64,000 nucleotides of DNA from Chryseobacterium sp. Marseille-Q5410 (GTDB lineage Bacteria > Bacteroidota > Bacteroidia > Flavobacteriales > Weeksellaceae). The position numbers and the translations under genes were made by a program. The stretch is taken from assembly GCA_946892665.1 (NCBI GenBank), contig CAMPOT010000001.1, forward strand, positions 1,922,001 through 1,986,000, read 5' to 3'. Position 1 is the first letter of the stretch, and each line of letters opens with the position of its first letter. A model generated the notes under the pieces. It was not told the origin of the DNA and did no database searches. It saw nothing but the letters and a program-made list of their open reading frames with translations. Of this stretch, positions 1 through 64,000 are shown one piece after another.

Positions 1-1
1 G

Positions 2-412
2 AATTTTCAAACTACCGGAATTTCCAAAGTTGGTGAATCTGAGGAAGAAAACTTTATCGCCATTGTGAATTATTCAATTATCGGATTAATTCAGTTGGAA
101 AAAGGATTTGCAGATGACTTTAAGCAGGACACAAACGAAATTTTGAATTTGTACGATCGTTTTGCAAACGAAGCAAAAGAATTGATGTTGCGTAAAAACC
201 ATGATTATGGTGAAGCTTGGCGAGAAATGAGAATCTCATCAATTACCGACTTAATTTACCAGAAAGTACTAAGAACCAAACAGATAGAAGACAACGCCGG
301 AGCCACTTTGGTTTCGGAAGGAATTGATGCCAATTATTTCGATATGCTGAATTATGCGGTTTTTTGTTTGATTAAACTTTCGGAAGAACAATTTGAACAT
401 AAAATAATCTAA
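2..412 (+). CDS. DUF1599 domain protein (5' end outside the window)
   Basis: The reading frame is open from the first bases of the window with no start, so this is the C-terminal part (about 136 residues) of a longer protein. A GTG at 65 is internal and should not be taken as the start. The text KNHDYGEAWREMR followed by DLIYQKVLRTKQI resembles the DUF1599 family, also described as a nucleotide-modification-associated domain; the biochemical role is not established. In Bacteroidota I recall this gene lying directly upstream of the BT_3928 gene and tpiA, as here. The gap to the next gene is 23 bp, so co-transcription is likely. The family call rests on pattern recognition. Confidence 0.75.
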   Translation, partial: NFQTTGISKVGESEEENFIAIVNYSIIGLIQLEKGFADDFKQDTNEILNLYDRFANEAKELMLRKNHDYGEAWREMRISSITDLIYQKVLRTKQIEDNAGATLVSEGIDANYFDMLNYAVFCLIKLSEEQFEHKII

Positions 413-435
413 GGAAATTTAAACTAATTTTATCC

Positions 436-1521
436 ATGAAACACATTTTAAGAATCATCATCGCCCTCATTTTTATTGCATCCGGCTTTGTGAAAGCGGT
501 TGATGTGGTGGGATTTTCGTTTAAATTGGAAGAATATTTTTCACCATCGGTGTTCAATATGCCATTTCTGGAAAGTCAAGCATTAGCGATTTCCATTTTC
601 GTGGTGGTACTGGAGTTGGTTTTAGGATTTATGTTATTGCTAAGAATACGTCTTAAATTCACGCTTTCTGCACTAATTGCGGTATGTGTATTTTTCGCAT
701 TCCTCACGTTTTATTCGGCATATTTCAATAAAGTTACCGATTGTGGATGTTTCGGAGATGCCCTGAAATTCACGCCTTGGCAAAGTTTTTTCAAGGATTT
801 AGTGCTATTGATTGGTTTAATTTTGTTGTGGCTTTTGTACAGAAATCAGTTTCAGTTGCTTCAGCCAAAAAATCCATCGAAATATGTTGCACTTTCACTG
901 TTTTCAATTGTGATGGGATTCGTCATCGCTCATGGAATTCTGCACGAACCGCTCATCGATTTCAGAGATTATAAAATAGGAACTGATCTAAACGCTGAAA
1001 AAATAAAATTACAGAGTGATCCTTCTGAATACAAAACTTTTTATTCATTAAAAAACACAAAAACCGGTGAGATTTTAGAAGTCAATCAGGATGATTATGT
1101 GAACGACAAAAAATATTGGGAAGAAGGTTCGCCTTGGAAAATCGAGGATGGAAAAACAACTTCAAAAATTGTGAAAGAAGGTTATTCATCAGAAATTTCA
1201 AAGTTTAAACCTGAAACTCCGGAAGGAATGGAATTGACCGATGAAATTCTGAAATCACCGAATGCTATTCTAATTTTTTCATACAAACCCAACGATGCCG
1301 ACAAACATTTAATGGCAGAAACCGAATTAAAAGTTAAATCTCAAAAAAACGCGTTGGTATTGGGAATTTCAACCCGGCCAAACACTTTTAAAACCATTGA
1401 TAATGCAACAATGGATGCAACTGCTATCAAAACAATTGCAAGAAGCAACCCATTTGTTTTAACTTTACAAAATGGAAAAATCGTTGACAAAATGTCGGCA
1501 AAAGACTACTTGAAAAACTAA
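436..1521 (+). CDS. BT_3928-type membrane protein, DoxX/MauE-like
   Basis: 361 residues. The N-terminal half (about 1-170) has four or five hydrophobic segments like DoxX/MauE proteins, and a TDCGCFGD motif near residue 101 sits in a short loop between membrane spans. MauE-type proteins carry this Cys pair and are linked to disulfide handling. After a further membrane segment near 150-170 the C-terminal part is soluble, with a thioredoxin-like flavour but no CxxC. The family is known in Bacteroidota as BT_3928, usually beside tpiA. A redox role in the envelope is inference from the MauE similarity. The ATG at 436 follows the DUF1599 gene by 23 bp. Confidence 0.8.
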   Translation: MKHILRIIIALIFIASGFVKAVDVVGFSFKLEEYFSPSVFNMPFLESQALAISIFVVVLELVLGFMLLLRIRLKFTLSALIAVCVFFAFLTFYSAYFNKVTDCGCFGDALKFTPWQSFFKDLVLLIGLILLWLLYRNQFQLLQPKNPSKYVALSLFSIVMGFVIAHGILHEPLIDFRDYKIGTDLNAEKIKLQSDPSEYKTFYSLKNTKTGEILEVNQDDYVNDKKYWEEGSPWKIEDGKTTSKIVKEGYSSEISKFKPETPEGMELTDEILKSPNAILIFSYKPNDADKHLMAETELKVKSQKNALVLGISTRPNTFKTIDNATMDATAIKTIARSNPFVLTLQNGKIVDKMSAKDYLKN

Positions 1522-1548
1522 ATTTCAACAACTATATATCAACATACA

Positions 1549-1899
1549 ATGCAAAAATCTAATAAATCCATCGCAGGTTATCATCTCTTAATGATCCTTT
1601 CTTCTGTTGATGGAGAATTTGCTCCCGCTGAAGGATTAAAAGTGCAAGAATATCTTGCGGAAGAATTTCCTTTTAAAATGAATCTAGATAATGAACTGGA
1701 CGTTATTGCCACATTGCAACCGGAAGATTGGAAAGATCATTTCGAATTTCACGCAAGATGTTTTTACGACGATTCGGTTGAAGAAGAGAGAAGAAGTTTT
1801 ACCGATTTCGCAAAATCATTAATTAAAGCGGATGACAAAGTGAGTGAAGACGAGCACCGTTTTTATAAATTACTAAAAAACATCTGGAATCTGGACTAA
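1549..1899 (+). CDS. TerB-like small acidic protein
   Basis: 116 residues, soluble and rich in Asp/Glu. The pattern LLMILSSVDGEFAPAEG near residue 14 and a second acidic helix-loop (SLIKADDKVSEDEHRFY) near 89 are what TerB/DjlA-N-terminal helical-bundle proteins show: two pseudo-repeats with acidic residues that can bind metal. TerB homologues are found far beyond tellurite resistance, and no other ter genes are nearby, so a tellurite role should not be assumed. It lies 27 bp after the BT_3928 gene and 38 bp before tpiA, probably in one transcript. Confidence 0.7.
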   Translation: MQKSNKSIAGYHLLMILSSVDGEFAPAEGLKVQEYLAEEFPFKMNLDNELDVIATLQPEDWKDHFEFHARCFYDDSVEEERRSFTDFAKSLIKADDKVSEDEHRFYKLLKNIWNLD

Positions 1900-1937
1900 A
1901 AATCCAATAATCGAGAAATACAAACAAACTGGAAATT

Positions 1938-2699
1938 ATGAGAAAAAACATCGTTGCAGGAAACTGGAAAATGAATAAAAATGTGATTGAAGCTCAACAA
2001 TTAATGTTTCAATTACTTCAATACAAAAAAAACAACGCCACCAACTGTGAAGTTTGGATTGCGCCGCCTTCGCTGTATTTAATGATGGCAAAAGATATCT
2101 ATGAGCAAGATGAAATCGGAGTTTTCGCACAAGATATGAGCGAGCATGAGAGTGGCGCATTTACAGGCGAAATTTCCGCGGCTATGCTGGAATCTATCGA
2201 TGCGACCGGTTCAATTATCGGGCATTCCGAACGCAGACAATACCACGGAGAAACCGATTCGCACTGCAACAGAAAAGTGAAATTGGCTTTAGATAATGGC
2301 TTAATACCCATTTATTGCAACGGTGAAACTTTAGAACAAAGAAAAGCCGGACAACATTTGGACGTTGTAAAAAACCAAACTGAAGTTGCTCTTTTCACGC
2401 TTTCTGCTGAGGAGATCAAGAAAGTAGTGATCGCTTACGAACCTGTTTGGGCAATAGGAACTGGCGAAACTGCATCTCCGGAACAGGCGCAGGAAATTCA
2501 CGCGCACATCAGAAGCTTGATTGCGACGAAATATGGACAAGAAGTTGCAAACGAAATTTCAATTTTGTATGGTGGTTCTGTAAAACCGGATAATGCTAAA
2601 GAAATTTTTTCCCAACCCGATATCGATGGAGGTTTGATTGGAGGAGCTTCTTTGAAAGCTGAAGATTTTGCTAAAATTATTGAAGGTTTTAACTCTTAA
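1938..2699 (+). CDS. tpiA: triosephosphate isomerase
   Basis: 253 residues, the usual TIM length. It interconverts dihydroxyacetone phosphate and glyceraldehyde 3-phosphate in glycolysis and gluconeogenesis. Catalytic residues are visible: Asn9/Lys11 in GNWKMN, His96 in GHSERR and Glu168 in AYEPVWAIGTGE (the flexible phosphate-gripping loop follows it). The C-terminal phosphate-binding GGS and GG motifs are present (YGGSVKP, GLIGGASL). It is the last gene of the plus-strand cluster and runs into a strong bidirectional terminator shared with convergent clpP. Confidence 0.98.
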   Translation: MRKNIVAGNWKMNKNVIEAQQLMFQLLQYKKNNATNCEVWIAPPSLYLMMAKDIYEQDEIGVFAQDMSEHESGAFTGEISAAMLESIDATGSIIGHSERRQYHGETDSHCNRKVKLALDNGLIPIYCNGETLEQRKAGQHLDVVKNQTEVALFTLSAEEIKKVVIAYEPVWAIGTGETASPEQAQEIHAHIRSLIATKYGQEVANEISILYGGSVKPDNAKEIFSQPDIDGGLIGGASLKAEDFAKIIEGFNS

Positions 2700-2713
2700 A
2701 ATCATTCCAATAA

Positions 2714-2748
2714 CAAAAAAAAGAACGCAAATTCGCGTTCTTTTTTTT
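2714..2748. terminator. bidirectional terminator between tpiA and clpP
   Basis: Perfect 8-bp stem AAGAACGC/GCGTTCTT (2721-2728 with 2735-2742) with a 6-nt loop, an A-tract on the left and T8 on the right, so it can stop both convergent transcripts. Confidence 0.9.
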
Positions 2749-2769
2749 GCCGGCAAGCAATAGTTTTGA

Positions 2770-3453
2770 TTACTTTTCTACTTTTCTTTCCAAAACTTCA
2801 TCCACCATTCCGAAATCTTGGGCTTCGGAAGATGTCATCCAATAGTCTCTGTCAGAAGCCTTTTCAACCCATTCGTAGGTTTGTCCTGAATGGATAGAAA
2901 TTATGTCGTACAACTCTTTTTTAAGTTTCAACATTTCTCTTAAATTAATTTCCATATCAGAAGCAACACCTTGGGCGCCACCTGAAGGTTGGTGGATCAT
3001 CACTCGGGAATGTTTCAACGCGGAACGTTTACCTTTTTCTCCGGCTACCAAAAGTACAGCACCCATCGAAGCTGCCATTCCGGTACAAATTGTAGAAACA
3101 TCCGGCTTGATGATTTGCATGGTGTCGTAAATTCCCAAACCTGCATAAACGCTTCCACCAGGGGAATTAATATAGATTTGAATATCTTTGGAAGCATCCG
3201 AACTTTCTAAAAACAGAAGCTGAGCCGTCACAATATTCGCTACCTGATCATCAATTCCGGTTCCAAGAAAGATGATTCTATCCATCATCAAACGTGAAAA
3301 AACATCCATTTGTGCAACGTTTAATCGTCTTTCTTCCATGATATATGGCGTAAGATTGGTTGGTCCAAACATTCCCATATATTGATCGGTTACCAAACCG
3401 CTGTTACCCAAGTGCTTTACAGAGAAATCTCTGAAATCTTTTTTTATGTCCAT
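2770..3453 (-). CDS. clpP: ATP-dependent Clp protease proteolytic subunit
   Basis: 227 residues. ClpP forms the tetradecameric serine peptidase chamber that degrades proteins unfolded by ClpX or a similar AAA+ partner. The catalytic triad is visible: Ser129 in GMAASMGA, His154 in RVMIHQPSGG and Asp203 in SDRDYWM. The oxyanion glycines in INSPGGSVYAG are present. The N-terminus is about 25 residues longer than E. coli mature ClpP, consistent with a propeptide or a Bacteroidota extension. No clpX lies downstream in the window. Transcription converges with tpiA across the terminator at 2714-2748. Confidence 0.97.
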   Translation of the reverse strand: MDIKKDFRDFSVKHLGNSGLVTDQYMGMFGPTNLTPYIMEERRLNVAQMDVFSRLMMDRIIFLGTGIDDQVANIVTAQLLFLESSDASKDIQIYINSPGGSVYAGLGIYDTMQIIKPDVSTICTGMAASMGAVLLVAGEKGKRSALKHSRVMIHQPSGGAQGVASDMEINLREMLKLKKELYDIISIHSGQTYEWVEKASDRDYWMTSSEAQDFGMVDEVLERKVEK

Positions 3454-3539
3454 ACTATTTTTAATTACGAAATTTAAGATATATTTTAATGCTGACTAAT
3501 TTACAAACAATATTCCATAACCGAAAATCCGACAAACTG

Positions 3540-5465
3540 TCATAAAACTCTGAAAAGCTTTTCATCAAGCTCTTTTCTAAGTTGGTTGAGGCTGATGATT
3601 TTTTTATAGGTTTCATCGTTGTTTTCATTTTCGGAAAGCTGCATTTTCATATCATTAATCAATTTAAGAATATACTCTCTTTTGTACCGAAAAATCACAT
3701 CCTGCACCAACTTGGGAAGCACTTCTTCTTCAGTACTAAAAAATATTTGATACTTACCCCAATCACTATTTTCATAAGGTTCTACCAAAGCATCGGCAAT
3801 TTTCCCTGTAATTTCTTCGTCCATCAGCGTCATGAAAAAATTCCCCGAACGCAACTCATTTTCACCAATTCCCGATTTTATTTCATCAATAATTTTCTGG
3901 TTCAATGGCGATTGGATTTCGCACTGATCGACCTCCAAATGAGTGATAATTTCTTCAATAACCGTAATTTGATAGGCATTATTTTCTTCATCAGTTCGGT
4001 TGAGGATTCGGTCACCATATTTTAGCATCAATTCCACCATTTTTTCCTCTAAAACCAAAATCGGATTTACCGCATCACTGACATCGGGAACTTTTTCAAG
4101 TTTAGGTTTTATCGGCGCTTCTTGCTTATGTTGTGGCGTGTTTTGTTGTTTTTGAAGCTGTTTCTGAATATTCAATTCATTAAAAAGTGACTGTTCAGAA
4201 AGCTGAAACTTATTGGAAACTTCCTTTAAGTAAATTTCTTGTTTTAGTGCATTTTGAACAAAACCTACCGATTTCACAATATCACGGATCGCTTCTGCCT
4301 TTTTTATCGGATCATCGCCAGCTTCTTTCATAAGAATTTCGGCTTTGAAATCGATGAAATCTTTGGCTTCCTTTTGAATGAAATTTTCCACATATTCTTG
4401 TGAATGTTTTCTGGCAAAAGAATCCGGATCATCGCCATCGGGGAACAGTAAAACGCGGATATTCATAGATTCTGAAAGCAACATATCGATGCTTCGGAAA
4501 CTCGCTTTAATTCCTGCTTTGTCCCCATCAAAAAGAATGGTTACGTTCTCGGTAAGTCGCTTAATCAGCTTGATCTGTTCGACCGTAAGTGCAGTTCCGG
4601 AGCTGGAAACTACATTCTCTATCCCGCTTTGATGTAGCGCAATTACATCCATGTAACCTTCCACCAAAAGACAAAGATTGTTTTTTGAAATCGCCTGTTT
4701 CGATTGGTTTAAACCATAAAGAACATTGGACTTATGGTAGATTTCCGTCTCAGGAGAATTGAGATATTTTGCGGTTTTGACGTTATTTTTAAGAATTCTC
4801 GCACCAAAACCTAAAACTCTGCCTGAAAAACTGTGAATGGGAAAAATCACTCTTTCTCGAAAACGATCGACACCGTTGGGAGCGTTTTCAGGGAAGATGG
4901 AAAGTCCGGATTTCTCTAAAATTTCTTTCGAATACCCCTTATCTAACGCATACTTTGTAAATGCATTTTTCTTTTCAGGGGAATATCCCAATTGAAATTT
5001 CTTAATGATTTCATCGCGAAGTGCTCTTTCTTTAAAGTAAGAATAACCGATTGTTTTTCCTTCATCAGTTTCAAAAAGTTGCTCCTGAAAAAAATTGCTG
5101 GCTATTTCATGAATTTTAAATAACAATTCTTTATCGGTCTGCGACTTTTTTTCGTCTTCAGTAAGTTCGCGGGTATCCTCTTCTATTTCGATTCCGTATT
5201 TTTTCGCGGCATGCCGAAGCGCTTCCGGATAGGTAAAATTTTCTATTTCCATAAGGAAAGAAATAGCCGTACCTCCTTTTCCACTGGAGAAATCTTTCCA
5301 GATTTGCTTGCTAGGAGAAACCACAAAACTTGCAGTTTTTTCGTCATGAAAAGGGCTTAATCCTTTAAAATTGGAGCCGGCTCTTTTCAGTTGCACATAT
5401 TCACCTATAATTTCTTCAACACGGATGGTGGAGAATATCTTATCGATGGTCGCTTTTGAAATCAT
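3540..5465 (-). CDS. dnaG: DNA primase lacking the zinc-binding cysteines
   Basis: 641 residues, full length. DnaG synthesises RNA primers at the replication fork. The N-terminal CHC2 region is recognisable (GLSPFHDEKTASFVVSPSKQ) but only His40 of the four zinc ligands remains. The other three positions are Ser37, Asp58 and Ser61 (KDFSSGKGG in place of CFGCG). The catalytic core follows, with the Toprim motifs VEGYMD and LFDGDKAG. The C-terminal third is the helicase-interacting region with a low-complexity Gln/Lys linker. From memory, flavobacterial primases share this loss, so it is a clade trait, not damage. The next gene downstream, clpP, starts 86 bp away. Confidence 0.95.
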   Translation of the reverse strand: MISKATIDKIFSTIRVEEIIGEYVQLKRAGSNFKGLSPFHDEKTASFVVSPSKQIWKDFSSGKGGTAISFLMEIENFTYPEALRHAAKKYGIEIEEDTRELTEDEKKSQTDKELLFKIHEIASNFFQEQLFETDEGKTIGYSYFKERALRDEIIKKFQLGYSPEKKNAFTKYALDKGYSKEILEKSGLSIFPENAPNGVDRFRERVIFPIHSFSGRVLGFGARILKNNVKTAKYLNSPETEIYHKSNVLYGLNQSKQAISKNNLCLLVEGYMDVIALHQSGIENVVSSSGTALTVEQIKLIKRLTENVTILFDGDKAGIKASFRSIDMLLSESMNIRVLLFPDGDDPDSFARKHSQEYVENFIQKEAKDFIDFKAEILMKEAGDDPIKKAEAIRDIVKSVGFVQNALKQEIYLKEVSNKFQLSEQSLFNELNIQKQLQKQQNTPQHKQEAPIKPKLEKVPDVSDAVNPILVLEEKMVELMLKYGDRILNRTDEENNAYQITVIEEIITHLEVDQCEIQSPLNQKIIDEIKSGIGENELRSGNFFMTLMDEEITGKIADALVEPYENSDWGKYQIFFSTEEEVLPKLVQDVIFRYKREYILKLINDMKMQLSENENNDETYKKIISLNQLRKELDEKLFRVL

Positions 5466-5674
5466 GGTGTAAAAATATGAATTTTTTAGAAGAAAAAATT
5501 GGCGCGTCGAGGTTAAGAAAAGCGCTTAATGAGATTATTTTTCAATATTATGTTGATAAATATTGTAAAGTTTAAAACAAAAAAATGTTTAAGATCATTT
5601 TATGATTCAACTTTTTGGCGCTCGCTTCGCTCGCGCCCAACAAATTTTAATTATTTTTGAAAAAATAATCCAAA
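5466..5674. other. dnaG-tsaE divergent intergenic region
   Basis: About 210 bp separate the divergent dnaG and tsaE starts. The stretch is very AT-rich except for a GC-rich patch at about 5617-5638. The patch contains two tandem TCGCT units flanked by GGCGC and GCGCC, able to form a short imperfect hairpin. No RNA gene or ORF is evident, and no clear TAnnTTTG box was found. Confidence 0.4.
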
Positions 5675-6082
5675 ATGCAATTCAACATCAATAAAATAGA
5701 AGATTGGCAAAATGTGGTGAATGAAATTCTACCGGAATTACAACATCCTATTTTGCTTTTGAAAGGAAATTTAGGAGCCGGAAAAACGACTTTCACACAG
5801 TTTTTATTGAAAAATCTGGGCAGCTCCGACGAGGTTTCTTCGCCAACCTATGCCATCGTGAATGAATACCATACTCCGAAAGGAAATATTTTCCATTTCG
5901 ATCTTTACCGAATGAAAAACCTCACCGAAGTTTATGACATCGGTATTGAGGAATATCTCGATAATTCCTATCTCTGCATTATCGAATGGCCGGAGATTTA
6001 TGAAGAAGAACTCGACGATTTCCCACATCATGAACTCAAAATTGAAAATGATGGAGAAACAAGAAGAATTGATTTCATTTAA
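5675..6082 (+). CDS. tsaE: tRNA threonylcarbamoyladenosine biosynthesis ATPase TsaE
   Basis: 135 residues, the usual size. TsaE is the P-loop ATPase that works with TsaB, TsaC and TsaD to make t6A37 on ANN-decoding tRNAs. The Walker A motif GNLGAGKTT spans 31-39. The switch-like segment SSPTYAIVNEY, the FHFDLYRM motif and the IIEWPE motif characteristic of the family are all present. The ATG lies about 210 bp from divergent dnaG. The downstream gene ald has its own promoter-like sequence, so the two need not be co-transcribed. Confidence 0.95.
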   Translation: MQFNINKIEDWQNVVNEILPELQHPILLLKGNLGAGKTTFTQFLLKNLGSSDEVSSPTYAIVNEYHTPKGNIFHFDLYRMKNLTEVYDIGIEEYLDNSYLCIIEWPEIYEEELDDFPHHELKIENDGETRRIDFI

Positions 6083-6162
6083 AAAAAGATTTTAAAAAGT
6101 TTAAATAAAACCGATTCTCAGCAAGTTTTAAGCAACCGAAGTACAGATCCTTACGAAATGAT

Positions 6163-6170
6163 TATCTTTG
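6163..6170 (+). promoter_or_regulatory. TAnnTTTG -7 box upstream of ald
   Basis: TATCTTTG matches the Bacteroidota -7 consensus TAnnTTTG and lies 43 nt before the ald ATG. A clear -33 TTTG partner was not identified. Confidence 0.5.
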
Positions 6171-6213
6171 CAATTAAATGATAAGATTTCTATTAAATAA
6201 TTATTGATTTCTA

Positions 6214-7407
6214 ATGAGCAATACACATGTTTTCACTCCTTTTTCGGAGGAAGAACTCATCCCAAAAGAAGAGAAATTGGAAGTAATCAAAAAAGGCAAA
6301 CAGTTCAGCATCGGGGTACCGAAAGAAACCTGCCTGAATGAACGCAGAACTTGTCTTACTCCTGATGCAGTGCAGGTTTTGGTGGCGCACGGTCACCATA
6401 TTATTGTAGAAAGTGGTGCTGGTGAAGGTTCATTTTTCACCGATTTGCAATATTCTGAATCGGGAGCCACGATTACGCAAAATCCTCAAGAAGCTTTTCA
6501 ACAGGATTTGGTACTAAAAATAAATCCACCGACTGAAGAGGAAATTGAATATTTCAAACCGTGTACTTACTTAGTTTCTGCGCTACAAATTAACCTTAGA
6601 GACCAAGATTATTTCAAAAAACTTTCCGAGAAAAAAATCAATGCCATCGCATTTGAATTTATTATCGATGAGTACAAGCAACTGTCTTTGGTAAGACTCA
6701 TTGGGGAAATCGCAGGAAACATTTCCATTCTTTATGCAGCTGAATTGTTAGCCTTATCAAACGGATTAATGTTGGGTGGAATTACAGGCGTAAGACCAAC
6801 CGAAGTAGTAATTTTAGGAGCCGGAATCGTTGGGGAATTCGCTACAAAAGCAGCATTAGGATTAGGAGCAAGTGTGAAAGTATTCGACAATTCATTATCG
6901 AAACTCCGAAGATTACATATGATGGTTGATGGCAGAGTACCGACTTCTATTATTGATCCTAAAGAACTTTCTAAAAGTTTGAAACGTGCAGATGTGGTCA
7001 TCGGTGCACTTTCGAAGAACAGTTTAGCTCCAGTTGTGACCGAAGAAATGGTTTCGAAGATGAAAAAAGGAAGTGTAATTATCGATGTAACCATCGATAA
7101 CGGAAATATAATCGAAACTTCGGAGCTTACCGATATGGAAAATCCGTACATCATCAAACATGGTGTAATTCATTGCGGGTTGCCGAACCTTACCTCGAAA
7201 ATGCCAAGAACAACCACGAAAGCAGTTTCTAATTTCTTCCTCAGTTATCTCCTTAATTATGATGAAGAAGGCGGTTTCGAGAACATGCTGGTTCGTAAAA
7301 ACGAAATGAAGCAATCTTTGTATATGTACAAAGGTCGTCATACGAAAAAGCTGGTTTGCGACCGATTCAATTTAAATTACCACGACATCAACCTTTTAAT
7401 TTTTTAA
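6214..7407 (+). CDS. ald: alanine dehydrogenase
   Basis: 397 residues. The enzyme catalyses NAD-dependent oxidative deamination of L-alanine to pyruvate, or the reverse. An N-terminal substrate domain carries the family signature VPKETCLNERRTCLTPDAV, and a central Rossmann domain has VVILGAGIVGEFA. The C-terminal part has HCGLPNLTSKMPRTTTKA, typical of the Ald/PntA superfamily. There is an extra N-terminal segment of about 35 residues before the GVPKE motif, which I recall from other Flavobacteriia. The stop codon abuts the ATG of the next gene with no gap, indicating translational coupling. Confidence 0.93.
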   Translation: MSNTHVFTPFSEEELIPKEEKLEVIKKGKQFSIGVPKETCLNERRTCLTPDAVQVLVAHGHHIIVESGAGEGSFFTDLQYSESGATITQNPQEAFQQDLVLKINPPTEEEIEYFKPCTYLVSALQINLRDQDYFKKLSEKKINAIAFEFIIDEYKQLSLVRLIGEIAGNISILYAAELLALSNGLMLGGITGVRPTEVVILGAGIVGEFATKAALGLGASVKVFDNSLSKLRRLHMMVDGRVPTSIIDPKELSKSLKRADVVIGALSKNSLAPVVTEEMVSKMKKGSVIIDVTIDNGNIIETSELTDMENPYIIKHGVIHCGLPNLTSKMPRTTTKAVSNFFLSYLLNYDEEGGFENMLVRKNEMKQSLYMYKGRHTKKLVCDRFNLNYHDINLLIF

Positions 7408-7779
7408 ATGAGAAAGTTGAAATTTTTCTTTATAGGTCTAATTCCCGGGCTGATACTGGTATTTTTTATCCTAAACAAAAAAGGCGCAAGTTGCAGCGGA
7501 TATCTTCCAAACGCTAGAGTAATTGCAGAAACCCTTTCAAAAAAAATAGTTTATACACCTGCGTTTTCAGAACAGATGAATCTGAACAATATAGATGAAA
7601 AATTTCTGAAGGACAGCATTATCACTAAAGGTTCAATTGATTTTGAAAGAAGCCAAGCTCAGAAAAAACCTTGCCCTGAATATCTGCTTACGTACCCGAA
7701 TAAAAACCCAAAATTTGAAATCGGTTTTGAAAAATGCAAAGAAAGCGCAACTTTCAAGACCTTAAAAAAACTTCGTTAA
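7408..7779 (+). CDS. small membrane-anchored protein, DUF4258-like
   Basis: 123 residues. One N-terminal hydrophobic segment (about 5-22) is followed by a soluble periplasmic domain beginning SCSGYLPNARV. Short single-pass proteins with a PNARV motif after the anchor are annotated in Flavobacteriia as DUF4258 proteins. The later KGSIDFERS segment fits that pattern, but I cannot confirm the family without a profile search. Four cysteines (SCSGY, KKPCPEY, FEKCKE and the one before the motif region) could form disulfides in the periplasm. The ATG follows the ald stop directly; tyrA follows after 31 bp. Function unknown. Confidence 0.7.
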   Translation: MRKLKFFFIGLIPGLILVFFILNKKGASCSGYLPNARVIAETLSKKIVYTPAFSEQMNLNNIDEKFLKDSIITKGSIDFERSQAQKKPCPEYLLTYPNKNPKFEIGFEKCKESATFKTLKKLR

Positions 7780-7810
7780 GATAAAATTCTAATTAAAGTA
7801 TTGTTGAAGG

Positions 7811-8656
7811 ATGAAAATTACGATCATCGGTGTTGGATTAATTGGAGGTTCCATGGCATTGAAACTAAAATCTGCAGGATTGGTTTCCTATGTATTTGGA
7901 GTAGATCAAAATGAAAATCATTTAACTGAAGCCAAAGAAATTGGTATTATCAACGAGATTTCTTCTATGGAAGATGCGGTAAAGCAATCGGAATTGGTAA
8001 TTATTGCTATACCTGTAGATGCGGCAAAAAAAGTTTTGCCAACCGTACTCGATTTAATCGATGAAAACCAAACGGTGATGGATGCGGGTTCCACCAAACA
8101 CGGAATCGTAGGAGCAGTTCGAAATCATCCGATGAGGAAACGTTTTGTGGCTTTTCACCCGATGTGGGGAACGGAAAATTCGGGTCCTAAATCCGCAATT
8201 TCAGAGAGTTTTTCAGGAAAAGCCGCCGTCATTTGCGATCGAGAAGATTCGGCTGAAGATGCATTAAAAATGGTAGAAAAAGTGATTGAAAACCTCCAAA
8301 TGCATTTGATCTACATGAATGCGGATGATCATGATGTTCACACCGCTTATATTTCACACATTTCACACATCACGTCATACGCACTTGCGAACACTGTTTT
8401 GGAAAAAGAACGCGAGGAAGACACGATTTTTCAGCTTGCCAGTACAGGTTTTTCAAGTACAGTTCGCTTAGCGAAATCTCACCCTGAAATGTGGGTTCCA
8501 ATCTTTAAACAAAATAAAGAAAATGTACTCGATGTACTGAATGAACATATTTCCCAGTTGAGAAAATTCAAATCTGCTTTAGAAAAAGAGAATTATGAAT
8601 TGTTGGAAGATCTCATTAGAAATGCCAATAAAATCAGAGGAATTTTAGATAAATAA
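7811..8656 (+). CDS. tyrA: prephenate dehydrogenase
   Basis: 281 residues, a monofunctional TyrA without a chorismate mutase domain. It oxidatively decarboxylates prephenate to 4-hydroxyphenylpyruvate on the tyrosine branch of the shikimate pathway. The NAD-binding motif GVGLIGGSMAL spans 7-17. The family motifs DAGSTK (91-96) and HPMWGTENSG (from 116) follow, and the helical dimerisation domain contains TAYISHISHI. It lies 31 bp after the small membrane protein and converges with sdaA 25 bp downstream with no obvious terminator between. Confidence 0.95.
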   Translation: MKITIIGVGLIGGSMALKLKSAGLVSYVFGVDQNENHLTEAKEIGIINEISSMEDAVKQSELVIIAIPVDAAKKVLPTVLDLIDENQTVMDAGSTKHGIVGAVRNHPMRKRFVAFHPMWGTENSGPKSAISESFSGKAAVICDREDSAEDALKMVEKVIENLQMHLIYMNADDHDVHTAYISHISHITSYALANTVLEKEREEDTIFQLASTGFSSTVRLAKSHPEMWVPIFKQNKENVLDVLNEHISQLRKFKSALEKENYELLEDLIRNANKIRGILDK

Positions 8657-8681
8657 TTTGATAAAACTTCCCAATTTCAGC

Positions 8682-10100
8682 TTAACATTCTGCCACATTT
8701 ACCGCAATTGCCAATCCACCTTCGGAGGTTTCTTTGAAACGATCATTCATGCTTTGCGCGGTATCCCACATCGATTGAATTACCTGATCTAGGGAAACTC
8801 TAGCTTTTGATGGATCCGACTCTATAGCGATATTCGCCGCGGTAATCGCTTTTATAGCGCCCATCGAATTTCTCTCAATACAAGGAATTTGTACCAAACC
8901 AGCAATTGGATCGCAGGTCATTCCCAAATGGTGTTCCATTGCAATTTCCGCTGCCATAAGCACTTGGTCTGGAGTACCGCCCATGATTTCCGTAAGACCA
9001 GCTGCTGCCATTGCAGACGACACTCCTACTTCCGCTTGGCAACCTCCCATTGCTGCAGAAATCGTTGCATTTTTCTTGAAAAGTGTGCCTACCTCGCCTG
9101 CAACCAGAAGAAAACGGATAATATCTTCTTCCTTATTAAATTCTGTAAAAGCTTGTGAATACATCAAAACCGCGGGAATCACTCCACTTGCTCCGTTGGT
9201 AGGTGCAGTGATGATACGTCCAAAACTCGCATTCTCTTCATTTACCGCCAATGCAAAACAAGAAACCCATTTGCTGATGTTTACAAAATTCTCTTCCGCA
9301 TCTACGACCATCTGGAACCATTCGTCGATATTCCTATAGATTTTATCCTTCAGTAATTTCCGATTCAATCCGGCTGCGCGGCGAGTTACTTGCAATCCAC
9401 CAGGAAGCGTTCCTTCCCTGTTTACGCCTTTATAAATACATTCTTTAATCTGTTGCCAAATATAAAGTGCTTCTTTCTCGGTTTCTTCTTTGCTGCGCCA
9501 GGATTCTTCGTTGAGGAATATTAAATCTGAAATTCTGTTCAAATTTAGAAAATTAACATATTTAATGATTGCTTCGCCATTATGACACGGATAAAGCGTT
9601 CTGATACAATGCTTCTCCAGCGAATTCTCTTCCTGAGTGGCAATAAATCCGCCACCAACTGAATAATAATCTTGGGATAATGTTTCACCATTTTCGAAAA
9701 CGGCTTGAAAAATCATTCCGTTTGGATGGAAATCTAAGGATTTTTCTTTATTTAAAATTAAATGTTTACCATAAATGAAAGGAATTACTTTTTCTCCGGC
9801 AAGGTTTATTTGGTTAGAAGATTTGATGGTTTCAATTTTCGAATCGATGGACGATGTATCGATCGTCTTGAAATTCTCACCGGAAAGTCCTAGCATTCCG
9901 GCAATATCAGTTCCGTGACCAATTCCTGTTTTGGCAAGCGAACCGAAAAATTCAACAAAAACTTCTTTTACTTCAGAAATTGAATGGCTTCTGCGAATTA
10001 AATTTAGAAAACTTTCTGCCGCATTCCAAGGACCCATAGTATGCGAACTCGAAGGACCAATTCCGACTTTGATGATTTCAAAAACACTGATAGATTGCAT
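8682..10100 (-). CDS. sdaA: L-serine ammonia-lyase, single-chain iron-sulfur type
   Basis: 472 residues. The enzyme deaminates L-serine to pyruvate and ammonia using a [4Fe-4S] cluster. The beta-type domain opens with GIGPSSSHTMGPWNA (13-27), the substrate-binding signature. The alpha-type domain carries the cluster cysteines in MGGCQAEVG and CDPIAGLVQIPCIERN. Both domains are in one chain, as in E. coli SdaA. It converges with tyrA. The 113-bp region upstream, shared with the alpha/beta hydrolase end, is AT-rich. Confidence 0.96.
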   Translation of the reverse strand: MQSISVFEIIKVGIGPSSSHTMGPWNAAESFLNLIRRSHSISEVKEVFVEFFGSLAKTGIGHGTDIAGMLGLSGENFKTIDTSSIDSKIETIKSSNQINLAGEKVIPFIYGKHLILNKEKSLDFHPNGMIFQAVFENGETLSQDYYSVGGGFIATQEENSLEKHCIRTLYPCHNGEAIIKYVNFLNLNRISDLIFLNEESWRSKEETEKEALYIWQQIKECIYKGVNREGTLPGGLQVTRRAAGLNRKLLKDKIYRNIDEWFQMVVDAEENFVNISKWVSCFALAVNEENASFGRIITAPTNGASGVIPAVLMYSQAFTEFNKEEDIIRFLLVAGEVGTLFKKNATISAAMGGCQAEVGVSSAMAAAGLTEIMGGTPDQVLMAAEIAMEHHLGMTCDPIAGLVQIPCIERNSMGAIKAITAANIAIESDPSKARVSLDQVIQSMWDTAQSMNDRFKETSEGGLAIAVNVAEC

Positions 10101-10213
10101 AATGATACAAAAATAGCTTTTTTGTTGAATATTAAAATTAACCGAGAGAAAACATTTCCCGGAAATAAATTATTTTAAAGTTTTAATTAAAAAACCGTTT
10201 AAGAAACATAAAT

Positions 10214-10879
10214 TTATTCCTTCGATGAAGACAAATCCGGAGCGAAAATTTCCTGTAAAATAGTGGAAACTTCTCTCGGTTTGGTTGCCGGAAAAAGATG
10301 CGTTCCGTTTTCGATGACGTAATTGGGTTTGGAATATTTGATGGGAAAAACAATGTCTTTATCCGCTAAAACCTGTATCACTTTAGGGTTTTCTTCAAAT
10401 TTCCAAGCGGCAATTTTTTCGATGCTCCATTTTAAATAATATGGATTTCGAACGTTAAAATATTCCATTATTCTTGGGCTATTCGGATCGAAAAGTTTCC
10501 TAATAAATGAATATCCAAGCGCTGATTTTTCGGTAAAAATATTTTCGGGAAGATATTTCGGTATGCGTGTCACCTCACCTACTTTGATAAATCTGGATTT
10601 TTCTTTATCGGATTTTATACTTCCCAGAATAACGATTTTTTCAGCAGGTTTTATCTTATCGATTTCCTGAACCATAATACCACCAAATGAATATCCGAGA
10701 AGAGAAAATGGTTGGGAATCATCGATATTTGCCGCCATTCTCCCTACATAATCTTTAAGATGCTCACCTTTTTCGGGAATCAACCAAGGAATGAAAATCA
10801 CTTCGAGATTGGCTGGAAATTTTATTTTTTCCAACACTTTAAAATCTGCTCCTAATCCGCTAATAACGTAAAGTTTCAT
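10214..10879 (-). CDS. alpha/beta hydrolase
   Basis: 221 residues from the ATG at 10879. The frame stays open 12 codons further upstream, but MKLYVISGLGAD is the natural beginning of the first beta strand. The nucleophile elbow is LLGYSFGG; an acid residue lies in LADKDIVFP and a candidate histidine in ENGTHLFP, completing a Ser-Asp-His triad. There is no signal peptide, so it is cytosolic. The substrate is unknown. The PxSPRIMEYF lid region looks like small carboxylesterases or thioesterases. It lies downstream of glk, separated by the glk terminator. Confidence 0.8.
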   Translation of the reverse strand: MKLYVISGLGADFKVLEKIKFPANLEVIFIPWLIPEKGEHLKDYVGRMAANIDDSQPFSLLGYSFGGIMVQEIDKIKPAEKIVILGSIKSDKEKSRFIKVGEVTRIPKYLPENIFTEKSALGYSFIRKLFDPNSPRIMEYFNVRNPYYLKWSIEKIAAWKFEENPKVIQVLADKDIVFPIKYSKPNYVIENGTHLFPATKPREVSTILQEIFAPDLSSSKE

Positions 10880-10922
10880 TTGGTAAAAATAAAAAATAAG
10901 ATTTTCATTCAGCAATTAATTC

Positions 10923-10950
10923 AAAAAAACTCCGACAAATGCCGGAGTTT
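10923..10950 (-). terminator. glk terminator
   Basis: 8-bp stem AAACTCCG/CGGAGTTT (10927-10934 with 10943-10950) followed on the minus strand by a T-tract. It separates glk from the hydrolase gene. Confidence 0.85.
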
Positions 10951-10970
10951 TATACTTAGTGAATGCATTT

Positions 10971-12014
10971 TTAAGAAAATGCTGCGTATAAAGCAGCTCC
11001 ATTGATGATGGTTTTATCGTCTTTTACAAGATAAATAGGAATATCTTTCAGCACCACTTCCATTTTATCGCTAACGATAAAACTTTGGTAAAACTTATCA
11101 TTTTTGAGGTATGGATGAAGTTTCACCGGAATTTCACCACTCAGGAACAAACCTCCGGTTGCTTTTAATTTCAACACCAAACTGTTCGCTTCTCTGGCGA
11201 GGTACATGATATAGGTTTCCACAGTCATTTCGCAAATTCTATCTTTATTTTCCAAAGCGCCATTAATCAAGGCATCGGTAAAGTTATCCGCTTCGATTTC
11301 TTTGGTAAGCCATTCCGGTTGTTTTTGCTGTTTTACGTCTCTTAAAAAACGATAAATATTGAATAAACCAGAGGTGGAAAGTACCGATTCCCAAGTTACA
11401 ATACCATAAATTTTCTGTAAAAATTGGTAAAATTCAACCTCCTCATTGGTTCGCGGGGAAAATTCGCAATGTCCACCTTCAGTAGCGAAAGGTCTTAAAG
11501 TATCGCCATCCCAGAACAAGCCGGCTTCTCCTAATCCCGCACCTGGAGCTAAAACGGCGATATTTCCGGGAATGAAATTTTCGGATTGATGAATAGTAAG
11601 AAAGTTACTTTCGTCAGCATTTCCTAAACCATAGGACGAAGCTTCCATATCGTTGATAAGATAAACTTTTTCTACCTGAGTTTTTGCTTTAATTTCTTCA
11701 GAATCTAAAGTCCAAGGCAACCGAACAGGCGCACTTTTGCCACCAATTACCGGACCTGGAACCGCTACAGCAATTTTTGAAATTCCGGAAAGCGAAAAAT
11801 CGGAAATAAAACGATTGGCGATTTCGGAAAAAGAAGCAAAATCCTCCGTTGGGTAGCTGCTTTCGTGTTTCTGAACAACTTTTTTGTCAACAGTTTCATA
11901 CAAAGCAATATAGGTGACATTGCTCCTTACATCGGCGGAGAGCACTGTAATTTTACTGTTGGAATCATCCGTAATTTTTGGCAAGAAAAGTTTGAATTTA
12001 TTTTTAGTTTCCAT
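10971..12014 (-). CDS. glk: glucokinase (Glk family)
   Basis: 347 residues, close to E. coli Glk and larger than ROK kinases. It phosphorylates glucose with ATP at entry to glycolysis. Visible motifs are the N-terminal VLSADVRSNVTYIALY (actin-fold phosphate-1 region), LINDMEASSYG with the catalytic Asp, LAPGAGLGEAGLFWDG for nucleotide binding, and TEGGHCEFSPR for sugar binding. It is a single gene with its own terminator. There is an AT-rich 109-bp gap to the outer-membrane protein gene upstream. Confidence 0.92.
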   Translation of the reverse strand: METKNKFKLFLPKITDDSNSKITVLSADVRSNVTYIALYETVDKKVVQKHESSYPTEDFASFSEIANRFISDFSLSGISKIAVAVPGPVIGGKSAPVRLPWTLDSEEIKAKTQVEKVYLINDMEASSYGLGNADESNFLTIHQSENFIPGNIAVLAPGAGLGEAGLFWDGDTLRPFATEGGHCEFSPRTNEEVEFYQFLQKIYGIVTWESVLSTSGLFNIYRFLRDVKQQKQPEWLTKEIEADNFTDALINGALENKDRICEMTVETYIMYLAREANSLVLKLKATGGLFLSGEIPVKLHPYLKNDKFYQSFIVSDKMEVVLKDIPIYLVKDDKTIINGAALYAAFS

Positions 12015-12064
12015 TGTAGTGAGTGTTATCTACCAAAGATAATAATTGTTTTGTAATAAATATA

Positions 12065-12094
12065 AAAAACCTTCTCAAATAAAATTCGAGAAGG
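12065..12094 (-). terminator. terminator after the outer-membrane protein gene
   Basis: 7-bp stem CCTTCTC/GAGAAGG (12070-12076 with 12088-12094) with a T-tract on the minus strand, directly downstream of the gene at 12124. Confidence 0.85.
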
Positions 12095-12123
12095 CTTAGT
12101 TTTATAAAAAATCAAAAGATTGA

Positions 12124-12687
12124 TTATTTCCCTAATGGAATGTTGTAACCAACACCTACGCCAATTGCGCCAGCGTTGTATTTTTGAGATCCGATTTCAC
12201 CTTTATCACCAGTGAAGGTTTTTTGATATTGAAGCGCGAAGTTCCAATCTCTGTTGTGGTAACCGATTTCTGGTTTGATGTAGAAACCTCCGTCAGGTCT
12301 ATCTTCTGATCTGTTAGAAGCAACTTTTTCATCACCAACTATGAAACCGTAACCAAGGTCTGTTCCTAAATAGAAACCAGTTTGTTTTGGATATACTCTA
12401 ATTAAAGCAGCAACAGGAACTACTCCGAAATCATTATTATTATTTCCGTTGTTTTCTTTCCCGAAGAAGTGGCTATAACCAGTTGCGATACCTAAACCAA
12501 ATCCTGGAGTTACCAAATTTTGGTAAGCAACATCTAGACCTAAGTTTGCAGAAGCATTTTCAGCTGGAACTGCTAAACCAACATTTGCACCTACTTTAAT
12601 CATGTTTCTCATATCCGCACTTTGTGCACTTACTAATCCTGCTGTCATCACTCCTAAAGCTAGGATGGTTTTCTTCATTGAATTCAT
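12124..12687 (-). CDS. outer-membrane beta-barrel protein
   Basis: 187 residues. A Sec signal peptide (KKTILALGVMTAGLVSAQSA) is cleaved near residue 22. The rest alternates short amphipathic strands rich in Gly, Tyr and Asn, such as VGANVGLAVPA, LGIATGYSHFFG and LGTDLGYGFIVGD. It ends in GVGVGYNIPLGK, typical of small porin-like or OmpA-N-terminal-like 8-stranded barrels. No peptidoglycan-binding domain follows. A second Met three codons in (MKK) is an equally good start. The monocistronic arrangement and strong terminator suggest an abundant protein. Function unknown. Confidence 0.85.
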   Translation of the reverse strand: MNSMKKTILALGVMTAGLVSAQSADMRNMIKVGANVGLAVPAENASANLGLDVAYQNLVTPGFGLGIATGYSHFFGKENNGNNNNDFGVVPVAALIRVYPKQTGFYLGTDLGYGFIVGDEKVASNRSEDRPDGGFYIKPEIGYHNRDWNFALQYQKTFTGDKGEIGSQKYNAGAIGVGVGYNIPLGK

Positions 12688-12852
12688 AATTCTAAATTTT
12701 AAGTTTTACGAAATGATTACTTGTCAAAATCGTGCCAAAATTGATTTAGGAAGAGAAAACCTAAACCGAAAATAACATAAATAATTGATAATCAACAAGC
12801 ATAAATTAAACAACCATTTATATTTTTTAATTTTTATTATATGACATTTCGG

Positions 12853-12890
12853 AAAAAAAATAAGCCAAATTAACAATTTGACTTATTTTT
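12853..12890 (-). terminator. terminator after the rhodanese gene
   Basis: Long stem with one mismatch: AAATAAG plus CAAATT (12858-12871) pairs with AATTTG plus CTTATTT (12875-12888). A T8 tract follows on the minus strand. Confidence 0.85.
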
Positions 12891-12894
12891 AGTG

Positions 12895-13182
12895 TTATAA
12901 ACTTTCCAACGTTTCCTTCATTTCTTCAAAACCACCTCCGTTGTACACATCGGTCATGCCTTGAGATTTGAAATATTCCACGGCTTGCCCGCTTCTGTTT
13001 CCGCTTCGGCAAAAGAAAATTTTGAAACCGCTAAGATTCAGAATTTCCTGCTTTCTATCTTCTAATTCACCCAACGGAATATTTTGAGCTTCTTCAATAT
13101 GACCATTCATTTCCAACTCCATCGGTTCGCGAACGTCGATTAAATGGTAATTTCCAGATTTTAATACCTCTACTAATGACAT
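12895..13182 (-). CDS. rhodanese-like domain protein
   Basis: 95 residues from the ATG at 13182. An upstream extension of 23 residues is open but begins within the intergenic region and has no domain match. A single rhodanese domain is present: LIDVREPMELEMNGHI early, and the active-site loop FFCRSGNRSGQA with the persulfide-forming Cys. The domain ends in DVYNGGGFEEM. It is likely a cytosolic sulfurtransferase of the GlpE/PspE class. It stands alone, divergent from queG. Confidence 0.9.
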   Translation of the reverse strand: MSLVEVLKSGNYHLIDVREPMELEMNGHIEEAQNIPLGELEDRKQEILNLSGFKIFFCRSGNRSGQAVEYFKSQGMTDVYNGGGFEEMKETLESL

Positions 13183-13280
13183 AAATAATTTGTTTTTAAG
13201 GTTGAATAAAAAACACTTCACAAAATCCGATTGCAGGAACAGGATTCGCAAAATCTAATAGCAAATTTATGAAATAATGT

Positions 13281-13288
13281 TAGTTTTG
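13281..13288 (+). promoter_or_regulatory. -7 box of queG
   Basis: TAGTTTTG matches TAnnTTTG and lies 10 nt before the queG ATG, giving a very short predicted 5' UTR. Confidence 0.5.
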
Positions 13289-13298
13289 CACTATCAAA

Positions 13299-14225
13299 AT
13301 GAATCACTCCGAAAAATATTCTCACCTAATCAAAACCAAAGCAAAAAAATTTGGTTTCCAAAGTTGTGGCATTTCGAAAGCGGGTTTTCTCGAAGAAGAT
13401 GCCAAACCTCTCGAAAATTGGCTAAACAATAATTATCACGGAGAAATGGCTTACATGGAAAATTATTTTGATAAAAGACTTGATCCCACTTTGCTGGTCG
13501 AAGGTAGCAAATCGGTAATTTCTCTATCTTATAACTATTTTCCGAAGGATAAGATTTCGTCACTTGATAATTTTAAAATTTCGAAATACGCTTACGGGCA
13601 GGATTATCATGAAGTGATTAAAGAAATACTCAGTGAAATGGTGGCGGAACTGAAAAAAGAAATCGGAGATTTTCACTGCCGGGTTTTTGTAGATTCGGCG
13701 CCCGTTTTGGAAAGAAGTTGGGCGAAAAAATCCGGAATTGGTTGGGTAGGCAAAAATGCAAATCTCATCACCAAACAAAGCGGTTCTTTTTATTTTTTGG
13801 CAGAAATCATCATTGATCTGGAGCTCCAAGAAGATTCCCCAACCACCGATCATTGTGGAACCTGTACCAAATGTATAGACGCGTGCCCGACGCAAGCAAT
13901 TGTTTCCGAGAAAATTATTGATGGAAGCAAATGCATTTCCTATGCAACCATCGAATTGAAAAACGAAATCCCCGAAACCTTTAAAAATAAAATGGAAGAT
14001 TGGATGTTTGGCTGCGACATTTGCCAAGATGTTTGTCCGTGGAATCGTTTTTCAGCACCTCATCATCAGGAAAAATTCAAACCCAACCATTTTCTGGAAA
14101 ATGCAAAAAAAGAAGAGTGGAAAGAACTATCTCAAGAACTTTTTTCAGAAATCTTCCGAAAATCTCCGGTGAAAAGAACAAAATTTGCGGGTATGAAAAG
14201 AAATATCGAATTTTTGGGTAAGTAA
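13299..14225 (+). CDS. queG: epoxyqueuosine reductase
   Basis: 308 residues. QueG is the cobalamin and [4Fe-4S] enzyme that reduces epoxyqueuosine to queuosine in tRNA wobble positions. Two ferredoxin-type clusters are visible: [12 protein letters not shown] and [11 protein letters not shown]. The N-terminal cobalamin-binding reductase fold includes [13 protein letters not shown] and [19 protein letters not shown]. The length is a little shorter than E. coli QueG because the C-terminal HEAT-like repeats are reduced. Single gene with its own promoter. Confidence 0.95.
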
Positions 14226-14340
14226 TGCCTCTCGGAAATTTCGAGTTTCCAAAAAATGAGAGAAAATTATCGATAAATCTTTAGTTCAATTAAAGTTCAA
14301 AAAAAAACTGTACGAAAACTGCAACAATTTCAGTTGAAAA

Positions 14341-14421
14341 TCAACGTTTTTTTTGCACTCTTTTTGGAGCCGTTTTCACACGAATTTTTAATCTTTTGTT
14401 TTTTTTAGATTTCTTTGGCAT
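14341..14421 (-). CDS. candidate 26-residue highly basic peptide
   Basis: ATG at 14421 opens a 26-codon ORF ending TGA at 14341-14343. It starts MPKKSKKNKRLK and ends APKRVQKKR. More than half of its residues are Lys or Arg and it has no acidic residue. An AGGA-like ribosome-binding sequence lies about 3 nt before the ATG (CAGGATAG-ATG), unusually good for this phylum. A TAAATTTA near-match to the -7 box lies about 25 nt upstream. The composition resembles very small ribosomal proteins (bTHX, or the bL38 type reported in flavobacterial ribosomes), but I cannot confirm homology. It may be chance in an AT-rich gap. Confidence 0.5.
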   Translation of the reverse strand: MPKKSKKNKRLKIRVKTAPKRVQKKR

Positions 14422-14506
14422 CTATCCTGTTTTTTTGTTTGTTTAAATTTAGGAAAAATTTTAATTCGAAAAATCATTTGAAAATTCCCCTGCGTTAATT
14501 TTTTGT

Positions 14507-14514
14507 TACATTTG
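14507..14514 (+). promoter_or_regulatory. -7 box 3 nt before the DUF2459 start
   Basis: TACATTTG matches TAnnTTTG. The ATG follows after three bases (AAG), so a transcript from it would be leaderless or nearly so. Confidence 0.45.
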
Positions 14515-14517
14515 AAG

Positions 14518-15195
14518 ATGAAGAAAATTATACTATTTTTACTGAAGGCTATCGTTGCGATCATTGGCTTAGTGGGACTTTATATTCTCTGTGCGCTGTT
14601 AATTCCCTATATTGAAATTCCTAAAAAGCCTGTAACAGAGCCGGAAAACATAGAAATTTATCTATTGACGAATGGAGTTCATTCCGATTTGGTTGTTCCT
14701 GTGAAATCAGAAGTGTTCGACTGGAGCAAAGAAATTCCGTTTGAAAATACCTTGTCAAAAAGAACCGATTTCAAGTATCTTTCCATTGGTTGGGGCGACA
14801 AAGGATTCTATTTGGATACGCCAACCTGGGCAGAGCTAAAAGTTTCAACCGCATTAAAAGCCGCATTTTGGTTGAGCGAATCTGCGATGCACTGTACCTA
14901 TTATGATGAAATGAAAGTTGGCGATAACTGCAAGAAAATCTCCCTCACGAGGTCGCAATACCAAGAATTGATCAAATTTATCCGAGCTAAATTCGATCGT
15001 GATCAATACGGAAAACCTATTTTGATAAAAACCGATACGGTGTATGGGAACGATGACGCTTTCTACGAAGCAAAAGGGAGTTACAATTTCACAGAAACTT
15101 GTAATACCTGGACCAACAGAGGATTGAAAGTTGCCGGGCAAAAAGCAGCTCTATGGACCGCCACAGATCGAGGAATTTTTCAGCATTATGAATAA
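14518..15195 (+). CDS. DUF2459 / TIGR02117-like protein
   Basis: 225 residues from the ATG at 14518. A TTG five codons earlier lies inside the promoter box and is rejected. An N-terminal membrane anchor (about 3-30) precedes an extracytoplasmic domain with IEIYLLTNGVHSDLVVPV, YLSIGWGDKGFY, SAMHCTYYDEM and ETCNTWTNRGLKVAG. These match the DUF2459 pattern: conserved His, GWGD, and a Cys in NTW. Early family members were named for lying near urease genes, and no function is established. The conserved Cys/His arrangement is suggestive of an NlpC/P60-like enzyme, but that is inference. Confidence 0.85.
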   Translation: MKKIILFLLKAIVAIIGLVGLYILCALLIPYIEIPKKPVTEPENIEIYLLTNGVHSDLVVPVKSEVFDWSKEIPFENTLSKRTDFKYLSIGWGDKGFYLDTPTWAELKVSTALKAAFWLSESAMHCTYYDEMKVGDNCKKISLTRSQYQELIKFIRAKFDRDQYGKPILIKTDTVYGNDDAFYEAKGSYNFTETCNTWTNRGLKVAGQKAALWTATDRGIFQHYE

Positions 15196-15273
15196 AAAAG
15201 ACTCCCTAAAAAAGGAAGCCAAAACAAATAATAACGAAAAAGTAAAACTTAATTTACTTAAAATGTATGATTT

Positions 15274-15544
15274 TTAATCATGAATTGCCAAACTAAACAA
15301 TAAATCGATGTCGTTTTTCATATAGACCATTCCTCCTATTTTTTTTTGGTGGAACGATATTGAAATCAGAGAATTTCAATCTTTTGGTTCCGACGAGACT
15401 GTTTTTGTTTTTGCTGAATTCGATGGTGTATTTCATTATTAAATTCATCATTTTCACCTCTACCATTGCTGTGAATTTATTGGCTGTGGAAATCCAAGGC
15501 ATTTTGTTTTGATCAGAAGAATCATCATTAATATTTTGCCTCAA
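15274..15544 (-). pseudogene. YceI-like gene remnant, frameshifted at an A9 tract
   Basis: Reading from 15502 (ATG) or 15544 (TTG) gives a segment resembling the C-terminal half of YceI-like proteins: TANKFTAMVEVKMMN, then LKFSDFNIVPPKK. Within a run of nine A (15339-15347, minus strand) the frame slips and the current frame ends in nonsense at 15293. With eight A the frame reads PPKKIGGMVYMKNDIDLL and continues FSLAIHD to a stop at 15274-15276, which is the ending I would expect for this family. The N-terminal half and signal peptide are absent. A broken remnant is most likely; a sequencing error would explain the slip but not the missing N-terminus. Confidence 0.7.
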
Positions 15545-15611
15545 ATAAAATTTTAATCAAATTTTTTGTCGAATACGGACATATTGCGGACGGATGAAAT
15601 AACGTAAAAAT

Positions 15612-15648
15612 ACAAAACGCCGCTAATCAATGATTAACAGCGTTTTTA
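15612..15648 (-). terminator. terminator after tRNA-Leu
   Basis: AAAACGC (15614-15620) pairs with GCGTTTT (15640-15646) with further inner pairing TAATC/GATTA. It lies immediately downstream of the tRNA on the minus strand. Confidence 0.75.
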
Positions 15649-15649
15649 G

Positions 15650-15731
15650 TACCCAGTGCCGGAATCGAACCGGCACACCTTGCGGTACTAGAGTTTGAGT
15701 CTAGCGCGTCTACCAATTCCGCCAACTGGGC
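15650..15731 (-). tRNA. tRNA-Leu (CAA)
   Basis: An 82-nt cloverleaf on the minus strand. The acceptor stem is GCCCAGT/ACTGGGT with a G-U first pair and discriminator A. The anticodon arm is CTAGA-CTCAAAC-TCTAG, giving anticodon CAA. A long variable arm (class II, as expected for Leu) follows, and the T arm is GCCGG-TTCGATT-CCGGC. CCA is not encoded. Confidence 0.95.
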
Positions 15732-15838
15732 TGCTTTAAATTGGTGTGCAAATATAGAATTAATTTTTATTTCTGAAAAATAATTTTTCTATAAATTTCA
15801 TTATTTATAAGATGTTTCAGCGATTGAGTCGCTTTTTA

Positions 15839-16603
15839 TCAAAATTCAATCTCCATTCCATCGTAAGCAAGATGTACATTTTCAGGAAGTTCCGATTGCG
15901 TCGCCGCGTGTAAACCCATGTGATGAGAAATATGCGTTAAATACATTTTTTTGGGTTGAAGTTCCTCGAAAAGTTCCAAAACTTGGGGCAAAATAAAATG
16001 CGCAGGATGAAAATGCTCTTTTCTGATACAGTTCAGAATCAAATAATCCAGATTTTTCAACTTTTCTTTTTCAGTTTCCGAAATAAAACTCGCATCGGTA
16101 ATATATGCCAATTTCTTCAACTTAAATCCAAAAATCGGCAACTGATAATGCATCACCTCCACCGGAATAACTTCAGCATCAAACAATTCAAAATTTCCTG
16201 TAATCTCATGAAGTTCAAATGATGGCGCTCCGGGATATTTATCCTCCGCAAACGCATAAGCAAAACGAGTTTTCAACTCATCTCCTACTCTTTTGTAACA
16301 ATAGATTTCCATATCTTTTCTGGTCTTGAATATCAATGAGCGCACATCATCCAAACCAATTACATGATCATTATGTTCATGCGTAAGAAGAATCGCATCC
16401 ACACGGTCTTCATTATTCTGCAACATTTGCATCCGAAAATCCGGCCCACAATCGATAAGGAGCTTTTTTCCGGCATCTGTAGTAACCAAAGCTGATGAAC
16501 GAAAACGCTGATCTTTGGGGTCAAATGACACACAAACCTTACATTTACAACCAATTACAGGAATCCCTTGAGATGTGCCGGTTCCTAAAAATTTCAACTT
16601 CAT
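15839..16603 (-). CDS. MBL-fold metallohydrolase, PhnP-like
   Basis: 254 residues. The metallo-beta-lactamase signature LLTHEHNDHVIGLDD has ligands His75, His77, Asp79 and His80. It begins FLGTGTSQGIPVIGCKCKVC, and the Cys19/Cys21/Cys24 cluster matches the structural zinc site of PhnP-type cyclic phosphodiesterases. Further ligands are in VMHYQLP and LTHISHHMG. E. coli PhnP opens phosphoribosyl 1,2-cyclic phosphate, but no phn genes are nearby. A general cyclic-phosphodiesterase role is more likely. It is divergent from the gene at 16652. Confidence 0.88.
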   Translation of the reverse strand: MKLKFLGTGTSQGIPVIGCKCKVCVSFDPKDQRFRSSALVTTDAGKKLLIDCGPDFRMQMLQNNEDRVDAILLTHEHNDHVIGLDDVRSLIFKTRKDMEIYCYKRVGDELKTRFAYAFAEDKYPGAPSFELHEITGNFELFDAEVIPVEVMHYQLPIFGFKLKKLAYITDASFISETEKEKLKNLDYLILNCIRKEHFHPAHFILPQVLELFEELQPKKMYLTHISHHMGLHAATQSELPENVHLAYDGMEIEF

Positions 16604-16651
16604 TTTTTTTGACGTTGGTTATATTATTGGTAAATTTACAAAAAAATAGAA

Positions 16652-18088
16652 TTGCCAGTGATTAATCAAAAATTAACACCAAAACAGAAAGCTTTAGCGA
16701 TTAATTTAGACCCAACAATTTACGGAACTTTCGCCGAAATCGGAGCAGGACAAGAAACTGTTCGACATTTCTTCAGAGCTGGTGGAGCTTCACAAACCAT
16801 TGCGAAAGCGATGTCTGCTTATGATAAAGATTTTAGCGACGCGATTTATGGTAAAGAAACCAAAAACAGATATGTAACGCAAAATCGTCTCCGTAAAATG
16901 CTTCGGTACGAGGTTGCCTTAATTGAAGAGCGATTAACTAGAGAAAATAATCCCGGCAGAAAATTCTTTTCCTATGCAAATACGGTAACAACTATCAATT
17001 TCAACAAAACCCTAAAAGGCCACGGCTGGGTGGGTTTGCGTTTTCAGCTGGACGAGACCGATGATTATAGCGAAATCGTCCTTCATGTGAAATTCAAAGA
17101 GAATGACGCTACTTTGCAGCAAGAAACACTGGGAAGTCTTGGTGTAAATTTAATTTACGGCGCTTTCAACCTTTCCGATAATCCTAGAAAGCTGATTCAA
17201 TCACTTTATGATGATATTTCTACCGACAATGTGGAAATTGATATGATCGATTTCAGCGGCCCGGCTTTCACTTATGTTGATAACCGATTGATGAGTCTGC
17301 AACTTGTAAAAAGCGGAATGACCGATGCTGTGATTTTCAACTCGGAAGGAAACAATATGTTGCCGGCAGATATTCTTTACAAAAAAAATATTTTCGCAGT
17401 ACGAGGCAGTTTCCGACCGGTAACTTTGGTCAACATCGATATGTTCGAGAAAGGTCTGAAAATGTTTATGGACGATTCCAATTGCGGACACGAAGAAACA
17501 GTTGTTCTTTTCGAAATTACCATTTCAAATTTAAGAGCTGCAGGTGATATTGATGAAAGAGATTTCCTCGACAGAGTAGATGTTTTGGCTAAATTGGGAT
17601 ATACCGTTATTATCTCGAATTTCTCCGAATATTATCGTCTAATCGATTATTTTGCTAATTACACCAATGGTAAAATCGGCGTCGGAATGGGCGTAAATAA
17701 CCTTTTGGACGTATTTGATGAAAACTATTACAAAAACCTTTCAGGTGGAATTTTGGAGGCATTTGGAAAATTCTTTAAACAACACATGCGAGTATATCTT
17801 TATCCGTATAAAGATCCTGAAACCCACGAATCACTAACTTCCAACAACTTAAAAGTTCAGGACAATTTAAAGGAATTGTACAAATATTTCAAACTCAATC
17901 AGCGTATTGTGGACATCAAAGATTACAACCCCGATTACTCTGAAATCTACTCCCGAGAAATACTCCAAAAAATTGCCAACCACGAAACCGGCTGGGAAAA
18001 ACAAGTACCCGAAGGCGTTGCCGATATGATTAAAGAACGCGGAATGTTCGGTTACAAAGATGAACTAAAACTCAAAGAATTTTCTTAA
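16652..18088 (+). CDS. conserved protein of unknown function with non-ATG start
   Basis: 478 residues, soluble, with no signal peptide. The opening LTPKQKALAINLDPTIYGTFAEIGAGQETVRHFF (residues 8-41) is strongly conserved in many bacteria as far as I remember. Database names for relatives (nicotinate-nucleotide adenylyltransferase, TonB receptor) look like mis-annotations, because I see no nucleotidyltransferase HxGH or barrel features. No ATG precedes the conserved region: an in-frame TAA lies at 16631 and the only candidates are TTG 16652 and GTG 16658. TTG was chosen as the longer. The GAF-domain gene follows 9 bp downstream, so the two are probably co-expressed. Confidence 0.85.
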   Translation: MPVINQKLTPKQKALAINLDPTIYGTFAEIGAGQETVRHFFRAGGASQTIAKAMSAYDKDFSDAIYGKETKNRYVTQNRLRKMLRYEVALIEERLTRENNPGRKFFSYANTVTTINFNKTLKGHGWVGLRFQLDETDDYSEIVLHVKFKENDATLQQETLGSLGVNLIYGAFNLSDNPRKLIQSLYDDISTDNVEIDMIDFSGPAFTYVDNRLMSLQLVKSGMTDAVIFNSEGNNMLPADILYKKNIFAVRGSFRPVTLVNIDMFEKGLKMFMDDSNCGHEETVVLFEITISNLRAAGDIDERDFLDRVDVLAKLGYTVIISNFSEYYRLIDYFANYTNGKIGVGMGVNNLLDVFDENYYKNLSGGILEAFGKFFKQHMRVYLYPYKDPETHESLTSNNLKVQDNLKELYKYFKLNQRIVDIKDYNPDYSEIYSREILQKIANHETGWEKQVPEGVADMIKERGMFGYKDELKLKEFS

Positions 18089-18097
18089 AATCATACA

Positions 18098-18547
18098 ATG
18101 TCAGAAATAAAAAAAAGACTTTCTTCCATCTTAGAAAGTCCAACACACAATACTGAAGATAAACTTCAAAAAATTTGTCAGCTTCTGGATCAAGAAATAT
18201 CCTACTTCAACTGGACTGGATTTTACTTTAAAAATGGCGACAAAGAGGAACTTATTTTGGGACCTTATGTTGGCGCAGAAACCGATCACACCATTATCCC
18301 TTTCGGAAAAGGAATTTGTGGACAGGTAGCAGTTTCCAACGAAACTTTTGTGGTTCCAGATGTGCATGATCAAGACAATTATCTAAGCTGTTCCATCGAT
18401 ACAAAGGCTGAAATCGTGGTTCCTATCATCAAAAATGGCGAAAATATTGGTCAAATCGATATCGATTCTCACACTTTAGATCCATTTACCTCCGAAGATC
18501 GCGAAATGCTGGAATGGCTGTGCGATGAGGTTGCGAAAATCATTTAA
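18098..18547 (+). CDS. GAF-domain protein, free-methionine-(R)-sulfoxide-reductase-like
   Basis: 149 residues, a single GAF domain. The segments YVGAETDHTIIPFGKGICGQV and VVPDVHDQDNYLSC, then KAEIVVPI and IDIDSHTLDPFT, match the YebR/fRMsr subfamily. That subfamily reduces free methionine-R-sulfoxide using cysteines. Cys74 and Cys98 are spaced 24 residues apart like two of the E. coli cysteines, while the third position (ten residues before Cys74) is His64. It lies 9 bp after the preceding gene. Enzyme activity is inferred; a cyclic-nucleotide or small-ligand sensor role is the alternative. Confidence 0.8.
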   Translation: MSEIKKRLSSILESPTHNTEDKLQKICQLLDQEISYFNWTGFYFKNGDKEELILGPYVGAETDHTIIPFGKGICGQVAVSNETFVVPDVHDQDNYLSCSIDTKAEIVVPIIKNGENIGQIDIDSHTLDPFTSEDREMLEWLCDEVAKII

Positions 18548-18576
18548 AAAAACATACGCTCTTTAAAAAAGCGAGT

Positions 18577-18615
18577 AAAAAAACCTTCAGAGTATTTCTC
18601 CGAAGGTTTTTTTTT
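18577..18615. terminator. bidirectional terminator between the GAF gene and the E2 gene
   Basis: AAACCTTC (18581-18588) pairs with GAAGGTTT (18602-18609), with partial inner pairing, A-tract on the left and T9 on the right. Confidence 0.88.
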
Positions 18616-18635
18616 AATGAAATTGAAGCTTTAAA

Positions 18636-19964
18636 TTAAATTTCAGTATTCAAGTCCCAATTTTGTAAATAATCGTGAACATGTTTCAGGAACATACCAC
18701 CCAAAGAACCGTCTACTACACGGTGATCGTAAGAGTGAGACATGAACATCAGATTACGGATTGCAATCACGTCGCCGTCTTTGGTTTCGAGAACTGCAGG
18801 TTTTTTAACGATCGCGCCAACGGCAAGAATTGCCACCTGTGGCTGCGGAATGATGGGTGTTCCCATTAAATTACCAAAACCTCCAACATTGGAAATGGTA
18901 TAAGTTGCACCTTGTGTATCTTCAGGTCTGAGTTTTTTGTTTCTTGCTCGGTGTGCTAAATCATTAATTGCTTTTGCCAAGCCTGAAAGTGAGAGCTGAT
19001 CCGCATTTTTAATCACCGGAACAATCAGGTTGCCATCCGGTAGTGCGGTAGCCATTCCGATGTTGATATTTTTCTTTTTAATGATTTTATCGCCATCCAC
19101 AGAAACATTAATCAACGGGAAATCCTGGATCGCTTTCACAATTGCTTTTACGAAAATCGGCATATAAGTCAGTTTTTCACCTTCGCGCTTTTCGAAAATA
19201 TCCTTATTTTTTGTTCTCCATTTAACGACGTTTGTAACATCGGTTTCGATAAAAGAGGTAACGTGTGGAGAAATTCTTTTCGAATTCACCATCGAATCAG
19301 CGATAATTTTTCGAACCCGATCCATCTGGATGATTTCATCACCCTCTCCCACTTTCACAGGCACTGCTACAGGAGCGGAAACTTGTACAGGAGCAGTTAC
19401 AGGAGCCGAGGCTTGAATAACTTCTGCTGGTTTACTATTGCCTCGATTTGCAACGTAGGCCAATATATCTTCTTTGGTAATTCTTCCTTCCAAACCGCTT
19501 CCTTTGATGGATTGCAATTCGGATTCAGAGATATTTTCTTGCTGTGCGATATTTTTAACTAAAGGCGAAAGATAAATTTCACCGGAAAACTCATGTGGTG
19601 CTGAATTTTGCAAAGGTTTTTCCAGTTCTTTCACTTCTTCGCTAGAAAGCTGAGGAATTTCAGTTTGCACTTCGGCATGAGATTTAGCGTCCTGTGGTTG
19701 CTCCGCTACAGCATCACCGGCACCATCAACTTCAAGAATGGCGATTGCTTCACCAATTTTAGCCACTTCATCTTTCTGCTTTAGGATTTTAACAATTTTA
19801 CCCGAAACTGGTGTAGGAACATCAGAATCTACTTTATCGGTCGCAATTTCAACGACAGAATCGTCTTCTTTTACGGTATCGCCTTCATTAAACAACCAAG
19901 TAATCACTGTAGCTTCCATCACACCTTCTCCCATCGAAGGAAGTAATAATTTATATTCTGCCAT
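18636..19964 (-). CDS. 2-oxo acid dehydrogenase dihydrolipoamide acyltransferase (E2)
   Basis: 442 residues from the ATG at 19964 (MAEYKLLLPSMGEG); a start seven codons earlier is possible but unlikely. A single lipoyl domain has Lys44 in IATDKVDSD. After an Ala/Pro/Glu linker comes the E1/E3-binding domain (about 135-175, YLSPLVKNIAQQENI and EGRITKEDIL), then a second Ala/Pro/Val-rich linker. The catalytic CoA-acyltransferase domain ends in MSHSYDHRVVDGSLGG. The specific complex (pyruvate, branched-chain or 2-oxoglutarate) cannot be told: no E1 or E3 gene is adjacent. Single gene, convergent with the GAF gene. Confidence 0.93.
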   Translation of the reverse strand: MAEYKLLLPSMGEGVMEATVITWLFNEGDTVKEDDSVVEIATDKVDSDVPTPVSGKIVKILKQKDEVAKIGEAIAILEVDGAGDAVAEQPQDAKSHAEVQTEIPQLSSEEVKELEKPLQNSAPHEFSGEIYLSPLVKNIAQQENISESELQSIKGSGLEGRITKEDILAYVANRGNSKPAEVIQASAPVTAPVQVSAPVAVPVKVGEGDEIIQMDRVRKIIADSMVNSKRISPHVTSFIETDVTNVVKWRTKNKDIFEKREGEKLTYMPIFVKAIVKAIQDFPLINVSVDGDKIIKKKNINIGMATALPDGNLIVPVIKNADQLSLSGLAKAINDLAHRARNKKLRPEDTQGATYTISNVGGFGNLMGTPIIPQPQVAILAVGAIVKKPAVLETKDGDVIAIRNLMFMSHSYDHRVVDGSLGGMFLKHVHDYLQNWDLNTEI

Positions 19965-20119
19965 TTTTACAATTTGGATTTTCACAAAGATAAAAATTTT
20001 TGTCGATTAAAGAAATCTTAATTTTAATGCCTCTTTTTTGCTTTTATGATAAACAATTTTTGGGTTCGGAATTTTATGCTTTGTGGAAAAGTATTCAACC
20101 AATATTAATACGCTTTGAT

Positions 20120-20127
20120 TAAATTTG
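20120..20127 (+). promoter_or_regulatory. -7 box upstream of the ABM gene
   Basis: TAAATTTG, 19 nt before the ATG at 20147, fits the TAnnTTTG consensus. Confidence 0.5.
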
Positions 20128-20146
20128 CAATTATATTTTTATAAAA

Positions 20147-20440
20147 ATGAAAAATTTGTACATCGTAGCTTTATTCCACATCAAAGAAAATTATTTGATG
20201 GATGCTATCGAACTTCTGAAGAAACTCGTATTCGAAACCCGCAAAGAAGATGGGTGTTTGCAATATGATTTGATAGAAGATATCGAAAACAAAGGAATTT
20301 TCTTCTTGGTTGAATTATGGGAAACACAGGAACACCATTACCAACATACTCGCACAGAGCATTTGAATGAATTTAGGGTACAGATAGCGACAATGGTTGA
20401 GAAAAATACCCAAGTTTACAAAGGATTTAAAACCTTTTAA
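20147..20440 (+). CDS. antibiotic-biosynthesis-monooxygenase (ABM) fold protein
   Basis: 97 residues. The small ferredoxin-like ABM fold is recognisable from ALFHIKENYLMDAIELLKKLV, EDGCLQYDLIED, FFLVELWETQEHHYQHT and LNEFRVQIA. Members such as YgiN are quinol monooxygenases or act on small aromatics. The substrate here is unknown, and no biosynthetic cluster is nearby, so antibiotic production is not implied. The next gene begins three bases after the stop, indicating a two-gene operon. Confidence 0.85.
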   Translation: MKNLYIVALFHIKENYLMDAIELLKKLVFETRKEDGCLQYDLIEDIENKGIFFLVELWETQEHHYQHTRTEHLNEFRVQIATMVEKNTQVYKGFKTF

Positions 20441-20443
20441 CCC

Positions 20444-21064
20444 ATGAAACCACTTTCGATTTTCTTTCTTTTTCTTGGGTTTTTAGCTTACGGACAACAA
20501 TATTTCAAATCTGAAAAATCCAGAATTACGGAAGGAGGAATCACAACTCCGCTTCCTATTTTTCAAAATAAAGATTCGTTGCAGCAAAAGGTTTTGCTGG
20601 CAAAATCAATCAAAGTGAAACCGCGAAATCGATATACTGAAATACTGGTAAACCGCATGAAACTCGCATTGCTTTCAACCAAAAGCGGTGTTGGAATTGC
20701 CGCACCACAAGTGGGCATCAATCGGAATATCATTTGGGTGCAACGGTTTGATTTGCCTCAAAAACCATTTCATTATTTCCTTAATCCGGTTATTACCTGG
20801 AAATCCGAAACATTAAATCTAGGACCAGAAGGAGATTTGTCGATTGCTGATTTTCGGGATCAATTTTATCGAAGTAACGTAATACAGCTTAAATACGAAG
20901 ATCTACATGGCAAAAAACACGTTGAAATTATTGAAGGTTTCACCGCAGTAATTGCTCAACACGAGATTGACCATCTGTTTGGAATTTTAATCTCAGATAA
21001 AATTAAAGAGCAAAGGAACAAAGATTTTCAAGCTTTACAGACATTTCAAGAGATCGTAAAATAA
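20444..21064 (+). CDS. secreted peptide-deformylase-like protein with Cys-to-Asp metal ligand
   Basis: 206 residues. An N-terminal signal peptide (MKPLSIFFLFLGFLAYGQQ) is unexpected for a cytosolic deformylase. The three deformylase motifs are present: GVGIAAPQVG (82-91), then GPEGDLSIAD where the family has EGCLS, and AQHEIDHLFG (171-180). The metal-binding Cys is therefore Asp131 (codon GAT), with His173 and His177 retained. Glu174 of HExxH is intact, so hydrolase chemistry is possible. It lies three bases after the ABM gene. An exported hydrolase of unknown substrate is more plausible than nascent-chain deformylation. Confidence 0.82.
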   Translation: MKPLSIFFLFLGFLAYGQQYFKSEKSRITEGGITTPLPIFQNKDSLQQKVLLAKSIKVKPRNRYTEILVNRMKLALLSTKSGVGIAAPQVGINRNIIWVQRFDLPQKPFHYFLNPVITWKSETLNLGPEGDLSIADFRDQFYRSNVIQLKYEDLHGKKHVEIIEGFTAVIAQHEIDHLFGILISDKIKEQRNKDFQALQTFQEIVK

Positions 21065-21079
21065 ACAGATTAGCTGGAT

Positions 21080-21805
21080 TTAGTTTAATTCAGCATCAAA
21101 CACTTCCTTGAAATGTTTTTTTATTTTGGCTTTTAATACGATTATTTCTTCTCCGGAAAATTCCCTTTCAAGTTCGCGCTTCATTGAAGTCACTGTCTTA
21201 TCTTTTATGCCACAAGGGATAATGTATTCGAAATAACGCAGATCTGTATTCACATTCAGTGCAAATCCGTGCATTGTGACCCACTTGGACGTTTTCACAC
21301 CCATTGCACAAATTTTTCTTGCATATGGTTTTCCCACATCCAACCAAACACCGGTTTCACCTTCGCTACGTTCGCCTTTCAGCCCATATCCTGCGATAGT
21401 TCTTATAATAACTTCCTCTAAATTTCGCATATAAAGGTGAATATCTGATTTGAAATTATCCAAATCCAAAACCGGATAACCCACAATTTGTCCGAAACCG
21501 TGGTAAGTAATGTCGCCGCCTCGGTTGGTCTTTACAAAAGTTGCATTTATTTCTTTTAACTTCTCGGAATTTGCAAGCATATTTTCTTCATCACCAGATT
21601 TCCCCAAAGTATAAACGTGCGGATGCTCCACAAAAAGAAGATAATTAGGAGTTTCTTCATAATCACCATCGGTTCTATCGCGGTTTTTCAATTTCAGCTC
21701 GATGATTTCTTTCATCAGTTTTTCCTGATAATTAAATGCGTCAAGATATTCCATCAAACCTAAATCCTGGAAAAATAAAATTTTATTTTGTGTGGTTGTC
21801 ATCAT
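21080..21805 (-). CDS. lipB: lipoyl(octanoyl) transferase
   Basis: 241 residues. LipB moves octanoate from acyl carrier protein to the lipoyl domains of E2 and GcvH. Motifs are RGGDITYHGFGQ (95-106; the usual Pro after HG is Phe), Lys164 in KICAMGVK, HGFALNV and the catalytic Cys198 in IIPCGIKDKTVTSM. Functionally it serves the E2 protein encoded 1.1 kb away, although they are not in one operon. It converges with the deformylase-like gene. A short imperfect hairpin (about 21071-21092) overlaps its stop codon. Confidence 0.96.
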   Translation of the reverse strand: MMTTTQNKILFFQDLGLMEYLDAFNYQEKLMKEIIELKLKNRDRTDGDYEETPNYLLFVEHPHVYTLGKSGDEENMLANSEKLKEINATFVKTNRGGDITYHGFGQIVGYPVLDLDNFKSDIHLYMRNLEEVIIRTIAGYGLKGERSEGETGVWLDVGKPYARKICAMGVKTSKWVTMHGFALNVNTDLRYFEYIIPCGIKDKTVTSMKRELEREFSGEEIIVLKAKIKKHFKEVFDAELN

Positions 21806-21964
21806 ATTATTTTAGGGAATCATAGAGATTTTAGCAACCTATGATGTCGAATTTTTGAAAGCCAAAATTACAAAAATTAATTATTATGCATTGAATAAAA
21901 ATACCTTGAAGACTATTTTTTGAAAAGACCTGAAATCATTGAAAAACTTGAATTCCTAATAATC

Positions 21965-22600
21965 TTAATGATATGTTTCGTACGCGTTATCCACGATATC
22001 ACCCATCACTTCAAGAAAGATATATTTATCTTCGGGATCATTAATATTTAATCCGCAGAACTTACTACCATTCGATTGCGCGTGAATATTCAAATAATAA
22101 GTGGAAGAAATCAGTATGGCCAAAATTGCGCGAAATTTTTTGTGATTGGCTTTAAAATAAGGATGCATGATACTCTGAAAAATCTCTTCACCCACCTCTT
22201 CCCGATGATCCGCCAGTTTTCTTAGAATATCATTGTACTCATACAATTCCCACACAATTATTTTCTGCAACTCTTTATTTTTCGAAATTGCATCAAACAT
22301 ATTTGTAATAAGTATTTTGGTAAATCCTTTCCCGTGATCAGAAACGTCTATATTGGCAAAATCGATATTTTTCATACTACTTCCATAATCTTCAGACTGA
22401 AGATAGGCGTTAATGAGGTTCTCAACAGTCCCAAAATATTCATAAATCAATTTTTTATCTACTCCCGCAACTTTCGCGATATTAGTGATTTTCAACTCGT
22501 GAAAACCCTTGGATTTAATAATTTCGCCAACTGTATTAATCAGTTTTTCTTTGGTTCGGTCTTTGTCTCGTATTGGACCACTAACAACTTTTCGCGACAT
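21965..22600 (-). CDS. TetR/AcrR-family transcriptional regulator
   Basis: 211 residues. The N-terminal helix-turn-helix is TKEKLINTVGEIIKSKGFHE, then KITNIAKVAGVDKKLIYEYFG, about residues 14-60. The C-terminal ligand-binding domain has no signature that identifies its ligand. The gene is separated from the trp operon end by about 257 bp, which contain a 16-bp palindrome (22645-22660) and a plus-strand promoter-like element. That palindrome is a candidate operator for this protein. No efflux pump or enzyme gene is adjacent, so the target is unknown. Confidence 0.9.
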   Translation of the reverse strand: MSRKVVSGPIRDKDRTKEKLINTVGEIIKSKGFHELKITNIAKVAGVDKKLIYEYFGTVENLINAYLQSEDYGSSMKNIDFANIDVSDHGKGFTKILITNMFDAISKNKELQKIIVWELYEYNDILRKLADHREEVGEEIFQSIMHPYFKANHKKFRAILAILISSTYYLNIHAQSNGSKFCGLNINDPEDKYIFLEVMGDIVDNAYETYH

Positions 22601-22644
22601 GAAAACGAATTGGTTTTAAGATTAAAAAAAAACAATATTTTTTT

Positions 22645-22660
22645 TTCACTTTTTTGTGAA
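22645..22660. promoter_or_regulatory. palindromic operator candidate overlapping a -33 box
   Basis: TTCACTTTTTTGTGAA has perfect 5-bp arms with a T6 spacer. It lies 45 bp upstream of the tetR start codon and covers the TTTG (22653-22656) that is correctly spaced for the plus-strand -7 box at 22676-22683. That is the expected position for a repressor site. Confidence 0.4.
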
Positions 22661-22683
22661 TTATATTAAAAATTGTATATTTG
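22653..22683 (+). promoter_or_regulatory. consensus Bacteroidota promoter facing away from tetR
   Basis: TTTG, 19-nt spacer, TATATTTG: an exact match to the -33/-7 pattern of Bacteroidota sigma factors. No plus-strand gene follows; the transcript would meet a terminator about 65 nt later. Confidence 0.5.
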
Positions 22684-22689
22684 CGAAAC

Positions 22690-22753
22690 ACAAATGATGA
22701 GAGAATAATTTTAATATTCCATAAAATAACCGCCTCGGCAGTTATTTTTTTTT
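22690..22753 (+). ncRNA. candidate small RNA of about 65 nt
   Basis: This is bounded by the consensus promoter at 22653-22683 and the hairpin plus T9 at 22723-22753. It contains only a four-codon ATG ORF (ATG ATG AGA GAA TAA), so a coding function is unlikely. The hairpin may equally serve only as the end of the minus-strand trp operon, in which case the promoter would be fortuitous. No known RNA family is recognised. Confidence 0.35.
22723..22753. terminator. terminator downstream of trpA, strong on the plus strand
   Basis: AAAATAAC (22723-22730) pairs with GTTATTTT (22741-22748), GC-rich apex. T9 follows on the plus strand; on the minus strand only a weak TTTTAT follows. It probably ends the trp mRNA and any plus-strand small RNA. 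Confidence 0.75.
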
Positions 22754-22857
22754 ATAACCTCATCAAAGTCTAAATGAAAATTGGTGTTGCCGATTTTCCT
22801 CTAAATCTTTAATCTTACCAACACAGGATAATCTCCCCACGCATTTCCATTGTAAAT

Positions 22858-23607
22858 TTACAACTTTTCTGCTTTAATACTATTAATGAAATCTGTCGCA
22901 TAATTTTTCCAGTTTTCTTGTTCGAGAAGAATTTTGACAAATGCAGTTCCGATAATTCCTCCTGTTGCTTTTTCAGTAACTTCATCAAAATCTTTTCTAT
23001 TTTTAATACCAAACCCGATGTATAAAGGATTTTTCAATGGTAAAGATGCTAATTTCTGAAGATAATCTTGATTATTAACCGACTTATTTTCATTTCCGGT
23101 TGTGGAAGAAGAGCTCACGGCATATAAAAATCCTGAACTCAAATCATCAAGATACTTTATTCTTTCATCTGAAGTTTCCGGCGTCACTAAAAAAGTAAAC
23201 GTAAGACCATATTTTTCTACGATTCGACGATAATTTTTTTCGAATTCGATCGGCGGAAGATCAGGAATTATCAATCCAGAAACACCTGATTCAGCACATT
23301 TTTCACAAAAATTCTCGAACCCGAAACTCAAGACAGGATTGATATATCCCATCAAAATCACGGGAATTTCAATTTCATCTTTAATAGATTTAAGTTGTTC
23401 AAAGAGTTTAGCTATAGTCATACCGTTTTGCAACGCAAGTTCGTGTGCTTTTTGAATGGTTTCGCCATCAGCAACGGGATCGGAATAAGGCATTCCGATT
23501 TCCAGCATATCCGCACCAGAGTTTTGAATGAGTTTTATAATTTCAGTGGTATCTTCCAGCTTTGGAATTCCGGCGGTAAAATAAATATTGAGTTTTTTAT
23601 TGATCAT
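22858..23607 (-). CDS. trpA: tryptophan synthase alpha chain
   Basis: 249 residues, slightly shorter than E. coli TrpA. It cleaves indole-3-glycerol phosphate to indole, which is channelled to TrpB. Catalytic Glu36 and Asp47 are in LEIGMPYSDPVADGETIQ; LIIPDLPP, GFLYAVSSSSTTG and PLYIGFGIKN supply substrate- and phosphate-binding loops. It is the last gene of the operon, 12 bp after trpB. After its stop the same frame stays open for 17 codons (IYNGNAWGDYPVLVRLKI, one residue over), discussed in the findings. Confidence 0.97.
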   Translation of the reverse strand: MINKKLNIYFTAGIPKLEDTTEIIKLIQNSGADMLEIGMPYSDPVADGETIQKAHELALQNGMTIAKLFEQLKSIKDEIEIPVILMGYINPVLSFGFENFCEKCAESGVSGLIIPDLPPIEFEKNYRRIVEKYGLTFTFLVTPETSDERIKYLDDLSSGFLYAVSSSSTTGNENKSVNNQDYLQKLASLPLKNPLYIGFGIKNRKDFDEVTEKATGGIIGTAFVKILLEQENWKNYATDFINSIKAEKL

Positions 23608-23619
23608 TTTCAGTAATTT

Positions 23620-24801
23620 TTAATCCAGATTTTTCAGATAAGTTTCCATGTCTTTATCACCACGTCCGCTAAGACAGATCACTACGACATCGTCTTTTTC
23701 AAATGTTTTCTTCTTCAACACCGCCAATGCATGAGCAGATTCCAGCGCGGGAATTATCCCTTCCAATTTTGTTAATTCAAAAGCGGATTTTAAAGCTTCA
23801 TCATCATTAATGCTAAAAAAATCTGCGCGTTTCTGCTGAAATATATTTGCATGGAACGGCCCTATCCCCGGATAATCCAATCCCGCAGAAATCGAATGTG
23901 GCTCGATAACTTGCCCGTCCTCCGTTTGCATTACCAAACTTTTACTTCCGTGCAAAACTCCCAAGGTTCCTAAAAAAGTAGTAGCCGCTGATTTCCCGGA
24001 TTCCACACCAAAACCACCTGCTTCCGCCGCAATAATTTTAACCTTCTCATCATTCACAAAATGATAAAAAGTTCCTGCTGCATTGCTTCCGCCTCCTACA
24101 CAGGCAATTACGTAATCTGGGGTTTCACGTCCGATTTTCTCACTCAATTGCGCTTTTATTTCTTCGGAAATCACACTTTGAAATCTAGCTACCAAATCCG
24201 GAAACGGGTGCGGACCAACCACACTTCCGATAATATAATGTGTTGTAATAGAATTATTGATCCAATCTCTCAAAGCTTCATTTACAGCATCTTTCAACGT
24301 TTTCGAGCCAGAAGTTGCAGGAATTACCGTTGCTCCCAACATTTTCATTCGTGCAACATTTGGCGCCTGTCTCGCAATGTCGATCTCGCCCATGTAAACA
24401 ATACATTCCAACCCCAGTAACGCACACGCTGTAGCCGTTGCAACGCCGTGTTGACCAGCACCCGTTTCCGCAATGATGCGTTTTTTCCCCAATTTTTTAG
24501 CCAGTAAAGCTTGGCCGAGCGCATTGTTGATTTTGTGTGCGCCGGTATGATTCAAATCTTCCCTTTTCAGATAAATTTTGGTTTGATATTTTTCACTTAG
24601 ATTCTTCGCAAAATATAACGGAGTGGCTCTTCCAACGTAGCTTTCCAGCAAATCCTGAAACTCCACTTGGAATTCTTGGGATTCAATGATTTTCAGATAT
24701 TTTTGTTGCAGTTCTTCCACATTCGAATAAAGCATTTCCGGGATAAAAGCGCCACCAAATTCTCCGTAATATCCGTTTTTATCGGGGTTTTGGTAATTCA
24801 T
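23620..24801 (-). CDS. trpB: tryptophan synthase beta chain
   Basis: 393 residues from the ATG at 24801 ([19 protein letters not shown]); 12 upstream in-frame codons from a weaker start are rejected. This PLP enzyme joins indole and serine to make tryptophan. Lys90 in [14 protein letters not shown] binds [13 protein letters not shown] binds the phosphate, and the C-terminal [10 protein letters not shown] is present. The TrpB1-type sequence fits pairing with TrpA encoded 12 bp downstream. 60 bp separate it from trpF. Confidence 0.98.
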
Positions 24802-24861
24802 ATTTTTGTTTTTTTTATTTTGTACAACGGTTTTCAAATCTTTTACGAAACTTATTTTAAG

Positions 24862-25503
24862 TTATACCGTATTATACGATTTTATAAATTCTTTTATTTT
24901 TTCTAAATTTTTAATCCCCGGCTCGAATTCAAATTTAGAATTGATATCGAGGGAAAATGGCTGATTATTTAGCGTTGGTATTTGATGGAAATTTTCTAAA
25001 GAAATTCCACCGCTTAGAAAATATGGAAAAGGGATTTCTAATTCATTCAAAATTTTCCAATCAAAAGTTTTTCCTGTACCTCCGAACGCTTTGGAATCGG
25101 TATCAAACAGGAGATAGTTGATAGTTTTTGGCAGTAGGTTGATATTTTTTTGTAATTCTTCTGAATTTTGATTGCCAATTCTTATGACTTTGATAATTTT
25201 AATTTGGTAAGGAAGTTTATTTTTCAAATTCGCAACATAATTTTCGTCCTCATCACCGTGAAGTTGAATAAAATTAAGAGCTGCTTTTACTGAAAGATCA
25301 GTCACATTTTCAATTGTTTCGTTCACAAAAACTCCGACTTTACCTAAATGCGGGATTTGCGATAAGTACTTTAAGCTCAAACAATTAAGAACATATCTTG
25401 GTGATTTTTCATAGAAAATAAAGCCTAAGAAATCTACTTTCAAAGAAATTAATTCCTGAATTTGATCGAGTTTTGTTAATCCACAAACTTTTAGTTTCAT
25501 CAT
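24862..25503 (-). CDS. trpF: phosphoribosylanthranilate isomerase
   Basis: 213 residues, TIM barrel. It isomerises N-(5-phosphoribosyl)anthranilate to the carboxyphenylaminodeoxyribulose phosphate. The N-terminal KVCGLTKLDQI has the catalytic Cys, DFLGFIFYEKSPRYV follows, and the acid residue lies in LLFDTDSKAFGGTGKTFDW. The phosphate site is FLSGGISLEN. It is separate from trpC, unlike the fused enterobacterial gene. Two adjacent Met codons make the exact start uncertain by one residue. Confidence 0.96.
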   Translation of the reverse strand: MMKLKVCGLTKLDQIQELISLKVDFLGFIFYEKSPRYVLNCLSLKYLSQIPHLGKVGVFVNETIENVTDLSVKAALNFIQLHGDEDENYVANLKNKLPYQIKIIKVIRIGNQNSEELQKNINLLPKTINYLLFDTDSKAFGGTGKTFDWKILNELEIPFPYFLSGGISLENFHQIPTLNNQPFSLDINSKFEFEPGIKNLEKIKEFIKSYNTV

Positions 25504-25525
25504 TTTTTAATAGAGCATCTGCCTT

Positions 25526-26311
25526 CTAAGCAGACGGTCTTGCTAAGTTAACAAATGTTTCAAACGCTTTTCCCGGATTTTCATTTTTCATAAAATACTC
25601 ACCCATCAGAAATCCATCAAACCCTGTGCGTTTCAGAAATTGATAATCCTGTACATTGTATATTCCACTTTCTGCAACGGATAAAGTTCCGTCTGGAAGT
25701 AGGTTTTTCAAATCAACAGAATGCTGTAAATCCACTTTGAAATCTTTCAAATTTCGATTGTTGATTCCCACCAAATCGATATAGTTATTAAAACATTTCA
25801 GTTCTTCCTCGGTATGAATTTCAAGCAAAACTTCCAAACCTAATTCATGGGAAAGTTGGGTAAATTCCTGAACCTGAACCGGTGACAAACACGCTGCAAT
25901 AAGTAGAACAACATCTGCTCCTATGGATTTTGCTTCATAAAACTGGTATTCGTCTACCAAAAAATCTTTTCGCAGAATCGGGATTTTAATTTCATTTCTA
26001 ATCATTAAAATATCTTCAAAACTTCCACCAAAAAAATCAGAATCTGTTAATACGGAAATCCCACTTGCTCCAAATTTTTCGTAAGTCTTTGCTACCTCCA
26101 AAACATCAGCTTGATTATTTATAATTCCTTTGCTTGGTGATTTTCTTTTAAACTCGGCGATAATTCCGGAATTTTGAACCAACGATTCCTTCAAAGAAAA
26201 GGTTTTCCTTTCAAAAAAAGCTGAATTTTTAAGGTCTTTCAACGTAATCTGAGATTTGGAAAAAGAAATTTCTTCTTTTTTTCTGGCGATAATTTGGTCT
26301 AAAATATTCAT
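25526..26311 (-). CDS. trpC: indole-3-glycerol phosphate synthase
   Basis: 261 residues. The opening MNILDQIIARKKEEISFSK is family-typical, and GIIAEFKRKSPSKG carries the catalytic Lys. PILRKDFLVDEYQ, GINNRNLKDFKVD and VAESGIYNVQD complete the barrel motifs. It closes the indole ring in tryptophan synthesis. It starts one base after the trpD stop region (26313), so translation is almost certainly coupled, and trpF follows 22 bp downstream. Confidence 0.97.
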   Translation of the reverse strand: MNILDQIIARKKEEISFSKSQITLKDLKNSAFFERKTFSLKESLVQNSGIIAEFKRKSPSKGIINNQADVLEVAKTYEKFGASGISVLTDSDFFGGSFEDILMIRNEIKIPILRKDFLVDEYQFYEAKSIGADVVLLIAACLSPVQVQEFTQLSHELGLEVLLEIHTEEELKCFNNYIDLVGINNRNLKDFKVDLQHSVDLKNLLPDGTLSVAESGIYNVQDYQFLKRTGFDGFLMGEYFMKNENPGKAFETFVNLARPSA

Positions 26312-26312
26312 C

Positions 26313-27299
26313 TTAATTTAATAGATTTTGTAAACATTGCAACGCTTTTCCACTTTCTAAACTTTCTCTAGCTGCGGCCAAACAATCCGAGTAACCACCA
26401 AATTTTTCGGTATTTCTTAACGCCATCGCTGCGTTGGCAATCACCACCGAATTTTGTTCTTCAGTTCCGTTTCCTTCCAAAATATCTCTAAAGATTTTTG
26501 CTGCATCTTGTTTTGAATTTCCACCGAAAATGCTTTCTTGATCGATTGTACTGAAACCTAATTCTTCTGCTGAAAAAATATATTCACCTGTCTTATCGAA
26601 AATTTTGGTATCCGAAGTCAAGGAAATTTCATCATATCCGTCGAGCGAATGAACGAGCAAGAAATTTTCTTGATTTTTTTGAAGCAAATACTGATAAATC
26701 CTCGCAATTTCTAAACTATAAACGCCAATCATGGAAAATTTTGGTTTCGCAGGATTAACAAGAGGACCTAGAATATTGAAAAAAGTTCTCAAGCCCAATC
26801 CTTTTCGCAAAGGTCCAACCGATCGCAAAGCGGGATGGAAAACGGGCGCATGAAGAAAACAGATATTACTTTTTTCCAAATCCTGGCGTAAATCTTCGGA
26901 TTTTGTTTTGAACTGATAACCCAGTTCTTCCAACACATTTGAAGATCCGGAAATCGTCGAAACTCCGTAATTTCCATGTTTCGCAACATTTTGTCCGGCT
27001 CCGGCAACCACAAAACTGGCCAAGGTGGAAATGTTAAAAGTATTTTTTCCGTCACCGCCGGTTCCCACGATATCGACTAGATCTTGAGTTCCCAAATCCA
27101 CCGGCACGGAAAGCCGAAGTAAAGCTTCCCGAAATCCTTCCATTTCTTCGAGGGTAATGCTGCGCATGAGAAAAACGGTCACAAAAGCGGTAACTTCATT
27201 TTCGTTGAATTTATTCTGTGCAATTTCGGTAAGAATCGCTTTTGCTTCGGACTTTGAAAGCGTATTATGGTTGAATAAATATTGTAAGATCTCTTTCAT
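26313..27299 (-). CDS. trpD: anthranilate phosphoribosyltransferase
   Basis: 328 residues. It transfers phosphoribose from PRPP to anthranilate. The PRPP-binding motif is VDIVGTGGDGKNTFNIST, then KHGNYGVSTISGSSNVLEELG and the RTFFNILGPLVNPA segment typical of the family. The N-terminal helical domain begins LFNHNTLSKSEAKAIL. It is monofunctional, not fused to TrpG. It lies 25 bp after trpG and 1 bp before trpC. Confidence 0.97.
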   Translation of the reverse strand: MKEILQYLFNHNTLSKSEAKAILTEIAQNKFNENEVTAFVTVFLMRSITLEEMEGFREALLRLSVPVDLGTQDLVDIVGTGGDGKNTFNISTLASFVVAGAGQNVAKHGNYGVSTISGSSNVLEELGYQFKTKSEDLRQDLEKSNICFLHAPVFHPALRSVGPLRKGLGLRTFFNILGPLVNPAKPKFSMIGVYSLEIARIYQYLLQKNQENFLLVHSLDGYDEISLTSDTKIFDKTGEYIFSAEELGFSTIDQESIFGGNSKQDAAKIFRDILEGNGTEEQNSVVIANAAMALRNTEKFGGYSDCLAAARESLESGKALQCLQNLLN

Positions 27300-27324
27300 T
27301 TTATATAATTTAATAATTCGGAAA

Positions 27325-27888
27325 TTAAGCCAGAAAATTTTCTAATATTTGTTTTCCTTTAGGTGTTAAAATGCTTTCCGGATGGTATTGTACCGCGTGT
27401 ACATCGTAGTTTTTATGTTTTAAACTCATAATCATTCCGTTTTTATCTACACTCGTAATTTCTAATTCATCAGGGAAATTTTCAGGATTTACCGCCCAGG
27501 AATGATACCTTCCGACTTCTAAAGTTCCAGGTAAATCTTTAAAAATCTTATGCTCGCTTATTTGCTTGGATTCCGTAGCAACCCCATGGTAAATCTCTGA
27601 CAGATTAATTAAAGTTCCCCCAAAAGCTTCAGCAATCGCCTGCTGCCCTAGACAAACTCCAAAAATGGATTTCGCAGGTGCATATTTTTTAATCAAACTC
27701 ACAAGTATTCCCGCTTCCTCAGGAATTCCGGGACCAGGAGAAAGGATAATTTTATCGTATTTTTCGATTTCTTCCAAAGAAATTTTATCATTTCTGAAAA
27801 CATCAATTTTATCGTTTACAATTTGCTCAATCATTTGAACCAAATTATAAGTAAAACTGTCGTAATTATCAAGGACTAAAATTTTCAT
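27325..27888 (-). CDS. trpG: anthranilate synthase glutamine amidotransferase component
   Basis: 187 residues from the ATG at 27888 (MKILVLDNYDSFTYNL). A TTG five codons earlier is less likely. This class I glutamine amidotransferase supplies ammonia to TrpE. Cys79 is the nucleophile in FGVCLGQQAIAEAFGG, PGPG lies at 51-54, and the His-Glu pair is in VQYHPESIL. It may also serve para-aminobenzoate synthesis, as shared TrpG/PabA subunits do in some bacteria; no pabB is seen here. It starts 19 bp after trpE ends. Confidence 0.97.
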   Translation of the reverse strand: MKILVLDNYDSFTYNLVQMIEQIVNDKIDVFRNDKISLEEIEKYDKIILSPGPGIPEEAGILVSLIKKYAPAKSIFGVCLGQQAIAEAFGGTLINLSEIYHGVATESKQISEHKIFKDLPGTLEVGRYHSWAVNPENFPDELEITSVDKNGMIMSLKHKNYDVHAVQYHPESILTPKGKQILENFLA

Positions 27889-27907
27889 GTTATTTATTTT
27901 CAATAAT

Positions 27908-29329
27908 TTATACCAATTTTTCTGCTTTTAGGATGGCTTTTTTCAAAGCGCCCAATTTGTTATTTACTTCCTGAAGTTCATTTTCAGCAGAAGATTTTGC
28001 AACAATTCCGGCTCCGGCTTGGTAAAATAACGTGTTATTTTTGCTCAAAAAAGTACGGATCATTATCGCTTGGTTACAGCTTCCATCGAAACCTACAAAA
28101 CCAATAGATCCACCGTAATAGCTTCGGGAAGTCTTTTCATATTTATCAATAAGCTGCATTGCACGGTATTTTGGAGCACCACTTAATGTGCCTTGCGGAA
28201 AGGTGGTCGCAATCATTTCATAAGGATTTTGATCTAAAGAAATCTCAGTAGTAACTTCTGAAACCATGTGAATTACATGTGAAAAAAACTGAATTTCTTT
28301 CAATTTGGACACTTTGGTATTTTTTCCGAAAATGCTTAAATCGTTTCTCGCCAAATCTACAAGCATCGTGTGTTCCGCATTTTCTTTCGCGTCATCTTTA
28401 AGCTCTTCTGCGGCTTTCAAATCTTCTTCCACATTTCCGGTTCGCTTAAAAGTTCCAGCGATTGGGTGAATAATTGCATTACCATTTTTTATAATCAACT
28501 GACTTTCAGGACTCGAACCCAAAAGTTTATAATCGCCATAATCGAAGAAAAATAAATACGGTGATGGATTGATATTTCGCAAAGACCGGTAAACATTAAA
28601 TTCATCGCCCATAAATTTCTGCTGAAATCTTCTGCTCAAAACCAATTGAAACACATCACCTCGGAAACAATGTTTTTTGGCAGTTTCTACAGCGTCTCTG
28701 TATTCTTCGTCAGTTAAATTAGATGCTTCCTCTCCTATTTTTTGGAAGGGAAAAATTGGTGCATTTTTTTGTTGAATTAAATTTTCAATGACTGAAATCT
28801 CCGATTTTAAACCTGAGATTTTGTTTTCAATGAGGAACATTTCATCGTTTTGATGATTGATTGCAATAACGTACTGATAGAGACGATATCGCAAAAGTGG
28901 AATCTTATTTTCCTCAGAAGCCTCTTTGAATTTTATATTTTCGAAAAACGGAATCGCATCGTAAGAAGTGTAACCAAAGAAACCTTGCGCGGATTTCCCG
29001 ATCGGAAGATTGGGCTCTTCACATTCGAAAGATTGAGAAAAATCTTGAAGCAAATCCGTTAGTTTTTCTTGTTCAATGTTGATTTTTTCTGCACTTTCGA
29101 GTGGAAATTTCAGGTGTGCTTCCTGGTAATTTCTAATCTCGATTCCAGCGATGGCATTCACTGCAATAAAGGAAAAATTGTTATCATTATTTTGATTTTC
29201 TGCACTTTCTAGAAGTATGGTATCCCGAAATTGATCTCGTAAACGCAAATAAATTCCAATGGGAGTAAATAGATCGCTCAAGGTAGATTTCACCGTTGTT
29301 TTCAGCTGAATATTTCGATTGAATTTCAT
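27908..29329 (-). CDS. trpE: anthranilate synthase component I
   Basis: 473 residues. It converts chorismate to anthranilate, the committed step. The LLES motif (39-42, TILLESAENQ) is the tryptophan feedback-inhibition site, so the enzyme is probably allosterically inhibited. The chorismate-binding domain has LVLSRRFQQKF, HPIAGTFKRTG, VDLARNDL and FPQGTLSGAPKYRAMQLI. It is the first structural gene after the attenuator at 29352-29485. Confidence 0.97.
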   Translation of the reverse strand: MKFNRNIQLKTTVKSTLSDLFTPIGIYLRLRDQFRDTILLESAENQNNDNNFSFIAVNAIAGIEIRNYQEAHLKFPLESAEKINIEQEKLTDLLQDFSQSFECEEPNLPIGKSAQGFFGYTSYDAIPFFENIKFKEASEENKIPLLRYRLYQYVIAINHQNDEMFLIENKISGLKSEISVIENLIQQKNAPIFPFQKIGEEASNLTDEEYRDAVETAKKHCFRGDVFQLVLSRRFQQKFMGDEFNVYRSLRNINPSPYLFFFDYGDYKLLGSSPESQLIIKNGNAIIHPIAGTFKRTGNVEEDLKAAEELKDDAKENAEHTMLVDLARNDLSIFGKNTKVSKLKEIQFFSHVIHMVSEVTTEISLDQNPYEMIATTFPQGTLSGAPKYRAMQLIDKYEKTSRSYYGGSIGFVGFDGSCNQAIMIRTFLSKNNTLFYQAGAGIVAKSSAENELQEVNNKLGALKKAILKAEKLV

Positions 29330-29351
29330 GATTTTGTTTGGATTTTTAAAT

Positions 29352-29386
29352 AAAAAAAAGACCTCAACATAAAGTCAAAGTCTTTT
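29352..29386 (-). terminator. trpL attenuator: trp attenuator terminator
   Basis: The minus-strand stem pairs 29380-29386 (AAAAGAC) with 29356-29362 (GTCTTTT) and continues inward through TTTGAC/GTTGAG with wobble pairs to a TTTAT loop. A T-tract follows, between the leader ORF and trpE. Bases 29375-29384 also form a perfect 10-nt complement to 29432-29441 inside the leader ORF. That pairing would destroy this hairpin (the antiterminator). Confidence 0.88.
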
Positions 29387-29410
29387 AATTTTTTGATAAA
29401 ATATAATTTT

Positions 29411-29485
29411 TTACACAAAAGAGTAATGCTCAAGACTTTGAAAGTTTTGATGCCACCACCAGTTTGTATTGTTGTTTGTTTTCAT
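29411..29485 (-). CDS. trpL: trp operon leader peptide with three tandem Trp codons
   Basis: ATG at 29485, TAA at 29411-29413, 24 residues. It starts MKTNNNTN, then WWW (codons at 29453-29461), then HQNFQSLEHYSFV. The Trp triplet lies about 12 nt before the antiterminator segment (29432-29441), so a ribosome stalled there for lack of Trp-tRNA would leave that segment free to pair with 29375-29384 and prevent termination. This is attenuation of the enterobacterial type. The sequence is too short for standard gene callers. Confidence 0.9.
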   Translation of the reverse strand: MKTNNNTNWWWHQNFQSLEHYSFV

Positions 29486-29490
29486 TGGTA

Positions 29491-29498
29491 CAAATGTA
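29491..29498 (-). promoter_or_regulatory. -7 box of the trp leader
   Basis: TACATTTG on the minus strand matches TAnnTTTG and ends five bases before the leader ATG, so the trp mRNA would have a very short or absent 5' UTR. A -33 TTTG partner is not clear. Confidence 0.5.
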
Positions 29499-29683
29499 TA
29501 AATGTTTTTTAAAAAAACTACATTTATTTAAAAATAATTGATCGGTCTTTTCATCGCACAAGTTTACACTTTCCATTAAAGTAGGTATCAGTGAATGGAT
29601 ATTTGATCTTCATTATAAATAAGAATTAATAAAGCTGTTTCCGATTTTTATCACTAAAATTTAAAAGTTAATTTTGAATTTTC
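29499..29683. other. intergenic stretch upstream of the trp leader
   Basis: AT-rich DNA between the trp leader promoter and the promoter of the small lipoprotein at 29709. I see no ORF, RNA gene or palindrome that would mark a TrpR-type operator. Confidence 0.3.
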
Positions 29684-29691
29684 TATTTTTG
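29684..29691 (+). promoter_or_regulatory. -7 box of the lipoprotein/cytochrome operon
   Basis: TATTTTTG, 17 nt before the ATG at 29709, matches TAnnTTTG. Confidence 0.45.
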
Positions 29692-29708
29692 CTCAAAATA
29701 AATTTATT

Positions 29709-29897
29709 ATGAAAAAAATAATTGCAATCGCATTCATCGGAAGCTTAGTATTGGCTAGCTGCGCTAAAAAAGAAAAAACTACAGAAAGCAACGTGATGTT
29801 GGAAGAACCAGAAGTAACTGTAACAGACACTGTAAAAGCGGCACCGGCTCCTGCGGCGGTAGCTCCTGTTGCTGCAGACTCTGCAACTACAAAATAA
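29709..29897 (+). CDS. small lipoprotein
   Basis: 62 residues. A lipoprotein signal with lipobox LVLASC (Cys18) leaves a mature peptide of 45 residues. The first part is charged (AKKEKTTESN), and the rest is low-complexity acidic then Ala/Pro-rich (APAPAAVAPVAADSATTK). No domain is recognised. The tail looks disordered. It is followed after 6 bp by a cytochrome c lipoprotein gene, so the two are co-transcribed and may work at the same membrane site. Confidence 0.8.
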   Translation: MKKIIAIAFIGSLVLASCAKKEKTTESNVMLEEPEVTVTDTVKAAPAPAAVAPVAADSATTK

Positions 29898-29903
29898 TTA
29901 ACG

Positions 29904-30317
29904 ATGAAAAACGCTTTGGTTTTCGGTTTCGCGATTTCGATGCTGGTTTCCTGTTCAAAATCTGAATCCACATCCATTCCCGATCATAGCAATGTATCGG
30001 TAACATCAACTCCGGAACCTGTTGTAAAGAAGGATTCCCTAGGAGATTTAGCTAAAAACATCGACGAAGGAAAAACTCTGGTAGAAGGTGCAGACTGTAT
30101 GACTTGTCATCAAATCGGCGAAAAACTGATTGGTCCGTCTTATCTGGATATTGCCGGAAAGTACGAAAACAATGCTAAAAATATAGAAATGCTCGCCGGG
30201 AAAATCATCAATGGAGGAAGCGGCGTTTGGGGCAGTGTACCGATGTCCGCGCATCCGGGAATGAGTCCGGAGAACGCTAAGAAAATGGTGGGTTACATCT
30301 TGAGTTTAAAGAAATAA
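29904..30317 (+). CDS. c-type cytochrome lipoprotein (class I)
   Basis: 137 residues. The lipobox MLVSC places Cys17 as the lipidated residue, so the protein is anchored on the periplasmic side of a membrane. A Ser/Pro-rich linker (18-45) is followed by a single cytochrome c domain with heme motif CMTCH (65-69). A probable axial Met lies in VPMSAHPGMSPENA. The C-terminal helix is KKMVGYILSLKK. It probably carries electrons to a terminal oxidase, but the partner is not encoded nearby: cydAB downstream oxidises quinol, not cytochrome c. A terminator follows. Confidence 0.92.
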   Translation: MKNALVFGFAISMLVSCSKSESTSIPDHSNVSVTSTPEPVVKKDSLGDLAKNIDEGKTLVEGADCMTCHQIGEKLIGPSYLDIAGKYENNAKNIEMLAGKIINGGSGVWGSVPMSAHPGMSPENAKKMVGYILSLKK

Positions 30318-30337
30318 TTCCAAAGAAAAAAATAAAG

Positions 30338-30365
30338 AAGCAGTCAATGAATGGCTGCTTTTTTT
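30338..30365 (+). terminator. terminator after the cytochrome gene
   Basis: AAGCAG (30338-30343) pairs with CTGCTT (30355-30360) with three further inner pairs, followed by T7. Confidence 0.8.
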
Positions 30366-30400
30366 GTGAAAAAACACATCAAAAATCCGGAGAAAATCAC

Positions 30401-30408
30401 TAAATTTG
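30401..30408 (+). promoter_or_regulatory. -7 box of lysS
   Basis: TAAATTTG, 22 nt before the lysS ATG, matches the consensus. Confidence 0.5.
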
Positions 30409-30430
30409 CAAACTTAAAAAGCAAGAAAAC

Positions 30431-32128
30431 ATGCAGTTATCAGAACAGGAAATCATTAGAAGAGAAAAGTTGGCAACCCTAGAAAAAATGGGTATTAACG
30501 CTTTCCCTGCGGAAGAATACCAAATCTCAGAAACTACGAAATCTATAAAGAACGATTTTACAGAAGGTAAAAAAGTGAAGATTGCAGGTAGATTGATGAG
30601 CCGTAGAATTCAAGGTAAAGCCAGTTTTGCTGAACTGCAAGATTCTGTAGGAAGAATTCAGGTGTATTTCAATCGTGACGAGATTTGTCCCGGTGAAGAT
30701 AAAACTCTTTATAATGAAGTTTACAAGCATCTTTTAGATATTGGCGACATCATAGGTGTTGAAGGAGAACTCTTCAAAACACAAGTTGGCGAAATGACGG
30801 TAAAAGTGGAAAACTTTACCTTACTGACCAAATCATTAAGACCACTACCGCAACCCAGAACCGACGAAAACGGTGTAACACACGATGCTTTCACCGATCC
30901 GGAACTAAGATACAGACAGCGTTATGTGGATTTAACGGTGAATCCTCATGTAAAAGAAGTTTTCGTGAAAAGAACCAAAATGTTCAACGCGATGCGTCAG
31001 TTTTTCAATGATGCAGGCTATTTTGAAGTAGAAACTCCAATTCTGCAATCGATTCCCGGCGGAGCTGCGGCAAAACCCTTCATCACCCATCATAATGCTT
31101 TAGATATTCCATTATACCTCAGAATTGCCAATGAGCTTTACTTGAAAAGACTCATCGTAGGTGGTTTTGATGGAGTTTATGAATTTTCGAAAAACTTCCG
31201 GAATGAAGGAATGGACAGAACACACAACCCGGAATTTACAGCAATGGAAATCTATGTTGCATACAAAGATTACAATTGGATGATGGATTTCACTGAGAAA
31301 CTCTTAGAATTTTGTGCGATGCAAGTAAATGGAAGCGCAGAATCTACTTTCGGGGAACATACCATCAGCTGGAAAGCTCCTTATCCACGAGTTTCAATGA
31401 CAGAAGCTATTCTGAAATTCACAGGTTTCGATATCACCGGAAAAACTGAACAGGAACTGTACGATTTCGCAAAATCCATAGGCATTGATGTGAACGAAAC
31501 AATGGGGAAAGGAAAATTAATCGATGAAATTTTTGGCGAAAAATGTGAAGGAAACTTCATTCAACCAACGTTTATTACGGATTATCCGATCGAAATGTCG
31601 CCTTTAACCAAAAAACACAGAAGTAAAGAAGGATTAACCGAGCGTTTTGAATTAATGGTTTGCGGAAAAGAAATCGCAAATGCTTATTCGGAATTAAATG
31701 ATCCAATCGATCAAAGAGAACGTTTCGAGGCGCAACTAGCACTTTCAGAACGTGGCGATGATGAAGCAATGTTTATTGATAATGATTTCCTTCGCGCTTT
31801 GGAATACGGAATGCCGCCAACTTCGGGATTGGGAATCGGAATGGATCGTCTAATTATGTTCCTTACCAACAATGCATCCATCCAGGAAGTTTTACTTTTC
31901 CCACAAATGAAACCTGAAAAAGTTACTCCTCAGTTCGAGTTGGATGAGGATGAAAAATTGGTATTAGAAATTCTAAATTCGCAAGAAGAACCGATGAATT
32001 TAGCAGATGTAAAAGCTAAAAGCCAGCTATCCGGAAAAAAATGGGACAAAGCAACGAAGAATTTAAGCAAAAACAATTTAATTAAAATTGAAAAATCCGA
32101 AGATCATGTATTGATGAAATTGGTTTAA
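30431..32128 (+). CDS. lysS: lysyl-tRNA synthetase, class II, with C-terminal extension
   Basis: 565 residues. It charges tRNA-Lys with lysine. The N-terminal OB-fold anticodon-binding domain includes KIAGRLMSRRIQGKASFAEL, motif 2 is FRNEGMDRTHNPEFTAMEI, and motif 3 is GLGIGMDRLIMFL. Canonical enzymes end shortly after LLFPQMKPE. Here about 65 further residues follow, with a small helix-turn-helix-like pattern (MNLADVKAKSQLSGKKWDKA, then NLSKNNLIKIEKS). The extension could bind RNA, but that is inference. Single gene with its own promoter and a UUCG terminator. Confidence 0.96.
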   Translation: MQLSEQEIIRREKLATLEKMGINAFPAEEYQISETTKSIKNDFTEGKKVKIAGRLMSRRIQGKASFAELQDSVGRIQVYFNRDEICPGEDKTLYNEVYKHLLDIGDIIGVEGELFKTQVGEMTVKVENFTLLTKSLRPLPQPRTDENGVTHDAFTDPELRYRQRYVDLTVNPHVKEVFVKRTKMFNAMRQFFNDAGYFEVETPILQSIPGGAAAKPFITHHNALDIPLYLRIANELYLKRLIVGGFDGVYEFSKNFRNEGMDRTHNPEFTAMEIYVAYKDYNWMMDFTEKLLEFCAMQVNGSAESTFGEHTISWKAPYPRVSMTEAILKFTGFDITGKTEQELYDFAKSIGIDVNETMGKGKLIDEIFGEKCEGNFIQPTFITDYPIEMSPLTKKHRSKEGLTERFELMVCGKEIANAYSELNDPIDQRERFEAQLALSERGDDEAMFIDNDFLRALEYGMPPTSGLGIGMDRLIMFLTNNASIQEVLLFPQMKPEKVTPQFELDEDEKLVLEILNSQEEPMNLADVKAKSQLSGKKWDKATKNLSKNNLIKIEKSEDHVLMKLV

Positions 32129-32150
32129 TGAGCTATCAAAAAATGAATAT

Positions 32151-32178
32151 AAAAACGGACTTCGGTTCGTTTTTTTTG
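32151..32178 (+). terminator. lysS terminator with UUCG tetraloop
   Basis: AAACGGAC-TTCG-GTTCGTTT (32153-32172), 8 bp with one G-U pair and the extra-stable TTCG loop, followed by T6. Confidence 0.9.
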
Positions 32179-32184
32179 TTAAAA

Positions 32185-33189
32185 CTACCTTCGTTGTCTG
32201 CTGAAAGAGAACATCAAATAAAACAAAAACGGTAGAATAAACATTGAACCCAACACCAAAGCCCAACCCAAAGCAGAAATAGTTTTCGCAGAAGCCGCAT
32301 GTTCTAGCAAAGAAAGATGCTCCCCGTTTCCGAGAAGAATTAGATTTGGATTATGCTGATATGTCGCGGCAACCAAAATCATCACCACCTGAAAACCTGC
32401 TAAAACCCTCACCGGAAATAACTTTTCACGTTTCATCGCTCTTAAAATTAAAAACAAACAAATTGTAGCAGAAACCGAAGCAATAATCCCAATTGGTTTC
32501 GAGAAAACCCATACCAGCAAAGGAATATTTGACAAATAAGCGGTAAGAAAAACTAAAATTCCGGTAATCACCACAAAAACCATGGTTTGTTTGGATTTTT
32601 TTATCATTAAATTCAATTCAAGCCGATCATTGGTTTCTCTTAATGCAAAAACCGAAGCCAGATAAGCGCAGATAGAAACCGTGAAACAGCCCACTGCAAC
32701 GCCAAACCAATTCAACCAGCTGAAGATATATAAATCTAGATAATGCGTCGCTTCCGGATTGATAGCATGCGAAATCGTAGCCGCTGCGATTAGTCCTAAA
32801 AAAAACGGAGTAAGCAAACTGGAATAGTAAAAAATTTGAGTATAAACTTCTTGCCAATCGTCTTTCACCGCGTCGTAATGCCTGAAAGTAAATGCCGTTC
32901 CGCGTGCGATAATTCCCAAAAGCATCAAAACCAAAGGAATATGCAGATAAATGGAAAGCGTAGTATAAATTTGCGGAAACCCTACAAATAAAATCACAAT
33001 TGCAATAATCAGCCACATGTGATTGGCCTCCCAAACAGGCGCAATGGATTCATACATAAGATTTTTAGTTTTGGCACGATTACTTTTTTTGGTAAAAAGC
33101 TCTACAATTCCAGCCCCAAAATCTGCTCCTCCAAAAATAATGTACAAACAGATTGAAAGCCAGAGAAAACCGATTACAACGTAGATCAT
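32185..33189 (-). CDS. cydB: cytochrome bd ubiquinol oxidase subunit II
   Basis: 334 residues, with eight or nine hydrophobic segments. The opening VVIGFLWLSICLYIIFGGADFGAG is the CydB signature, and SIAPVWEANHMWLIIAIV follows. It is an integral membrane subunit of the high-affinity quinol oxidase that reduces oxygen to water. Its ATG overlaps the cydA stop by the ATGA arrangement, so the subunits are translated together. The TTCG terminator of lysS lies just beyond its end. No CydX-like small ORF was identified downstream. Confidence 0.96.
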   Translation of the reverse strand: MIYVVIGFLWLSICLYIIFGGADFGAGIVELFTKKSNRAKTKNLMYESIAPVWEANHMWLIIAIVILFVGFPQIYTTLSIYLHIPLVLMLLGIIARGTAFTFRHYDAVKDDWQEVYTQIFYYSSLLTPFFLGLIAAATISHAINPEATHYLDLYIFSWLNWFGVAVGCFTVSICAYLASVFALRETNDRLELNLMIKKSKQTMVFVVITGILVFLTAYLSNIPLLVWVFSKPIGIIASVSATICLFLILRAMKREKLFPVRVLAGFQVVMILVAATYQHNPNLILLGNGEHLSLLEHAASAKTISALGWALVLGSMFILPFLFYLMFSFSRQRR

Positions 33190-34529
33190 GATGGTTTGTT
33201 TTTAGAATTAAACTGTGGGTCTGTAGGATCGTAAAGTTTCGGAACCATTTGAATCTGTCGTCTTAAAAGAAAGATAATAATACACGACAACGAAACAAAA
33301 ATCGCAGTGAAAAAATAGAAAGAATACTGAATTCCCGGCATCGGAGTTACCGCATCAGCAGTTCGCATGATTCCGTAAATAATCCATGGTTGCCGACCAA
33401 CTTCAGTTACCGTCCAACCAGCTTCCAATGCAATATAACCAAAAGGCGTTGCAAACATGAACATTTTCAAAAGCCAATTTTTGGTGAGCCAATTTTTCTT
33501 AAAAAATACCGCAAACAAATAAATTCCACCAATTATAATCATCACCACGCCAAAGAAAATCATGATTTGAAAAGCATAGTGAACCACCGCAACCGGCGGC
33601 CATTCGTCACGAGGAAAATCTTTTAAACCTTTCACTTCCGCATTAAAATCATTGCTGACCAAAAAACTCAAAACTTTCGGTACTTTTAATGCATATTTGA
33701 TTTCACCTTTTTCTTCATCCGGAATTCCTCCAATCACGAAAGCGGCACCTTTTTCGGTTTCGAAATGAGCTTCCATCGCAGCTAACTTGATCGGTTGTCT
33801 TTCTGCTACCGATTTTGCAGCTACATCACCACTCAGCGGCGCTCCGAATGCGCCAATCAAGGCAAAACCCGCAGCAATTTTGAATGCTTTGGTATGAAAC
33901 TCAATATTTTTCTTTTTTAAAATTAAATAGGCATGAACACCAGCAACCGCAAATCCGGTTGCACAAAAAGCCGCAACCGTCATGTGAAATGCCTGTGGAA
34001 ACCAAGCCTCATTGAACATTGCTTTGATCGGATCGATATTCTGATATTTCCCGTCGATATAATCAAAACCCGAAGGCGAATTCATCCAAGCATTTGCCGC
34101 CACAACTAAAATTCCGGAAGCTAAACCACTGATGCCAACCAGAAATCCACAAAACCAATGAAACCATTTGTTGAATTTTTCCCATCCGTAAAGAAAAAAT
34201 CCCAATGCAATGGCTTCAATAAAAAAAGCAGTTCCTTCCAATGAAAAAGGCATCCCGAAAATAGGACCTGCGTGTTTCATAAATCCAGGCCAAAGCAATC
34301 CTAATTCAAAGGAAAGCATTGTTCCGGAAACAGCGCCTGTTGCAAACAAAATCGCCACACCTTTACTCCACGCTTTTGTAAGTCCCTTGTACATCAGGTT
34401 TCCGGTTTTCAAATATTTCCAGTGAGCAAATGCCATTAAAAAAGGCATCACCATGCCAACGCAGGCAAAAATAATGTGAAAACCAAGCGACATCGCCATC
34501 TGCGATCGTGCAGCAATAAAATCATCCAT
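33186..34529 (-). CDS. cydA: cytochrome bd ubiquinol oxidase subunit I
   Basis: 447 residues from the ATG at 34529 (MDDFIAARSQMAMSLGFH); an upstream in-frame extension is rejected because the family begins here. The heme b595 ligand is His18 in SLGFHIIF. The first helices contain GTMLSFELGLLWPGFM. The conserved GRQPW motif in VTEVGRQPWIIYGIMRTADA marks the quinol-proximal end, and the Q loop is of the short type. It is paired with cydB. I see no FNR-type palindrome upstream; the 300-bp region before gyrB holds both divergent promoters. Confidence 0.97.
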   Translation of the reverse strand: MDDFIAARSQMAMSLGFHIIFACVGMVMPFLMAFAHWKYLKTGNLMYKGLTKAWSKGVAILFATGAVSGTMLSFELGLLWPGFMKHAGPIFGMPFSLEGTAFFIEAIALGFFLYGWEKFNKWFHWFCGFLVGISGLASGILVVAANAWMNSPSGFDYIDGKYQNIDPIKAMFNEAWFPQAFHMTVAAFCATGFAVAGVHAYLILKKKNIEFHTKAFKIAAGFALIGAFGAPLSGDVAAKSVAERQPIKLAAMEAHFETEKGAAFVIGGIPDEEKGEIKYALKVPKVLSFLVSNDFNAEVKGLKDFPRDEWPPVAVVHYAFQIMIFFGVVMIIIGGIYLFAVFFKKNWLTKNWLLKMFMFATPFGYIALEAGWTVTEVGRQPWIIYGIMRTADAVTPMPGIQYSFYFFTAIFVSLSCIIIFLLRRQIQMVPKLYDPTDPQFNSKNKPS

Positions 34530-36765
<2,236 letters not shown>

Positions 36766-36792
36766 AATGAAAATTTAACATATTATCTCAAT

Positions 36793-36819
36793 AAAACCGT
36801 TCATTTTGGACGGTTTTTT
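36793..36819 (+). terminator. gyrB terminator
   Basis: AAAACCGT (36793-36800) pairs with ACGGTTTT (36810-36817), followed by a T-tract. Confidence 0.88.
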
Positions 36820-36851
36820 GCTCAAAAGTTTAATCATAAAGCACCATAAAC

Positions 36852-37661
36852 ATGAAGAAAACTTTAATTATCACTTCCGCAGCATTTTTTTCACTTTTTA
36901 GCTGTACAAAAATTGAAAAACAAACATCAGAAAATTCCGTAAAATCCGATTCTACAGCAGTTTCTACACCAGTCTTCGCTATCGATTCCGTAAAAGTTAC
37001 CGATTCTTTGAAAATCGATGAAAAGCTTTCCACAATGTTCGAATCGAAAGCTTTGGTTTTCCCAAATATTTCGAATAAATCGGTTCTCGACAGTATATAT
37101 GGACCAATCAACATCAAATTGGAATCTTATTCAAAAGGTCAAATTCTCGAAGCGCTCAAAAAGCAAAAAACAGATTTTTTCGAGAATTCTAAACAAAACA
37201 TTGCCGAATGGAAACCCGATTTTGAGCAGACATGGGATAAAATTTCCGACATGAAATTACATTCCAAAATGGACGATTTCATGACCATTCAATATACTTC
37301 GACTGGCAACACAGGTGGCGCACATGGCTATTACAACGAAATTTATAAAGTTTTTGATTTAAAAACCAACAAAACTCTTCAGCGTTCGGATATTTTGAAA
37401 GTTCAGCATTCCCAAATTTGGAGCCGAATTTTGATGGACAATTTCCTAAAAAATGATTTAGAAAAAGAACAGGCATCTATGCTTTTGGTAAAAGAAATTC
37501 CACTGAATAATAATTTTTACTTCGACAAGGAAAATCTTTATTTTCTTTATAATCAATATGAAATTGCTGCTTATGCCGCTGGTCCAGTTCTCATAAAAAT
37601 TCCTCTTTCAGAGATAAAACCATTTTTAAACGACGAGTTCAAAACCAAACTGAAACTATAA
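36852..37661 (+). CDS. lipoprotein with DUF3298/DUF4163 (RsiV-like) region
   Basis: 269 residues. The lipoprotein signal ends in FFSLFSC (about Cys18), followed by a Ser/Thr/Val-rich linker. The C-terminal half has DDFMTIQYTSTGNTGGAHGYY and the ending LIKIPLSEIKPFL, matching the DUF4163-DUF3298 pair. That pair is found in RsiV (lysozyme-binding anti-sigma factor) and in many lipoproteins. There is no cytoplasmic anti-sigma domain, so it is not a regulator of that kind. A lysozyme-inhibitor-like or peptidoglycan-related role is a guess. It is terminated by the hairpin at 37674-37706. Confidence 0.82.
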   Translation: MKKTLIITSAAFFSLFSCTKIEKQTSENSVKSDSTAVSTPVFAIDSVKVTDSLKIDEKLSTMFESKALVFPNISNKSVLDSIYGPINIKLESYSKGQILEALKKQKTDFFENSKQNIAEWKPDFEQTWDKISDMKLHSKMDDFMTIQYTSTGNTGGAHGYYNEIYKVFDLKTNKTLQRSDILKVQHSQIWSRILMDNFLKNDLEKEQASMLLVKEIPLNNNFYFDKENLYFLYNQYEIAAYAAGPVLIKIPLSEIKPFLNDEFKTKLKL

Positions 37662-37673
37662 TAAAAAATGGAG

Positions 37674-37706
37674 AAGCCTGATGATTACTATTTTATCAGG
37701 CATTTT
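37674..37706 (+). terminator. terminator of the DUF3298 lipoprotein gene
   Basis: GCCTGAT (37676-37682) pairs with ATCAGGC (37695-37701), then ATTTT. It overlaps the in-frame region upstream of the lipid kinase and supports the later start chosen for that gene. Confidence 0.8.
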
Positions 37707-37719
37707 CAATCTTATTCTT

Positions 37720-38571
37720 ATGGAAAAAGTCGCCTTCATCATTAATCCTTTTTCAGCGAAGAAAAATTATCAACCTTTTCTGGATGCACTCTTAAAAAAA
37801 GTTGAAAATCCGCTATATTACATTTCAGAATCCATTGAAGGCACTTTCGATTTTATTCGTGAAAATTTCGACTGGGTCGATATTTTCGTGGCAGTTGGTG
37901 GCGACGGAACCATTTCTACCGTTGCTCAAAAATTAATTAATACTGACAAAATTCTGGCAATTTTCCCTGCTGGTTCCGGCAATGGATTTTCAAATGAAAC
38001 CAATTTTTCCAAAAATTTAAGTCAACTTTTAGATAAAATTAAAACAAAAAATTCCAGAAATATTGATACATTTTTAGTCAACGACAAACTGTCGATCAAT
38101 GTTTCAGGAACTGGTTTTGACGGAAAAGTAGTTAAGGAATTCGAAAAAACGGAGCGTGGTTTCAAAAATTATATTAAAGTTTCTATCCAAACTTTTTTTA
38201 ATTATAAACCGATCAAAGTAAAATTCATCACTGAAAATTACAAACAATACAACGGAAAATATTTGATGCTAAACATCGCAAACACCCGCCAATTCGGAAA
38301 CAATGCATATATCGCCCCGAAAGCGAGCAAAAGTGATGGCTTGGTAGATTTGGTTCTGGTGAAGAAATTTCCACTTACCTATTCGCCATTTTTCGCATTT
38401 CGAATGTTCACAAAACGCCTCAGAGACGACGATTATGTAACCTACTTACCAGTTTCGGAAATTGAATTTAAGGTTTCCACAACAAATTGGCATCTTGACG
38501 GAGAATTCAACAAAATAAAATCTCCGGTTCACATCAAAGTGTTACCGAAGAGTTTAAGAATTTTGGTGTAA
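37720..38571 (+). CDS. diacylglycerol/lipid kinase, YegS/DagK family
   Basis: 283 residues from the ATG at 37720 (MEKVAFIINPFSAKK); an ATG 13 codons earlier lies in the preceding terminator. The NAD-kinase-like catalytic domain has VAVGGDGTISTVAQKL and the substrate motif IFPAGSGNGFSNE, where GNGFS replaces the commoner GNDFA. The C-terminal beta domain includes KASKSDGLVDLVLVKKF and the ending HLDGEFN. It phosphorylates diacylglycerol or a related lipid at the membrane; the exact substrate is unknown. It converges with ggt, 11 bp apart, without an evident terminator. Confidence 0.9.
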   Translation: MEKVAFIINPFSAKKNYQPFLDALLKKVENPLYYISESIEGTFDFIRENFDWVDIFVAVGGDGTISTVAQKLINTDKILAIFPAGSGNGFSNETNFSKNLSQLLDKIKTKNSRNIDTFLVNDKLSINVSGTGFDGKVVKEFEKTERGFKNYIKVSIQTFFNYKPIKVKFITENYKQYNGKYLMLNIANTRQFGNNAYIAPKASKSDGLVDLVLVKKFPLTYSPFFAFRMFTKRLRDDDYVTYLPVSEIEFKVSTTNWHLDGEFNKIKSPVHIKVLPKSLRILV

Positions 38572-38582
38572 TTAGAAATATC

Positions 38583-40268
38583 TTATTCTGCAGCCACCGA
38601 ATCATCCCCACGTCCATCTGCCACAGCGGTTGCGTTTCCATTTTCGTTGATTACAATCATTTCCGTTTTCCCAATTTGGTTAATTCTGTCAAATTTATAA
38701 TTTTTACCTTCTAAAGCTTTAATCGTACTTTCCGGAAAACCTTTTTCAACCGCAATTGTTTCTGGTAGCCACTGATGGTGAAATTTCGGAGCATTTACGG
38801 ATAAATTTGGGTTCAATTTAAAATCAAGAACATTCACAATCGACTGGTAAACCGATGTAGGAATGGTAGTTCCGCCCGGTGTTCCCACGACAATATAAGG
38901 TTTACTATTTTTCAGGACAATCGTTGGAGTCATCGAGGAAAGCATTCTCTTTCCGGGTTCAATTTTATTAGCTTCACCGCCAACTGCTCCGAACATATTC
39001 GGCACTCCCGGTTTTATGGAAAAGTCGTCCATTTCGTTATTTAAGAAAAATCCGGCTCCTGCTACCACAACTTTGCTCCCGTAATATCCGTTCAGTGTAG
39101 TGGTCACCGAAACTGCGTTGCCTTCTTTGTCAATGATAGAAATATGCGTAGTTTCGGTAGATTCTTTCGGTTGAGGGATAATCTTTCCGACTTCGGAACT
39201 TGGTGTTGCTAAATTTTTGTTGTAAGATTTCCAACGATTTTTCAGATAAGCATCGGAAATCAGCATTTGTGTTTTATCTTCTATAAAGTTGGGATCACCC
39301 ATAAATTCGGCTCTATCGGCAAAAGCGCGTCTTTCTGCTTCCACCATAATTTGAACTGCTTCTGCAGAATTTTGTTGGTATTTTTCAAGGTTTTCGTAGC
39401 TCGCCATTTTTAGCATTTGCGCTAATAAAATTCCGCCACTTGAAGGCAAAGGCATTGATACCACTTCGTTTCCTTTATAATCGAAAGTAATCGGTTTTCT
39501 TTCGGCCACTTTATAATTTTTTAAATCGTTTAAAGTGATAATTCCGTTTCCGCGTTTCATCTCGGAAACGATTAATCCGGCAGTTTTGCCTTCATAGAAA
39601 CCTTTCTCACCATATTTTTGAATTCTTTTTAGCGTCTCTGCTAAATCTTTTTGTACCAAAATATCGCCTTGTTTCCAAGGTTCATTTTTTTGGAAAACTG
39701 TTTTTATTTTATTGTGTTCATTGAAATGTTTCATTTGATCATTCAACAAACTGGCTTCTTTTTCAGTAATGGCAAACCCTTGTTCAGCCAAGTCTATCGC
39801 AGGTTGAATCAACTTTTCCATCGGAAGTATTGCATGTTTCAAAGTCGCATAAAATCCAGCGATCGAACCCGGAACGCCGGCGGCTAATCGTCCGTATTGC
39901 GAAAGAGTGGTATTTGCTTTTCCGTTTTTGTCGAGATACATATCTCTAGAAGCCTTTGCAGGAGCTGTTTCCCGAAAATCGATCGTAAATTTTTCGCCAT
40001 TATTTTTTACACCCACCAAAAAACCACCGCCACCGATGTTCCCGGCTTGTGGATATACAACCGCCAACGCGTATTGTGTTGCAATGGCAGCATCATAAGC
40101 ATTTCCGCCCATCTTCATCATTTTTGCGCCCGCTTCACTCGCAAGTGGATGTGCGGAAACGACCAATCCTTTATTTTGGGTATGAATTTCTTTAATAATA
40201 TTAAAATCGGTAAACTGTGCAAAAACAGCATTCGCAGAAAATACAAGTAGGAAAAGTGATTTTTTCAT
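38583..40268 (-). CDS. ggt: gamma-glutamyltransferase
   Basis: 561 residues with a Sec signal peptide (MKKSLFLLVFSANAVFAQ), so it acts in the periplasm. It hydrolyses or transfers the gamma-glutamyl group of glutathione and related peptides. The precursor self-cleaves before the catalytic Thr in KESTETTHISIIDKEGNA, leaving a small subunit of about 190 residues. Substrate-binding motifs NGYYGSKVVVAG, LNNEMDDFSIKPG and MLSSMTPTIV are present, and the N-terminal part has GGNAYDAAIATQYAL. Full length; single gene. Confidence 0.96.
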   Translation of the reverse strand: MKKSLFLLVFSANAVFAQFTDFNIIKEIHTQNKGLVVSAHPLASEAGAKMMKMGGNAYDAAIATQYALAVVYPQAGNIGGGGFLVGVKNNGEKFTIDFRETAPAKASRDMYLDKNGKANTTLSQYGRLAAGVPGSIAGFYATLKHAILPMEKLIQPAIDLAEQGFAITEKEASLLNDQMKHFNEHNKIKTVFQKNEPWKQGDILVQKDLAETLKRIQKYGEKGFYEGKTAGLIVSEMKRGNGIITLNDLKNYKVAERKPITFDYKGNEVVSMPLPSSGGILLAQMLKMASYENLEKYQQNSAEAVQIMVEAERRAFADRAEFMGDPNFIEDKTQMLISDAYLKNRWKSYNKNLATPSSEVGKIIPQPKESTETTHISIIDKEGNAVSVTTTLNGYYGSKVVVAGAGFFLNNEMDDFSIKPGVPNMFGAVGGEANKIEPGKRMLSSMTPTIVLKNSKPYIVVGTPGGTTIPTSVYQSIVNVLDFKLNPNLSVNAPKFHHQWLPETIAVEKGFPESTIKALEGKNYKFDRINQIGKTEMIVINENGNATAVADGRGDDSVAAE

Positions 40269-40422
40269 AATGGAAATTTCAACAAAAATACAGAAAAAAG
40301 GGCTTTACGATCAAGTATTGTAGTAGAATAAAGTTTTAACATTGATAATTATTTACAAGTTTCATCACCGGTAATTGCTTAAAATTTTTAAATTTGCTTA
40401 ACTGTAAATCTAAATTCACAAA

Positions 40423-41385
40423 ATGGAATCCTACACGGAAAAAATTCTTATCACAGGAGCTCTCGGACAAATTGGAACAGAACTTACCAATCGTTTGGTT
40501 AAAATTCATGGTGCAGAAAATGTAATTGCTTCCGGCCTCGATCGCTGGGACAAAAACCTCACTTCTGCCGGATTTTATGAAAGAATGGATGTAAGCAATA
40601 CCCAGCTCGTTCGCCAAATTGTGAAAGATTATGAAATTACCACGGTTTATCATTTGGCGTCTTTGCTTTCCGGAACTTCCGAGAAACAGCCACTTTTCGC
40701 ATGGAAACTGAATGTAGAACCTTTGTTGAATTTCTGTGAAATGGCGAGAGAAGGAATGTTAAAGAAAATCTTTTGGCCAAGTTCTATCGCAGTATTTGGA
40801 AAAGGAATTCCGAAAGAAAATGTAGGTCAAGATGTAGTTTTGAATCCAACAACCGTTTACGGAATTTCGAAAATGGCGGGAGAAAAATGGTGCGAATATT
40901 ACCACGATAAATTTGGTGTAGATGTAAGAAGCATTCGATATCCTGGTTTGATTTCCTGGAAAACTCCTGCCGGTGGAGGAACAACAGATTATGCTGTAGA
41001 AATTTTTTACGAAGCAGTAGAACAAGGAAAATACACCAGTTTTATCTCTGAAAATACAGCAATGCCGATGCTTTATATGGACGATGCCATCAATGCAACT
41101 CTGAAATTAATGGATGCGCCAAAAGAAAATTTAACTGTTCGAGGTTCTTATAATCTAGGTGGATTGTCGTTTACACCAAAAGAATTGGCCAAAGAAATCA
41201 AAAAAGAAATTCCGGATTTCGAGATTGATTATCAACCAGATTTCAGACAGGCAATTGCAGATTCCTGGCCGGCTTCAATAGACGATTCCATTGCCAAAAA
41301 AGATTGGGGATTATCCTACGAATTCGATATCACTGCAATGACCAAAGACATGCTGAAAAACCTCAAAATAAAACTTGGAAAATAA
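40423..41385 (+). CDS. tdh: L-threonine 3-dehydrogenase, short-chain (epimerase-like) type
   Basis: 320 residues. It is an extended short-chain dehydrogenase with NAD motif TGALGQIG (about 11-18), FWPSSIAVFG, and catalytic Tyr/Lys in TVYGISKMAGEKW. RSIRYPGLISWKTPAGGGTTDYAV is specific to the GalE-like threonine dehydrogenases described in psychrophilic Flavobacterium, which it closely resembles. It oxidises threonine to 2-amino-3-ketobutyrate, usually followed by Kbl, which is not in the window. A TAAATTTG promoter box lies at about 40387. The next gene begins 6 bp after the stop. Confidence 0.93.
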   Translation: MESYTEKILITGALGQIGTELTNRLVKIHGAENVIASGLDRWDKNLTSAGFYERMDVSNTQLVRQIVKDYEITTVYHLASLLSGTSEKQPLFAWKLNVEPLLNFCEMAREGMLKKIFWPSSIAVFGKGIPKENVGQDVVLNPTTVYGISKMAGEKWCEYYHDKFGVDVRSIRYPGLISWKTPAGGGTTDYAVEIFYEAVEQGKYTSFISENTAMPMLYMDDAINATLKLMDAPKENLTVRGSYNLGGLSFTPKELAKEIKKEIPDFEIDYQPDFRQAIADSWPASIDDSIAKKDWGLSYEFDITAMTKDMLKNLKIKLGK

Positions 41386-41391
41386 TTTTTA

Positions 41392-42144
41392 ATGATTTTA
41401 CTAACCTTCAACATCATTAATCATCATCGGAAATTCAGAAAAAACGAGCTGATTAATGATGACAAAATTTTAAAAATCACTGAAAACAATGTCTCCTCCA
41501 TTCTGCGAATTTTAGAAAACCATCATGTTTTGGCTTCATTTTTCATCGAGATTTCTCTCGTAGAAAAAGTGAAACCTTTGATAAAAAAAATCGTGAGCAA
41601 AGGTCATGAAATCGCATTGTATAATGACAATTCGGAAATTTCGGAAATAGAAACGGTCAAAAGAAATACGGAAGATTTCATTGAAAAAATTATCCGTGGA
41701 ATTCGGCAGAAATATGTTACTGTTTCTGTAAATGACCTGAAAAATTTAGAATTCAGTTACGTCTCGAATATTGAAAACGCCAATATTCTTTTTCCATTCA
41801 AAAGATTGAAAAGAAGCACTGAAATCTTCGAAGAAAATGGTTTGAGCATTATCCCTGAAAGCATTTCGCCTTATTCGCAAATTCCCTATAATGATTTTGT
41901 TTTTCAGGTAGTTCCGCTGAAATTCTACCAAAATATGGTTGTAGAAACTTTAAAAAACGAAGATTTTGTTCTTATATATTTGAATTCATGGCAGTTTACC
42001 GATTTGGAAAAATACCAGTTCCAAGTTCCATTTTACAGGAAATACAACTCTGGTCGAAGAATGGAAAATAAATTAGAAGATTTCCTGCAATGGATGAACG
42101 AGAATGAATTTGCATTTTCAAGGATGAAAGATTTTGTGTTTTAA
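41392..42144 (+). CDS. polysaccharide-deacetylase-fold protein, catalytic motifs degenerate
   Basis: 250 residues. The layout follows NodB-type deacetylases: MILLTFNIINHH where active enzymes have TFDDG, then LENHHVLASFFIEISLVEKVKPL and IVSKGHEIALYND where active enzymes have GHEIGNHS. It ends with PFYRKYNSGRRMENKLEDFL and FAFSRMKDFV, like the DUF3473 tail. The catalytic Asp and the metal-binding His-x-x-x-His are missing, so deacetylation seems unlikely. A noncatalytic role or another substrate is possible. It starts 6 bp after tdh and is probably co-transcribed. The family assignment is tentative. Confidence 0.65.
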   Translation: MILLTFNIINHHRKFRKNELINDDKILKITENNVSSILRILENHHVLASFFIEISLVEKVKPLIKKIVSKGHEIALYNDNSEISEIETVKRNTEDFIEKIIRGIRQKYVTVSVNDLKNLEFSYVSNIENANILFPFKRLKRSTEIFEENGLSIIPESISPYSQIPYNDFVFQVVPLKFYQNMVVETLKNEDFVLIYLNSWQFTDLEKYQFQVPFYRKYNSGRRMENKLEDFLQWMNENEFAFSRMKDFVF

Positions 42145-42208
42145 TTCGGCTATAATAAAGCAAAAACTACAGTATGCTTTTGTAATTAAAGTTTATTGTG
42201 TTGAAATA

Positions 42209-42239
42209 TTGTGACTTTCAGAAAAAAATATTACTTTTG
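42209..42239 (+). promoter_or_regulatory. promoter of the rpsF-rpsR-rplI operon
   Basis: TTG (42209-42211), 20-nt spacer, TACTTTTG (42232-42239): a textbook Bacteroidota promoter, 34 nt before the rpsF ATG. Confidence 0.75.
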
Positions 42240-42273
42240 CACCTCGAAATAATTAACAAATTTATTTAACATT

Positions 42274-42615
42274 ATGAACAATTACGAAACTGTTTTCATT
42301 TTAACTCCCGTTCTATCTGACGCACAGGTGGAGGAAGCAGTAAAAAAATTCGAAGATCTTTTGACTTCAAACAATTGCGAAATCGTTGCCAAAGAAAATT
42401 GGGGACTAAAGAAATTGGCTTATCCAATCCAATTGAAAAAGAATGGTTTTTACACTTTAATCGAATTTAAAGGCGAAGGAAGTGTAGTTGCAGATTTAGA
42501 ACTTGCTTTCAAACGTGATGAAAGAGTTATCAGATTCTTGACTACTAAATTAGACAAGCACGCTGTAGACTACGCAGTAACTAGAAGAAACAAACTAAAA
42601 ACTGCAAAAGCTTAA
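42274..42615 (+). CDS. rpsF: 30S ribosomal protein bS6
   Basis: 113 residues. The opening [22 protein letters not shown] is typical, as are [26 protein letters not shown] and the C-terminal [11 protein letters not shown]. bS6 binds bS18 and 16S rRNA on the 30S platform. It is the first gene of the operon; rpsR follows after 26 bp. In many bacteria ssb or priB lies between them, and here it does not. Confidence 0.97.
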
Positions 42616-42641
42616 TTTTAACCCTCTAAAAATTTACAACA

Positions 42642-42944
42642 ATGGCAATAGATGATATGGCTAAACAAGCCTCTGCTGGAGGTGAATCTGAAGTAAAATT
42701 TCTTACTCCACTAGATATTAATACAAAATCTGAAAAAAAATACTGTAGATTCAAAAAATACGGAATCAAACATGTTGATTATAAAGATGAAAAATTCCTT
42801 CTTCAGTTCGTAAACGAGCAAGGTAAAATTTTACCAAGAAGATATACAGGAACTTCTTTGAAATACCAAAGAAAAGTTTCTGCTGCAATCAAAAGAGCAA
42901 GACACCTTGCTTTGATGCCTTACGTAGCAGATTTATTAAAATAA
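42642..42944 (+). CDS. rpsR: 30S ribosomal protein bS18
   Basis: 100 residues, with an N-terminal extension of about 30 residues ([18 protein letters not shown]) longer than in E. coli. The conserved core is [37 protein letters not shown] and [14 protein letters not shown]. It forms the bS6-bS18 heterodimer on the 30S platform. The zinc-type cysteine pair is absent; only Cys in KYCRF remains. Confidence 0.97.
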
Positions 42945-43014
42945 TTATAAAACAAAATAGTTGTTGGTTGTTTTACATAAACGCCTAACTTCTAAATAAA
43001 AAAGGACAACAACA

Positions 43015-43533
43015 ATGGAAGTTATTCTAAAAAAAGACGTAGAAAACTTAGGATTAGAGTTTGATACAGTAAACGTAAAACCAGGGTATGCAAGAAACTA
43101 CTTGTTACCACAAGGTTTAGCTCTTTTGGCTACTCCAAAAAACAAAGCAAATCTAGAGGCAACTTTAGAAGCTAGAAAAGAAGAAGAAGCAAAATTGATC
43201 GCAAACGCAAACGCTATCGTTGAGCAATTGAAGAAAACAAGCATCACAATCGCTACTAAAGTTGGTTCTGGTGATAAACTTTTCGGATCGATCAACAATG
43301 CTAACCTTGCTGAAGAATTGGCGAACGCAGGTGTGAATGTAGACAAAAAATACATCAAAATCCCTGGAAATACCATCAAGAGAACTGGTAGAGTAATTGC
43401 AATCATCAGACTTCACAGAAGTGTAGAACACAACTTCGAATTCGAAATCGTTTCTGATGCTCCACCAGCTCCTGCAGCTCCGAAAGCCGCTCCAGCTAAA
43501 AATGTTGAAGAAACTCCTGCTGAAGAAGCGTAA
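43015..43533 (+). CDS. rplI: 50S ribosomal protein bL9
   Basis: 172 residues. The N-terminal domain MEVILKKDVENLGLEFDTV, then VKPGYARNYLLPQGLAL, is diagnostic. A central helix and a C-terminal domain (DKLFGSINNANLAEEL, IKRTGRVIAIIRLHRSVEH) follow. A low-complexity tail of about 24 residues rich in Ala, Pro and Glu (APPAPAAPKAAPAKN) extends beyond the usual end and is probably disordered. It is the last gene of the operon, followed by a 9-bp-stem terminator. Confidence 0.97.
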   Translation: MEVILKKDVENLGLEFDTVNVKPGYARNYLLPQGLALLATPKNKANLEATLEARKEEEAKLIANANAIVEQLKKTSITIATKVGSGDKLFGSINNANLAEELANAGVNVDKKYIKIPGNTIKRTGRVIAIIRLHRSVEHNFEFEIVSDAPPAPAAPKAAPAKNVEETPAEEA

Positions 43534-43553
43534 GAATTTTCTTAATCATACAG

Positions 43554-43585
43554 AATCCGGTAATATTTTACCGGATTTTTTTTTT
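43554..43585 (+). terminator. terminator of the ribosomal-protein operon
   Basis: AATCCGGTA (43554-43562) pairs perfectly with TACCGGATT (43569-43577), followed by T8. Confidence 0.92.
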
Positions 43586-43630
43586 CGATAGATCCTACTA
43601 TCTTAATTTTAAAAATGATAATTTTGTGAT

Positions 43631-45004
43631 ATGCCGCCCATCATTGTTTACATAAGACAAAGTTTAAAAAAATCATTTGATAATCTCCACAACGAAAAAC
43701 TGAAAAACAATTTGTTGCAGGCGATTCCGTTTTGGATTGCATCTTTAATTACGGGAGTGTGCGCAGTTTTTTATGCTAAGATATTCACTTGGGGCGAACA
43801 ACTCATGAACTTTATTTTCGATTGGAATCCGTTGATGATCTTCATCATCGCACCTGTAGGTTTTGTAGTGTCTTGGTGGCTGGTCAAAGAATTTGCACCT
43901 TACGCTAAAGGCAGCGGAATTCCTCAAGTAATGGCAGCGGTAGAATTAGCAAATCCAAAAGAAAATAAAAAAATACGCCAATTACTAAGCTTAAAAATTA
44001 TCATTTTTAAAGTTTTGTCAAGCGTAGCCCTCGTTATTGGCGGTGGTGCGGTGGGGCGTGAAGGTCCAACGATTCAAATTGCTGGATCAGTTTTCCGAAA
44101 AGTAAACGAATATCTCCCCGATTGGTGGCCAAAAATTTCGAAGAAAAACATGATTATGACCGGTGCTGCGGCAGGTTTATCAGCGGCTTTCAACACACCC
44201 TTGGGAGGAATTGTGTTTGCGGTGGAAGAACTTGCAAAAACTCACATCAACTACTTCAAAACAGCACTTTTCACTGCGGTAATTATTGCTGGCTTAATGG
44301 CACAAACTTTAGCAGGTTCTTACCTCTATCTTGGTTACCCGAAAACCTCAGATGTAAGTCTTAGCATTATGTTTCCTGTGATATTAGTATCCGGAATTTC
44401 AGGAATTTTTGCCAGCCAACTTTCAGTTTTGATGTTGAAAATTAGTGCTTGGAAAAAAAGACTTAAAACCAATATTGCAAACATTATTTTTCTTGTAATT
44501 TCAGCATTAATCATTGCATCACTCGCCTATTTTGTAAACCGCGAAATATTAGGTTCCGGAAAAGAAATTATGGAAAGAACGCTTTTCAGCGAAAACAAAC
44601 ATGAAGATTGGTACGTTCCTATTTTGCGAATGATTGGCCCTGCGCTTTCGTTTACATCTGGCGGTGCAGGAGGAATTTTCGCGCCTGCTCTATCAGCCGG
44701 AGCTAGTATCGGCTCTGTAATTTCCGGATGGATTCACTTATCACCAAACGAAACCAATGTCGTAATTCTTGCCGGAATGGTCGCCTTCTTGACGGGAATT
44801 ACTCGCGCTCCATTTACCTCAGCCATTATTGTTCTTGAAATGACCGATAGACACTCTTTAATTTTTCATTTAATGCTTGCCGGAATGGTTTCGTCACTCA
44901 TCTCGTTGATGGTCAGCAGAAAATCTCTCTACGACTCATTGAAAATTTCGTATTTGGAAGAAATTCGCAGCAACGAAGAACTCAATAAAAAATCCGATAA
45001 ATAA
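43631..45004 (+). CDS. ClC-family chloride transporter
   Basis: 457 residues with ten or more hydrophobic segments. ClC filter motifs are GSGIPQVM (94-101), GREGPTIQI (142-150, gating Glu144) and GGAGGIFAPALSAGA; PLGGIVFAVEEL supplies the proton-pathway Glu, so an H+/Cl- antiporter is more likely than a channel. The N-terminus is cytosolic and there is no CBS domain. In bacteria these proteins help survive acid or balance electrogenic transport. Single gene between the ribosomal operon and a convergent gene. Confidence 0.94.
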   Translation: MPPIIVYIRQSLKKSFDNLHNEKLKNNLLQAIPFWIASLITGVCAVFYAKIFTWGEQLMNFIFDWNPLMIFIIAPVGFVVSWWLVKEFAPYAKGSGIPQVMAAVELANPKENKKIRQLLSLKIIIFKVLSSVALVIGGGAVGREGPTIQIAGSVFRKVNEYLPDWWPKISKKNMIMTGAAAGLSAAFNTPLGGIVFAVEELAKTHINYFKTALFTAVIIAGLMAQTLAGSYLYLGYPKTSDVSLSIMFPVILVSGISGIFASQLSVLMLKISAWKKRLKTNIANIIFLVISALIIASLAYFVNREILGSGKEIMERTLFSENKHEDWYVPILRMIGPALSFTSGGAGGIFAPALSAGASIGSVISGWIHLSPNETNVVILAGMVAFLTGITRAPFTSAIIVLEMTDRHSLIFHLMLAGMVSSLISLMVSRKSLYDSLKISYLEEIRSNEELNKKSDK

Positions 45005-45020
45005 TTTTACCGGATTTATT
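44987..45020. terminator. bidirectional terminator at the ClC/GltS-like convergence
   Basis: AAATCCG (44990-44996) pairs with CGGATTT (45011-45017); it overlaps the last codons of the ClC gene. A-tract and T-rich flanks on both sides. Confidence 0.6.
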
Positions 45021-45033
45021 TAATTAGTTTGAA

Positions 45034-46554
45034 TTAATAAGTCGTTGACTTCTGTTTTACATTTCCTAAAATATCCGGGAAATACACATCCGAAAGATGC
45101 TCAAATTCATCGCCTCGCATAAACATGGAAGCATCAACTTGGTCATAAGAATCTTTTCCGGCTGCGGCAATAAGTTCGTTGCAAGTGTGCAAAGTATTCT
45201 TGTGGAAGTGATAAACTCTCTCACTTTTATCAGTTACATCTAGTCCTTTGATGAGCATTTTATCTTGTGTAGCAACTCCGGTCGGACAATTATTAGTATT
45301 ACATCTTAATGCCTGAATACAACCCAACGCAAACATAAATCCTCTCGCGTTATTGCACATATCCGCACCCATCGCAACGGCACGAAGAATATCTAAACTC
45401 GTCAACACTTTTCCACTCGCGATCACGCGAAGTTTGTTTCGAAGATTAAAGTTGTTCAAAGTTCTATTTACAAAAATTAAAGCTGGTTCCAAAGGCATCC
45501 CTACTCCATCTGAAAATTCTGGCGGAGCAGCTCCAGTTCCTCCTTCTGCTCCATCGATGGTGATGAAATCTGGGTAAATTTTAAGAACATTCATTTGAAC
45601 GCAAATATCTTCAAATTCTTTGGTATCACCGATACAAAGCTTGAATCCTACAGGTTTTCCGCCTGATAATTCTCTTAATTCCTGAACGAATTTCAGCAGT
45701 CCTGCAGCATCTGAAAATGCGGAATGCGACGGTGGAGAAATAATCGTCATTCCTGGTAGAACGTGTCGAATTGCAGCAATCTCGGGAGTGTTTTTAGATC
45801 CTGGTAGTACTCCGCCATGACCTGGTTTTGCTCCTTGGGAAATTTTAATTTCAATCATTTTCACATTAGGAATAGTGGCATTTTTCTTGAAAATTTCCGG
45901 TGAAAATCTTCCTTGTTCGTCTCGACAACCGAAATATCCGGTTCCGATCTGCCAGCAAAGATCGCCCCCTTCCAAGTGGTATGGTGAAATTCCTCCTTCA
46001 CCGGTATTATGATAAAAATTTCCTTTTTTTGCGCCACGATTTAATGAAATTTGCGCGCGATCACTTAACGATCCGAAACTCATCGCAGAAATATTGAATA
46101 ATGAAGCGTGATATTTTTGGGTACATTGTTCGCCTCCAACCCAAACTCTCGGCAATTCTTCTTTGGGAGATTTAGCATAGATAGAATGTTTAATTCCCTC
46201 ATATTTCCGTTGGTTTACTTCCAACTGGGTTCCAAATGGAACGGTATCGCTAATGTTTTTTGCTCGGCGATAAACCGCGGAACGCTGATTTCTTGGGAAA
46301 GGTTTTCCATCGGTTTCTCTTTCGATGAAATACTGTTGCATCTCCGGGGAAATTCCTTCAAAAAAATACCGAAAATACCCTATTACAGGGAAATTTCTAA
46401 GAATTGCATGCTTTGTTTGAAAACAATTATAAATTCCTACTGCGTAAATGCAGGTCAGTAAAATCGGAATCCAATAATGCGCTTTGATGAGCAATGCCGT
46501 CGCCCACACCAATACAAGAATTACGATTCCCCAATTAATGAATTTGTCTCTCAT
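45034..46554 (-). CDS. FMN-binding glutamate-synthase-like protein
   Basis: 506 residues. Two N-terminal membrane segments (about 5-45) precede a GltB central/FMN-binding domain. Motifs are SAMSFGSLSDRAQISLNRGAK, GGISPYHLEGGDLCWQIGTG, KISQGAKPGHGGVLPG and TIDGAEGGTGAAPPEFSDG, and the 3Fe-4S cysteine motif CIQALRCNTNNCPTGVATQD. It lacks the amidotransferase and GXGXG domains of true GOGAT large subunits. Related archaeal-type stand-alone proteins are thought to oxidise or amidate glutamate, but the reaction is not established. The membrane anchor is notable. Single gene. Confidence 0.88.
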   Translation of the reverse strand: MRDKFINWGIVILVLVWATALLIKAHYWIPILLTCIYAVGIYNCFQTKHAILRNFPVIGYFRYFFEGISPEMQQYFIERETDGKPFPRNQRSAVYRRAKNISDTVPFGTQLEVNQRKYEGIKHSIYAKSPKEELPRVWVGGEQCTQKYHASLFNISAMSFGSLSDRAQISLNRGAKKGNFYHNTGEGGISPYHLEGGDLCWQIGTGYFGCRDEQGRFSPEIFKKNATIPNVKMIEIKISQGAKPGHGGVLPGSKNTPEIAAIRHVLPGMTIISPPSHSAFSDAAGLLKFVQELRELSGGKPVGFKLCIGDTKEFEDICVQMNVLKIYPDFITIDGAEGGTGAAPPEFSDGVGMPLEPALIFVNRTLNNFNLRNKLRVIASGKVLTSLDILRAVAMGADMCNNARGFMFALGCIQALRCNTNNCPTGVATQDKMLIKGLDVTDKSERVYHFHKNTLHTCNELIAAAGKDSYDQVDASMFMRGDEFEHLSDVYFPDILGNVKQKSTTY

Positions 46555-46798
46555 TACATTAAATAAATTAAAGATTGACCCCCAAATTTAGTAATAATAA
46601 ACCAAGTAAAAAAGCCGTTTCCAATAATTTGAACACGTCTGATTTTAAATGAATTACCTTGCTCTATTTAGAATTCATTAGTACACAATGTTTTTTTTAA
46701 CAGCTTAGAAAGCTATGCAGTATATTAGCTTTTCAAAATAGATAATTATTTGGATTAATATTTGTCAAATATCAGGTCACATATAATAAATTTGCAAC
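46555..46798. other. intergenic region before the DUF4197 gene
   Basis: 244 bp of AT-rich sequence. It contains the promoter of the DUF4197 gene: TTG at about 46762-46764, spacer of 22 nt, TAAATTTG at 46787-46794, which lies only four bases before the ATG. No other ORF or RNA gene is seen. Confidence 0.5.
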
Positions 46799-47473
46799 AT
46801 GAAAAGAAATACAATATTAGTAGCGACCATGGCCGTAGCTACTTTGGGAACTACCACACAGTCTTGTGTAGCATTGGCTACATCTAATGTGGGACTTGCT
46901 GTTCTAAAGCAAATACTTCTTGGCGGAATTACAAAAGGGCTGAACATTTTCAGTGACAAAGACAGCTTTCTCGCCAATCAATTAATTGAAGCAGCGATGC
47001 CACAAAACCTTAAGGATTTGAACAGTACGTTGCAGAAATTAGGTTTAAACAGTTTGGTTCAGAAAGAAAAAGAATACATCGCTCAGGCCGCGGCTTTTAC
47101 CGTAGATGTTTCTCGACCAATTCTTACCAATGCTGTAAATAATCTCACTGCAGAAGATGCTGCGCGTATTGTACAAGGTGGTAGCGGAACTGCAACCCAA
47201 ATCCTAAAAGAAAGAACTTCCGAACAATTGATAGCGGCAATTGCCCCAAAAGTTGAACAGGAATTTAACAAATATGGTATCGTAAAAACCATCAATACAG
47301 CTTTGTCTGGAAGTAATCTCTTGGGAAGTTTATTGGGAGGAAACAAAAGCAATGTAAATGCAGGCGGATTGACTATGTTGGCTTCTGAACAGATTGTCAA
47401 TGGATTATTCAACATTATAGAAGACCACGAAAAGCAGAACTCGGCAGCACTTCTCGGATCGCTTGGAAAATAA
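46799..47473 (+). CDS. DUF4197 protein, probably exported
   Basis: 224 residues. A hydrophobic N-terminus (KRNTILVATMAVATLGTTTQSC) suggests a signal peptide or lipobox at Cys23, though TQSC is not an ideal lipobox. The body is helical, with MPQNLKDLNSTLQKLGLNSL, then AEDAARIVQGGSGTATQILK and EQLIAAIAPKV, and LASEQIVNGLFNIIEDHEKQ at the end. This is the DUF4197 pattern. Function unknown. The -7 box lies four bases upstream, so translation is probably leaderless. The DUF493 gene follows after 39 bp. Confidence 0.85.
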   Translation: MKRNTILVATMAVATLGTTTQSCVALATSNVGLAVLKQILLGGITKGLNIFSDKDSFLANQLIEAAMPQNLKDLNSTLQKLGLNSLVQKEKEYIAQAAAFTVDVSRPILTNAVNNLTAEDAARIVQGGSGTATQILKERTSEQLIAAIAPKVEQEFNKYGIVKTINTALSGSNLLGSLLGGNKSNVNAGGLTMLASEQIVNGLFNIIEDHEKQNSAALLGSLGK

Positions 47474-47512
47474 TTTAAATTTTATTATATTTATATAAAT
47501 TAATTAGCAAGA

Positions 47513-47818
47513 ATGGACATATTACAAGGAAACCAGCACGCAAATCCTGAAGATTTTTATATTTCACTGAAAGAAAAACTCGAAGCAACCCACGATTTTC
47601 CGGGAGATTACCTCTTCAAATTCATTGTAACCAATGACGAATCGAAACATACCGAAATCTACAGAGTTTTCGATGACGTGAAGTTCACCCTCGCCACGAA
47701 GGACAGCAAGAACGGGAAATACACCTCTCTCAGCATCAATGCCTTTGTTCTCGATGCCGACCAAGTCATCAAAATCTACAAGGAAGTAGGAAAAATCTCT
47801 GGCGTTATGATGCTTTAA
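47513..47818 (+). CDS. DUF493 (YbeD-like) protein
   Basis: 101 residues. The YbeD fold is recognisable from EDFYISLKEKLEATHDFPGDYLFKFIV and KYTSLSINAFVLDADQVIKIYKEV. YbeD is an ACT-like regulatory fold of unclear function, often near lipB in other bacteria; here lipB is 26 kb away. The TIGR01777 gene follows after 20 bp and may be in the same transcript. Confidence 0.85.
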   Translation: MDILQGNQHANPEDFYISLKEKLEATHDFPGDYLFKFIVTNDESKHTEIYRVFDDVKFTLATKDSKNGKYTSLSINAFVLDADQVIKIYKEVGKISGVMML

Positions 47819-47838
47819 AAAAAAACTTAATCGGAAAA

Positions 47839-48722
47839 ATGAATGTCTTAATCACTGGCGCAAGCGGATTTATAGGACAATCTTTAGTAAAAAAACTCAG
47901 AGAAGGGAATCACCATGTTCGGATTCTGACAAGACATAATCCCACTCAAGAAAACGAATTTCAATGGAATCCAAAAGAACATTTCATTGATGAAAAAGCA
48001 TTAGAAAATCTCGATGCGATTATCCATCTCGCCGGCGCGAACATAAGCAAAAGATGGTCGAAAAAGTATAAAAAAGAACTTTTTGAAAGTCGCATCAACA
48101 CAGCCGATTTACTTAAAAAATAATGCCAGAAAAAGAAAAAGCATTTGTTTCTGCTTCTGGGGTTAATTGCTACGGAACTTTCACTTCTGATAAAATTCTT
48201 CACGAGGAATCGGGAATTATTAAAAATGATTTTCTGGCGAATTTATGCGCAGAATGGGAAAAAGCTGCCGATCAATTCTCGGATATTTCCGATAGAGTCG
48301 TTTGTCTGCGAACCGCTGTAGTACTGGGGAAAAATGGCGGAACATTTCCTTTTTTAAGAAAATTGACCGATCTTAATTTGGGCGCCGCAGTCGGTTCCGG
48401 AAAACAGTGGATGAATTGGATTCATCTGGAGGATTTGGTGAACTTGTATGTCTTCGCCCTTGAAAAACCAACTGTAAATGGCAAATACAATGCGGTTGCA
48501 GACGATATTCCAACAAACGAAAAATTCATGAAAACTTTGGCAAGAACGTTATGCAAATTTTTCATTTCCGTACACGTTCCGGCCTTTTTGATCACATTGA
48601 TGTTTGGCGAAATGAGCATCATCCTCCTCCACGGCAGCCGCGTTTCCAACAAAAAAATCAAATCCACTGGATTTGATTTTCAATATGATAATCTTCAAAA
48701 AACGTTTAAGACTTTAATTTAG
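47839..48722 (+). pseudogene. TIGR01777-type NAD-dependent epimerase split by a frameshift
   Basis: Two frames cover one protein. The first (47839-48123, 94 residues) has LITGASGFIGQSLVKKLR and IIHLAGANISKRWSKKYKKE, up to INTADLLKK. The second (48123-48722) begins at MPEKEKAFVSASGVNCYG and continues through the family's RTAVVLGKNGG, IHLEDLVNLYVFALE and the C-terminal DUF1731-like end. Adding one A to the A6 run at 48115-48120 joins them as LLKKIMPEKEKAFVSASG. The first stop and second ATG overlap as TAATG (48121-48125), so two-chain synthesis by coupling is conceivable. Likely a mutation or a homopolymer sequencing error. Family role is unknown; it is an SDR39U1-like dehydrogenase/epimerase. 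Confidence 0.85.
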
Positions 48723-49066
48723 TTTTCAATAAAAAAATTCACGTTTTCAATCGGCCTTGCGATCATCGCAACATTTCCTTTGATTAAAATTGGGCGCTGG
48801 ATTAACGATGGATTTTCCACCAAAACCTTTATCCATTCATCATCTGATAACTCCTGATTTGCAAATTTTTCCTTATAAAACGCTTCATTCTTGCGAATAA
48901 GTCCTTGTACATCGGTATTCAGCTTTTTCAGCACTGTTTTTAATTCGACTTCCGTCAAGGGATTTTCTATGATATCGATGATTTCGAACGGGACATTATT
49001 TTCATCCAAATGCTCCAAGATGGCTCTCGATTTGGAACAATTATTATTATGAAGAACTTTAATCAT
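48719..49066 (-). CDS. ArsC/Spx-like glutaredoxin-fold protein
   Basis: 115 residues. Cys10 in NNNCSKSRAILEHL is the catalytic Cys of the ArsC family. ENPLTEVELKTVLKKLN, FYKEKFANQELSDDEWIKVLVEN, QRPILIKGNVAMIARP are typical of the Cx3R/ArsC fold, including the arsenate-binding Arg region at the end. No arsenic-resistance genes (arsB, acr3, arsR) are near, so a general redox role such as YffB-type is as likely as arsenate reduction. It overlaps the end of the split TIGR01777 gene by 4 bp on the opposite strand. Confidence 0.85.
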   Translation of the reverse strand: MIKVLHNNNCSKSRAILEHLDENNVPFEIIDIIENPLTEVELKTVLKKLNTDVQGLIRKNEAFYKEKFANQELSDDEWIKVLVENPSLIQRPILIKGNVAMIARPIENVNFFIEN

Positions 49067-49140
49067 AATTTTATAGTCTTTTGAGGTTAAATTTATTCTG
49101 CAAAAACGTTCTTCAATAAAAGTTAACCTTAAATTTTCAA

Positions 49141-49755
49141 CTAAAACAAACCATGTAGTTCTGTTTCAATTCTTTCGAGAATATAGCCGAAATCTTCGGG
49201 CCTTTCTACGAAATCTAGGTCGTCAACTTCTATAATCAATAGTTTTCCTTCTTTGTAGTCCGAGATCCATTTCTCGTATTTTTGGTTGAGTTTAGAAAGA
49301 TATTCTATGGAAATTGTAGCCTCGTAATCGCGCCCACGCTTATAAATTTTCTTTACCAAATTAGGTACATCGGACTTCAGGTAAATGAGCAAATCTGGTG
49401 CCGAAACAAAACTTTTCATCAACTCAAAAACCGCAGAATAATTTTTGAAATCGCGTTCTGTTAGAAGATTCATATCGTTAAGGTTCTCTGCAAAAATGTG
49501 TGCGTCTTCATAAATCGTACGATCCTGAATAATGTTTTTTCCACTTTCGCGAATTTCTTTCACTTGTCGGAAACGGCTTCCAAGAAAATAAATCTGCAAC
49601 GCAAAGCTCCATTTGCTCATATCCGCATAGAAATCTTCCAAATAAGGATTATGATCTACATCTTCAAACTGAGCGTCCCATCCGTAATGTTTTGCCAACA
49701 TCGTAGTTAAAGTTGTTTTTCCCGCGCCAATATTTCCTGTAACCGCAATATGCAT
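49141..49755 (-). CDS. deoxynucleoside kinase
   Basis: 204 residues. P-loop GNIGAGKTTLTTML (7-20) opens the protein; the DRTIYEDAHIFAENL segment is the ERS-like substrate motif, and the lid region KRGRDYEATISIEYL carries arginines for phosphate transfer. It phosphorylates deoxynucleosides (deoxyadenosine/deoxyguanosine type in Gram-positive relatives; the base specificity here cannot be told) for salvage. Length is standard. Single gene between the ArsC-like gene and a secreted-protein gene. Confidence 0.92.
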   Translation of the reverse strand: MHIAVTGNIGAGKTTLTTMLAKHYGWDAQFEDVDHNPYLEDFYADMSKWSFALQIYFLGSRFRQVKEIRESGKNIIQDRTIYEDAHIFAENLNDMNLLTERDFKNYSAVFELMKSFVSAPDLLIYLKSDVPNLVKKIYKRGRDYEATISIEYLSKLNQKYEKWISDYKEGKLLIIEVDDLDFVERPEDFGYILERIETELHGLF

Positions 49756-49815
49756 TCTAAATATTTGTTTTAAAAGTTGTGTGAATAATGCCCCTCTGAA
49801 AGCTAAAAACCGCGA

Positions 49816-50613
49816 TTATTTTTCGATGAAATCTGCTTTTTTTCCAGGCATCTTTTGGATGGGGTAAAGATAAAGTTTGTTGTGTTTGATAACAAAATAA
49901 GAAGCTGTGTTTTTATCCACAATTTGTGCATTTTCGTCCTGGAAAATGGGATTCAATTCCTCATTTTCGAGCAATAGAATTTCTTTTTGGGCGATGATAA
50001 AGATATTCTGGTTCTCGCGAACGATTCTTCTCCCAAAAGTGATCGGAATTAATTTCTGTTTTTTTGAATTAAAATCATACACGGTGAAGGTTTTTGATGA
50101 TAAAACGTACACTTTTTGTTGATCAACCAAAAAATCCACGACATATTCAAAATCGATATCAAAAGGATAGGCACTGATAATTTTGTCGTCCCTAAAATTG
50201 TATTGAAGCAATCGTTTTGAACTTTCATCGAGGAGCCAAATCTGTTGCAAATCTTCAGCAAAAACCATAGCAATCTGCCCGAATTTTTCCCGGAAATTGA
50301 TCTTCTGAATCTCATTCAAATTCTGGTCAAATAATTTCAACTCCTGCGCATTCTTCGAAAAAGATGGAATATTCAACGGATTCTGCACCGATTGAATTTT
50401 GAAAGGCAAAGTGAGCAACAATTTCCCCTTCTGTTTTCCGAGCGAATCGTATTTGGTAAAGCTAAAATCTTTGTTTTTATAAAGATAAATATTCCCGTAA
50501 TCATCGGCTAACAGGTTTTTTGTATCCTTTAATTTTAAAGAATCAAAAGGGAGTTGTCGCTGCGCAGAGATCGCGATGAAGGAACACAGGAAAAAGATAA
50601 TGAAAATTCTCAA
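49816..50613 (-). CDS. secreted protein of unknown function
   Basis: 265 residues from a TTG at 50613, giving a signal peptide RIFIIFFLCSFIAISAQ. A longer form (ATG at 50661, 281 residues) would start inside the previous gene's terminator hairpin and upstream of the TATATTTG box at 50628-50635, so I reject it. The mature part has repeated short blocks such as NLLADDYGNIYLYKNKDFSF, QLWLLDESSKRLLQ-like and KVYVLSSKTFTVYDF strands, suggesting a beta-propeller without clear catalytic residues. It runs in the same direction as the cyclotransferase gene upstream. Function unknown. Confidence 0.65.
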   Translation of the reverse strand: MRIFIIFFLCSFIAISAQRQLPFDSLKLKDTKNLLADDYGNIYLYKNKDFSFTKYDSLGKQKGKLLLTLPFKIQSVQNPLNIPSFSKNAQELKLFDQNLNEIQKINFREKFGQIAMVFAEDLQQIWLLDESSKRLLQYNFRDDKIISAYPFDIDFEYVVDFLVDQQKVYVLSSKTFTVYDFNSKKQKLIPITFGRRIVRENQNIFIIAQKEILLLENEELNPIFQDENAQIVDKNTASYFVIKHNKLYLYPIQKMPGKKADFIEK

Positions 50614-50627
50614 AACAATGATTTCAT

Positions 50628-50664
50628 CAAATATAAAAAAATGACGTCTAAAGAACGTCATTTT
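50628..50664 (-). promoter_or_regulatory. terminator hairpin directly followed by a -7 box
   Basis: Minus strand: AAAATGACGT (50664-50655) pairs with ACGTCATTTT (50647-50638), a 10-bp stem with T-tract, ending the cyclotransferase gene. TATATTTG (50635-50628) begins in the same T-tract and would start the next transcript. Terminator and promoter therefore share bases. Confidence 0.6.
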
Positions 50665-50685
50665 AATAATAATTAGTTAAAGTTA

Positions 50686-51708
50686 TTATTGGATGCTTAC
50701 TTCGTAAATTTTGTCCCAATATTTGCCGGTTACCAACATATTTTCACCTTTGAATGCAATTCCGTTCAGCACGTCATCCTCATTGGTGGTATGTTTCTGC
50801 GCAATCTCAGTGAAATCAAATTTCCCTACTACTTCCCCATTTGCAGGATTTATTTTCAGAATAATGGGTTTTTGCCAAACATTGGCATAGATAAATCCTT
50901 TGTGGTACTCTAGCTCATTGATTTTTTCGTAAGCTTCGGTATTTCCGGCTACAGAAATATAACGGACAATTTTCGAAGGATTATTAGGCTCCAGGAAATA
51001 AATATTTTTAGTCCCGTCGGAAAGAATCAGATTTTCACCATCAAAAGTCAATCCCCAACCTTCGCCAATTAAGTTCGGGTATGCAAATTCACTAATCAAA
51101 CTCAGATTACTTTTGTTGTAAATAAAGCCTTTCTTATTTTGCCAAGTAAGCTGATATACTTTGTCCCCAACGATGGTACAGCCTTCCGAAAAGACATCGG
51201 CAGATTGCGGCGTAGAAACAATCGGTGTAGTGCTTCCAAGGTTGTATTTTAAAATTCTAGATTGTCCGTTTTGTCCGTCAGATTCGTAAACAGTGTTCCC
51301 TTCCAACTGAAATCCCTGAACGAAATTTTTCGGATCATGTGGATATTCTTTTACAACGGTATAGCTTAATTTCGCCTCAGGATTTTTAGCAAAAACATTG
51401 ATGGTAGCGTCTTGCGAGAGGATTTCGCCGTTTTTCTTTTTGATTTTAAAAGTAACCGCATTATAACCTAAAGTAAAAAATTTGGGATCAACCACAAGGC
51501 TTGAAGTTTCTTTGTCACCAAAACTGATGGAGATGCTTTCCGCATCATCTGTAACCTCTTTTGGAAGTTCTAATGTATCACCAAAATGATATCCTTTGGT
51601 TTCCATTGAGAGGTTATATTCATTTAAAGTATTGAGGATTTCCTTGTCTTTGTTGCAGGAAACGAGTGCAGTAAAAGCCAGAACAGCAATAAGGTTTCTA
51701 ATTTTCAT
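50686..51708 (-). CDS. glutaminyl-peptide cyclotransferase (glutamine cyclotransferase-like) lipoprotein
   Basis: 340 residues from the ATG at 51708 (MKIRNLIAVLAFTALVSC); 18 upstream codons are rejected because the lipoprotein signal begins here. Lipobox ALVSC places the protein on an envelope membrane. The C-terminal about 240 residues are a five-bladed beta-propeller like plant-type glutaminyl cyclases: EYPHDPKNFVQGFQLEG, TWQNKKGFIYNK, LIGEGWGLTFDGENLILSDG and NGIAFKGENMLVTGKYW. Such enzymes convert N-terminal Gln to pyroglutamate. The first 100 residues look like an Ig-type domain. It is followed by a 10-bp-stem terminator. Confidence 0.85.
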   Translation of the reverse strand: MKIRNLIAVLAFTALVSCNKDKEILNTLNEYNLSMETKGYHFGDTLELPKEVTDDAESISISFGDKETSSLVVDPKFFTLGYNAVTFKIKKKNGEILSQDATINVFAKNPEAKLSYTVVKEYPHDPKNFVQGFQLEGNTVYESDGQNGQSRILKYNLGSTTPIVSTPQSADVFSEGCTIVGDKVYQLTWQNKKGFIYNKSNLSLISEFAYPNLIGEGWGLTFDGENLILSDGTKNIYFLEPNNPSKIVRYISVAGNTEAYEKINELEYHKGFIYANVWQKPIILKINPANGEVVGKFDFTEIAQKHTTNEDDVLNGIAFKGENMLVTGKYWDKIYEVSIQ

Positions 51709-51825
51709 TAAAAATATTTTTTTTTCAAAAGTACTGATTTTTTTGAACACAAATCGAGCCAAATGGGATTAGCAATTAGCTAGCAAGTAATATTTATCTT
51801 TGTTATCGTATTACCTATCCTGTTT

Positions 51826-53457
51826 ATGAGAAAAATTACCCTGGTTGCTTCCCTTTTGTATTTCGGGACTGCAACATCACAAAACCTTTTTCCTAAAGGT
51901 GAAATCATTAAAAATGAAGATTCATTGAAAGGTTCGAACACTCCTTACCGCGATTTTTGGGATGTGAAAAAATATGAACTTATCGTGGAACCCAATTTCG
52001 AGAACAAGACGGTTTCGGGAAGCAACACTATTCATTTCGAGATTGCCAAAGATGTAAAAAATCCGACATTCCAAATCGATTTGCAACATCCGATGGAATA
52101 TCAATTCATTGGATTAAACAAATGCTTTACTCTGAAAAGAAAAGGCGATTTTATCTTTATTGAAACCAAGAAATCCTTTAAAAAAGGAGAAAAATATACG
52201 TTCAACATACAGTTTTCCGGAAATCCGAAAGTAGCAAAAAGAGCACCGTGGGACGGTGGTTGGGTTTTCAGCAAAGACCAAAATGGCAATCCTTTCATGA
52301 GTGTTGCACAAGAAGGGGACGGAGTGTCGCTGTGGTTGCCTACGAAAGACCTTTGGAGCGACGAACCCGACCAAGGAATTGTGATGAAAATCATCACTCC
52401 GAAAGATTTGGTGGGTGTTGGGAACGGAAGACTGATTAAACAAACCCAAGAAAAAGACAAAAACACCTTCACTTGGGAAGTAAAAAATACCATTAATCCG
52501 TATTCAATTGTTCCGAATGTAGGAAAATATGTGAACTTTAAAGACAGTTTCGAAGGCGAAAAAGGAAAACTGGATTTAGATTACTGGGTGCTCGATTACC
52601 AGTTAGAAAAAGCAAAAAAGCAATTTCAGCAGGTAAAACCGATGATGCAGGCTTTCGAATACTGGTTTGGTGCTTATCCGTTCTACGAAGACTCCTATAA
52701 ATTAGTGGAAAGTCCGTATTTGGGAATGGAACATCAGAGCAACGTAGCGTACGGAAACCACTACGAAAATGGGTATTTGGGAAGAGATTTATCGGGAACG
52801 GGTGTAGGGTTAAACTGGGATTTCATCATCATTCACGAAAGCGGACACGAATGGTTTGCCAATAACATCACTGCGAAAGACCAGGCAGATATGTGGATTC
52901 ATGAGAGTTTCACTGCATATTCCGAAACATTGTTTACGGAAAAATATATGGATAAAAATGCGGCAGAAATCTACGTAAGGGGAACTAGACAGGCGGTAGA
53001 AAACGATATTCCGATTATTGGGAAATACGGCATTCGAAACGAAGGAAGCGGCGACATGTATTACAAAGGCGCCAACATGCTCCACACCATTCGCCGAGTG
53101 ATTAATGATGATGAGAAATTCCGACAGCTATTGCGTGGTTTGAATAAAGATTTTTATCACCAAACCGTTAATACCCAACAGATTGAAAATTATATTTCAT
53201 CAAAATCCGGGATTGATTTTTCATCGGTTTTCGACCAGTATTTAAGAACTACAAAAATCCCGACTTTGGAATATTCGCAAACCGGAAATCTATTGAAATT
53301 CCGTTATCAGAATACTGTTAAAAATCTCAAACTTCCAATCCGTATTAATGGGAATCAGGAAATTTCGCCGATGGAAGCATGGCAAACGATAACGTTGAAA
53401 ACTGATGCTCCCGTAAAATTTGATGCAAATTATTATATTAATTATTCCTCTTTGTAA
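51826..53457 (+). CDS. M1-family metallopeptidase
   Basis: 543 residues with a signal peptide (about 1-19). The zinc site is IIIHESGHEWFANN with His337, Glu338 and His341, and the third ligand is Glu360 in MWIHESFTAYSE, 19 residues on. GMEHQSNVAYG stands where aminopeptidase N has GAMEN, a variant seen in gluzincins of this type. The N-terminal domain is the M1 beta-sandwich (YELIVEPNFENKTVSGSN). It ends shortly after the catalytic domain, so the C-terminal HEAT domain of large M1 enzymes is absent. A periplasmic or secreted aminopeptidase is expected. The gene is monocistronic. Confidence 0.9.
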   Translation: MRKITLVASLLYFGTATSQNLFPKGEIIKNEDSLKGSNTPYRDFWDVKKYELIVEPNFENKTVSGSNTIHFEIAKDVKNPTFQIDLQHPMEYQFIGLNKCFTLKRKGDFIFIETKKSFKKGEKYTFNIQFSGNPKVAKRAPWDGGWVFSKDQNGNPFMSVAQEGDGVSLWLPTKDLWSDEPDQGIVMKIITPKDLVGVGNGRLIKQTQEKDKNTFTWEVKNTINPYSIVPNVGKYVNFKDSFEGEKGKLDLDYWVLDYQLEKAKKQFQQVKPMMQAFEYWFGAYPFYEDSYKLVESPYLGMEHQSNVAYGNHYENGYLGRDLSGTGVGLNWDFIIIHESGHEWFANNITAKDQADMWIHESFTAYSETLFTEKYMDKNAAEIYVRGTRQAVENDIPIIGKYGIRNEGSGDMYYKGANMLHTIRRVINDDEKFRQLLRGLNKDFYHQTVNTQQIENYISSKSGIDFSSVFDQYLRTTKIPTLEYSQTGNLLKFRYQNTVKNLKLPIRINGNQEISPMEAWQTITLKTDAPVKFDANYYINYSSL

Positions 53458-53497
53458 ATCCAAACCAATATTTTAATCACTCAATAAATCAATTGAT

Positions 53498-53953
53498 ATG
53501 AAAACAGAAGGAAACACAGTAGAAGCAATATTATCGAACGTGCCTCCAGAAAGAGCGGACGCCTTTAATAATCTGCACAAAACTATTCTGAACAATCTAC
53601 CTGAAGGATTTGAAATGGCTATGAGTTATGGTATGCTGGGCTATGTAGTTCCGCATCGAATCTATCCGGCCGGTTATCATTGTAAACCTGCGGAACCGTT
53701 GCCTTTTGCATCTATTGCTTCTCAAAAAAACTCTATTAATTTCTATCACATGGGCATTTATTCTAATCCTGAACTGTTAGATTGGTTTGTAGCGGAATTT
53801 CCCAAACACAGCAAGCAAAAATTAGATATGGGCAAAAGCTGTATCCGATTTAAAAAACCTGAAGAAATTCCGTACGAACTCATTGGCGAATTAATGACCA
53901 AAATGAGTGCACAGGAGTGGATTGATTTGTACGAAAGCAAGTTGAAAAAATAA
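53498..53953 (+). CDS. DUF1801 domain protein
   Basis: 151 residues, soluble. ERADAFNNLHKTILNNLPEGFEMAM, then SYGMLGYVVPHRIYPAGY and KNSINFYHMGIYSNPELLDWF, with MGKSCIRFKKPEEIPYELIGEL, is the DUF1801 (YdhG-like) pattern. The family is a TBP-like fold of unknown function, induced in iron studies in some species. Start ATG 40 bp after the M1 peptidase gene; a shared transcript is possible. It is convergent with the histidine kinase gene. Confidence 0.85.
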   Translation: MKTEGNTVEAILSNVPPERADAFNNLHKTILNNLPEGFEMAMSYGMLGYVVPHRIYPAGYHCKPAEPLPFASIASQKNSINFYHMGIYSNPELLDWFVAEFPKHSKQKLDMGKSCIRFKKPEEIPYELIGELMTKMSAQEWIDLYESKLKK

Positions 53954-53976
53954 TTTAGTGTACGCCGAAAAAAACC

Positions 53977-55140
53977 TCACGCATTTTTCATGACAATCCG
54001 GAAAGTGGCTCCCTTCCCTACTTCGGTATGTGCGATTCGGATGTCACCATTGTGGTACTCTTTAACCACTCTTTTTGCTAAAGACAAACCAAGTCCCCAA
54101 CCGCGGCTTTTGGTAGAATATCCCGCTTTAAAAGCGTTTCTCGCTTGAAAAGCCGTCATTCCCGAACCGGAATCTTTGAAATCGATGATGATATTTTTAT
54201 TTTTTTCGTAGAGTTCTATTTCCAATTTGCCTTCCCCTTTCATGGCGTCTACAGCGTTTTTCACAATATTTTCGATCACCCAACTCAGCAAAATTCGGTT
54301 ATGGGGAATTAGGATGTTTTGTTTAGGAAGAACGACCATGAACTGAACTTTGGTAGATATTCTCGATTTCAGATAATCGAAATTCTGCTGCAAGGTTTCA
54401 TTAATATTCAAATCGTTCAACTCTGGAACCGAGCCTATTTTGGAAAATCTTTCTGAAATGGTTTTCAGGCGGTTGATGTCGTTTTCAATTTCTTTTACCC
54501 CTTCACTATTTTCATTTTCCATGCGGAGAATCTCGATCCAGCCGATCATGGAAGATAGTGGCGTTCCGATTTGGTGAGCAGTTTCTTTAGCCAAACCAGC
54601 CCAGACGTAACCCTCATCGGTTTTTTTAATCGTCCTCAGAAACCAAAAAGAAAAAGAAATATAGGCAATTACCAACAAACCTAAAATGTACGGTGTATAT
54701 CGAAGATTATTCAGGACAGTAGAGTTCATGTAATACACATATTGGTTGTTTCCATCGGGCATTTGCAACTCGATCGGTTCATAGGAGTTTTCCATTTTTT
54801 TGAGTAACGAACTCATTTTCTTCTCATCTTCTACAATATTTTCCGGAATATTTTTTTGTAAACCTATAGGTTTTTTGTTTTTGTCGGTCACAATTACCGG
54901 AATTGTATTGTTAGTCTCATTAATTTTTAATAATAAATCAAGCGTGATGGGATCTTCGATGATTTGCGCTTCTTGTTGGTATTTCATTGCGGTTGCAAAA
55001 AGTCCGATCCTTTTGATTTCCTCTTTTCTTAAAAAATCAATCAAAATCACAGACGCAATCACCACTCCGCCAATTGCGGCAGTGAGCAAAATATAGATAA
55101 CCCAGTTGTTGATTTTAGAAAAAAAACTTCTTCTTTTCAT
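53977..55140 (-). CDS. orphan membrane sensor histidine kinase
   Basis: 387 residues. Two transmembrane helices (about 13-34 and 150-168) flank a periplasmic sensor of about 110 residues containing IPVIVTDKNKKPIGLQ. There is no HAMP domain. The H-box GLAKETAHQIGTPLSSMIGW has phospho-acceptor His189. The N-box is VIENIVKNAVDAMKGEG, followed by FKDSGSGM and the G2 motif GWGLGLSLAKRVV, so the ATPase domain is intact. No response-regulator gene is adjacent; the neighbour is dacB. What it senses is unknown. Confidence 0.9.
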   Translation of the reverse strand: MKRRSFFSKINNWVIYILLTAAIGGVVIASVILIDFLRKEEIKRIGLFATAMKYQQEAQIIEDPITLDLLLKINETNNTIPVIVTDKNKKPIGLQKNIPENIVEDEKKMSSLLKKMENSYEPIELQMPDGNNQYVYYMNSTVLNNLRYTPYILGLLVIAYISFSFWFLRTIKKTDEGYVWAGLAKETAHQIGTPLSSMIGWIEILRMENENSEGVKEIENDINRLKTISERFSKIGSVPELNDLNINETLQQNFDYLKSRISTKVQFMVVLPKQNILIPHNRILLSWVIENIVKNAVDAMKGEGKLEIELYEKNKNIIIDFKDSGSGMTAFQARNAFKAGYSTKSRGWGLGLSLAKRVVKEYHNGDIRIAHTEVGKGATFRIVMKNA

Positions 55141-55152
55141 TGAAATTGCTGA

Positions 55153-56526
55153 TTATTTCAGAACATTTAGGACTTTATATAAAGCATCACTGATATTGGA
55201 AGCTTGATAATTGTTGATGATAATAGCGAACACATACTTTTTCCCATCTTTGGAGGTGTGATAACCTGCAAAGGATTTCGTGTCTTTCATCGTTCCGCTC
55301 TTCATTTTCATGCCGTTACCCTGCGTAGGAAAACCATCAAAAAACTCATTAAACCACGGCTGTTTGCGGCTCCAAAGCAAAGCTTGCACTTCAGCTCTGG
55401 CAGAAACATAATTTTGTGGAGATAGTCCACTTCCATCAGCGAAATTAATCATCGCGGGATTTATATTTTTGCTCTTCCAAAATTCTTTCAAATAAGAAAT
55501 TCCTGCATCAAAACTTCCTTCATTTTTTTTCATTTTCCCTAAAGTTTTAATGAAAGTTTCCCCATAGAAATTGATGCTTTTCCTCATAAACCAGTAAACC
55601 ATTTTGTCTAAAGTCGGCGACTTATATTCTAAAATTACTTTATTTGATGGTGCATTCGGAATGGTTTTTCCTTTGATTTTCTCAACAGAAACCGAAGTGA
55701 TAGTTCCGTTCCATTCAATTCCCGATTCCTTCAACCATTTCTGTATTTCGCTGCCCAAAGAAAGTGGCGGATTGGGATTCGCTCCGGAGACCGTAATTGC
55801 TTTTGCAGGGAGCGTGCCGGTGATTTGTGCAACTTCCGAATACGGCGCAGTGTACACCAAACTTTGATCAGAACTTCCGCCGGTTTTCACATCGTTAATC
55901 CATTTTACATTCGGCAAATCAATGTTTAAACCTTTCATTTCTTTACCGTTCATATTGATATCAAACTGATTTTCTCGCCAATTCACACCCCAAACTCCTG
56001 CTCCGTAATAATTTCCCATATCGTTCCAAGGCCATCCACCAGGAACTTTTTGGAAATCAAAATAAGTATCGTCAATGATCAGATCACCTGAAATTTTGGT
56101 AATTCCTTTTGCTTTTATGGCTTGAATAAATTTTGCTTTAAAATTTTCAGGACGATAATTTTCGTAGCGCCAACTTCCCAAAGTAGGATCTCCGTTGGAG
56201 TTGATGTACAAATTTCCAGTGAGGTTTCCGGATGATAGATTCCCGGTGTAGGAAGCCGTTGTGGTATATTGATAATCCTTTCCTAAAGTTTCTAAAACCG
56301 CGGCAGCCGTGAAAATTTTCTGGGTAGAAGCTGTAGAAAGTCCCTGATTTCCATTGTATTCATAAATAAAATTCCCGGATTCATCGGCAACATACAGCGA
56401 CAAATTCGCCGAATAAGCGGGAGCCGAACTGAGTAAAGATTTGGCAGCAACATCCAATTTCTGATTGATATTCTGAGCAAAAAAAAGGGTAGAACTCAAA
56501 AGAAGGACGGGAAAAAATTTGTTCAT
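55153..56526 (-). CDS. dacB: D-alanyl-D-alanine carboxypeptidase/endopeptidase (PBP4 type)
   Basis: 457 residues with a signal peptide (about 1-18). Peptidase family S13: SxxK motif at Ser67-Lys70 (LSTASTQKIFT), the SxN motif in DGSGLSPQNYVS and KSGT in MKMKSGTMKDTKSFAGY near the C-terminus. It hydrolyses terminal D-Ala or D-Ala-mDAP cross-links in the periplasm. The large insert between SxxK and SxN is typical of PBP4. The histidine kinase gene follows 12 bp downstream, so the two may be one transcript. Confidence 0.93.
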   Translation of the reverse strand: MNKFFPVLLLSSTLFFAQNINQKLDVAAKSLLSSAPAYSANLSLYVADESGNFIYEYNGNQGLSTASTQKIFTAAAVLETLGKDYQYTTTASYTGNLSSGNLTGNLYINSNGDPTLGSWRYENYRPENFKAKFIQAIKAKGITKISGDLIIDDTYFDFQKVPGGWPWNDMGNYYGAGVWGVNWRENQFDINMNGKEMKGLNIDLPNVKWINDVKTGGSSDQSLVYTAPYSEVAQITGTLPAKAITVSGANPNPPLSLGSEIQKWLKESGIEWNGTITSVSVEKIKGKTIPNAPSNKVILEYKSPTLDKMVYWFMRKSINFYGETFIKTLGKMKKNEGSFDAGISYLKEFWKSKNINPAMINFADGSGLSPQNYVSARAEVQALLWSRKQPWFNEFFDGFPTQGNGMKMKSGTMKDTKSFAGYHTSKDGKKYVFAIIINNYQASNISDALYKVLNVLK

Positions 56527-56718
56527 TTTTCTTTTTTATTTTCAAATATAACGAATAATACCTTGGTAAAGTGCCACAAAATCTACATTTTATAGAAACT
56601 TCCTTTTCCCATTATAGAAGAATAGCGAAACTACCAGTCATTCCATTTATTAAATTAATTTAATGGCAATAAATTCATATATTATTCGTATTTTCGTGTG
56701 TATAACGATTTTTTGAAG
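56527..56718. other. dacB-rel divergent intergenic region
   Basis: About 190 bp, AT-rich. Plus-strand TATTTTCG at about 56688-56695 is a weak -7 match for rel. No ORF or RNA gene is seen. Confidence 0.3.
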
Positions 56719-58923
56719 ATGGTTTACGATTTAGAACAAGAGAACAAGGAAATACTTGCCCGCTACAAAGATTTGATTTCCAATACTTATCGCACTTTGA
56801 ATGAGGATCAAAACAAACTGATCCGAAAAGCGTTCGATATTGCTTTGGATGCCCACAAAGATCAACGTAGAAAAACCGGCGAACCCTATATTTATCATCC
56901 AATTGAAGTGGCTAAAATTGTCGCCAACGAAATTGGTTTAGGTGCAACTTCGATCGCTTGCGCATTGCTGCACGACGTTATTGAGGATTCCGAATACACG
57001 TATGAAGACCTGAAAAAAATTTTCGGGAAAAAGATTGCAGATATCGTGAATGGGCTCACCAAAATTTCGGTGATGAACCATCAGAATATCTCCATTCAGT
57101 CGGAAAATTACCGTAAACTTTTGCTTACCCTTTCCGAAGATTTCCGCGTCATTTTAATTAAAATTGCGGACCGGCTGCACAATATGCGAACTTTAGAGAG
57201 CATGACGCCAGAAAAACAAAAAAAAATCGCTTCGGAAACTGCTTACATTTATGCGCCACTTGCCCATCGTTTGGGACTTTATAATATCAAATCGGAACTG
57301 GAGGATTTGTCTTTAAAATTCAACAATCCTGATGTCTATTTTGATATTGCCCAAAGATTAGAACTCGCGAAAGAAAGTAGAGAAAAATATATCGAAGAAT
57401 TTAAAAAGGAGGTTTCCGAACAGTTGCTGGATGAGGGGTTAAGCTTCTCGATAAAAGGCCGCGCTAAAGCCATTTCATCGATTTACAGGAAAATGCTGAA
57501 ACAAGGCGTAACCTTTGATGAAGTATATGACAACTATGCAATTCGAATTATTTACCGTTCGGATGCTAAAAACGAAAAATTCCTAGCCTGGAAAATCTAT
57601 TCCATCGTAACCGACCTCTACCACAGTAATCCGCAGCGAATGCGCGATTGGATTACCCAACCGCGATCAACAGGATACGAAAGTTTACATCTTACCGTTT
57701 TAGGTCCAGATAAAAAATGGATTGAAGTACAAATACGGTCCGAAAGAATGGACGATATTGCCGAAAAAGGTGTGGCGGCCCATTATAAATACAAAGAAGG
57801 ATTCCGACAAAACAGCGACGAAAAAAACTTCGAAACCTGGGTAACCGAAATACGCGAAGTTCTGGAAAACCAACAATCCCTGAGTACCACAGAACTTTTA
57901 GATAACATCAAACTGAATCTATACTCCAAAGAGGTTTTTGTTTTCACGCCAAAAGGGGAGATAAAGATTCTTCCAACAGGTTCTACCGCTTTAGATTTTG
58001 CATTTGCAGTGCATTCCGACTTGGGAACCAAATGTCTCGGTGCGAAAGTAAATGGAAAACTAGTTCCCATTTCTTATGTTTTGCAAAATGGCGATCAAGT
58101 TGATATTCTTTCATCTCAAAACCAAAAACCCAAAGCAGATTGGCTCGATTTCGTGGTCACTTCAAAAGCCAAATCAAAGATTAAGGCGATTTTAAATTCT
58201 GAAAAAAATCAGTTGGTAGAGGAAGGAAAGGAAATTTTGCAAAGAAAAATGCGCCACGCAAAACTGAATTTTAATGATGAGGAAATCAATAAAATGCAGA
58301 AATTCTTCAACTTAAAATCTTCACAGGAATTATTTTTAAGTTTCCAAAATGGTAGTTTGGATATCGGCGACATCAAAAAATACTCTGAGGGGAAAAGCCT
58401 TTTCAGCAATATTTTGCAACGTTTCCGAAAATCTCCCAACAAAAACGAGGCCTTCGAAGAAGCTCCGGAAACCAATTTGGATTTGATTGTTTTTGGGAAA
58501 GATGAAGAAAAAATGAATTATAGTTTCGCGAAATGTTGTACCGTAATTCCGGGTGATAAAATCTTTGGTTTCATCACCATTTCTGATGGTATAAAAGTTC
58601 ATAACGACAATTGCCCGAATGCAATTAACTTGCGGGCACAATACGATTACCGAGTTCTTCCCGCAAAATGGGTGAATGAAGAAAGCTTCAAAAACAGAAT
58701 TAAAATTGAAATTGAAGGCTTGGACAGAATGGGAATGATTAACGATATCACCGCGGTGATCAGTAATTCCATGAACATGGATATGAAAAGTATGTCAATT
58801 GAATCCAACAACGGTATTTTCTTGGGAAATATCAATCTAGAAGTGAAAAACAAAAGTCAATTAGAGGAAACTTTCAAACAGCTGAAAAATATCAACGGGG
58901 TTTCACGTGTAAAACGACTTTAA
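56719..58923 (+). CDS. rel: RelA/SpoT bifunctional (p)ppGpp synthetase/hydrolase
   Basis: 734 residues from the ATG at 56719 (MVYDLEQENKEI); a GTG seven codons earlier is less likely. Hydrolase domain: YIYHPIEVAKIVA, LLHDVIEDSEYTYED and IKIADRLHNMRTL are intact, so ppGpp degradation is expected. Synthetase domain: RGRAKAISSIYRKM-like region and QPRSTGYESLHLTVLG. Then a TGS domain (VFVFTPKGEIKILPTGSTALD), a helical region and a C-terminal ACT domain. It is the single long Rel of the genome so far as this window shows. Controls the stringent response. Confidence 0.95.
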   Translation: MVYDLEQENKEILARYKDLISNTYRTLNEDQNKLIRKAFDIALDAHKDQRRKTGEPYIYHPIEVAKIVANEIGLGATSIACALLHDVIEDSEYTYEDLKKIFGKKIADIVNGLTKISVMNHQNISIQSENYRKLLLTLSEDFRVILIKIADRLHNMRTLESMTPEKQKKIASETAYIYAPLAHRLGLYNIKSELEDLSLKFNNPDVYFDIAQRLELAKESREKYIEEFKKEVSEQLLDEGLSFSIKGRAKAISSIYRKMLKQGVTFDEVYDNYAIRIIYRSDAKNEKFLAWKIYSIVTDLYHSNPQRMRDWITQPRSTGYESLHLTVLGPDKKWIEVQIRSERMDDIAEKGVAAHYKYKEGFRQNSDEKNFETWVTEIREVLENQQSLSTTELLDNIKLNLYSKEVFVFTPKGEIKILPTGSTALDFAFAVHSDLGTKCLGAKVNGKLVPISYVLQNGDQVDILSSQNQKPKADWLDFVVTSKAKSKIKAILNSEKNQLVEEGKEILQRKMRHAKLNFNDEEINKMQKFFNLKSSQELFLSFQNGSLDIGDIKKYSEGKSLFSNILQRFRKSPNKNEAFEEAPETNLDLIVFGKDEEKMNYSFAKCCTVIPGDKIFGFITISDGIKVHNDNCPNAINLRAQYDYRVLPAKWVNEESFKNRIKIEIEGLDRMGMINDITAVISNSMNMDMKSMSIESNNGIFLGNINLEVKNKSQLEETFKQLKNINGVSRVKRL

Positions 58924-58939
58924 CAAAAAAAATTAATTA

Positions 58940-60112
58940 ATGCTTATTACTCAATATTTCCAAAAATTTCTACATAATTCACAATCTTCAGGTATTTTAC
59001 TTATTTTTTGCGTTGCCGTTTCCTTGATGGTCGCAAATTCATCACTTGGCAATGCCTTTCAAAATCTGCTCGACACCAAAATAGGCACTGAATTTTTCCA
59101 TCTTAATTATCCGATAAGTATTTGGATTAATGATGGTTTGATGGCGATATTCTTTCTGCTTGTCGGTTTAGAAATAAAGCGCGAAATCGTGGAAGGCGAA
59201 CTTTCAAGTTTTTCGAATGCTTCATTGCCAATTGTTGCTGCACTTGGTGGAATGCTGGTCCCCGCTTTGATATTTTTCGTCTTTAATCAAGGAACCGATT
59301 TTGCCAAAGGATGGGCAATTCCTATGGCAACTGATATCGCTTTTTCATTGGCAATCATCTCGATGTTGGGAAAAAAAGTGCCAGTTTCTCTGAAAATTTT
59401 TCTTGCTGCACTTGCAATTGTTGATGATTTGGGCGCAATTGTAGTGATTGCCATTTTCTATACCGACCAAATTCATTGGGATTATTTAGGTTTGAGCGCC
59501 TTGATGGTTGTTATTTTAAACATTTTGAATCGATTAAATTTCGTGAAACATATTTTCTATCTTATTCCGGGAGTTTTTTTGTGGTATTTCATGCATCATT
59601 CCGGCATTCATGCGACGATTGCTGGCGTTTTGCTGGCTTTTGCGATTCCTACGAATGTTTCTACCACCGAAATTTCACCCCTCGAAAAATTGGAGCAAAA
59701 ACTACACTTACCGGTTAACTTTATCATTATGCCGATTTTTGCACTTGCCAATACCAATATTGCTTTCAAAAATGGAATGGTAGACGGACTTTTCAGCAAT
59801 TTCGGTTACGGAATTATTTTGGGACTGTTTTTAGGTAAAGTGATCGGCATCAATTTATTTTCTTATATTTTCGTCAAACTGAAAATAAGCACATTACCAG
59901 ACAAAAGTTCTTGGTCCCAAATGATCGGAGTCGGGCTTTTGGCTGGTATTGGTTTTACCATGTCGATTTTCATCGCTTTGCTTTCTTTCAAAGGATTTCC
60001 GGCGATTCAGGACGAAGCTAAATTTGCCGTTCTGGTTGCATCTTTACTTTCCGGTCTTGTAGGATTTGCCGTGCTAAATTTCTCCTATAAAAGAAGAAAA
60101 GCATTAGAGTAA
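58940..60112 (+). CDS. nhaA: Na+/H+ antiporter NhaA
   Basis: 390 residues, about 12 membrane helices. Essential aspartates are Asp132 in PMATDIAFSLA and Asp162/Asp163 in LAIVDDLGAIVV. Helix-2 region INDGLMAIFFLLVGLEIKREIVEGEL is diagnostic. The C-terminus GFTMSIFIALLSFKG matches. It exports Na+ for H+ and contributes to pH and salt homeostasis. It is 16 bp after rel; a shared transcript is possible. It converges with the YihY gene 2 bp away. Confidence 0.96.
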   Translation: MLITQYFQKFLHNSQSSGILLIFCVAVSLMVANSSLGNAFQNLLDTKIGTEFFHLNYPISIWINDGLMAIFFLLVGLEIKREIVEGELSSFSNASLPIVAALGGMLVPALIFFVFNQGTDFAKGWAIPMATDIAFSLAIISMLGKKVPVSLKIFLAALAIVDDLGAIVVIAIFYTDQIHWDYLGLSALMVVILNILNRLNFVKHIFYLIPGVFLWYFMHHSGIHATIAGVLLAFAIPTNVSTTEISPLEKLEQKLHLPVNFIIMPIFALANTNIAFKNGMVDGLFSNFGYGIILGLFLGKVIGINLFSYIFVKLKISTLPDKSSWSQMIGVGLLAGIGFTMSIFIALLSFKGFPAIQDEAKFAVLVASLLSGLVGFAVLNFSYKRRKALE

Positions 60113-60114
60113 AT

Positions 60115-61116
60115 CTATTTTTTGGCGGTGATGGTGTGCGATTCGTCGGTTTCTTCCATATCTGGTAAAACATTCGGATCAAAATATTGTGCATTGAGTT
60201 TTACTTCATCTGCAATCATTTTTTCTACCCGAACTTTCTTAATGGCAATGTTTAATTCGTTGCCCAAAAGAATCAAAATGATATTGATATTCACCCAAAC
60301 CATCACCAAAATAATAGATCCAATCGATCCGTAAAGAACATTATATCTGGCAAAATCTTTCACATAAATCGCGAAAATATAGGTAAGAATCACAAATAAA
60401 ACCGTGGTTAATACAGCTCCCGGCATTGCTTGTTTAAATGTCGTAATCTTCAGGCAACCCACCCAATAAAAAAGAGCAAGCAAGATAAAATAGAAAATAG
60501 GAAAAGAGAAAAATCCGATGATTCTCGACATATTATCTACCAGCCAAGAAATATTAATTTCCGGGGTGAAGAGCTTCAGGACGACTTCGCTATAATAAAT
60601 CCCCAATAACGAAGCGATAATGAGGAAAATAAACGCAATGGTAATTATAAATGCGACCAGATATTCCTTTACAGCACCTCTTCTAAGATTAGTATTAAGA
60701 TTAAAACCATTGATCAAAGAATGCGTTCCATTCACCGCAAAAATCATCGCGAAAATAATGGTTAAATTACTGATGTTCTTCATATTAGGAAGAATAAAAG
60801 TTTGAATATAACCGGAAACATCTTTCTGAATGTGCGCAGGAAAAATATTGTGCATTAAAACCTCAAAAATATAAAACTGAAGCTTGTCGTAATGCGGAAG
60901 ATAGGGCAACAAAGACAGCAAAAAAAGAATAAAGGGAAACAAACTAAGGAAAAAACTCCAAGAAATACTTGCCGCGCTTCGCCCAATTTGCATTTTGAAG
61001 ACACCTTGTCCATAAATCTCAAACATTTTCCACAGCGAAATGCCTAAAAAAGGAATATGAATACTATCAAGAAATTCACGAATTTTGAGGATGAATTGAG
61101 GTGTTTTAATGCCCAT
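60115..61116 (-). CDS. YihY/virulence factor BrkB family membrane protein
   Basis: 333 residues from the ATG at 61116 (MGIKTPQFILKIREFLDS); an open frame of 73 more codons runs antisense through rlmH and is rejected. Six membrane segments; SAASISWSFFLSLFPFILFLLSLL matches the first helix and FFLSLFPF motif of the family, LRRGAVKEYLVAFIITIAFIF and WVNINIILILLGNELNIAIKK complete it. Members were once called ribonuclease BN in error. Function unknown; a lipid-export role has been proposed for relatives. The start faces rlmH across 30 bp. Confidence 0.88.
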   Translation of the reverse strand: MGIKTPQFILKIREFLDSIHIPFLGISLWKMFEIYGQGVFKMQIGRSAASISWSFFLSLFPFILFLLSLLPYLPHYDKLQFYIFEVLMHNIFPAHIQKDVSGYIQTFILPNMKNISNLTIIFAMIFAVNGTHSLINGFNLNTNLRRGAVKEYLVAFIITIAFIFLIIASLLGIYYSEVVLKLFTPEINISWLVDNMSRIIGFFSFPIFYFILLALFYWVGCLKITTFKQAMPGAVLTTVLFVILTYIFAIYVKDFARYNVLYGSIGSIILVMVWVNINIILILLGNELNIAIKKVRVEKMIADEVKLNAQYFDPNVLPDMEETDESHTITAKK

Positions 61117-61121
61117 TAATC

Positions 61122-61142
61122 TATATTTGCAGAACAAAGATA
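61122..61142. promoter_or_regulatory. overlapping divergent promoters of YihY and rlmH
   Basis: Plus strand TATATTTG at 61122-61129 serves rlmH. On the minus strand TATCTTTG (61142-61135) could serve the YihY gene. The two -7 boxes are five bases apart, so only one polymerase could occupy the region at a time. Confidence 0.45.
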
Positions 61143-61146
61143 AGAA

Positions 61147-61620
61147 ATGAGAATTAATTTGGTTTGCATCGGAAAAACTGACGATAAAGAAATCAGCGGG
61201 CTTGTAAAATATTATCAAAACCGGCTCCCGAAACACTGGAATTTCGAAATTACTGAAATCCCGGATGTGAAAAATGCAAAAAATCTTTCGCCCGATCTTC
61301 TCAAAAAAGAAGAAGCAAAACTGTTCCTTAATCAAACCGAAAATTCCGATTACATCATTTTGCTCGACGAAAAAGGAAAACAGTTTACCAGCCGGGAATT
61401 CGCCTCAAAAATCGACAGTTGGATGAATGCTTCTGTGAAGAGGATTTCTTTCTTTATCGGTGGCGCTTACGGTTTTTCGGAGGAAATTTATCAACGGGCA
61501 AACGAGAAAATGTCCCTGTCGAAAATGACTTTCACTCATCAAATGATTCGTCTCTTTTTTGTGGAACAGATCTATCGTGCCGATCAAATTCTTCAGGGAA
61601 AACCTTATCACAATGACTAA
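61147..61620 (+). CDS. rlmH: 23S rRNA (pseudouridine1915-N3)-methyltransferase RlmH
   Basis: 157 residues, the standard length. SPOUT fold: LVCIGKTDDKEISGLVKYY early, LDEKGKQFTSREFA in the middle and the SAM-binding knot FFIGGAYGFSEEIYQRANE; the C-terminus RLFFVEQIYRADQILQGKPYHND is invariant in the family. It methylates pseudouridine 1915 of 23S rRNA on the 70S ribosome. Own promoter, divergent from YihY. Confidence 0.97.
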   Translation: MRINLVCIGKTDDKEISGLVKYYQNRLPKHWNFEITEIPDVKNAKNLSPDLLKKEEAKLFLNQTENSDYIILLDEKGKQFTSREFASKIDSWMNASVKRISFFIGGAYGFSEEIYQRANEKMSLSKMTFTHQMIRLFFVEQIYRADQILQGKPYHND

Positions 61621-61657
61621 TTTGTAATTGCAAAACTGGTTCTTCCCTTTTTTTGTG

Positions 61658-61665
61658 TATTTTTG
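61658..61665 (+). promoter_or_regulatory. -7 box of the HipA-like/DUF3037 pair
   Basis: TATTTTTG ends five bases before the ATG at 61671, so the mRNA would be leaderless or nearly so. Confidence 0.45.
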
Positions 61666-61670
61666 ATTTT

Positions 61671-62447
61671 ATGGATTTATCTCTTAGAACTGTTACGGTG
61701 ATGCGCTATATTCTTCCACTTCGCGAAGGTGGTTCGTTGCCTGCTTTGGCGGAAGCTGATGATGATTTTAAATATGTTTTAAAATTCCGTGGCGCTGGCC
61801 ATGGGGTTAAAATGCTGATTTCGGAACTTTTGGGTGGCAAAATTACAGAAGTTCTGGGTTTGAAAATTCCAGAATTGGTTTTCGCGAACCTTGATGTGGA
61901 CTTCGGGAGAACTGAAGCCGACGAAGAAATTCAGGATTTGCTAAAGTTTTCCGAAGGATTAAATTTAGGTCTGCATTTCCTTTCCGGAGCAATTGCTTAC
62001 GATGCTTCCGTAAAAATAGATCCGCTACTGGCGTCTAAAATTGTTTGGCTGGATGCATTCATCACCAATATCGACCGTACTTTCAAGAATACCAATCTTT
62101 TGCTTTGGCACAAAGAATTGTGGGTGATCGATAATGGTGCATCATTTTATTTCCACCATTCCTGGCAAAACTTCGACTCGGCAGCGAAAACACCTTTCAA
62201 ATATGTAAAAGATCACGTTCTGCTTTCTCAGGCTTCCGAACTGGACAAAGCTGATGCCTTTGCAAAATCAGTTTTAAATGGCGATGTTTTCCGGGCAATT
62301 GTAAATCTACTCCCTGAAGAATGGTTGCAATGGAACGACGCCGATGAATCGCCAGAAGAAATACGAGAAATTTATTTTAATTTCCTGAAAACCAGATTAG
62401 AAAATTCTGAAATATTTTTAAACGAAGCCAAAAATGCAAGAGGATAA
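61671..62447 (+). CDS. HipA-like kinase
   Basis: 258 residues from the ATG at 61671 (MDLSLRTVTVMRYILPLREGG). It is smaller than HipA (440 residues) and lacks its N-terminal subdomain. Kinase features: Lys38 in YVLKFRGAGHGVKML, catalytic-loop motif TNIDRTFKNTNLL (Asp135, Asn140/Asn142) and the metal-binding Asp154 in WVIDNGASFYF. A HipA_2 class is known but uncharacterised. The target is unknown; HipA itself phosphorylates glutamyl-tRNA synthetase. It overlaps the DUF3037 gene by 14 bp. No HipB-like HTH gene is present, so a toxin-antitoxin role is not shown. Confidence 0.88.
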   Translation: MDLSLRTVTVMRYILPLREGGSLPALAEADDDFKYVLKFRGAGHGVKMLISELLGGKITEVLGLKIPELVFANLDVDFGRTEADEEIQDLLKFSEGLNLGLHFLSGAIAYDASVKIDPLLASKIVWLDAFITNIDRTFKNTNLLLWHKELWVIDNGASFYFHHSWQNFDSAAKTPFKYVKDHVLLSQASELDKADAFAKSVLNGDVFRAIVNLLPEEWLQWNDADESPEEIREIYFNFLKTRLENSEIFLNEAKNARG

Positions 62448-62817
62448 AATTTACGAATACGCGGTAATCAGACTTGTACCGAAGGTTGAGAGAGAAGAAT
62501 TTTTCAATATAGGTCTCGTAATGTTTTCTAAAAAAGAAAAATACATCCGAATGGAATTCCATTTGTGCCCGAAAAAATTTGAGTTGATGCACTCCAAATT
62601 GGATTACGAGGATGTTACAAAAAATCTGGAAAACTTCAAAAATGTTGCAAAAGGCGAAAAAGCCGGTGGCGAAATCGGAACGATGGATATTCCGGAAAGA
62701 TTCCGCTGGCTGACTGCCGTTAGAAGTTCGGTGATTCAAACCTCGCGGCCACATCCCGGGAAAACAAAGGATTTAGATGCTACTTTTGAACGTTTATTTG
62801 AAGAATTGGTGAAGTAG
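62434..62817 (+). CDS. DUF3037 protein, partner of the HipA-like kinase
   Basis: 127 residues, soluble. KIYEYAVIRLVPKVEREEFFNIGLVMFSKKEKY is the DUF3037 opening, and PERFRWLTAVRSSVIQTSRPHPG with LDATFERLFEELV closes the domain. Its ATG lies inside the last codons of the kinase gene (14-bp overlap), which implies coupled translation and a shared function. I recall this pair as common in Bacteroidota and other phyla. No biochemical function is known. It could be the kinase's regulator, substrate or adaptor; all three are inference. Confidence 0.88.
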   Translation: MQEDKIYEYAVIRLVPKVEREEFFNIGLVMFSKKEKYIRMEFHLCPKKFELMHSKLDYEDVTKNLENFKNVAKGEKAGGEIGTMDIPERFRWLTAVRSSVIQTSRPHPGKTKDLDATFERLFEELVK

Positions 62818-62831
62818 AAATCTTTAATTAT

Positions 62832-62870
62832 AAAAAAAAACGGACTCATGATAATTGAATCCGTTTTTTT
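62832..62870. terminator. bidirectional terminator after the DUF3037 gene
   Basis: AAAAACGGA (62836-62844) pairs with TCCGTTTTT (62860-62868), inner TC/GA pairs; A-tract left, T-tract right. It also ends the convergent TonB receptor gene. Confidence 0.88.
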
Positions 62871-62886
62871 TAATTAAAAACTTTAT

Positions 62887-64000
62887 TTAAAAGCTAAAGT
62901 TCAGCCTTGAAAATACATATCTTCCGTTCTGACCAAATTGTGATGTTGATCTGGAATAAACGAATTGATCATTATTTGATGAAGCAGGAAGATTTTTCGT
63001 CGGATAAACATCAAATACATTGTTCGCACCCAATGTGATGCTTAGGTTTTTATTCAGTTTGTATGCGACAGAAATATCGGTAACGATTTTATCACTAATC
63101 GATTGATGTTCATTCAAAGATACCACTCCATCGCCATTTGCATCAATAATATCCGGACTGGTAACTTTTCCGAAATAGGTATTTCTAAGATAAAAAGTAG
63201 CGTCTTTCCAAGTGAGACTGTGCGATAAACTCGCTTTTACTTTTGGCACCGCTTCTTCCAGATAAATTCTGGATGCTTCTGAAAAGTAGACATTCTCCAA
63301 ATTTGCTGCTTGTAAAGCTCCAGACGAATGAATATCGCCCACTCGCTTTGTTCTGTTGAGGTTTATGGCAAAATTATTGTCGAGTTTCGCCTCAGAAAAG
63401 CGTGCATGGTGGGAAATTACTACATCCAAACCTTTTGTTTCAGTATCGATACCATTGGTAAAAAATTGAGCTGAATTCACACCGGCTTGATCAAACAGTT
63501 CAGGAGCTACCGATCTTGGGAACTGGCCTGTAAGAATAATTCGGTTGTCGATTCTTGTAAAAAATCCATCTGCTGTAAAAGTTAGATTTGCCGACGGTAT
63601 TTTATAGGTGAATCCCACACTCGCAGATTTGGAGGTTTCTTGTTTTAATTTTGGAATTCCTAGCGATTTTGCAATCTCCGAATCGTTGCTGAAAGTTCCA
63701 ACTTCTTTCAACACCCCATCAGTAAATAATGTTGAGGTAATGTTATAATAGATTTGATGTATTGAAGGCGCCCTAAATCCGGTAGAACCGGCAAATCTAA
63801 AATTAAAATTGTCGGCCAACTTCACTCGTGAAGCCAACTTATAATTAAAAGTAGAACCAAAATCCGAATAATTCTCATATCTCGCTGCTGCATCTACTAA
63901 AAACCAATTGGTGAAATTCAACTCGAAATCCAGGTAACCAGCTACGGACTGACGGTTTTTATCCACTGCATTTGCCGGACGGAACCCACCGAATACTTGC
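62887..64000 (-). CDS. TonB-dependent receptor, C-terminal part (start outside the window)
   Basis: About 371 residues are visible and the frame is open past the window edge; a GTG at 63966 is internal. Barrel-strand text includes QSVAGYLDFELNFTNWFLVD, RYENYSDFGSTFNYKLASR, then FRFAGSTGFRAPSIHQIYYN, which is the well-known GFRAPS motif of TonB-dependent receptors. It ends in RYVFSRLNFSF with the C-terminal aromatic residue needed for outer-membrane insertion. INANGDGVVSLNEH-type residues (DANGDGVVSLNEH) resemble a Ca-binding loop. The substrate cannot be told without the plug domain and neighbours; no SusD gene is seen on this side. Confidence 0.92.
   Translation of the reverse strand, partial: QVFGGFRPANAVDKNRQSVAGYLDFELNFTNWFLVDAAARYENYSDFGSTFNYKLASRVKLADNFNFRFAGSTGFRAPSIHQIYYNITSTLFTDGVLKEVGTFSNDSEIAKSLGIPKLKQETSKSASVGFTYKIPSANLTFTADGFFTRIDNRIILTGQFPRSVAPELFDQAGVNSAQFFTNGIDTETKGLDVVISHHARFSEAKLDNNFAINLNRTKRVGDIHSSGALQAANLENVYFSEASRIYLEEAVPKVKASLSHSLTWKDATFYLRNTYFGKVTSPDIIDANGDGVVSLNEHQSISDKIVTDISVAYKLNKNLSITLGANNVFDVYPTKNLPASSNNDQFVYSRSTSQFGQNGRYVFSRLNFSF

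Follow-up and report, generated by a model that had tools for sequence, protein, structure and literature searches.

What controls transcription of the tryptophan operon in a bacterium whose genome yields no match to TrpR or TRAP? The question arises at a trp operon of Chryseobacterium sp. Marseille-Q5410, which lies within a 64,000-nt stretch of contig CAMPOT010000001.1 that we refer to as the window:

22858–29329, minus strand: operon trpE-G-D-C-F-B-A, identified from open reading frames (ORFs) and NCBIfam matches in all seven genes

The matches of trpG_papA, trpD, trpC (NF001377), trpB and trpA lie above the curated NCBIfam cut-offs and those of trpE and trpF only below theirs; the seven genes, trpEGDCFBA, are presumably read as one transcript. 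In the collection searched, the closest named TrpE relatives, 97% identical, are those of Kaistella haifensis and 'Chryseobacterium senegalensis', and close to the TrpE N-terminus stands an LLES motif, which, as in E. coli, would be a feedback site. Downstream of trpA on the same strand lies a TetR-like gene (21965–22600) with weak NCBIfam matches, all below cut-off. Because a TetR-family gene is cotranscribed with trpA in Flavobacterium psychrophilum where FP0506 is absent, according to a passage of PMC6414381, this gene neighbourhood may be conserved. The earlier note on this DNA had taken the absence of a recognisable TrpR-type operator as a sign that an attenuator may be the main transcriptional control. 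The TrpR profile (PF01371) gave 0 matches in the genome, with control matches in E. coli and B. subtilis. The TRAP/TrpBP profile (PF02081) likewise gave 0 matches in the genome and a control match in B. subtilis, and the two Rfam matches in the window that reach the gathering score, a tRNA and Bacteroid-trp, include no T-box. Control of the operon by TrpR, TRAP or a T-box was rejected because there was no PF01371, PF02081 or T-box match.

The DNA upstream of trpE offers another answer, which we consider very probable on sequence grounds, namely that the operon is governed by a ribosome-mediated transcription attenuator of the Bacteroid-trp class. Its parts, all read leftwards, are the following:

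29411–29485, minus strand: trp leader-peptide ORF, 24 codons plus the stop codon TAA, MKTNNNTNWWWHQNFQSLEHYSFV, read from the sequence
29453–29461, minus strand: three tandem Trp codons, the predicted ribosome stall site, read from the sequence
29413–29469, minus strand: leader hairpin, a predicted fold that encloses the Trp codons and the antiterminator strand, with an inner hairpin at 29450–29430
29432–29441, minus strand: antiterminator strand TCAAAGTCTT, which forms the inner hairpin's 3′ side and matches the terminator 5′ arm as its exact complement over 10 nt
29375–29384, minus strand: segment AAGACTTTGA of the terminator 5′ arm, the partner of antiterminator strand TCAAAGTCTT
29352–29386, minus strand: intrinsic terminator with a 13-bp stem (29386–29356), a 5-nt loop and eight T at 29359–29352

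The arrangement is that of a trp attenuator: a short ORF with tandem Trp codons stands between a predicted promoter and trpE, its start 156 nt ahead of the trpE ATG (29329), and a terminator precedes trpE, ending 26 nt before it. The earlier note had described a 24-codon ORF with WWW at 29453–29461, a terminator hairpin at 29356–29386 with a T-tract before trpE, and a perfect 10-nt complement between 29432–29441 and 29375–29384; the ORF coordinates are right to the base, those of the terminator and the complement are likewise exact, and the T-run extends to 29352. A complement of at least 10 nt turned up in 10 of 5,000 dinucleotide-preserving shuffles of the leader, so the pairing goes beyond chance. 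The 146-nt leader is predicted to fold at −30.0 kcal/mol (z = −3.58; 0 of 200 shuffles equalled it) into the long hairpin 29469–29413 plus the terminator, the inner hairpin beginning right after the Trp codons; the leader hairpin region is also drawn as a hairpin in the consensus of Rfam family RF01692.

That family, described as 'Bacteroidete tryptophan peptide leader RNA', matches the window here:

29395–29505, minus strand: Rfam RF01692 Bacteroid-trp match, 51.5 bits against a gathering score of 49, covering model positions 1–131

The element thus passes the gathering threshold of the family and also has its traits, as it sits upstream of trp biosynthesis genes in a member of the Bacteroidota (trpE from 29329) and carries a leader ORF with Trp codons inside a hairpin. 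The Bacteroid-trp motif is listed by Weinberg et al. 2010 (PMC2864571, Table 1), and passages of two papers on F. psychrophilum mention the element or its kind (PMC6414381; PMC9723704). Judged by its sequence, the window element is a member of an already catalogued class, Bacteroid-trp, because it matches RF01692 and has these earlier mentions in F. psychrophilum. The structured 5′ regions of that species resemble ours in that leader-peptide attenuation has been inferred upstream of amino-acid operons (PMC9723704; PMC6414381), where passages of the former describe it as strongly indicated.

The likeness to RF01692 covers the Trp codons in a long leader hairpin upstream of trp genes of Bacteroidota, whereas the terminator stem of the window lies 9 nt beyond the end of the match. 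In our own reading, the last letters of the RF01692 consensus resemble the terminator 5′ arm found in distant relatives, and neither terminator nor antiterminator is paired in its structure line; its first 20 positions overlie the predicted promoter box of the window. The present analysis ties the Bacteroid-trp motif to a full attenuator layout of promoter box, leader, antiterminator and terminator. Loci were grouped, by our own choice, on record title and TrpE identity, which placed 37 named loci and the window in one clade. Of 20 clade loci (out of the 37 named ones) RF01692 recovered 2 at its gathering score, and of 20 more distant loci (out of 43 other named ones) it recovered 10; all 40 have a leader ORF, and the model is insensitive in the clade of the window. 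Across 60 genomes of relatives, among them that of the window, RF01692 matched in 18 at E ≤ 0.001 and in 11 above the cut-off, under filters by which weak matches are missed. Matches to another Rfam family, Flavo-1 RNA (RF01705), were seen in two trpE loci (L076:3518-3591 and L100:2893-2967).

Comparison of the relatives, a check proposed in the earlier note, revealed that both the leader ORF and the pairing are conserved and that the pairing differs in step between clades, and the attenuator reading of that note gains support from the conserved ORF, the terminator and the fit of leader to terminator. In 78 of 80 named loci, the 700 nt ahead of trpE contain a short ORF with WW or WWW; the two without one are L105 and L123, the latter counted as 'none' with 89 nt of upstream DNA only. 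Many of the loci L019–L048 showed no W, probably because they were not oriented to the gene, and these enter none of the counts. A terminator follows the leader in 76 of the 79 loci that have a leader, window included, the remaining three (L090, L094 and L111) having none by the rule used and being left out of the pairing and swap tests on terminator arm plus loop. Because distant clades pair with the terminator loop, the target in these 76 loci was widened to the terminator 5′ arm, the loop and three bases of the 3′ arm. The leader–terminator duplex then surpassed that of mononucleotide-shuffled leaders at p < 0.05 in 56 loci, and p was 0.05 or more in 20, even with the terminator loop and 3′-arm base as target. 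When the 5′ arm alone was the target (74 loci, L101 and L108 also left out), p fell below 0.05 in 30 of 38 clade loci and in one of the 36 others (L116). The pairing partner varies by clade, being the 5′ arm in leaders of the window's type and the loop plus 3′-arm base in distant families.

Leaders and terminators were then swapped between loci. Cognate combinations averaged −12.9 kcal/mol and non-cognate ones −9.7 kcal/mol, a difference equalled in 0 of 2,000 permutations. With one representative per cluster, 0 of 20,000 permutations came up to the cognate mean whether there were 29 clusters or 17, and 834 of 20,000 did so with four coarse clusters, so that the cognate fit stands above the non-cognate in two of three clusterings. 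The elements are conserved, leader and terminator fit one another across clades, and this fit spans several Bacteroidota families. Pattern searches were rejected as attenuator counts at two levels: the class-wide ones (83 and 129 of 295 genomes) returned many apparently random matches, and the family-wide pattern (95 of 148 genomes) takes in matches away from trpE. At L080:1186-1500, the gap between leader and trpE holds, by eye, a second copy of the terminator 3′ half and the bases that follow it.

Within the inner hairpin, four of eight pairs are kept through two-sided changes among the sequences compared, which came from 29 of the 38 clade loci, window included. Because these changes track clades, the covariation may stem from few events; one of the four pairs is unformed in 8 of the 29 sequences, and no two-sided change occurs among the ten closest sequences, those with a 24-codon leader. 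RNAalifold recovered only part of the whole leader hairpin from 21 distant leaders (of the 41 others). Leader codon 12 (29450–29452) is CAT in the window and CCT in the nine other 24-codon leaders, a change from Pro to His that breaks an inner-hairpin pair in the window.

How would such a leader sense tryptophan? Transcription would begin at the leader AUG or one base before it, and a ribosome would load onto the leaderless message. With ample Trp-tRNA, it would clear the three Trp codons, the inner hairpin 29450–29430 would hold or re-form behind it, and the antiterminator strand would stay hidden, whereupon the terminator 29386–29356 would fold and transcription would stop before trpE. With scarce Trp-tRNA, the ribosome would stall on 29461–29453, melt the 5′ side of the inner hairpin, which the footprint of a stalled ribosome would cover, and free 29441–29432 to pair with 29384–29375 before the terminator 3′ arm is made, allowing read-through into trpEGDCFBA. 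Attenuation is well supported by the sequence and the tryptophan response itself is a prediction; we infer the stalling, the kinetics, the exact start site and the dependence on tryptophan. If correct, the scheme suggests a route to tryptophan control in a genome without TrpR or TRAP.

Equilibrium folding was compared with and without masking of the Trp codons in ten sequences with a 24-codon leader, window included. With the Trp codons masked, and before the terminator 3′ arm was complete, antiterminator pairing reached 0.95–0.98 in the window; across the ten sequences before completion of the terminator it was 0.97–0.98. For the unmasked leader at this stage the window gave 0.60, two relatives gave 0.02 and 0.05, and the other seven 0.80–0.98. 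Masking accordingly shifted the pairing from 0.60 to 0.97 in the window, strongly in two of nine relatives and little or not at all in the other seven. The completed RNA prefers the terminator in all ten sequences, stalled (masked) or not, and in the window the terminator is already preferred in most masked cases with its 3′ arm nearly complete. The folding model thus backs two alternative structures but, taken alone, no stall-dependent choice between them, as it yields only a partial switch; either kinetics or the moving ribosome has to decide.

That the complete RNA takes the terminator form regardless of the leader would also suit a terminator that is constitutive or answers to another factor (TrpR, TRAP, a T-box or some other RNA-binding protein), the Trp-rich ORF being a by-product. 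Some regulator beside the three named ones is conceivable, and the TetR-like gene at 21965–22600 downstream of trpA could be counted in its favour. However, the lack of TrpR and TRAP matches in the genome and of a T-box match in the window speaks against the named factors, and tandem Trp codons near a pairing strand in many families would be unexpected in a by-product; we consider this explanation very unlikely. A second alternative, that the leader ORF acts on trpE translation by coupling or reinitiation and leaves termination alone, draws on a passage of PMC4833913 in which a role of leader ORFs in reinitiation is proposed for Bacteroidetes among others. Here, however, the leader stop and the trpE AUG are by coordinates 81 nt apart, the terminator lying in between, a gap far from the 11–14 bp peak given for Bacteroidetes in the same source (PMC4833913), and this alternative seems to us scarcely credible. 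Transcription attenuation thus stays the preferred reading, within which the start and the end of the leader ORF call for separate treatment.

The start lies close to a promoter element:

29491–29498, minus strand: Bacteroidota sigma-factor −7 box TACATTTG (consensus TAnnTTTG), read from the sequence, 5 nt before the leader AUG

The 400 nt ahead of the leader contain no exact TAnnTTTG other than TACATTTG, and looser matches exist; the density of exact boxes across the window is 0.71 per kb per strand. Many boxes of Flavobacterium johnsoniae stand 4–5 nt before the predicted transcription start, as reported in a passage of PMC6847099, and we predict a start at 29486 or 29485 because of that distance. 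The trp leader mRNA is therefore probably leaderless, with AUG at its first or second base. An exact box occurs 4–5 nt before an in-frame leader AUG in 31 of the 38 clade loci. Among the other seven, one has it at 11–22 nt, L077 has one, at 7–10 nt, solely with respect to an ATG that precedes the usual start by 72 nt, and five have none within 30 nt. Three of these five boxless loci (L067, L069 and L070) show about 50 nt between a box and an in-frame AUG, which would fit a short insertion behind the original start. At the 41 other leader loci the distance is 4–6 nt in 4, 7–10 nt in 15 and 11–22 nt in 16, with no box within 30 nt in 6; in L001 and L002, from two genomes of the window's order that match RF01692, the box stands 18 nt before the first AUG.

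These spacings also bear on the alternative that the same attenuator is conventionally leadered, transcribed from a start farther upstream with an ordinary 5′ UTR, the position of TACATTTG near the AUG being coincidental. Leaderless mRNAs are a minority in studied relatives, at 5.5% in F. psychrophilum (passage of PMC9723704), and leaders of more than 10 nt occur on 87% of F. johnsoniae transcripts with a probable promoter (passage of PMC6847099); the 16 of 41 loci outside the clade with a box 11–22 nt before the AUG, the 7 of 38 clade loci lacking an exact box at 4–5 nt and the looser box-like sites upstream in the window point the same way. Against a coincidence stand the recurrence of the exact 4–5-nt spacing in 31 of 38 clade loci and, at the window's box density, the lack of a second exact box within 400 nt, so that we regard a leadered transcript as unlikely and continue with the leaderless one.

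Precedent for it comes from an Alphaproteobacterium, Sinorhizobium meliloti, whose trpL RNA begins at its own AUG and so encodes a leaderless leader peptide, in a trpL-trpE(G) operon for which PMC7298713, in a passage on this operon, gives no transcription repression; its 14-aa peptide also acts in trans, a role not known for the element of the window. The comparison with the E. coli trp leader, whose attenuator is outlined in a passage of the same paper (PMC7298713), covers the tandem Trp codons, an arm shared between antiterminator and terminator and a hairpin of the 1:2 type over the Trp codons. In contrast to E. coli, the window has no Shine-Dalgarno-like sequence (GGA, GAG, AGG and GGG are all absent from the 20 nt that precede the leader AUG), 18 nt between strand and stop, a predicted leaderless start and a genome without TrpR. 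In the textbook model, a ribosome at the stop codon masks the strand.

The window's leader ends differently. By coordinates, 18 nt separate its antiterminator strand from its stop codon, and a ribosome footprint of the usual size, which extends some 15 nt upstream from the P site, would reach to the edge of that strand. Measured from where the Trp codons begin, the pairing strand reaches to about 31–33 nt and the ORF to 51–54 nt in 28 of 38 clade loci; in Kaistella leaders of 18 codons, as in many distant families, the stop codon falls inside the strand, at it or only a few nt away, where a ribosome at the stop would mask it as the textbook model has it. Because the ORF extends well past the antiterminator strand in leaders of the window's type, the geometry suggests that the strand is probably hidden by the hairpin re-forming behind the ribosome.

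Taken together, the two ends of the leader lead us to propose, tentatively and in the knowledge that it could well prove wrong, that in the Kaistella / Epilithonimonas clade the trp attenuator became leaderless and, in the window's and the Epilithonimonas leader types, had its frame lengthened past the antiterminator strand, the Trp-rich state being set by a re-forming hairpin rather than by a ribosome parked at the stop codon. If true, ribosome-mediated attenuation would here operate in a mode of its own, within a phylum whose translation initiation does without Shine-Dalgarno pairing. The locus also offers a small natural test of whether translation of a leaderless message can set the pace of transcription tightly enough to permit attenuation. 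Among the open-access listings and passages that our search covered there was no report of a leaderless leader peptide in Bacteroidota, nor of an ORF run past the antiterminator strand; these two features are what merits experiment, the class itself being already known.

Leaderless starts are perhaps not unusual in the window, because among its 56 ORFs of at least 120 codons, 20 have a box within 120 nt and 5 of these 20 carry it 3–7 nt before the first ATG. In the rest of the genome, hisG gave no match, and no leader ORF of 8–60 codons was found in the 400 nt upstream of pheA. At this pheA (L187, C1:1243491-1244024) a TAnnTTTG box stands 4 nt before the first in-frame AUG, and its transcript may be leaderless too.
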